Source: Sphingomonas sp. CCH9-E2 (GTDB lineage: Bacteria; Pseudomonadota; Alphaproteobacteria; Sphingomonadales; Sphingomonadaceae). Taken from it: a stretch of 26,311 nt of DNA. The DNA is taken from positions 1-26,311 of the forward strand of contig NZ_LSJM01000027.1 of assembly GCF_001557215.1 (NCBI RefSeq). The letters are read 5' to 3'. The translations under genes and the position numbers were made by a program. Position 1 is the stretch's first letter. Each line of letters opens with the position of its first letter. Below the pieces are notes generated by a model. That model was not told the DNA's origin and made no database searches. It was given only the letters and a program-made list of their open reading frames with translations. This document shows, piece by piece, positions 1-26,311 of this stretch.

Positions 1-1
1 C

Positions 2-154
2 CGCCACATCCCCGACCGCGCCGCCGCCGCTGCCCACCTCGCCGCCATCGCCCAGCCCGGCGACCGCATCGTCATCATGGGGGCAAGGGACGACACGCTC
101 AGCCTGCTCGCGCAAAGCGTGCGCGACGATTTGGAAAGGAACGCAGTCAAATAG
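2..154 (+). CDS. C-terminal end of a probable Mur-ligase-like protein (partial)
   Basis: Only the last 50 codons are in the window; the frame is open from base 2 to TAG at 152-154. The tail contains [14 protein letters not shown] followed by a short amphipathic helix and an ENRK-like polar end. A 'GD.ivimGA.dd' strand near the C-terminus is typical of the last domain of Mur ligases (MurC/Mpl-type amino-acid ligases), where it forms the final Rossmann-like strand. That match is from memory of the family and the fragment is short, so the name is tentative. No terminator is visible between it and the next gene; a perfect TTGACA box starts eleven bases after its stop codon, so the next operon probably has its own promoter. 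Confidence 0.5.
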
Positions 155-164
155 GAAAGCACGC

Positions 165-214
165 TTGACACAGGCGGACAGCTCTACGTAAAGCTTACTT
201 GTCATTTGAACAAG
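165..214 (+). promoter_or_regulatory. Promoter and candidate autoregulatory operator of the XRE operon
   Basis: A perfect TTGACA (-35) lies at 165-170. The best -10 candidate is weak (TAAAGC, 189-194, 18-base spacing). Two dyads follow: GTAA-AGC-TTAC at 188-198 and CTTGT-N7-ACAAG at 198-214, the second abutting the ribosome-binding site AGGGAG (213-218). A protein bound here would block both the -10 region and translation initiation. The downstream operon encodes a small XRE repressor-like protein, so autoregulation is the obvious hypothesis; it is inferred, not shown. Confidence 0.45.
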
Positions 215-225
215 GGAGCTTTCCA

Positions 226-642
226 ATGCGCAACACCACCCCCGCCGGTCGGCGCTACATCGCCCGGTTCATGCCGCTGATCGCGGTCTATGTCGCGACG
301 CTGTTCATCACGACCTGGGTGATCCGCGAGAGCCAGCCGACCGGCGCACTGCTCGGCCTGCTCTCGGTTTTGCCGGCCCTGCCACTGGTCGGGATCATCG
401 CGGTGATCGGCCTTTATGTCGTTGAGGAGAAAGACGAATATATCCGCTCTCGGATCGTGCATCACATGATGGTCGGCCTTGGCGGCCTGCTGGCGATCAT
501 GAGCATCTGGGGCTTCCTCGAGTTCGGCGGCGCGGTCCCGCATTTCCCGACAATGCTGGGCTTCCCGATCTGGTGCGGAATCTGGGGGCTCAGCCAGTGC
601 ATCTCGGCCCTGCGTAACCGCAAGTCGGAGGAGGAAGCATGA
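226..642 (+). CDS. Four-helix integral membrane protein, partner of XRE regulator
   Basis: A 138-residue hydrophobic protein with about four predicted membrane segments (near residues 13-33, 43-66, 80-102 and 110-127). A charged loop, EEKDEYIRSR, lies at about 67-76 between helices 2 and 3. I chose the ATG at 226 because AGGGAG sits seven bases upstream; an in-frame TTG at 199 lies inside the inverted repeat and is less likely. Its stop overlaps the start of the XRE gene (ATGA at 639-642), so the two are translationally coupled. Small membrane protein plus small XRE regulator is a recurrent bacterial gene pair, in which the membrane protein may sense or sequester. No enzymatic motif is visible and the function is unknown. 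Confidence 0.85.
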   Translation: MRNTTPAGRRYIARFMPLIAVYVATLFITTWVIRESQPTGALLGLLSVLPALPLVGIIAVIGLYVVEEKDEYIRSRIVHHMMVGLGGLLAIMSIWGFLEFGGAVPHFPTMLGFPIWCGIWGLSQCISALRNRKSEEEA

Positions 643-842
643 AGAACCGCCTCCGCGTCCTCCGCGCCGAGCGGGAGTGGAGCCAGCAGGACCTGGCCGA
701 GCGCCTCGAAGTGTCGCGGCAGAGCGTCAATGCGATCGAAACCGGCCGCTACGACCCCTCGCTGCCGCTCGCCTTCAAGATCGCCGACCTGTTCGGGATG
801 ACGATCGAAGAGATTTTCACCAATCCCTCGAAGGAGGCCTGA
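639..842 (+). CDS. Small XRE-family helix-turn-helix transcriptional regulator
   Basis: A 67-residue protein that is essentially a single HTH_3 (Cro/C1-type) domain. The helix-turn-helix core is SQQDLAERLEVSRQSVNAIE at residues 15-34, followed by TGRYDPSLPLAFKIADLF and the usual IEEIF ending. This is the minimal stand-alone class (YozG-like) with no sensor domain, so its signal must come from a partner, plausibly the coupled membrane protein whose stop it overlaps by four bases. The alpha/beta hydrolase starts three bases after it ends. The likely target is the dyad upstream of the operon at 188-214. Confidence 0.93.
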   Translation: MKNRLRVLRAEREWSQQDLAERLEVSRQSVNAIETGRYDPSLPLAFKIADLFGMTIEEIFTNPSKEA

Positions 843-845
843 GCC

Positions 846-1748
846 ATGTTCCGCCTGATCGCCCTGATGGCCCTCGCCGCCCTGCCGCTGAGCACCCCGA
901 CCAGCCACGCCCAGACCGCCGCAGCCCCCGCCGAACAGCGGATGGCGCACATCTCGATCGTCGCTCTCGGTGAAGCCAAGCCGGGTCGCGAGCCACTCTA
1001 CCTCATCCCCGGCCTGTCCAGCCCCCGTCAGGTCTGGGACGGCATCGCCCCCGGTCTGGCCAAGGACCGGCAAGTGCTGCTGGTCCAGGTTAACGGCTTC
1101 GGCGGCGACGCGCTGGGCGAGAATGGCAAGCCCGGCATGACCGACGGCATCATCGCCGACATCCTTACCGACGCTGCCAAGCGCGGTGCCAAGCAGCCTG
1201 CAGTGATCGGCCACAGCTATGGCGGCCTGATCGGCATGATGCTCGCCGCCCGCCATCCCGACCGGGTCGGCCGGTTGCTCGTGGTCGATACCCTGCCCTT
1301 TTTCGGCAAGCTCTTCGACCCCGCCGCCACCCCCGCCAGCATCGCGCCGCGTGCCGAGCAACTCCGCGCGATGACCGTCGCCGGGGCCGACCGAATGAAG
1401 GCGATGCCCAGCGTCACCAGCGACCCCGGCGGTATCTGGTCGAACACGCCGGAAGGCCGGATCAAGGTCGCCAATTGGGGCCTCAAGGCCGATCAGCGTG
1501 CCGTCGCCCAGGCGCTCTACGAGGATATCGTCACCGATATCGGCCCGGAACTGGCCAAGGTGACCGCCAAGCCCTTCACCATCCTCTACGCCGCCGGTGT
1601 CGGCGAGGCGCAGGCCAAAGCCGTCTGGGAACCCGCCTACGCCGGCACTCCGGCCAAACTGGTCGCGGTCCCCGACAGCTATCACTTCATCATGCTCGAC
1701 CAGCCCCAGCGCTTCGCCGCGGAGGTGAAGGCGTTCCTCGCCGAATGA
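846..1748 (+). CDS. Exported alpha/beta-fold hydrolase
   Basis: A 300-residue protein with an N-terminal signal peptide (hydrophobic MFRLIALMALAALPL, likely cleavage after SHAQ near residue 23). The nucleophile elbow GHSYGG puts the catalytic serine at residue 124; an oxyanion-side LIPGLSS motif is at 53-59. The catalytic histidine is probably in DSYHFIMLDQP near the C-terminus. Length and layout fit the AB_hydrolase_1/6 families, so it is an esterase- or lipase-like enzyme of unknown substrate acting in the periplasm. It is the last gene of the membrane protein-XRE operon (three-base gap), which suggests its expression is controlled by that regulator. Confidence 0.9.
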   Translation: MFRLIALMALAALPLSTPTSHAQTAAAPAEQRMAHISIVALGEAKPGREPLYLIPGLSSPRQVWDGIAPGLAKDRQVLLVQVNGFGGDALGENGKPGMTDGIIADILTDAAKRGAKQPAVIGHSYGGLIGMMLAARHPDRVGRLLVVDTLPFFGKLFDPAATPASIAPRAEQLRAMTVAGADRMKAMPSVTSDPGGIWSNTPEGRIKVANWGLKADQRAVAQALYEDIVTDIGPELAKVTAKPFTILYAAGVGEAQAKAVWEPAYAGTPAKLVAVPDSYHFIMLDQPQRFAAEVKAFLAE

Positions 1749-1754
1749 CCCAAC

Positions 1755-1794
1755 GAAGAAGGGTCGCCCCGGCATCCCGGGACGGCCCTTCTTC
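1755..1794. terminator. Convergent hairpin terminator between the hydrolase and fsa
   Basis: Perfect arms GAAGAAGGG (1755-1763) and CCCTTCTTC (1786-1794) enclose a further GC-rich stem with one C-A mismatch (CGCCCCGG against CCGGGACG). It starts seven bases after the hydrolase stop and ends 17 bases before the end of the opposing gene. The A/T-rich outer arms let it serve in both directions. Confidence 0.75.
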
Positions 1795-1811
1795 AATTCA
1801 CCCGGTCGCGA

Positions 1812-2465
1812 TCAGGCGATGGTCTGCCCGGTCTTGGCCCAGTCGGACAGGAACCCCTCGATCCCCTTGTCGGTCAGCGGATGCTTGACCAGCTGGCGGA
1901 TCACCGCCGGCGGCGCAGTCATCACGTCCGCACCCAGCTTGGCGGCTTCGAGGATGTGTATCGGATGGCGGACACTGGCGACCAGAATCTCGGTCTCGAA
2001 CGCATAATTGTCATAGATCAGGCGGATGTCGCCGATCAGGTCCATGCCATCAAAGCCGATATCGTCATGCCGCCCGACGAACGGCGAAATAAACGTCGCT
2101 CCCGCCTTCGCCGCCAGCAACGCCTGATTGGCCGAGAAGCACAAGGTCACATTGACCATCGTCCCGTCACTGGTCAGCGCCTTGCACGCCTTCAGTCCCT
2201 CGATCGTCAGCGGCAGCTTGACCGCAACATTGTCAGCGATCTTCCGCACGATCTCCGCCTCGCGCATCATGCCGTCATAATCGAGCGCGACGACCTCGGC
2301 CGACACCGGTCCGTCGACAATCTCGCAAATCTCGGCGACGACCTCGAGGAAGTTGCGCCCCGCCTTGTGGATCAGCGACGGGTTGGTGGTCACCCCGTCG
2401 AGCAGCCCGGCATCCGCCAGCTCGCGGATATCGTTGGTGTCGGCGGTGTCGGCGAAGAATTTCAT
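1812..2465 (-). CDS. fsa: Fructose-6-phosphate aldolase / short transaldolase family
   Basis: A 217-residue TIM-barrel protein of the short transaldolase (TalC/FSA/MipB) family, which is 210-220 residues long. The N-terminus [16 protein letters not shown] and the GVTTNPSL motif (24-31) are diagnostic. The Schiff-base lysine is K83 in NVAVKLPLT. Members cleave or form fructose 6-phosphate to dihydroxyacetone and glyceraldehyde 3-phosphate, or act as transaldolases in the pentose phosphate pathway; sequence alone does not separate these. The start at 2465 was chosen because it gives the conserved N-terminus and has GGAG nine bases upstream; the frame extends further up to 2627 but that part does not look like protein. 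It diverges from the DUF2490 gene. Confidence 0.93.
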
Positions 2466-2482
2466 CGAGGAACTCCGGTGGA

Positions 2483-2497
2483 ATGTGACAGTTACAT
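2483..2497. promoter_or_regulatory. Candidate operator in the fsa/DUF2490 divergent region
   Basis: ATGTGAC-A-GTTACAT is a 15-base dyad, symmetric apart from one G/T position, in the 90-base gap between two divergent starts. The half-site spacing does not fit CRP (TGTGA-N6-TCACA) or FNR. No clear -35/-10 pair can be assigned. Operator status is a guess from position and symmetry. Confidence 0.3.
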
Positions 2498-2555
2498 GAC
2501 GTCGCGCTATGCGGAGCGCGACTCCGTTCGCGAAGCCCTCTATCACTGGACTCCC

Positions 2556-3233
2556 ATGCGCTCCATCTTTCTCGTCCTGCCGCTGCTCGCCGCCGCCCCC
2601 GCCATGGCGCAGCAGGTCGACGAGCAAATCTGGCTACAGACCAACGCCCAGATCCGCCTCGACGACAATTCGCGCGTGACGCTGGAGGGAATTGCCCGAT
2701 TCAGCGACGGGCTGGACGGCCTGTTCCACACCGAAATCGGCGGGATCGTCAGCACCAAGGTCGCGGACAATGTCGAGATCGGCATCGGCTATCGCCGCGT
2801 GTCAGCCCATGGCAACAGCAGCGCGGCGGATGAAGACCGGCTACGGCAGCAGGTCGTCGCCACCTTTGGCCGCATATCGACCCGCCTGCGTGTCGATCAG
2901 CGCTTTCACCCCGGGGGCGACGAGATCGGCTTCCGTATCCGCCCACTGATCCGCTATAATCACCCGCTCGGCGACAAGGGCCTCGCGCTCTTTGTCGGGC
3001 ATGAGAGCTTCTATATGCCCAACAGCACCGTCTGGGGCCAGCGCAAGGGCTATGACCGGATGCGCAACCAGATCGGTGTCACACTGCCGCTGGCCGAGGG
3101 GCTGACCACCGACATTGCCTATCTCAACCAGTACCGCTTCGGCAAAGGCGGTGCGCGCGACCAGATGGATCACGCGCTGAGCCTCCAGCTGACGATCGCG
3201 CTCGGCGGCAAACCGCAGCACGAGGACGAATAG
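2556..3233 (+). CDS. DUF2490 domain-containing exported protein
   Basis: A 225-residue protein with a clear signal peptide ([19 protein letters not shown], cleavage after residue 19). The mature part starts with [17 protein letters not shown] and runs as alternating beta strands with RLRQQ, DQRF, YNHPL and LNQYRF motifs, as in DUF2490, an outer-membrane beta-barrel-like family of unknown function. The ATG at 2556 is preferred over the in-frame ATG at 2494 because only the shorter form begins with the signal peptide; the ribosome-binding site is weak. It sits between fsa (divergent) and priA (same strand, 80-base gap holding a small GGCC stem but no obvious terminator). Confidence 0.85.
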
Positions 3234-3313
3234 CAACGGCCGCTTATGGCCGGGCCGCGGAGCGGTGCGTTAGCGCTTTCCACGCCGCGCAGGAATGCCG
3301 ATATGGGGCGCCC

Positions 3314-5479
3314 ATGTCCCGCGCCCGCGTCATTGTCCTCAACTCCGCGCTCGGCCCGCTCGACTATCGCGTCCCGCGCGGGATGGCGGTCGAGCCGGGG
3401 TCGATCGTCGTCGCCCCGCTCGGGCCGCGCCAGCTGATCGGCGTGGTGTGGGAGGCGGAGCGGCTGCCGACCGAGGAGATCGGCGACAACCGTCTGCGCA
3501 ACCTGCTCGCCGTTGCCGATGCGCCGCCGATCCCCGCGCCGCTGCGGCGCCTGATCGAATGGACCGCCGACTATTATCTCGCCCCGCTCGCATCGGTGCT
3601 GCGGATGGCGCTCAGCTCGACCTCGGCGCTGGAGGGCGGCAAGACCATTGTCGAATATCGCGCGACCGGTGAAATCCCGCAGCGCATGACCGCGCAGCGC
3701 GAGCAGGCGCTGGAGCGGATCGGCGACCGTCAGGGCCTGATCCGCGAACTCGCAACGATCGCCGATGTCTCCGACGGCGTGATCCGCGGACTGGTCAAGA
3801 GCGGCGCGATCGAGGGGGTGACGGTCGCGCTCGACACGCCCTACCCGCTCCCGGACCCAGGCTTCGCCGCACCCGAGCTGTCCGACGAACAGGAAACGGT
3901 CGCGGCCACGCTGCGCGACGCGGTGCGCGACCGACAGTTCCAGCCCTTCCTCCTCGACGGCGTCACCGGATCGGGCAAGACCGAAGTCTATTTCGAGGCG
4001 GTCGCCGAAGCGATCCGCGCCGGGCGTCAGACGTTGGTGATGCTCCCCGAAATTGCGCTGACCGAACCCTTCCTCAAGCGCTTCCACGCCCGTTTCGGAG
4101 TCGAGCCGGTCGCTTGGCACTCGGGCCTGCGCCAGTCCCAGCGCCGCCGCGCCTGGCGCGCCATCGCCAATGGTGAAGCGCTGGTCACCGTCGGCGCGCG
4201 CTCGTCGCTGTTCCTGCCCTACCCCAATCTCGGCCTGATCGTCGTGGATGAAGCGCACGAGACCAGCTTCAAGCAGGAAGAGGGCGTCCATTATCACGCG
4301 CGCGACGTCGCCGTGATGCGCGCGCATTTCGAGGGCTGCCCGATCGTGCTCGCCAGCGCCACACCGGCGATCGAAACCCGGCAACAGGTCGCGCTGGGCC
4401 GCTACACCGAGCTCAAGCTGCCCGGCCGCTATGGCGTGGCCGAGATGCCCGCGATCGAAGCAATCGACCTGCTCGCCGACCCGCCGATGCGGGGTCGCTG
4501 GCTCGCGCCCAAGCTGGTCCGCGCGATCGACACGACGCTGGAGCGCAAGGAACAGGTGCTGCTGTTCCTCAATCGCCGCGGCTATGCCCCGCTCACCCTG
4601 TGCCGCACCTGCGGGCATCGCTTCCAATGCCCCAATTGCACGGCGTGGATGGTCGAGCATCGGTTGATCAACCGCCTCGCCTGCCACCATTGCGGACACA
4701 CCATCCCGACGCCGCGCGCCTGCCCGGAATGCGACAGTGAGGACAGCTTGGTCGCCTGCGGCCCCGGGGTGGAGCGCATCGCCGACGAGGTTGCGGCGCT
4801 GTTCCCGGACGCCAAGACCGCCATCGTCACCTCCGACACGATCTGGTCCCCGGCCAAAGCGGCGGAGTTCGTCGCGCGGATGGAGGCGGGCGACATCGAC
4901 ATCGTCGTCGGCACGCAATTGGTGACCAAGGGCTATCACTTCCCCAATCTGACCCTGGTCGGGGTGGTCGATGCCGATCTCGGCCTTGAGGGCGGCGATC
5001 TGCGCGCGGCGGAGCGCAGCTTCCAGCAGATCTGCCAAGTCGCGGGGCGCGCCGGGCGCGGCGAAAAGCCCGGCACCGTCCTCATCCAGACGCACAGCCC
5101 CAAGGCCCCGGTGATGCGCGCATTGGTCAGCGGCGATGCCGAGGGCTTCTATGCCGCCGAGACCGAGGCAAGGCGCGAGGCGGGAGCCCCGCCTTTCGGT
5201 CGCTATGCCGCGATCATCGTGTCGAGCGAGGACAAGGACGCCGGGCTCGACACCGCCCGCGCAATCGGTCGCAGCGCGCCGCAGGTGGAGGCAATGCAGG
5301 TCTTCGGCCCCGCCCCCGCCCCGCTCGCGATGCTGCGTGGCCGCCACCGCTTCCGCCTGCTCGTTCACGCCCGCCGGGCGCTCGACGTGCAGGATGTGAT
5401 CCGCGACTGGCTCGGCGCGCTGGAATGGCCCGCCAAGGTGCGCGTGGTGGTCGATGTCGACCCCTACAACTTCCTGTGA
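3314..5479 (+). CDS. priA: Primosomal protein N', replication-restart DNA helicase PriA
   Basis: A 721-residue superfamily 2 helicase that reloads DnaB at stalled or repaired forks. In order: the N-terminal 3'-DNA-binding domain (RVIVLNSALGPLDYRVP, 5-21), a winged-helix region, Walker A GVTGSGKT (216-223), DEAH (312-315), and a helicase C domain containing eight zinc-binding cysteines at 430, 433, 439, 442, 457, 460, 470 and 473. The GTQLVTKGYHFPNLTLVGVV segment is the conserved late helicase motif. The length matches the family. The start has GGGGCG upstream. All key residues are present and nothing suggests decay. Confidence 0.97.
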   Translation: MSRARVIVLNSALGPLDYRVPRGMAVEPGSIVVAPLGPRQLIGVVWEAERLPTEEIGDNRLRNLLAVADAPPIPAPLRRLIEWTADYYLAPLASVLRMALSSTSALEGGKTIVEYRATGEIPQRMTAQREQALERIGDRQGLIRELATIADVSDGVIRGLVKSGAIEGVTVALDTPYPLPDPGFAAPELSDEQETVAATLRDAVRDRQFQPFLLDGVTGSGKTEVYFEAVAEAIRAGRQTLVMLPEIALTEPFLKRFHARFGVEPVAWHSGLRQSQRRRAWRAIANGEALVTVGARSSLFLPYPNLGLIVVDEAHETSFKQEEGVHYHARDVAVMRAHFEGCPIVLASATPAIETRQQVALGRYTELKLPGRYGVAEMPAIEAIDLLADPPMRGRWLAPKLVRAIDTTLERKEQVLLFLNRRGYAPLTLCRTCGHRFQCPNCTAWMVEHRLINRLACHHCGHTIPTPRACPECDSEDSLVACGPGVERIADEVAALFPDAKTAIVTSDTIWSPAKAAEFVARMEAGDIDIVVGTQLVTKGYHFPNLTLVGVVDADLGLEGGDLRAAERSFQQICQVAGRAGRGEKPGTVLIQTHSPKAPVMRALVSGDAEGFYAAETEARREAGAPPFGRYAAIIVSSEDKDAGLDTARAIGRSAPQVEAMQVFGPAPAPLAMLRGRHRFRLLVHARRALDVQDVIRDWLGALEWPAKVRVVVDVDPYNFL

Positions 5480-5481
5480 TC

Positions 5482-5495
5482 GTTACGCGCGTAAC
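5482..5495. promoter_or_regulatory. Perfect 14-base palindrome upstream of the zinc-peptidase genes
   Basis: GTTACGCGCGTAAC is a gapless perfect palindrome beginning two bases after the priA stop. A related half-site, GCGCGTTA, occurs at about 5515-5522. A weak promoter (TCGACA at 5499-5504, 16 bases, TAGCAT at 5521-5526) lies just downstream. With no loop it cannot be a terminator hairpin, so it is more likely a regulator-binding site for the gene at 5555. Confidence 0.4.
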
Positions 5496-5554
5496 GTCTC
5501 GACATCCGCATTGCGCGCGTTAGCATCGCATCATCGAACAATAGGGGGTTCGTA

Positions 5555-7159
5555 ATGTCGTTTCTTTCCATTCGCGGCGTGCGCGCCGCGGTGCGTGGAG
5601 CAGTCTGCGCAGCGCTTTTCCTCATCCCGGCGACCGCATCGGCGGAATGGTATGAGGCGAGTACCAAGCATTTCGTGCTCTACGCCAATGACGATCCCAA
5701 GTTCATCGAACGCTATACTGCGGCGCTGGAACGCTTCGATCTGGCAATGCGCAAGTTCCGCAATGTCGAGGACCGCGAGATCGCGCCGGTCGATCGCGTG
5801 ACGATCTACATGCTGCCGGGTATCAACTCGATGGCCGATCTGGGACGCGATGGCGCGGCCGGCTTCTATATCCCGCGCGCTGGTGGCTCGGTCGCCTTTA
5901 CGATCAAGGAAGGGAGCAAGCCCAACCCCGGATCGCGAACGCGGGTGGACGAACGGTTCGAACTGAATCCGACCCAGGTGCTGCGTCATGAATATGGCCA
6001 CCACTTCATGTTCAACAATTTCAGCGCAGCGGCGCTGCCGATGTGGCTGACCGAAGGCTTTGCCGAGTTTCACGCGACCGCAGAAGATCTGCCCGACGGC
6101 AGCGTGCGCTTTGGCCGCATCCCGCTCTACCGTGCGGCGAATTTCGAGTTCACCGACGCCTGCTCGGTCGGCTTGGTGTTGCGCACGTCCGACCTGCGCA
6201 AACTGGGCGGGTGCCAGGTTTCGCATATCTATGCCTATGGCTGGCTCGCGACGCATTATTTCACCTTCGCGCCCGGCGGACCCAAGCTGATCGGCGACTA
6301 CATCACCGCCGTGAACCGCGGCGAGCCGCTGGAGAAAGCCGTCGCTGCGTTCGGCAATGTCGATGCGCTGGCCGGCGAAATGCAGCGTTATCTGAACGCC
6401 AAGAGCCGGACGGTCTTCGCCGTCCCCGCAGCATCGCTGAACACTGCAGCCCCGGTGATGCGCAAGCTCTCGCCGGCGGAAGCCGCGACGATGTCGGTTC
6501 GCATCCGCTCAAAGGCCGGGGTTTCGGAGAATGAGGCGCCCAAAGTCTATGAGGCTGCCGTCCGCGCTGCCGCGCCCTATCCCAACGACCCCGCCGCCCA
6601 GCTTGTCCTGGCGGAAGCCGCATATGACGCCAAGAAGTATGCCGAGGCCGCTGCCGCAGCACAGCGCGTCGTGGACGCCAATCCCAAATCGACCAAGGGG
6701 CTGGTCTATCTCGGCCTCGCCAAGCTTGAACTTGCCCGGGCGGCCAAGACGACCGACGTCAAGGTCTGGCGTGAGGCGCGGTCATGGCTTGTCAGCGCGA
6801 ACAAGGCCGATCCCTATGACGCAGAGCCGCTGCTGCACTACTACCGCAGCTTTCTCGCGGCCGGCGAGCGTCCGACCAAGAATGCCGAGGAGGGATTGCT
6901 TCAGGCATCGGAATTCGTGCCGCACGATCGCACGCTGCTGTTTGATGTCGCCTATGTGATGCTGGGTCGAAACGACCCCAAGGCCGCCCGATCGGCGCTG
7001 CAGGTCATTGCATACAACCCGCACGGAACCGGCAAATCCGTTGCCAACAAGCTGATCGACATGATCGACAAGAATGATCTCGCCGGAGCGATGGCGAAGC
7101 TGCAACCCTATCTCGCCGATCCGAACTATCGCGATCCGGAGGACAAACGGCGCGGTTGA
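5555..7159 (+). CDS. Exported HExxH zinc peptidase with C-terminal TPR region (paralogue 1)
   Basis: A 534-residue exported protein: signal peptide 1-30 (cleavage ATASA/EWYEA), a gluzincin-like metallopeptidase core, then a helical TPR-type region from about 330 to 520. Zinc ligands are H145 and H149 in HEYGHH, with E146 catalytic, and E167 in WLTEGFAEF, 17 residues beyond the second histidine. This matches the peptidase-MA-like arrangement (DUF1570 type). ATG 5555 has AGGGGG ten bases upstream. It is 46% or so the same layout as the next gene: both mature proteins begin EW, both have a Y..GW..HY motif after the active site, and both end in TPRs. The substrate is unknown; location is periplasmic by the signal peptide. 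The percentage is only a by-eye impression of shared layout, not an alignment. Confidence 0.85.
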   Translation: MSFLSIRGVRAAVRGAVCAALFLIPATASAEWYEASTKHFVLYANDDPKFIERYTAALERFDLAMRKFRNVEDREIAPVDRVTIYMLPGINSMADLGRDGAAGFYIPRAGGSVAFTIKEGSKPNPGSRTRVDERFELNPTQVLRHEYGHHFMFNNFSAAALPMWLTEGFAEFHATAEDLPDGSVRFGRIPLYRAANFEFTDACSVGLVLRTSDLRKLGGCQVSHIYAYGWLATHYFTFAPGGPKLIGDYITAVNRGEPLEKAVAAFGNVDALAGEMQRYLNAKSRTVFAVPAASLNTAAPVMRKLSPAEAATMSVRIRSKAGVSENEAPKVYEAAVRAAAPYPNDPAAQLVLAEAAYDAKKYAEAAAAAQRVVDANPKSTKGLVYLGLAKLELARAAKTTDVKVWREARSWLVSANKADPYDAEPLLHYYRSFLAAGERPTKNAEEGLLQASEFVPHDRTLLFDVAYVMLGRNDPKAARSALQVIAYNPHGTGKSVANKLIDMIDKNDLAGAMAKLQPYLADPNYRDPEDKRRG

Positions 7160-7164
7160 CGATG

Positions 7165-7205
7165 CCAGCGCCGCCGCCGTGCGCAGCGCATGGCGGCGGC
7201 GCTGG
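7165..7205. terminator. Very stable GC hairpin between the two peptidase genes
   Basis: Two perfectly complementary 14-base arms (7165-7178 and 7192-7205) enclose a 13-base loop that itself can form TGCG-CAG-CGCA. It begins five bases after the upstream stop codon. There is no T-run after it, so it is not a canonical intrinsic terminator. It may end or attenuate transcription in this GC-rich genome or protect the 3' end of the upstream message. Confidence 0.5.
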
Positions 7206-7286
7206 ATCGACCGATTCAGCCTAGCGGGTGGCCGCTTGCCCGTCGCGGCCGATCGATTAGGTTGCCGTCGAAAGGGAGCCGACGCA

Positions 7287-8873
7287 ATGTTCCGCCATTT
7301 CCTGATCCTGCTCGCTCTGCTCACGCCGATGACGGCGCAGGCGGAATGGACGCGTGCCGAATCGCGCAACTTCATCGCCTATAGCGAAGGCGGTGCGGAC
7401 GACCTCAAGAAGCGGGTCGCCGACCTGGAGAAATTCGGGCTGATCCTGCAGGCGCTGACCGGTGCCAAGCGTCCGCGCGAGGTGCCGGTCAAGATCACCG
7501 TCTATTTCATGCGCACCACCGAAGAGGTTCAGGAAACGCTGCCGTTCCCGACCTATGGCGTCGCCGGCTATTACAACACGACGATGCGCGGGCCGTTCAC
7601 GGTCATGCCGCGGATCAGCGCCCGCGCGCCGAGCGACGGGCGGCAGCGCGGTCTGACCTTGTCGGCCAAGGCGATCCTGCAGCATGAGCTGACCCACCAT
7701 TTCACCTTCCAGTATTTCACGACGGCCTATCCCGCCTGGTATACCGAAGGGTTCGCCGACTATGCCGGCGCGATCGAGATTGACGATGCGAATGTGGTCA
7801 AGCTCGGCCTGTTCCTGCAGGATCGCGCGGCGTCGCTGCGGACGTCGGAATGGGTGCCGCTGCGCCAGTTGATGAACCCCGACCCGCGCAAGCCCGGCCC
7901 CGGCTTTGCGGTCTATTCGCAGGGGTGGATCACGGTCCATTATCTCAACAGCACCCCCGAAGGGCGCAAGATGCTGAACGCCTATCTCACCGCGATCAGC
8001 CGCGGCGCGACCTTTGGCGACGCGCTCAAAGTGTTTGGCGACATCGACGCACTGGACCGCGACGTGCGTGCCTATTCGCGCCGCTCAACGCTGGATGCGA
8101 CCGCGACCCGCTACGAAAATCTCGATGTCGGGCCGATCGCGGTTCGGCCCCTGTCGCCGGCCGAAGATGCGCTGCTCCCGATCCAGATCTCGCTGAGTTC
8201 GGGCGTCGCGGCCAAGCGCGTGCAGGGCTTTGCCGATCGGGTGCGCGATCTCGCCCGGCCCTATCCCGACGATCCCTATGCGCGGCGCATCCTGATCGAC
8301 ACCGAATATCTCGCGGGGAACGACGCGGCGGCAATGGCGCTGGCCGATGGCTGGCTCGCCGCCCAACCGGCCGATCCATGGGCCAATTATTTCAAGGGCG
8401 AGATCGCGACGGCCATGCTGGTCAAGGCCAAATCGACCGACGACGCGGCCTGGGCCGAAGCGCGGGCGCGCATCGCCGTCGCCATGAAGGCGGTCCCGAC
8501 CGAACCGCGCTTCGCCCGCGCTTATTATGAAAGCTATTCGCGGCGCGGCGTCTTGCCCCCGGCAACGGCACAAAATGCGCTGGTCGAAGCGATGTTTCTG
8601 ATCCCGCGCGAAGGTACGCTGCGCTACATGGTCGCCGCCGATTTCGAGCAGCGCGGCATGATCGACGAAGCGATCGCGACGATCGGGCCGCTCGCCTTCG
8701 GCATTGCCGACGAGACCGACCGGGAAAAACGGCGGCGCGAACGGGTGCAGGAGCAATATCGCGAGGCTGGCGACGATGTCGACCGCGAGACCCCGCGCGA
8801 AATGCTCGTGCGCCTGCTGTCCAAGAAGGAAGCCGCCGACGGCGCGAAATCCGCCAAGCCCGCTGCGCAATAG
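7287..8873 (+). CDS. Exported HExxH zinc peptidase with C-terminal TPR region (paralogue 2)
   Basis: A 528-residue paralogue of the upstream gene. It has a signal peptide of 19 residues (MTAQA/EWTRA), HELTHH with zinc ligands H133 and H137 and catalytic E134, and the third ligand E154 in WYTEGFADYA, 16 residues beyond H137 (17 in paralogue 1). A YSQGWITVHY motif and TPR-like helices follow; the C-terminus is charged and then Ala/Lys-rich. ATG 7287 was chosen for its signal peptide and for AAAGGGAG eight bases upstream; the open frame extends further back through the hairpin but is not protein-like there. The catalytic set is intact in both copies, so neither is an obvious pseudo-enzyme. The substrate is unknown. 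Confidence 0.85.
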   Translation: MFRHFLILLALLTPMTAQAEWTRAESRNFIAYSEGGADDLKKRVADLEKFGLILQALTGAKRPREVPVKITVYFMRTTEEVQETLPFPTYGVAGYYNTTMRGPFTVMPRISARAPSDGRQRGLTLSAKAILQHELTHHFTFQYFTTAYPAWYTEGFADYAGAIEIDDANVVKLGLFLQDRAASLRTSEWVPLRQLMNPDPRKPGPGFAVYSQGWITVHYLNSTPEGRKMLNAYLTAISRGATFGDALKVFGDIDALDRDVRAYSRRSTLDATATRYENLDVGPIAVRPLSPAEDALLPIQISLSSGVAAKRVQGFADRVRDLARPYPDDPYARRILIDTEYLAGNDAAAMALADGWLAAQPADPWANYFKGEIATAMLVKAKSTDDAAWAEARARIAVAMKAVPTEPRFARAYYESYSRRGVLPPATAQNALVEAMFLIPREGTLRYMVAADFEQRGMIDEAIATIGPLAFGIADETDREKRRRERVQEQYREAGDDVDRETPREMLVRLLSKKEAADGAKSAKPAAQ

Positions 8874-8880
8874 CGGGCTT
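8856..8880 (+). terminator. Hairpin spanning the stop codon of paralogue 2
   Basis: Perfect nine-base arms AAGCCCGCT (8856-8864) and AGCGGGCTT (8872-8880) flank a seven-base loop; the TAG stop lies at the loop/arm junction. No long T-run follows. It is a weak terminator or attenuator candidate before the serine protease gene. Confidence 0.4.
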
Positions 8881-8915
8881 GCGCTTGAAGCCCGGTTTCG
8901 CGCAGGACTGCGGTG

Positions 8916-10451
8916 ATGCCGATGCTCGCCTTGATTCACCGCCTGCTGCTGGCGCTCGCGCTGGCCATCGGCCTGTCCGCCACCCCCGCGCGCGCGGATG
9001 ACGACATTTCCGCCGCAGGGCGCGGCGTGGTGCGGATCGTCACCATCGCCACGGTCGAGGGTGAGGTGGTCGGGTTCGGCCATGGCAGCGGCTTTGCCGT
9101 CGCACCCAATCGCGTGCTGACCAATGCCCATGTGGTCGAGGCGGCGGAACGCTACCCCGGCAACGTCCTGATCGGTGTCGTTCCGTCGGAGGGCGACAAG
9201 TCGTTCCAGGGCCGGCTGATCGCGATCGACAGCGACCGCGATCTCGCGCTGATCGAATTCACCGGCATCCGCCTGCCCGCGCTGACCTTTTATTCCGGGC
9301 CGATCAGCGAGGGGAATGCGATGATCGCGCTCGGCTATCCGGGCAATGTCGATCTCGCCACCGCGCGCACCGCGACGGACTTCATCACGCCGCTCACCCC
9401 GATCCGTTCCCAGGGCGTGTTCTCGGGTCGCCGCGACCTGCAGGGGGTGAAGGTATTGCTCCACACCGCCGGGATTGCGCGCGGCAATTCGGGCGGGCCG
9501 TTGCTCGATCCGTGCGGGCGCGTGCTCGGCGTCAACGCGGCGCTGACCCGCGCCGATGATGGCGACGCCAGCTTCGGCTTTGCGATCAGCAATGAAGAGG
9601 TCGCCGCCTTCCTGCGTGAGGCGAAACAGCCGATGCCGTCCAACGGCGTCGCCTGCACCAGCATCGCTGACCGGCTCGCCCAGGACCGCACCGCCGCCGA
9701 ACAGGCGCGCGCAGCCGACGAACAGCGCGCGCGCGAGGCCGCCGCCAAGGCTGCGGCGGATCGCGAGGATGCCATTCAGCAGGCGCGCAGTGAGAATATC
9801 GTGACGCGCGAAAACCATATGGCCGGAGCGGCGCTGCTGCTCGTGCTGGGGGCCTTTGCGGTCGGCGTTGCCGGATTGCTGCTGATCCGCGAGCAACGGC
9901 GCGAGGCGATCTTGACCGCCGTCGGCGGCGGCGCGCTGATCGTTGCATCGGTCGCCACCTTCGTGCTGCGCCCCGCGTTCGATCCCAGCGCGATCGACGG
10001 TGCCGCGCGCGTCGCCGTGCCGCCGCCGGTCGCTCAGCCCGGGAGCCTCGGCAAGATGGTCTGCACCATCGACCCGGTCCGCTCGCGCGTGACCGTGTCG
10101 GATACCAAGGATGTGACGATCGACATCAACCCCGATGGCTGCGTCAACGGCCGCACCCAATATGCCGAGGCGGGTCAGAATTGGCAGCGCATCCTGGTCC
10201 CGGACGATGAGGCGACGGTGTCGGTGCTGGAATATGCGCCGACCACGCGGACTTATTCGACCACGCGTTATCTGCTTTCCGCCGCGCAGATGGACGCTGC
10301 GCGCAAGCGCCGCGCCGACGTGAAGGTCAAATCCTGCTCGACCGATCCCGCAGCGCGGGCTGACCTCGCCACCCGGCAACAATCGATCCGCACTGCCCTG
10401 CCCCAGATCTTCAACGAGCGCCTGGTCTATAGTTGCAAACCGGCGGGCTGA
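8916..10451 (+). CDS. Exported, membrane-anchored trypsin-like serine protease
   Basis: A 511-residue protein. In order: signal peptide (about 1-28), a chymotrypsin-fold protease with catalytic H72 (TNAHVV), D109 (RDLALIEF) and S192 (GNSGGPLL), an Ala/Glu/Arg-rich predicted coiled coil (about 252-296), two adjacent membrane segments (about 303-325 and 331-352), and a C-terminal domain of about 150 residues with cysteines in KMVCTIDP, DGCVNG and KSCSTDP. There is no PDZ domain, so it is not a standard DegP. Because the two helices form a hairpin, the protease and the C-terminal domain should be on the same, periplasmic, side. ATG 8916 has AGGA eight bases upstream; a GTG three bases earlier is possible. 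It follows the two zinc peptidases on the same strand. Confidence 0.88.
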   Translation: MPMLALIHRLLLALALAIGLSATPARADDDISAAGRGVVRIVTIATVEGEVVGFGHGSGFAVAPNRVLTNAHVVEAAERYPGNVLIGVVPSEGDKSFQGRLIAIDSDRDLALIEFTGIRLPALTFYSGPISEGNAMIALGYPGNVDLATARTATDFITPLTPIRSQGVFSGRRDLQGVKVLLHTAGIARGNSGGPLLDPCGRVLGVNAALTRADDGDASFGFAISNEEVAAFLREAKQPMPSNGVACTSIADRLAQDRTAAEQARAADEQRAREAAAKAAADREDAIQQARSENIVTRENHMAGAALLLVLGAFAVGVAGLLLIREQRREAILTAVGGGALIVASVATFVLRPAFDPSAIDGAARVAVPPPVAQPGSLGKMVCTIDPVRSRVTVSDTKDVTIDINPDGCVNGRTQYAEAGQNWQRILVPDDEATVSVLEYAPTTRTYSTTRYLLSAAQMDAARKRRADVKVKSCSTDPAARADLATRQQSIRTALPQIFNERLVYSCKPAG

Positions 10452-10452
10452 G

Positions 10453-10923
10453 ATGGGCTGGCGCGCGATGACGGGTGCCGACCTGCCGGTGGTCGCGCAG
10501 ATTTCGGCGGCGGTCCACGGTCGCTATGGCGAGCCGGTCGAGGTCTATGCCGAGCGACTGGCGCTGTGGCCGACGGGATGTTTCGTCTGGCAGCAGGGCG
10601 ACGCGATCGCTGGGCTGCTTGTCGCCCATCCCTGGCACCGCGCCACCTCGCCCGCGCTGGGCGCGCTGCTCGGCGCCATCCCGCCCGACGCCGACAGCTT
10701 CTACCTCCACGACATCGCGCTCCTGCCCGAGACGCGCGGACGCGGTGCAGGAAGCGCAGCGACAGCGCTCGTGGTTGAACGCGCGCGGCAGGCTGGCTTT
10801 CGGGACGTCACATTGGTCGCAGTCAATGGTGCCGAGGCCTTTTGGGCCACGCAGGGCTTCGCCATCGTCGAAGCGGGCGGCTACGGTCCCGGCACCTACC
10901 GCATGCGCCGCGCCGTCGCCTAA
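10453..10923 (+). CDS. GNAT-family N-acetyltransferase
   Basis: A 156-residue protein starting one base after the serine protease stop, so probably co-transcribed. The acetyl-CoA-binding motif A is ETRGRGAGSAATALVVERA, with the R-G-x-G-x-G/A signature, preceded by the beta strand YLHDIALLPE and followed by DVTLVAVN and a FWATQGF motif typical of the last GNAT strand and helix. The length is normal for a single-domain GNAT. The substrate cannot be told from sequence. The stop codon overlaps the stop of the opposing DUF1203 gene. Confidence 0.92.
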   Translation: MGWRAMTGADLPVVAQISAAVHGRYGEPVEVYAERLALWPTGCFVWQQGDAIAGLLVAHPWHRATSPALGALLGAIPPDADSFYLHDIALLPETRGRGAGSAATALVVERARQAGFRDVTLVAVNGAEAFWATQGFAIVEAGGYGPGTYRMRRAVA

Positions 10924-11387
10924 ACCCGGTCGATCCGGGCGGCAAAACAGCCATGCGCAGCATTGTGCGCGTGGATATAGGCGATCTCGGGCCGCGCAAA
11001 GAGTTCGCCGATCCGCGCTTCCGCGTCCCCGGCCAGCGCCAATGTAGCACCGCGCAGCATTCCTTCGGCGTCATAACCGCGCAACGCGATCGGGCGGTTG
11101 GCGAAAACCGGTGGCAGCGCATCCTCAAACCGCGTCGCCGCCAGTGCCGACTCCCGGACGTAGATCGCATAGGCGTTGCGATAGGGCGTCGCGACCGCAT
11201 GATCCTCATGGTTGAGCAACAGCAATGTCTCACCCGGATCGGCGTCCTCCAGCGTGATGCGGCACGGATAGCCCGGCTTCGCATCGGCGCGGACGCGGAT
11301 GACCCCCTGCTCCACCAGTGCAGCGTCAGACTGGCCGAACAGCGGCAGAAACGGGTCGGGGCTCAACCCCGTGACCACATAGCTCAT
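10920..11387 (-). CDS. DUF1203 domain-containing protein
   Basis: A 155-residue protein matching DUF1203 in length and motifs: YPCRITLEDADPGE (40-53), LLLLNHE, then AYAIYVRE and the C-terminal IHAHNAAHGCFAARID with a His-x-His...His-Gly-Cys arrangement at 138-147. The family has no assigned function. Its ATG overlaps the ada stop (ATGA at 11384-11387), so it is translated with ada. That suggests a role in, or at least co-expression with, the alkylation response. It converges with the GNAT gene, their stop codons overlapping by four bases. Confidence 0.88.
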   Translation of the reverse strand: MSYVVTGLSPDPFLPLFGQSDAALVEQGVIRVRADAKPGYPCRITLEDADPGETLLLLNHEDHAVATPYRNAYAIYVRESALAATRFEDALPPVFANRPIALRGYDAEGMLRGATLALAGDAEARIGELFARPEIAYIHAHNAAHGCFAARIDRV

Positions 11388-12421
11388 TCTTCCACTCCCT
11401 CACGTGCGCGGAGCACTTTCTTGCGCTCGATTCCATAGGCATAGCCGCCCATGCTGCCGTCGCTGCGCTGCGCCCGGTGGCAGGGGATGACGACAGCGAC
11501 GCTGTTCGCCCCGCACGCCGTGCCCGCCGCGCGCACCGCGCCGGGTCGACCTGCAGCGATCGCAAGCTGGGTATAGCTGCGCGTCTCGCCCGGCGGGATC
11601 GCGCGCAACGCCTGCCACACCGCTTCCTGAAACGCCGTGCCGCGCACGTCGAGCGGCAGGTCGGTGTGCCGCCCCGGCTGTTCCACCTCGCCTACCACCC
11701 GCGCCGCCAGATGGGCGAGCGCCGCGCCGCCAGCGACGATCTCCGCGCGCGGGAAGCGCGTCGCGAGCGCCAGGCTATCCTCGTCGAACGCTACCCGGCA
11801 TAGCCCCTTGTCGGTCGCCGCGATCAGCAGCGGCCCCAGGCTCGTCGGCGCAACCGTCCAGCGGATCGTCACCCCCGCTCCGCCATTGCGCCACGCGCTC
11901 GGCGTCATCCCCAGCCGGTCGGCGGCGGTTTCGTAAAAGCGGCTGGGCGCGGAATAGCCCGCCTCGTAAATCGCATCGGTCACTTTGCCCTCCGTCTCCA
12001 GTGCCGCCGCCGCACGCCGCGCCCGCACCCCGCGTGCATAGGCGGCTGGCGTCACCCCGGTCGCGCGCTTGAACAGGCGCTGGAAATGATGCGGCGCGTA
12101 GCCCACCTCGCCCGCCAGCGCCTCGAGCCCGATCGCTTCCTCGGTGCTCTCAAGCAAGGCGACCGCCTTCGCCACCGCCACCCGCTCACGCCCGATCTCG
12201 TCTGGCTTGCAGCGCAGGCACGCGCGCAACCCCGTCGCGCGCGCACTCGCCGCGTCGGGAAAGAAGCGGACATTCGCCCGCAACGGATGCCGCGCCGGGC
12301 AGCTCGGCTTGCAATAAATGCCCGTGGTCAGCACGCCCGCGATCACCCGCCCGTCATAGGCGCGGTCGCGGCGCTGGAAGGCGTCCCAGGCTTCGTCGTC
12401 GGAGAGGATCACGTCGGTCAT
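11384..12421 (-). CDS. ada: Bifunctional Ada: DNA methyl-phosphotriester and O6-methylguanine methyltransferase/activator
   Basis: A 345-residue full-length Ada. The N-terminal zinc domain has cysteines 37, 41, 68 and 71 ([13 protein letters not shown] ... ACLRCKP), corresponding to the C38/C42/C69/C72 set of the E. coli protein; C37 should accept the methyl group from phosphotriesters. An AraC-type helix-turn-helix pair follows (about 85-180, [19 protein letters not shown]). The C-terminal methyltransferase carries PCHR with the acceptor cysteine at 314. Methylated Ada activates its own gene and repair genes. Here it is coupled to DUF1203 and diverges from purE across a 103-base gap that should hold the ada promoter. 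All three functional parts are present. Confidence 0.96.
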
Positions 12422-12466
12422 ATGCGCTGATATAGCCGATCAGACGCGCGGTGCTTCCCGCGCATT

Positions 12467-12498
12467 GCGTCCAAAGCGCGACGCCTTTAGGGGGACGC
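12467..12498 (+). promoter_or_regulatory. Stem-loop in the purE leader
   Basis: GCGTCC-AAAG (12467-12476) can pair with CTTT (12485-12488) and, after a short bulge, GGACGC (12493-12498), just upstream of the purE ribosome-binding site (AGGGCAGG, about 12513). It does not match the purine riboswitch core I know. It may be a leader hairpin or chance in GC-rich DNA. Confidence 0.25.
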
Positions 12499-12524
12499 TT
12501 TCCCGCAGCTTTCAGGGCAGGCGA

Positions 12525-13010
12525 ATGGCGGACGCACCTTTGGTCGGCATCATCATGGGCAGCACCTCCGATTGGGAGACGATGCGCCACGCGGCCGAGA
12601 CGCTCGCCGCGCTCGACGTGCCGCATGAGACCAAGGTCGTCTCCGCCCACCGCACCCCGCAGCGCCTCTACAATTACGCCACTGGTGCAGCCGACCGCGG
12701 CCTCAAGGTTGTGATCGCAGGCGCGGGTGGCGCGGCGCATCTGCCCGGCATGGCGGCGTCGATGACGCACCTCCCCGTGCTCGGCGTGCCGGTCGAATCC
12801 AAGGCGCTGAAGGGCATGGATAGCCTGCTCTCGATCGTTCAGATGCCCGGCGGCATCCCTGTCGGCACGCTGGCGATCGGCAAGGCGGGTGCGATCAACG
12901 CCGGCCTGCTCGCCGCCGCGATCCTCGCCACCAGCGACGCCGGCCTCGCCGAACGGCTCAAGGCATGGCGCGCGCGCCAGACCGAAAGCGTGGCAACGGA
13001 CCCCGCATGA
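12525..13010 (+). CDS. purE: 5-(carboxyamino)imidazole ribonucleotide mutase PurE
   Basis: A 161-residue class I PurE, which converts N5-CAIR to CAIR in de novo purine synthesis. Conserved motifs: [13 protein letters not shown] (8-20), VVSAHRTPQ with the catalytic histidine H42, and [15 protein letters not shown] 12525 follows AGGGCAGG at good spacing and gives the standard N-terminus; the open frame extends upstream without family similarity. The stop overlaps the start of purK by four bases, as expected for an enzyme pair that passes N5-CAIR between them. Confidence 0.97.
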
Positions 13011-14074
13011 ACGCAATCCCGCCCGGCAGCACCCTCGGCATCCTGGGCAGCGGCCAGCTTGGTCGGATGATCGCGGTCGCCGCCGCCCAGCTTGGCTATC
13101 GCTGTCACATCTATGCACCCGAAAGCGGCCCCGCCTGCGACGTCGCCGCAGCGTTCACCCGCGCCGCCTATGACGATGCCGAAGCGCTGGCCGCATTTGC
13201 GCGCGACTGCGCTGTCGTCACCTACGAGTTCGAGAATGTCGACCGGACGGCGGTCGATGCGATCGCCGCTTGTGCCCCGGTACGCCCGGGCCGCGCGGCG
13301 CTCGAGACCGCCGCGCACCGCTGGAACGAGAAAAAGCTGGCAGAAGAATGCGGTGGTCGCCCCGCGCCGTGGCACCCGGTTGCGTCGCGCGCCGATCTCG
13401 ACGCTGCGCTCGCCGCGATCGGCACCCCTGCCATCCTCAAGACCGCGACCGAGGGCTATGACGGCAAGGGGCAGGTCCGCCTCGCCACCCTCGCCGATGC
13501 CGACGCCGCATGGGAAACGCTCGGCGGGTGCGAATGCGTGCTCGAAGGCTTCGTCACCTTCACCCACGAATTCTCGGTACTGCTGGTGCGTGGCGCCGAT
13601 GGCACCAGCATCGCCTATCCGACCCCGCATAACGAACATGTCGGCGGCATCCTCGACCGTTCGACGGCGCCAGCCCCGGCGGCCATCCTCGATCAGGCGC
13701 CCGCCGCCATCGCGCTGGCAACCCGGATTGCCGAGCGGCTGGACTATGTCGGCGTGCTGACCTGCGAATTCTTTGCCACGCCCGACGGCCCGGTGTTCAA
13801 CGAAATGGCCCCGCGCGTCCACAATAGCGGCCACTGGACGATCGAGGGCGCCGAAACCTCGCAGTTTGAAAACCATGTCCGCGCGGTGCTCGGCCTTCCG
13901 CTCGGCCCGGTCGGGCTTACCGGCAGCGCGGTCGAGATGCGCAACCTGATCGGCGACGACGTCGATGCCTGGCACGACCTGCTCGCCGAACCCGGCGCGC
14001 ATCTGCATCTCTATGGCAAGCACGAAGCGCGACGAGGCCGCAAAATGGGCCATGTCACGCGGGTGACCCGCTGA
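13007..14074 (+). CDS. purK: 5-(carboxyamino)imidazole ribonucleotide synthase PurK
   Basis: A 355-residue ATP-grasp enzyme that makes N5-CAIR from AIR, bicarbonate and ATP. The N-terminal LGSGQLGRM (13-21) is the standard PurK pattern; the central ATP-grasp motif is YDGKGQ (151-156) and the late metal-binding motif [12 protein letters not shown] (265-276). The length is normal. The start is set by overlap with the purE stop. The gene ends one base before the end of the convergent DUF1328 gene; a small hairpin, GCGGG-TGA-CCCGC (14059-14071), lies at its very end and may help terminate transcription. Confidence 0.97.
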
Positions 14075-14075
14075 T

Positions 14076-14249
14076 TCAGGTCACTTTCTTGTAGATCGTC
14101 ACGCCCAGGATCAAAAACAGCGCAGCGACGGCCAGCGCGATGAAGAACAGAATCTTCGCGATATCCCAGGCAAACCCTGCGATCCCGCCAAAGCCCAACA
14201 GGCCAAGCACGAGCGCGATGATCGCAAAGATGAAGGCGGCACGCAGCAT
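14076..14249 (-). CDS. DUF1328 small membrane protein
   Basis: A 57-residue protein with two hydrophobic helices (about 3-23 and 28-50). [20 protein letters not shown] followed by [18 protein letters not shown] is the characteristic DUF1328 (YtjA-type) sequence. The start at 14249 has a GAGGGAG box upstream; extending to 14285 would add a non-conserved polar stretch. The function is unknown; relatives are often stress-induced. It is probably transcribed on its own, since a terminator for the upstream gene lies between them. Confidence 0.93.
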
Positions 14250-14311
14250 CTGAAATCTCCCTCTATGAGAGGAAGAACGCCCCAATCGCGGGGAGTTGCC
14301 CCAGGCACACG

Positions 14312-14342
14312 AAAAAGCCCGCCACCCTTACGGGCAGCGGGC
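14312..14342 (-). terminator. Intrinsic terminator of the 99-residue protein gene
   Basis: Read on the - strand, GCCCGC (14342-14337) pairs with GCGGGC (14322-14317) around an inner GGG/CCC stem, followed at once by five Ts (14316-14312). It is 26 bases past the stop of the gene at 14369-14668. Confidence 0.8.
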
Positions 14343-14368
14343 CATTTCATTTCACGGCATCGCCCGGA

Positions 14369-14668
14369 TCAGGCGCGCGTGCCCTCCATCGGGAAGCTGC
14401 CGAACGCGCCAGCCGTCACGGTGCCCTTGATCGCATCGCCATCGACCGTGGCTTCGCAGGTCAGCGTCATCGGCATCGGCACGGTGATGTCGAGCGACCA
14501 GCTCAGCGTGTCGCCATCGACCTTGCCATTCTTGATATCGGTCGTGCCCATCGCGCCGGCATAGGTGCCGGTGAAGCTGTCGCCATCGCTGGTGACAGTC
14601 AGGGTCGCCTTCTGCGCACCCATCGGTGAGTGGGTTACGGTATCCCAGCTTCCATCGACATTCGCCAT
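14369..14668 (-). CDS. Small beta-rich protein of unknown function
   Basis: A 99-residue acidic protein without signal peptide or membrane helix. It opens MANVDGSWDTVTHSPMG and continues as short alternating beta strands (ATLTVTSDGDSFTGTY, GDTLSWSLDI, DGDAIKGTV) ending FGSFPMEGTRA. The pattern 'strand-DGD-strand-G' suggests a small lipocalin-like or calycin-like barrel; I do not recognise a named family. The start has AGGAGAG upstream and lies 28 bases after the M16 peptidase stop, with a strong terminator behind it, so it is probably the last gene of the M16 transcript. Confidence 0.8.
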   Translation of the reverse strand: MANVDGSWDTVTHSPMGAQKATLTVTSDGDSFTGTYAGAMGTTDIKNGKVDGDTLSWSLDITVPMPMTLTCEATVDGDAIKGTVTAGAFGSFPMEGTRA

Positions 14669-14696
14669 GTTCTGCTCTCCTGTAATCCGTTGCGCC

Positions 14697-17525
14697 TCAC
14701 TTGCCGCCGGGGCCGACGGCTTCGGGCTTCACCACCTCGACAGGCAGGCCGAGGCTGTCAAGCTGCGGCCGGACCTTCGACGCGTCTCCCACCACGACCC
14801 AGACCAGCTTGCTGGGGTCGAGAGCCGCGCGTGCCGCAGCGTCAACCTGCGGGATCGTCAGCGCGCGATATTTTTTCGCGATCTGCTCCTGATAGTCGTC
14901 CGGACGGCGCAGGAAGTCGTTCGACTGCATCGCACCGAGCACCGCACCCGCGGTCTCATACTGGCCCGCCTGACGGCGAATCGCGCTGATGACCGAACGG
15001 TCGAACTCGGTCTGGGTGATGCCCTTGTCGCCCAGATAGGCCTTCAGTTCCTTCTGGATCTCGGCAATCGCCGGGCCGGTCTTGTCGGCCTGCACCGGCG
15101 CGGAAACGGTGAACGGCACCGCATATTCCAGCCGGGCGATGCCGCCGCGCGCGCCATAGGACCACGCCTTGTCCTCGCGCAGGTTCATGTTGATGCGCGA
15201 CAGAAAGTCGCCGCCGAGCACTTCGGTCGCGGTGCCAAGCGCGATCGGATCGCCGAACGGATCGACCGGAGTCATCTGCGCAGCAAGGATCAGCGACTGC
15301 GGCGAATCGGGCCGGTCGATCAGCAGGATCTTCGGCGCGGCTTGTTGCGGCTTGGCGGCGAAGTCCTTGGTCCCGGGGTTGCCTTCCCCCTTCCAGTCGC
15401 CGAACTTCGCCTCGAACGCGGCCTGCACTTCTGCGACCGGACGATCCGACACGACGAAGATCTTCGCCTTTTCAGGACGGATCCACGCCTTGTAGTAATT
15501 GATCAGGTCGTCGCGGGTCAGCTTCTTCACTGCCTCGGCATCGCCACCGATCGCGGCGGTCTTCGCGTAGGGCGACTCCTTGCCATAAATCAGGGCGGGC
15601 ATCGCCATCTGCGCCAGGCCAGCCGGGTTCGACCGGACCTGCGCGATCTGCGCCAGCATCTGGCCGCGCACCCGCTCGATCTCTGCCTGCGGGAAGCTCG
15701 GGTTGCGGGCGATGTCCGCCATCAGGTCGAGCGAACCGGCAAGGTTCGGGCTCGGCGTGAACAGCGAAATCGTCCCGCGGTCGGCGCTGCTGCCGACATT
15801 GATCCCGGCGCCCAGCCGCTCCTGCGCCTCGGCGATCTGGACCGAATTGCGCGTCTTGGTGCCTTCCTCGATCAGCGACAGGGTCATGCCCTCGGTGCCG
15901 AGCGCACTCGCCACGTCGGACGCCGTCCCGGCGTCGAAGGTAATGATCGCCTGCGTAACCGGAACGGCGTCGCGCTGGGCATAGACCAGTTCGATCCCGT
16001 TCGACAGCTTGGAGCGGGTAACCGCCGGAAAGTCGATATCCTTGACCTCGGCAACGCCGGGCAGCGCGCCGCGCGTGCCCTTGACCACTTCATCCGTCGC
16101 TTTGACGGTTGCCTTGGGCGCGGTCGCCGCCTCGGCATAGGCCGCGCGCGGCCCCGGCTCGATCGTCAACGCATAGACCGGGCGCGACAGCCACTTGGCG
16201 GTCACGGCGCGCGCCTGCTGCGGCGTCACCGCCGCGAGCTGGGCGAGCTGCTTTTTGTAATAGCCGGGATCGTTCATGTAGAGCGCGCCCGACGCCAGCG
16301 TCACCGCCTTGCCGCCGAACCCGCCGACCGACTCCAGGCCGCGGATGCGCGACGATGCGGTGCGCGTCTTGTAGCGCTCCAGCTCCTCGGCGGTCGGGCC
16401 GTTCTTCAGATAATCGGCGATGATCTCGTCCAGCCGCTTGCCCACCGTCGCCGGATCGACGCCCGGGCGGACATCGGCGGAGATCAGCACCATACCGGCC
16501 TGCGCCAGCGTCTGGTTGAACGCACCGACGCCGACCGCCAGCTTCTCTTGCTTGACCAGGATATTGTCGAGGCGCGAGCTGGCGAGACCGCCGAGCACGC
16601 CGATCGACGCATCCAGCACGGTCGAATCCGCATCGCGCATCCCCGGCACCGCCCACATGCGATAGATGCGGGTCACCGCCACGCGGTCCTTCATCACCTC
16701 GGCCTTGGCTTCGGCCAGCGTCGGGACGGTCACCTTGGGCTCGACCGTCTTCGGTCCGGCCTTGATCGCGCCGAAATATTTCTCGACGAGCGGGCGTGCG
16801 GTCTTGGCGTCGATATCGCCCGCCAGCACCAGCACCGCATTGTTCGGGCCATAATATTGGCGGAACCAGTTCTTCACATCGTCCAGGCTGGCAGCGTCGA
16901 GGTCCGCCATCGAACCGATGGTCGAGTGATGATAGGGATGGCCGACCGGGAACAGCCCCTCGGTAATCTTGTAGCGCAGCAGGCCATAGGGCTGGTTGTC
17001 GCCCTGACGCTTCTCATTCTGCACGACGCCGCGCTGCTCATCCAGCTTGCCCTGCGTCACCGCGCCGAGCAGATAGCCCATGCGGTCGCTTTCCAGGAAC
17101 AGCGCGCGGTCCAGCGCCGCACGCGGCACGGTCTGGAAGTAGTTGGTGCGATCGGAATTGGTGGTGCCGTTATAGTCGGTCGCGCCGACTTCCTTCAGCG
17201 GCTCGAAAAACTCGCCCGGAGAGTTTTCGGAGCCATTGAACATCAGATGTTCGAACAGATGCGCAAAGCCGGTCTTGCCCTTGGGCTCATGCTTCGAGCC
17301 GACATCGTACCACACGGCGACGCCGACGATCGGTGCCTTGCGGTCGGTGTGGACGATCACGCGCAGGCCATTGGCCAGCACGAATTGTTCATAAGGAATG
17401 TCCACGCGCTTAACGAGATCGGAAACCGGCACGGCGGCAACCGCCGGGGCAGGGGCCTGCTGGGCGTACGCTGGGGCACTGAGCACGACCGCAAGCGCGG
17501 TCAAGCTGACGAAGGCTGATTTCAT
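14697..17525 (-). CDS. Periplasmic M16 (insulinase-family) zinc peptidase, two-domain
   Basis: A 942-residue exported protein: signal peptide (about 1-21, APAYAQ), then two consecutive M16 units. The N-terminal unit is active: inverted zinc motif HLFEH (H89, E92, H93) and the third ligand probably E171 in VVQNEKRQ. The second unit (from about 520) lacks HxxEH and has the usual inactive-partner features. This fused active/inactive layout is common in Gram-negative periplasmic M16 enzymes (PqqL-like), which close like a clam around peptides. ATG 17525 was chosen because the signal peptide starts there. It is divergent from clpB with a 206-base gap. Confidence 0.93.
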   Translation of the reverse strand: MKSAFVSLTALAVVLSAPAYAQQAPAPAVAAVPVSDLVKRVDIPYEQFVLANGLRVIVHTDRKAPIVGVAVWYDVGSKHEPKGKTGFAHLFEHLMFNGSENSPGEFFEPLKEVGATDYNGTTNSDRTNYFQTVPRAALDRALFLESDRMGYLLGAVTQGKLDEQRGVVQNEKRQGDNQPYGLLRYKITEGLFPVGHPYHHSTIGSMADLDAASLDDVKNWFRQYYGPNNAVLVLAGDIDAKTARPLVEKYFGAIKAGPKTVEPKVTVPTLAEAKAEVMKDRVAVTRIYRMWAVPGMRDADSTVLDASIGVLGGLASSRLDNILVKQEKLAVGVGAFNQTLAQAGMVLISADVRPGVDPATVGKRLDEIIADYLKNGPTAEELERYKTRTASSRIRGLESVGGFGGKAVTLASGALYMNDPGYYKKQLAQLAAVTPQQARAVTAKWLSRPVYALTIEPGPRAAYAEAATAPKATVKATDEVVKGTRGALPGVAEVKDIDFPAVTRSKLSNGIELVYAQRDAVPVTQAIITFDAGTASDVASALGTEGMTLSLIEEGTKTRNSVQIAEAQERLGAGINVGSSADRGTISLFTPSPNLAGSLDLMADIARNPSFPQAEIERVRGQMLAQIAQVRSNPAGLAQMAMPALIYGKESPYAKTAAIGGDAEAVKKLTRDDLINYYKAWIRPEKAKIFVVSDRPVAEVQAAFEAKFGDWKGEGNPGTKDFAAKPQQAAPKILLIDRPDSPQSLILAAQMTPVDPFGDPIALGTATEVLGGDFLSRINMNLREDKAWSYGARGGIARLEYAVPFTVSAPVQADKTGPAIAEIQKELKAYLGDKGITQTEFDRSVISAIRRQAGQYETAGAVLGAMQSNDFLRRPDDYQEQIAKKYRALTIPQVDAAARAALDPSKLVWVVVGDASKVRPQLDSLGLPVEVVKPEAVGPGGK

Positions 17526-17675
17526 GATGCGATGAGTTCCCACGGTGGAAGGTATCGATCGCAACAACATACCGGCCTGTCGCGGCCACGCAACCCTGCG
17601 TTGTTTTCCCAACTTGCCGCTGCCGAACAGACACGGCAGCATCGCGGCGCGCGACAGAGAATTGCGTCACCGGGC

Positions 17676-17705
17676 CTTGTGTTGCAGAAATGCAACACCA
17701 TGTTG
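17676..17705 (+). promoter_or_regulatory. Heat-shock-type clpB promoter with embedded inverted-repeat cluster
   Basis: CTTGTG (17676-17681) and CCATGT (17698-17703) are separated by 16 bases, resembling the RpoH (sigma-32) pattern CTTG...CCAT. Between and over them is a perfect eight-base inverted repeat GTGTTGCA/TGCAACAC (17679-17686, 17691-17698) with a GAAA spacer. A third half-site TGTTG (17701-17705) pairs with CAACA (17693-17697). The ribosome-binding site AGGCAGGGA lies at about 17718-17726. The promoter is likely for a clpB gene; the dyads look like a regulator site lying directly on it. Confidence 0.6.
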
Positions 17706-17731
17706 TCCGGCGAAAGAAGGCAGGGACAAGC

Positions 17732-20307
<2,576 letters not shown>

Positions 20308-20311
<4 letters not shown>

Positions 20312-21033
20312 GCGACGCAGACTTCAACCTCGCGCCGTCGATCGATGTGGAAGCGCTCGCAGAACGCTTCGCGCGCAGGGGTCGCGTGCAGATCGCGCCC
20401 TTCCTCGATCCAGCGGACGCAACCGCGCTCGCCGATCATCTGCTCGCACGCGATGACTGGCGGCAAATCATGAACGCAGGTGAGAAGGTGTATGAGTCGG
20501 TTCCCGCCGTCCTTGCAACGCTGACCGACGCACAGCGGACGCGGCTTGAGGAAGTCATGAACGCGGCCGCGCGCGATGGCTTCCAGTATCGCTATCAGAC
20601 GATCCGCGTACCCGACGATGCGGCCGCACGCGCTGCGCTCAGCGATCCGCTGGCGGTGTTTGCGCGGTTCATGGCGAGCGCGCCCGTGCTCGACTTGCTG
20701 GCCCGCATCATCGGCGATACCGACATCAATTTCGCGGATGCTCAGGCAACGATCTACAAAGTCGGCGATTTCCTGACCGGGCATAATGATGGCGTGGCGG
20801 GCAAAAAACGCCGCGCTGCCTATGTCTTCGGCATGACGCCGCAATGGCGCGCCGAATGGGGGGGATTGTTGCTGTTCCACGGCGGCAACGGCGGCATTGC
20901 GGAAGGCTTTGTCCCGGCGTTCAACACGCTCAGCCTGTTCGCCGTGCCGCAGCAGCACAGCGTAAGCCAGGTGACGCCGTGGGCCGGCGGTCCGCGCCTG
21001 TCGGTCACCGGCTGGCTGCGTGCCCTCCCTTGA
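20308..21033 (+). CDS. Prolyl 4-hydroxylase-like 2OG-Fe(II) oxygenase
   Basis: A 241-residue protein with the double-stranded beta-helix iron site: H159 and D161 in TGHNDG, H217 in PQQHSVSQV and the 2-oxoglutarate-binding R230 in [10 protein letters not shown]. This is the layout of the bacterial prolyl-4-hydroxylase-like (COG3751) family, which hydroxylates protein or peptide proline or related residues using 2-oxoglutarate and O2. No signal peptide, so cytoplasmic. The start overlaps the clpB stop, giving translational coupling. The next gene is 30 bases downstream. The substrate is unknown; the neighbouring hydroxylases and sulfotransferases suggest a peptide or protein target. Confidence 0.9.
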
Positions 21034-21063
21034 TTCACCGCGTGTAATGACGGAACATGCGCC

Positions 21064-21999
21064 ATGCGCCTCAAGCAGCCCTTCCTGAAGCTCCACAAAT
21101 CATTCGACGCCGACCGGCTCGCAGCAGAGATACGCGCGCTGCCCGCTGGTGCCTGGCTGCCGCATCCGGGTAATTATCCCGGCAACGACGCCGTCCTGCT
21201 GGTCACGCCGGAGGGGCAGATGACCAACGGCTTTACCGGACAGATGAGCGCCACCGATCATCTGCGCGCCTGTCCCTATATCATGGAGGTAATGGCGGAC
21301 ATCGGTGCCGTCTGGGGACGCAGCCGGTTGATGGGGCTGGGCGCGGGTGCCAGCGTGCCGCCGCACGTGGACGTGAATTACCACTGGCGCACGCATATGC
21401 GCATCCACATCCCGGTCATCACCAACCCGCGTGTCCTGTTCACGTGCGGCGACGAGAGCGTGCATATGGAGGCTGGCAGCTGCTGGCTGTTCGACTCGTT
21501 CCGCATGCACAATGTCCATAATGGCGGCGGCGAGAAGCGGGTCCATCTCGTGCTCGACACGGTCGATGGCGAAGAGATGTGGGACTTGATCGACGAGGCC
21601 CAGAACGGAGCGCCCGCCCCGCAGCCGCGCACGCCACGCGCACTGCGGTTCGAAAAGGTCGATATGAACAAGATCATGTCGCCATGGGAAGTGCGCTGTC
21701 ACATCGCTTTCCTCGCCGAATATGCCGTGCCCGATCCGCGGCTTGAGGGCGCGCTGAACCGGCTCGAACGCTTCGCCGCCGCCTGGACATCGGCCTGGTG
21801 CGAATATGAATCCGACCCCGCCGGACTCCCAGAGTATCGGCGCCTGATCGCGGGACTGCGGCAGGATCTGATGGCGAGTGGCGGCGGCAGCCTGCCCCTG
21901 CGAAATCAGGTGCCGCTGATCCGGGCGCTGACCGAACTCATTTTCGATGTCGCCGCGCCCAACCCGGCACCGACGGCCCCCGTCGCGCTGGCATCGTGA
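21064..21999 (+). CDS. Aspartyl/asparaginyl beta-hydroxylase-like 2OG oxygenase with C-terminal extension
   Basis: A 311-residue protein. The N-terminal 170 residues are an Asp/Asn beta-hydroxylase (AspH-like) cupin: VPPHVDVNYHWRTHMRIHIP gives H101 and D103; the second iron histidine is probably H149 in DSFRMHNVHN (aligned with the family's S-F-x-H-x-V); the 2-oxoglutarate arginine is probably R159 in EKRVHLVLDTVDG. The remaining 140 residues are largely helical, contain RCHIAFLAEY and LEGALNRLERF, and match nothing I can name. It may position the substrate. The start codon follows a weak ribosome-binding site 30 bases after the P4H-like gene; the sulfotransferase starts four bases after its stop. 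Confidence 0.9.
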   Translation: MRLKQPFLKLHKSFDADRLAAEIRALPAGAWLPHPGNYPGNDAVLLVTPEGQMTNGFTGQMSATDHLRACPYIMEVMADIGAVWGRSRLMGLGAGASVPPHVDVNYHWRTHMRIHIPVITNPRVLFTCGDESVHMEAGSCWLFDSFRMHNVHNGGGEKRVHLVLDTVDGEEMWDLIDEAQNGAPAPQPRTPRALRFEKVDMNKIMSPWEVRCHIAFLAEYAVPDPRLEGALNRLERFAAAWTSAWCEYESDPAGLPEYRRLIAGLRQDLMASGGGSLPLRNQVPLIRALTELIFDVAAPNPAPTAPVALAS

Positions 22000-22003
22000 A
22001 CCG

Positions 22004-22627
22004 ATGATCCTCTCGCACCGTCATCGCTTCGCCTTTACGGCCATCCCCAAAACAGGAACTCACTCGATCCGGCAGGCGCTGCGTGCACATCTGGGCGAAG
22101 AGGATGAGGAACAGGTGCGGCTGTTCGTCGAGAAGCGCATGGCCGCACCCGAACTGGCGCGGCTGGGGCATGGCCATATCAGCCTCGCTGAGCTGCGCCC
22201 CGCGCTCGGCGAGGAGCGCTTTGCCGACTATTTCAAATTCGCCTTCGTGCGTAATCCGTTCGACCGCTTCGTGTCCTATTGCGCGTTCGCAACGAGCCAA
22301 CAGGGGACGTTCAAACACGACCCGCAGGGCGTGATGCGTCACTTCCTGTTCACCGCACCGCCACATCACCACGTGATCTTCCGCCCGCAGCACAGCTTCA
22401 TCACCGCGCCGGACGGGACGCTGCTCGCCGACCAGCTTGGGCGCGTCGAGGATATGCAGGGCAGCTATGACGCGATCTGCGCCAGGATCGGTATTCCATC
22501 GACCCCGCTGGGCCGCGCCAATACGTCCGAGCATCGCGACTATCGCAGTTACTACGACCAAATGCTGATCGACGGGGTCGCGCGACTCTATGCCCGCGAC
22601 CTTGAGTTGTTCGGTTACGAATTCTAG
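22004..22627 (+). CDS. Sulfotransferase (Sulfotransfer_2 family)
   Basis: A 207-residue protein with PAPS-binding features: the 5'-phosphosulfate loop IPKTGTHSIR (14-23) and the 3'-phosphate motif FVRNPFDRFVS (81-91), then PQHSFI and a VEDMQGSYDAICARIG stretch and an SEHRDYRSYYD ending, all typical of the short Sulfotransfer_2 family. It would move sulfate from PAPS to a hydroxyl or amine of a sugar, lipid or peptide. ATG 22004 starts directly at the conserved N-terminus. It lies between the two AspH-like genes (4- and 12-base gaps), so it is part of the same transcript. Confidence 0.92.
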   Translation: MILSHRHRFAFTAIPKTGTHSIRQALRAHLGEEDEEQVRLFVEKRMAAPELARLGHGHISLAELRPALGEERFADYFKFAFVRNPFDRFVSYCAFATSQQGTFKHDPQGVMRHFLFTAPPHHHVIFRPQHSFITAPDGTLLADQLGRVEDMQGSYDAICARIGIPSTPLGRANTSEHRDYRSYYDQMLIDGVARLYARDLELFGYEF

Positions 22628-22639
22628 GGGGCCGCAGCG

Positions 22640-23230
22640 ATGTATCCCAATCCCCGCAAGACCCAATCCATCCGCCGACTGGGGCCGGTCGATGTATCGG
22701 CGTTGCGCGCTGCTGTGGCAGCGATTCCGGAGACACTGTGGGACGCCGAAAATGCGGCAAAGCCCAACCGCTTCGAAGCGCTCGATTCGACGCGCCACAT
22801 CGTATTCCGCTTCGTCGATGGCGTAGATGACTGGCGCCGCAGCCATGACCGCGCGCTATGGGCGCAGTGGCAGCCGCTGCTTGATCCGGTGCTGACCGCT
22901 GCGGTCGCGCCCTATGGCTATGCGCGCGGCACCTTCCCACGCGTTATGCTCGCCCGAATGCGCCCCGGCGGGGTGATCCGCCCGCATCGTGATGCCAACC
23001 CCGCCGCGAAATGGCCGCACAAGATTCACGTGCCGCTCGAAACCAATGACGGCGTCACCTTCTTCACCGGCGACACGGGACATCATCTGCCGATCGGTGA
23101 GGCGGTCGAGGTCGACAATATGGGCGTGCATTCGGTTACGAACGCCGGCGCGACGGATCGCGTGCATCTGATCTTCGAATATTACGACATGGATCAGCCC
23201 GATCCGGAGTGGATGGCCGGCCAGAGCTAA
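22640..23230 (+). CDS. Aspartyl/asparaginyl beta-hydroxylase-like 2OG oxygenase (short)
   Basis: A 196-residue single-domain AspH-like protein. Iron ligands: H116 and D118 in RPHRDANP, then H164 in MGVHSVTNAG; the 2-oxoglutarate arginine is R174 in TDRVHLIFEYYD. A K-I-H-V-P-L-E-T-N strand precedes DGVTFFTGDTG as in this family. It is the last gene of the clpB-oxygenase-sulfotransferase run. It differs from the 311-residue protein in having no C-terminal extension, so the two are likely to act on different substrates or residues. The start follows a GGGGG box at usable spacing. Confidence 0.9.
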   Translation: MYPNPRKTQSIRRLGPVDVSALRAAVAAIPETLWDAENAAKPNRFEALDSTRHIVFRFVDGVDDWRRSHDRALWAQWQPLLDPVLTAAVAPYGYARGTFPRVMLARMRPGGVIRPHRDANPAAKWPHKIHVPLETNDGVTFFTGDTGHHLPIGEAVEVDNMGVHSVTNAGATDRVHLIFEYYDMDQPDPEWMAGQS

Positions 23231-23264
23231 CCGCCAGATCGACCCGCTAAGCGTTGGCGATCGG

Positions 23265-23486
23265 TCATTCCCTACTGGTATTGATCACCGGCTTGTTGAA
23301 CGATTCGGCGGCCGTTTTGCGCGCAGCTTCGGCAATCGCTTCCCACTCCGCACGCGTACGGCAGGTCGTTTTGGCGAAGCGCGTGCCGGTCTGCTTCTGC
23401 TGCTTGCACACGCGCTGCTCCGGGTCCGGCTTGGCCGGCTCGTCCGACAGGCCCGCCGCCAACAGGGCAAAGCTGGTGAGGATCAT
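23265..23486 (-). CDS. Small exported protein with two conserved-looking cysteines
   Basis: A 73-residue protein. A short signal-like hydrophobic start (MILTSFALLAAGLS) is followed by a Pro/Asp/Glu linker and a core VCKQQKQTGTRFAKTTCRTR ending in EWEAIAEAARKTAAESF. Cysteines 27 and 42 could form a disulfide in the periplasm. The TGTRF...C.T..EW pattern is one I associate with small hypothetical proteins common in sphingomonads; no function is known. ACGGAG lies eight bases upstream of the ATG. It is downstream of the TPR-sulfotransferase on the same strand but a hairpin with a T-run separates them, so it may have its own promoter. Confidence 0.75.
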   Translation of the reverse strand: MILTSFALLAAGLSDEPAKPDPEQRVCKQQKQTGTRFAKTTCRTRAEWEAIAEAARKTAAESFNKPVINTSRE

Positions 23487-23508
23487 CGGTCGACTCCGTA
23501 AAACGCTG

Positions 23509-23538
23509 AAAACGCGGTCAGGCTAACGCGTTGACCGC
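23509..23538 (-). terminator. Probable terminator after the TPR-sulfotransferase
   Basis: On the - strand, GCGGTCA (23538-23532) pairs with TGACCGC (23520-23514) across an 11-base loop, followed after one base by four Ts (23512-23509). It begins six bases past the sulfotransferase stop. Confidence 0.55.
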
Positions 23539-23543
23539 CAAGT

Positions 23544-25553
23544 TCAACTGCCAGTTTCCTGCTCCGCCGACGCTGTGCTGCCATAGCCGAATTCGGCAAC
23601 CCATGGCTCCAGAATCGGCAGGACCTGCGCCAGCTGTGGGCGATAGCGTTCCCAGCGGCCGGTTGCGCGGGTGTAGATCGGCTCGGTCACTTGCCCATAG
23701 CTTGGCGTGCGGATGAAGCCACGCGCCTTGGCGGTGCGCTGATGGTCGAGCACTGACGGATCCCATTCAAGGCCGAGGTCGTCGAACAGCGGCCGCACCG
23801 TGCCCTCGACATCCGCGATCATCGCTTCGTAGCGGACTTCATGGACATTGAGCGGAAGAATGCTCCGACACTGCTGCCAATAGGCCATCACGCGATCATA
23901 CAGCAGGCTGCCGCTGGTCAGATCGAGAAAACTCGCCATCGCCTGGGTCAGCTTGAAATTCTGCATGAAGCAGCTCAGCACTACGTCACACGGGTGCCGC
24001 ATGGCAAAGATGATCCTGGCATCCGGGAACAGGCGATGGATCAACGGCGCACGCATCATCGATAGCGGGTTCTTGTCGACGATCAGTTTCCCGACCGCGT
24101 CCGGTGCGACCCGCGCAAGTTCATCGAAATAACACCCGCGCAGCCGGATCGCCTCATGCTCGTCGATTTCAGCGATCCGGTCGAAGCTGCCCAGCTCGTC
24201 GGCCACCTGAGCCAGGATCGGCACTTCTTCCAGCACATGGACCGCCGGGTGCCCCAGCAGGATCGTGTCGAGCAACGTCGTACCAGACCGCGGAAAACCG
24301 ACCATGAAGACGGGCGAGGCCGGTTCGCGCGGCACGGTGATCGTCGGCCAGCGCGCGAACCACTCGGGCGTCGTGCGCGCCGCCAGCTGCTCGACCTCCG
24401 CCTGATAGGCACGACGATCGACGCCCTGCCCCAGCGGAGACTGGGCCATCGCCCAGTGCATCTCTTCGAACGCAGCGAAGGCCAAGCCGGTCTCGCCGAG
24501 CTGGTCGGCGACCTGCCCGACGAAATGCGACCGCACCGCCGGGTTGATCGATGCCGACCGCGCATCGCGCGCGAGCGCCAGCGCGGCTTCGAGCTTACCC
24601 TGACGCCGCAGCAGCATCGCGTTGAGGTAGTCGATATCCGCGCCCTTTGCGCCACGCGCCTCGGCCTGGCGAAGCAAGGTCTCCAGCTCGGCGATGCGGT
24701 TGCCCTGTTCCAGCAAAATGCCGAGGTTGAGCGTGGCCGGCCCGTCCTCCGGCCGGGCATTCAATGCGAAGCGATAGGATTGTTCTGCGCGTTCGCGATC
24801 CTCCAGATCCATGAACGCCAGGCCCATGGCGACGAAAATCTCGGGGTTGGTCGAATCGATGCGCGCGGCATCGGCATAGGCGACGAGCGCCTCACGCGAG
24901 CGATCGAGGCGGGTCAGCGCGTACCCAAATTCGAGCAATACGGCCGCATTGCGCGGATCGAGCCGCACCGCCTCCTGAAATGCCAGTGCGCTATCCTCGT
25001 AGCGCGACATCGACGCCAGCACGCGTCCGATATTGGTGCAGATGATGGCCGAGTCGGGGCGCAGGGTCCGGGCCTGCTGCAATGCGGCCAAGGCCGTTTC
25101 CAGCTCGCCAAGTTCATGCCGGATATTGCCGAGATTGTTCCAGCTATCGGCATCCTGCGGATTGGCGTCCACGATCTGTTGATATGCCATAGCCGCTTCC
25201 CACGGGCGTCCGAGCGCCTTGAGGATATCGGCGTGAAGGCGGCGCATCGCGTCGGGCTGCCCCGGTGCCCCGGCAAGCGCCTCGGCCTCAGCCAATTCGC
25301 CCGCATCGACCAGCGCGCGCGCCAGATTGAAGCGTGATCCGGGATTGTCGCCGCCCGACTTGAGCGCCCGGCGCAGCAGTGGCACGCCCAGCTTCGGTGC
25401 GCCGAGCTGGCAATGCGCAATGCCCGCGATCTGCAGCGCAGCTGGATTGTTCGGTGCCGCCTTGAGGACCTGCTCGGCCAGCTGCCGCGCCCCCGCCGGG
25501 TCACCACGACCGAAAAGCGCTGCGGCCTTTTGCAGAGTCTGCTGGATGTTCAT
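23544..25553 (-). CDS. TPR-repeat sulfotransferase fusion protein
   Basis: A 669-residue protein without signal peptide: about ten TPR-type repeats over residues 1-380 (for example DSWNNLGNIRHELGELETAL) and a C-terminal Sulfotransfer_3-like domain. The PAPS 5'-loop is VGFPRSGTT (418-426); the 3'-phosphate site is ARIIFAMRHPCDVVLSCF with R519 and S527. TPRs probably select a protein or peptide substrate, as in TPR-fused glycosyl- and sulfotransferases; the tyrosylprotein sulfotransferases share this C-terminal fold. It lies 139 bases downstream of the TonB-dependent receptor, across a strong terminator, so it has its own promoter or depends on read-through. The ribosome-binding site is weak. 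Confidence 0.93.
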   Translation of the reverse strand: MNIQQTLQKAAALFGRGDPAGARQLAEQVLKAAPNNPAALQIAGIAHCQLGAPKLGVPLLRRALKSGGDNPGSRFNLARALVDAGELAEAEALAGAPGQPDAMRRLHADILKALGRPWEAAMAYQQIVDANPQDADSWNNLGNIRHELGELETALAALQQARTLRPDSAIICTNIGRVLASMSRYEDSALAFQEAVRLDPRNAAVLLEFGYALTRLDRSREALVAYADAARIDSTNPEIFVAMGLAFMDLEDRERAEQSYRFALNARPEDGPATLNLGILLEQGNRIAELETLLRQAEARGAKGADIDYLNAMLLRRQGKLEAALALARDARSASINPAVRSHFVGQVADQLGETGLAFAAFEEMHWAMAQSPLGQGVDRRAYQAEVEQLAARTTPEWFARWPTITVPREPASPVFMVGFPRSGTTLLDTILLGHPAVHVLEEVPILAQVADELGSFDRIAEIDEHEAIRLRGCYFDELARVAPDAVGKLIVDKNPLSMMRAPLIHRLFPDARIIFAMRHPCDVVLSCFMQNFKLTQAMASFLDLTSGSLLYDRVMAYWQQCRSILPLNVHEVRYEAMIADVEGTVRPLFDDLGLEWDPSVLDHQRTAKARGFIRTPSYGQVTEPIYTRATGRWERYRPQLAQVLPILEPWVAEFGYGSTASAEQETGS

Positions 25554-25636
25554 GCCGTTACCCGAACCCGCGTAGCGCGATCATGCCGGCGGCAGTGCGC
25601 GCGCGCTGTGTCATACCGATGCGGGCACCTTGCCCC

Positions 25637-25670
25637 AAAAAAGAAGGGCGAGGCAATCGCCTCGCCCTTC
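25637..25670 (-). terminator. Intrinsic terminator of the TonB-dependent receptor gene
   Basis: Perfect 12-base arms (25643-25654 and 25659-25670) with a four-base loop AATC, followed on the - strand by six Ts (25642-25637). It starts 22 bases after the receptor stop. A run of four As on the other side gives some ability to work from the + strand too. Confidence 0.92.
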
Positions 25671-25692
25671 AAAAGCGGCTGATCCAGTCGGA

Positions 25693-26310
25693 TCAGAACT
25701 TGAGCCGCGTCGATACGTAGAAGCGGCGGCCGATGACGTCGTAGGTCGACGGATCGGTGCCCGACTGCACGTTCGGTGCGTAGGTCGGCGGCTTGCGGTC
25801 GAACGCGTTGTTCAGACCCAGGCGCAGCGTCATATTGTCGACCTGGCCCTGCAGGGCGAAGTCGAAATACCAGACCGAGCCCGGACCGGTGAACTTCTCG
25901 CCGATAAACTGGCGAGCCGCGCGGTTCTCCATCCCGTCGATGTAGCGCACGCGGCTCTGCAGCGAGAACGCCTTGTTCAGGTTGAAGCCGACATTCATCG
26001 TGCCCTTCCATTCCGGGAAGCTGGTGCCGAGACCAGCGCCGAAATAGGAAGCGGTGCCCGCATAATCGGTCTGCAGACCGCCAAGGCCGGTCACCTTGAA
26101 GTCGAACAGATAGTTCAGGAGCAGGTTGAAGTTGATCGACGATTCCGGCCCGACGAACTCGGTCGGCAGGTTGTAACCAAGCTGGAAGTCGATGCCCGAG
26201 GTCTTGACCGACCCCTGGTTGACCGCCTGGAAATAACCCGTTGCCGGATCACCACCCTGGTCTGCCCCCACCGAGTGGACCGATTGGTTTGTTAGTGCAT
26301 TAAGCTCATC
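25693..26310 (-). CDS. TonB-dependent outer-membrane receptor, C-terminal part (partial)
   Basis: The frame is open from the window edge to TGA at 25693-25695, giving the last 205 residues; the start is outside the window. The sequence is a run of transmembrane beta-hairpins (GIDFQLGYNL, INFNLLLNYLFDFKV, MNVGFNLNKAFSLQSRVRYI, WYFDFALQGQ, MTLRLGLNNAFDRKPPTY) and ends YVSTRLKF, the C-terminal aromatic signature of outer-membrane barrels. L-G-L-N-N-A-F-D-R-x-P-P is the usual penultimate-strand motif of sphingomonad TonB-dependent receptors. The ligand is not deducible from this part. A strong terminator follows it, then the TPR-sulfotransferase gene on the same strand. Confidence 0.92.
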   Translation of the reverse strand, partial: DELNALTNQSVHSVGADQGGDPATGYFQAVNQGSVKTSGIDFQLGYNLPTEFVGPESSINFNLLLNYLFDFKVTGLGGLQTDYAGTASYFGAGLGTSFPEWKGTMNVGFNLNKAFSLQSRVRYIDGMENRAARQFIGEKFTGPGSVWYFDFALQGQVDNMTLRLGLNNAFDRKPPTYAPNVQSGTDPSTYDVIGRRFYVSTRLKF

Positions 26311-26311
26311 G

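Follow-up and report, generated by a model that had tools for sequence, protein, structure and literature searches.

Putative oxygenase and sulfotransferase genes beside an interrupted TonB-dependent receptor gene: a tentative two-module reading

Results

Five enzyme open reading frames, here labelled A to E, span positions 20308-25553 of the window (the whole 26,311 nt stretch of DNA that was analysed), where A, B, C and D lie on the plus strand, while E and a TonB-dependent receptor sequence lie on the minus strand. The ATG of A overlaps the stop codon of clpB (ATGA). According to Pfam, A (20308-21033, plus strand, 241 aa) contains PF13661/PF13640 (E = 7e-22 for PF13661), B (21064-21999, plus strand, 311 aa) and D (22640-23230, plus strand, 196 aa) contain PF05118, C (22004-22627, plus strand, 207 aa) contains PF03567, and E (23544-25553, minus strand, 669 aa) combines repeats of TPR families with PF13469 (E = 1.6e-37); NCBIfam gave no naming match above cut-off for any of the five. 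Compared with the related loci L004 and L001, their dN/dS ratios range from 0.02 to 0.12 (0.11 for A), a sign of purifying selection that identifies them as working genes and rules out chance open reading frames. The five enzymes named in the original prediction are real and intact, but its gene list missed a small gene (S73) and an IS3-type insertion.

The complete 2OG-Fe(II) iron sites that had been claimed for A, B and D are present, with motif scan and Pfam in agreement; the HxD...H...R motif begins at residue 159 of A, residue 101 of B and residue 116 of D. A is a P4H/OGFOD1-like 2OG-Fe(II) oxygenase whose best solved relative is OGFOD1 (E = 9e-4), and an A-like protein encoded at L068 has a match to Ofd1_CTDD as well. 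Compared to the OGFOD1/Tpa1/Ofd1 prolyl hydroxylases, A is a single 241-aa oxygenase domain encoded in a receptor-linked cluster. B and D are AspH-like hydroxylases that score 61.6 and 41.8 bits against PF05118 (cut-off 22.6; E = 1.3e-10 for D), and both have the HxD...H iron site with a downstream Arg that marks the AspH type. The shorter of the two, D, had no match in a PDB sequence search. The closest folds of B include free-proline hydroxylases and other free-amino-acid hydroxylases, where AspH and the free-amino-acid enzymes lie within about 1.3 Z units of each other. Identities to L-proline cis-4-hydroxylase, proline 3-hydroxylase and AspH, all of PF05118, are 18-23%; B differs from these relatives by its own conserved helical C-terminal extension and by its sulfotransferase partner.

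Both proteins originally credited with PAPS motifs, C and the TPR fusion E, have them (PKTGTH and RNPFDR in C; PRSGTT at residue 421 and RHPCDV at residue 519 in E). C is a minimal PAPS sulfotransferase that scores 57.4 bits against Sulfotransfer_2 (cut-off 22), in a match covering only profile positions 3-97 of 252. Its start, previously placed at 21947, is most likely at 22004, judging from 19 aligned homologues that share the same Met. A PDB sequence search with C found nothing credible (best E = 0.013, to an unrelated protein), Foldseek returned no match at E = 0.001 or better, and TPST was absent among the 50 VIA-align matches listed for C, where kinship is still conceivable.

The catalytic domain of E has the human tyrosylprotein sulfotransferases TPST1 and TPST2 as its best solved relatives (E = 7e-14), in an alignment of 247 residues that covers the whole domain, and seven TPST sequences outrank CurM (2e-7). 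Further, the EE motif of E aligns with the EE of TPST1, whose Glu we take to be the catalytic Glu of TPST-type sulfotransferases. The alignments suggest a TPST-like domain with a predicted activity on tyrosine. There are differences: the animal TPST1 and TPST2 are Golgi enzymes, whereas E carries a TPR fusion and shows no obvious signal, and particular TPST Arg residues, presumably binders of acidic substrates, are not conserved in the E alignment. The receptor-linked enzyme of L062 also counts against a TPST-like reading, as it is closer to CurM (E = 1e-6) than to TPST (8e-5).

A receptor sequence does adjoin E, as predicted, but only as a C-terminal piece of 187 codons (25693-26256, minus strand) with 90-95% DNA identity to L001-L004. 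Similarity to the relatives' receptor genes ends at about 26257, and the following 55 bases (26257-26311, minus strand) match the end of an IS3-family transposase region at 100%, indicating that an IS3-family element interrupts the receptor gene and that the window ends inside this element. The relatives' receptors are about 1050-1060 aa long, with Plug and barrel domains in the full-length receptor of L001. Because of the interruption, the fragment was rejected as proof of a working receptor; moreover, a receptor broken by an insertion while A to E are intact counts against the two-module reading discussed below. So does the terminator-like hairpin that separates receptor and E (25643-25670, minus strand; 12-pair stem, T tail), a consensus match only, in a region with five terminator-like sites versus 4.0 in shuffled sequence.

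Across 40 loci with B from Sphingomonadales and Gammaproteobacteria, B is located within 2 kb of a sulfotransferase, or fused to one, in 34. The partner is of C type in 16 and of the Sulfotransfer_3 type in 18, in no case both, and the two belong to unrelated Pfam families; at 10 loci, B and the sulfotransferase form a single open frame. D or a D-like AspH is found at 20 of the 40 loci. B, C, E and a receptor are found together at 11; three of these are Lysobacterales loci, in which the genes are ordered differently and the receptor is only distantly related. Absence of co-conservation beyond this genome had been set beforehand as a refuting test, and the outcome did not refute the prediction: A to E recur together in Sphingomonas and Sphingopyxis, and in part in Lysobacterales, and E-type genes are enriched at receptors. 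The five enzymes had also been proposed to act jointly. The pairing of B with sulfotransferases supports sulfation after hydroxylation, but the five are not one unit, since B and a sulfotransferase, with or without D, also occur free of a receptor (at L017 and L029, the fetched stretch contains B, C and D but neither receptor nor E) and the receptor-linked class of E mostly lacks B, C and D. A single five-enzyme pathway was rejected because B-C-D and E are found apart.

The linkage of E-type genes to receptors was counted in eight of 12 genomes, chosen for holding B loci or C-like matches rather than at random, using 43 Sulfotransfer_3 rows, all 258 Plug matches and an open frame of at least 480 aa as a proxy for TPR fusion. 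Of 30 long Sulfotransfer_3 genes, 18 adjoin a receptor, compared to 2.0 expected (P = 7.5e-15), whereas none of 13 short ones does; the long set includes one B-sulfotransferase fusion that is not adjacent to a receptor. The proxy agrees with Pfam, which found TPR repeats with Sulfotransfer_3 in all 28 long proteins scanned (27 from fetched loci, and E itself). A repeat in eight other genomes gave 10 of 15, using 15 of 16 long rows; the omitted gene (G025:C1:855895, 529 aa, with a longer domain type) has no Plug match nearby and its inclusion gives 10 of 16. Several repeat loci end at contig ends, and at L163 the gap of 1.7 kb between receptor and sulfotransferase is slightly beyond the limit. 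The adjoining receptors occupy about eight separate places in the receptor tree, and the other neighbours differ (peptidase, permease, glycosyltransferase, thiolase), which makes the receptor the constant partner.

In a comparison of 97 receptors, 17 of them linked, tyrosine shows the largest shift of all 20 residues, rising in the linked ones by 1.0 point within genomes (P = 0.0002) and by 0.71 when phylogeny is included (P = 0.001), a signal that favours receptor sulfation. Excluded were L119, because its frame was wrong, L058 and L070, in which the receptor frame is broken, and L007, L014, L023 and L027, whose genomes supplied no controls. The repeat (63 receptors, five linked; L190 and L191 were dropped as having no receptor frame) shows a shift of +0.75 with a one-sided P of 0.036, where Lys ranks above Tyr. 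Receptors longer than 905 aa have no Tyr excess (-0.14, P = 0.61; 33 receptors, five linked); the excess is confined to the class of about 800 residues, and the window's receptor belongs to the longer class. Tyrosines in acidic surroundings gave z = 3.8 up to 905 aa, z = -1.9 above it, and P = 0.09 with phylogeny, figures computed with L066_6582 mislabelled as unlinked and L075 as linked, and are not used as support. Single receptor columns that mark linked receptors were dropped, as they are mostly clade markers.

Discussion

We tentatively favour, at a probability of roughly 45%, a reading in which two modules share one locus: a hydroxylase-sulfotransferase pair formed by B and C, together with D, and an E-receptor module of the TPST-like class. 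A probably belongs to the first module in Sphingomonadales. Acting in the cytoplasm, B would oxidise a substrate and the partner sulfotransferase would move sulfate from PAPS onto the same substrate, plausibly at the hydroxyl just formed; certain relatives have both enzymes in one polypeptide. In the second module, the receptor is the favoured substrate of E, whose TPR part may bind the receptor precursor, still unfolded, or one of its partners in the cytoplasm while the catalytic part sulfates tyrosines prior to export. Whether the two modules cooperate is a further conjecture. Several observations count against this reading: the missing Tyr excess in the size class of the window's receptor, the small repeat in which Lys outranks Tyr, the receptor-free loci L017 and L029, the non-random choice of the first eight genomes, and the free-proline hydroxylases among the closest folds of B. 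A literature search found no functional study of such a gene set.

The nearest precedent is Caulobacter CciT/CciO. The function of the CciT receptor strictly requires cytoplasmic CciO (PMC12004947), which in the models offered may synthesise a substrate, remove an inhibitor or oxidise the substrate, and PiuC is cited as a candidate siderophore-metabolising enzyme (PMC12004947, PMC12004943). CciT/CciO, PiuA/PiuC and Fiu/YbiX all join a TonB-dependent receptor gene to a cytoplasmic 2OG-Fe(II) oxygenase gene. Those systems have one PKHD-type oxygenase and no sulfotransferase (a word absent from PMC12004943), whereas this locus has AspH- and OGFOD1-like oxygenases and two sulfotransferases. As for adjacency of oxygenase and receptor genes, A, B and D are near the receptor here, with E in between, and B, C and D are receptor-free in L017 and L029. 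The receptor-sulfotransferase linkage and the AspH-sulfotransferase fusions widen a question raised by CciT/CciO: for what reason a receptor in the outer membrane depends on an oxygenase in the cytoplasm.

By analogy with the proposals for PiuC and CciO, it is possible, though doubtful, that the receptor imports a compound that the cytoplasmic enzymes hydroxylate and sulfate, whether to release bound iron, to detoxify the compound or to begin degrading it. The dependence of CciT on CciO and the free-amino-acid hydroxylases among the folds of B are consistent with such processing, as are the amino-acid permease, peptidase or oxidase genes that adjoin some linked receptors, and a Tyr-rich receptor might merely suit particular ligands. 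However, the TPR repeats of E and its TPST kinship suggest protein substrates, and one ligand chemistry fits poorly with an enzyme class that stands beside about eight receptor clades with unlike neighbours.

Modification of receptors could also be far more widespread than this locus. We consider it rather unlikely that many proteobacteria sulfate tyrosines of their own TonB receptors and hydroxylate other residues, with TPR-fused TPST-like enzymes acting on the still unfolded receptor in the cytoplasm before export and B-C pairs adding a further O-sulfate mark, as a general modification of outer-membrane receptors. Were receptors the target, sulfated tyrosine would be a general trait of some bacterial outer membranes, and the binding of ligands, phages and toxins to receptors would need rethinking; if ligands are modified, the locus would be a new route for handling imported compounds. 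Under either reading, the receptor-sulfotransferase linkage and the AspH-sulfotransferase fusions supply named genes for study.

The small gene S73 (23265-23486, minus strand, 73 codons) encodes a protein with a signal-like N-terminus and two conserved Cys, and has a dN/dS of 0.15-0.23, no matching Pfam family and 13 invariant columns in an alignment of eight rows. A to D could act on S73 or a paralogue, adding hydroxyl and sulfate ahead of its export, while E and the receptor would be mere neighbours, an explanation that we consider improbable. It would account for the presence of S73 at 11 of the 40 B loci, all 11 among the 13 loci having B, C and D (in two copies at some), for strong matches in just two of 22 genomes, in each case at this locus, and for the conserved Pro, Trp and, near the C-terminus, Asn/Asp of most rows. 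However, the window copy contains no Tyr, weak paralogues are found elsewhere, and S73 was found neither at those Lysobacterales loci that combine B, C, E and a receptor nor near fused B-sulfotransferase genes. A known case of peptide sulfation is RaxST, described in the literature as a bacterial sulfotransferase acting on polypeptide tyrosine, with RaxX as a secreted peptide; the open reading frames of 20308-26311 include no RaxX-like Tyr-bearing precursor or raxAB-type exporter.

Least probable of all is a purely historical association, in which a mobile pair of hydroxylase and sulfotransferase genes inserted close to clpB and the receptor and makes a product, such as a surface lipid or polymer, unrelated to the receptor: B-sulfotransferase pairs do occupy unrelated sites (after rplJ-rplL and before rpoB, in a paa-type stretch at L029, and near thiC at L034 and L028) and C-type sulfotransferases are patchy (near-identical in one of 118 genomes of the order, any at E = 0.001 in 10 of 118), but this leaves unexplained why E-type genes are enriched next to receptors, and Lysobacterales also join B, C, E and a distant receptor in another gene order.

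Gene content and the interrupted receptor gene

The right end of the window carries clpB (17690-20311) followed by four plus-strand genes: A (20308-21033), a P4H/OGFOD1-like oxygenase that matches the 2OG-Fe(II) families PF13661 and PF13640 and whose start overlaps the clpB stop; B (21064-21999) and D (22640-23230), two AspH-like hydroxylases (PF05118); and C (22004-22627), a minimal PAPS sulfotransferase (PF03567). The minus strand carries S73 (23265-23486), a short gene that encodes a signal-like N-terminus and a conserved pair of cysteines; E (23544-25553), a TPR-fused sulfotransferase (TPR and PF13469 by Pfam); and the end part of a TonB-dependent receptor gene (25693-26256), similar to the receptor genes of loci L001-L004 from relatives. 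A motif scan of A-E found complete iron-site motifs in the oxygenases and complete PAPS motifs in the sulfotransferases, and the dN/dS values of A-E against L004 and L001, 0.02-0.12, show that purifying selection acts on each of them. The original prediction placed a five-enzyme hydroxylation and sulfation island beside the receptor, at 20308-26311; the Pfam domains, motifs and dN/dS values agree with its enzyme cluster, with corrections, and its inventory overlooked S73 and the interruption of the receptor gene by an IS3-type element.

In particular, similarity to the L001-L004 receptor genes ends near 26257, and the last 55 bases (26257-26311) are a 100% match to an IS3-family transposase region in two Sphingopyxis plasmids; the receptor gene is thus split by an IS3-type element, inside which the window stops. 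In the best plasmid match, from Sphingopyxis macrogoltabida (L232), there is likewise an overlap between an annotated IS3 transposase gene and a plug gene of a TonB receptor. The receptor end has a synonymous divergence of 0.16 from L004, compared with 0.53-0.84 for A-E, and this low value may mean that strains have exchanged the receptor gene.

TPR-sulfotransferases beside TonB receptors

E belongs to a wider receptor-linked class. Across 8 genomes, 18 of 30 long Sulfotransfer_3 genes lie at most 1.5 kb from a Plug-domain gene, where 2.0 are expected from receptor density (P = 7.5e-15); none of the 13 short Sulfotransfer_3 genes in the same genomes lies within that distance. In 8 further genomes, 10 of 15 long genes adjoin a receptor, with repeat-set gaps mostly below 160 bases and same-strand, convergent or divergent orientations. 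All 28 long proteins scanned combine TPR and Sulfotransfer_3 domains. The linked receptors, those adjoining a TPR-sulfotransferase gene, fall into about eight separate parts of a tree built from 103 receptors, and the remaining neighbours change by locus (peptidase S58, amino-acid permease, FAD oxidoreductase, glycosyltransferase, thiolase, MFS). Several arrangements vary the theme: a receptor, a TPR-sulfotransferase and an A-like oxygenase together (L068); a TPR-AspH gene adjoining a TPR-sulfotransferase gene (L076:1901-5932); a TPR-2OG-FeII_Oxy_5 protein between two TonB receptors, a TPR-hydroxylase counterpart of E (L111:4299-6134); and a single receptor followed by two tandem TPR-sulfotransferase genes and, farther on, by a third frame that weakly resembles a sulfotransferase (L072:581-6043). 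A-like genes are generally not receptor-bound: among 15 PF13661 places in 8 genomes, only G018 C1:13854, besides the window locus, belongs to a cluster of receptor and sulfotransferase genes; G003 C7:15279 lies at most about 3 kb from such a cluster.

Among solved structures, human TPST1 and TPST2 are nearest to E's catalytic domain (E-value 7e-14, whole domain), followed by CurM (2e-7). The apparent kinship of two other receptor-linked enzymes is mixed, one matching TPST best (L165, 2.5e-11) and the other CurM (L062, 1e-6; TPST, 8e-5).

If E-type enzymes sulfate their own receptors, a high tyrosine content would be expected in linked receptors. The main set comprises 97 receptors from 8 genomes, 17 of them linked. 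Of the 20 residues, tyrosine differs most in the linked receptors, by +1.0 percentage point in comparisons within genomes (permutation P = 0.0002); a phylogenetic model that includes genome effects puts the shift at +0.71 (t = 3.42, P = 0.001; about 0.02 corrected for 20 residues). In an independent set (3 genomes, 63 receptors, 5 linked), it is +0.75 (one-sided P = 0.036), with lysine ranking higher. The effect is confined to receptors of up to 905 aa (+1.40, P = 0.0002); those above 905 aa, the class of the window's receptor, have no tyrosine excess (-0.14, P = 0.61). The composition therefore supports putative receptor sulfation in the E-type class, and not in the window's own receptor. Lysine is also raised in linked receptors, second to tyrosine in the main set (linked receptors from G001, G003, G005, G006, G007, G018 and G035) and first in the repeat set (G019, G020 and G025).

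B and its sulfotransferase partner

A B-profile scan of 84,980 species genomes yielded 40 loci, many on short contigs. C lies within 2 kb of B in 16 loci, and a Sulfotransfer_3 gene directly behind B in 18, of which 10 form a single open frame; the two kinds never occur together as partners of B, and in six loci B has no partner of either kind (L006, L010, L015, L020, L026 and L033). D is present in 13 loci, and another AspH-like gene, on the opposite strand, in 7 more. The swap of sulfotransferase family and the recurrent fusions argue either for a sulfotransferase that acts on what B makes or for one target shared by the two; we infer that hydroxylation would come first, followed by sulfation on the new hydroxyl. 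The partner in L016 weakly matches TPST and CurM (5e-6 and 8e-6).

B and a Sulfotransfer_3 gene also lie directly before rpoB in L019 (7325-13613, by Pfam) and right behind a putative rplJ-rplL in L022 (8897-11820, read by eye); L018 and L020 resemble these by gene sizes only. L034 (10001-16386) has two AspH-sulfotransferase fusion genes with a D-like AspH gene between them on the other strand.

Two modules and the alternatives

The predicted joint pathway holds for the coupling of hydroxylation with sulfation and for the linkage of E to a receptor; the five enzymes separate into two modules, B and C with D (and probably A), and E with the receptor. We give a probability of about 0.45 to this reading with the receptor as E's substrate. 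Searches of the open-licence literature, within which novelty is judged here, turned up no study of TPR-sulfotransferases next to TonB receptors or of proteins that fuse AspH with a sulfotransferase.

Processing of a ligand by the enzymes is a possible though less favoured alternative. The Caulobacter receptor CciT requires the cytoplasmic 2OG dioxygenase CciO and is still produced without it; three small-molecule models have been proposed, and in the passages covered the word post-translational occurs in reference titles only (PMC12004947). The pair is also described for copper resistance (PMC12004943). It is unlikely that S73 is the substrate. Of the 40 B loci, 11 have S73, all of them among the 13 with B, C and D (some with two copies); a search of 22 genomes gave strong S73 matches in 2, each time at this locus.

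Least probable is a neighbourhood by history only: of the 40 loci, 11 combine receptor, E, B and C (L001-L004, L007, L008, L014, L023, L027, L032 and L039), and L027, L032 and L039 are Lysobacterales loci with a different gene order and a distant receptor, at which A, D and S73 were not detected. L017 and L029 have B, C and D, with no receptor or E within the fetched stretch. A receptor of any kind is present in 17 of the 40 loci.
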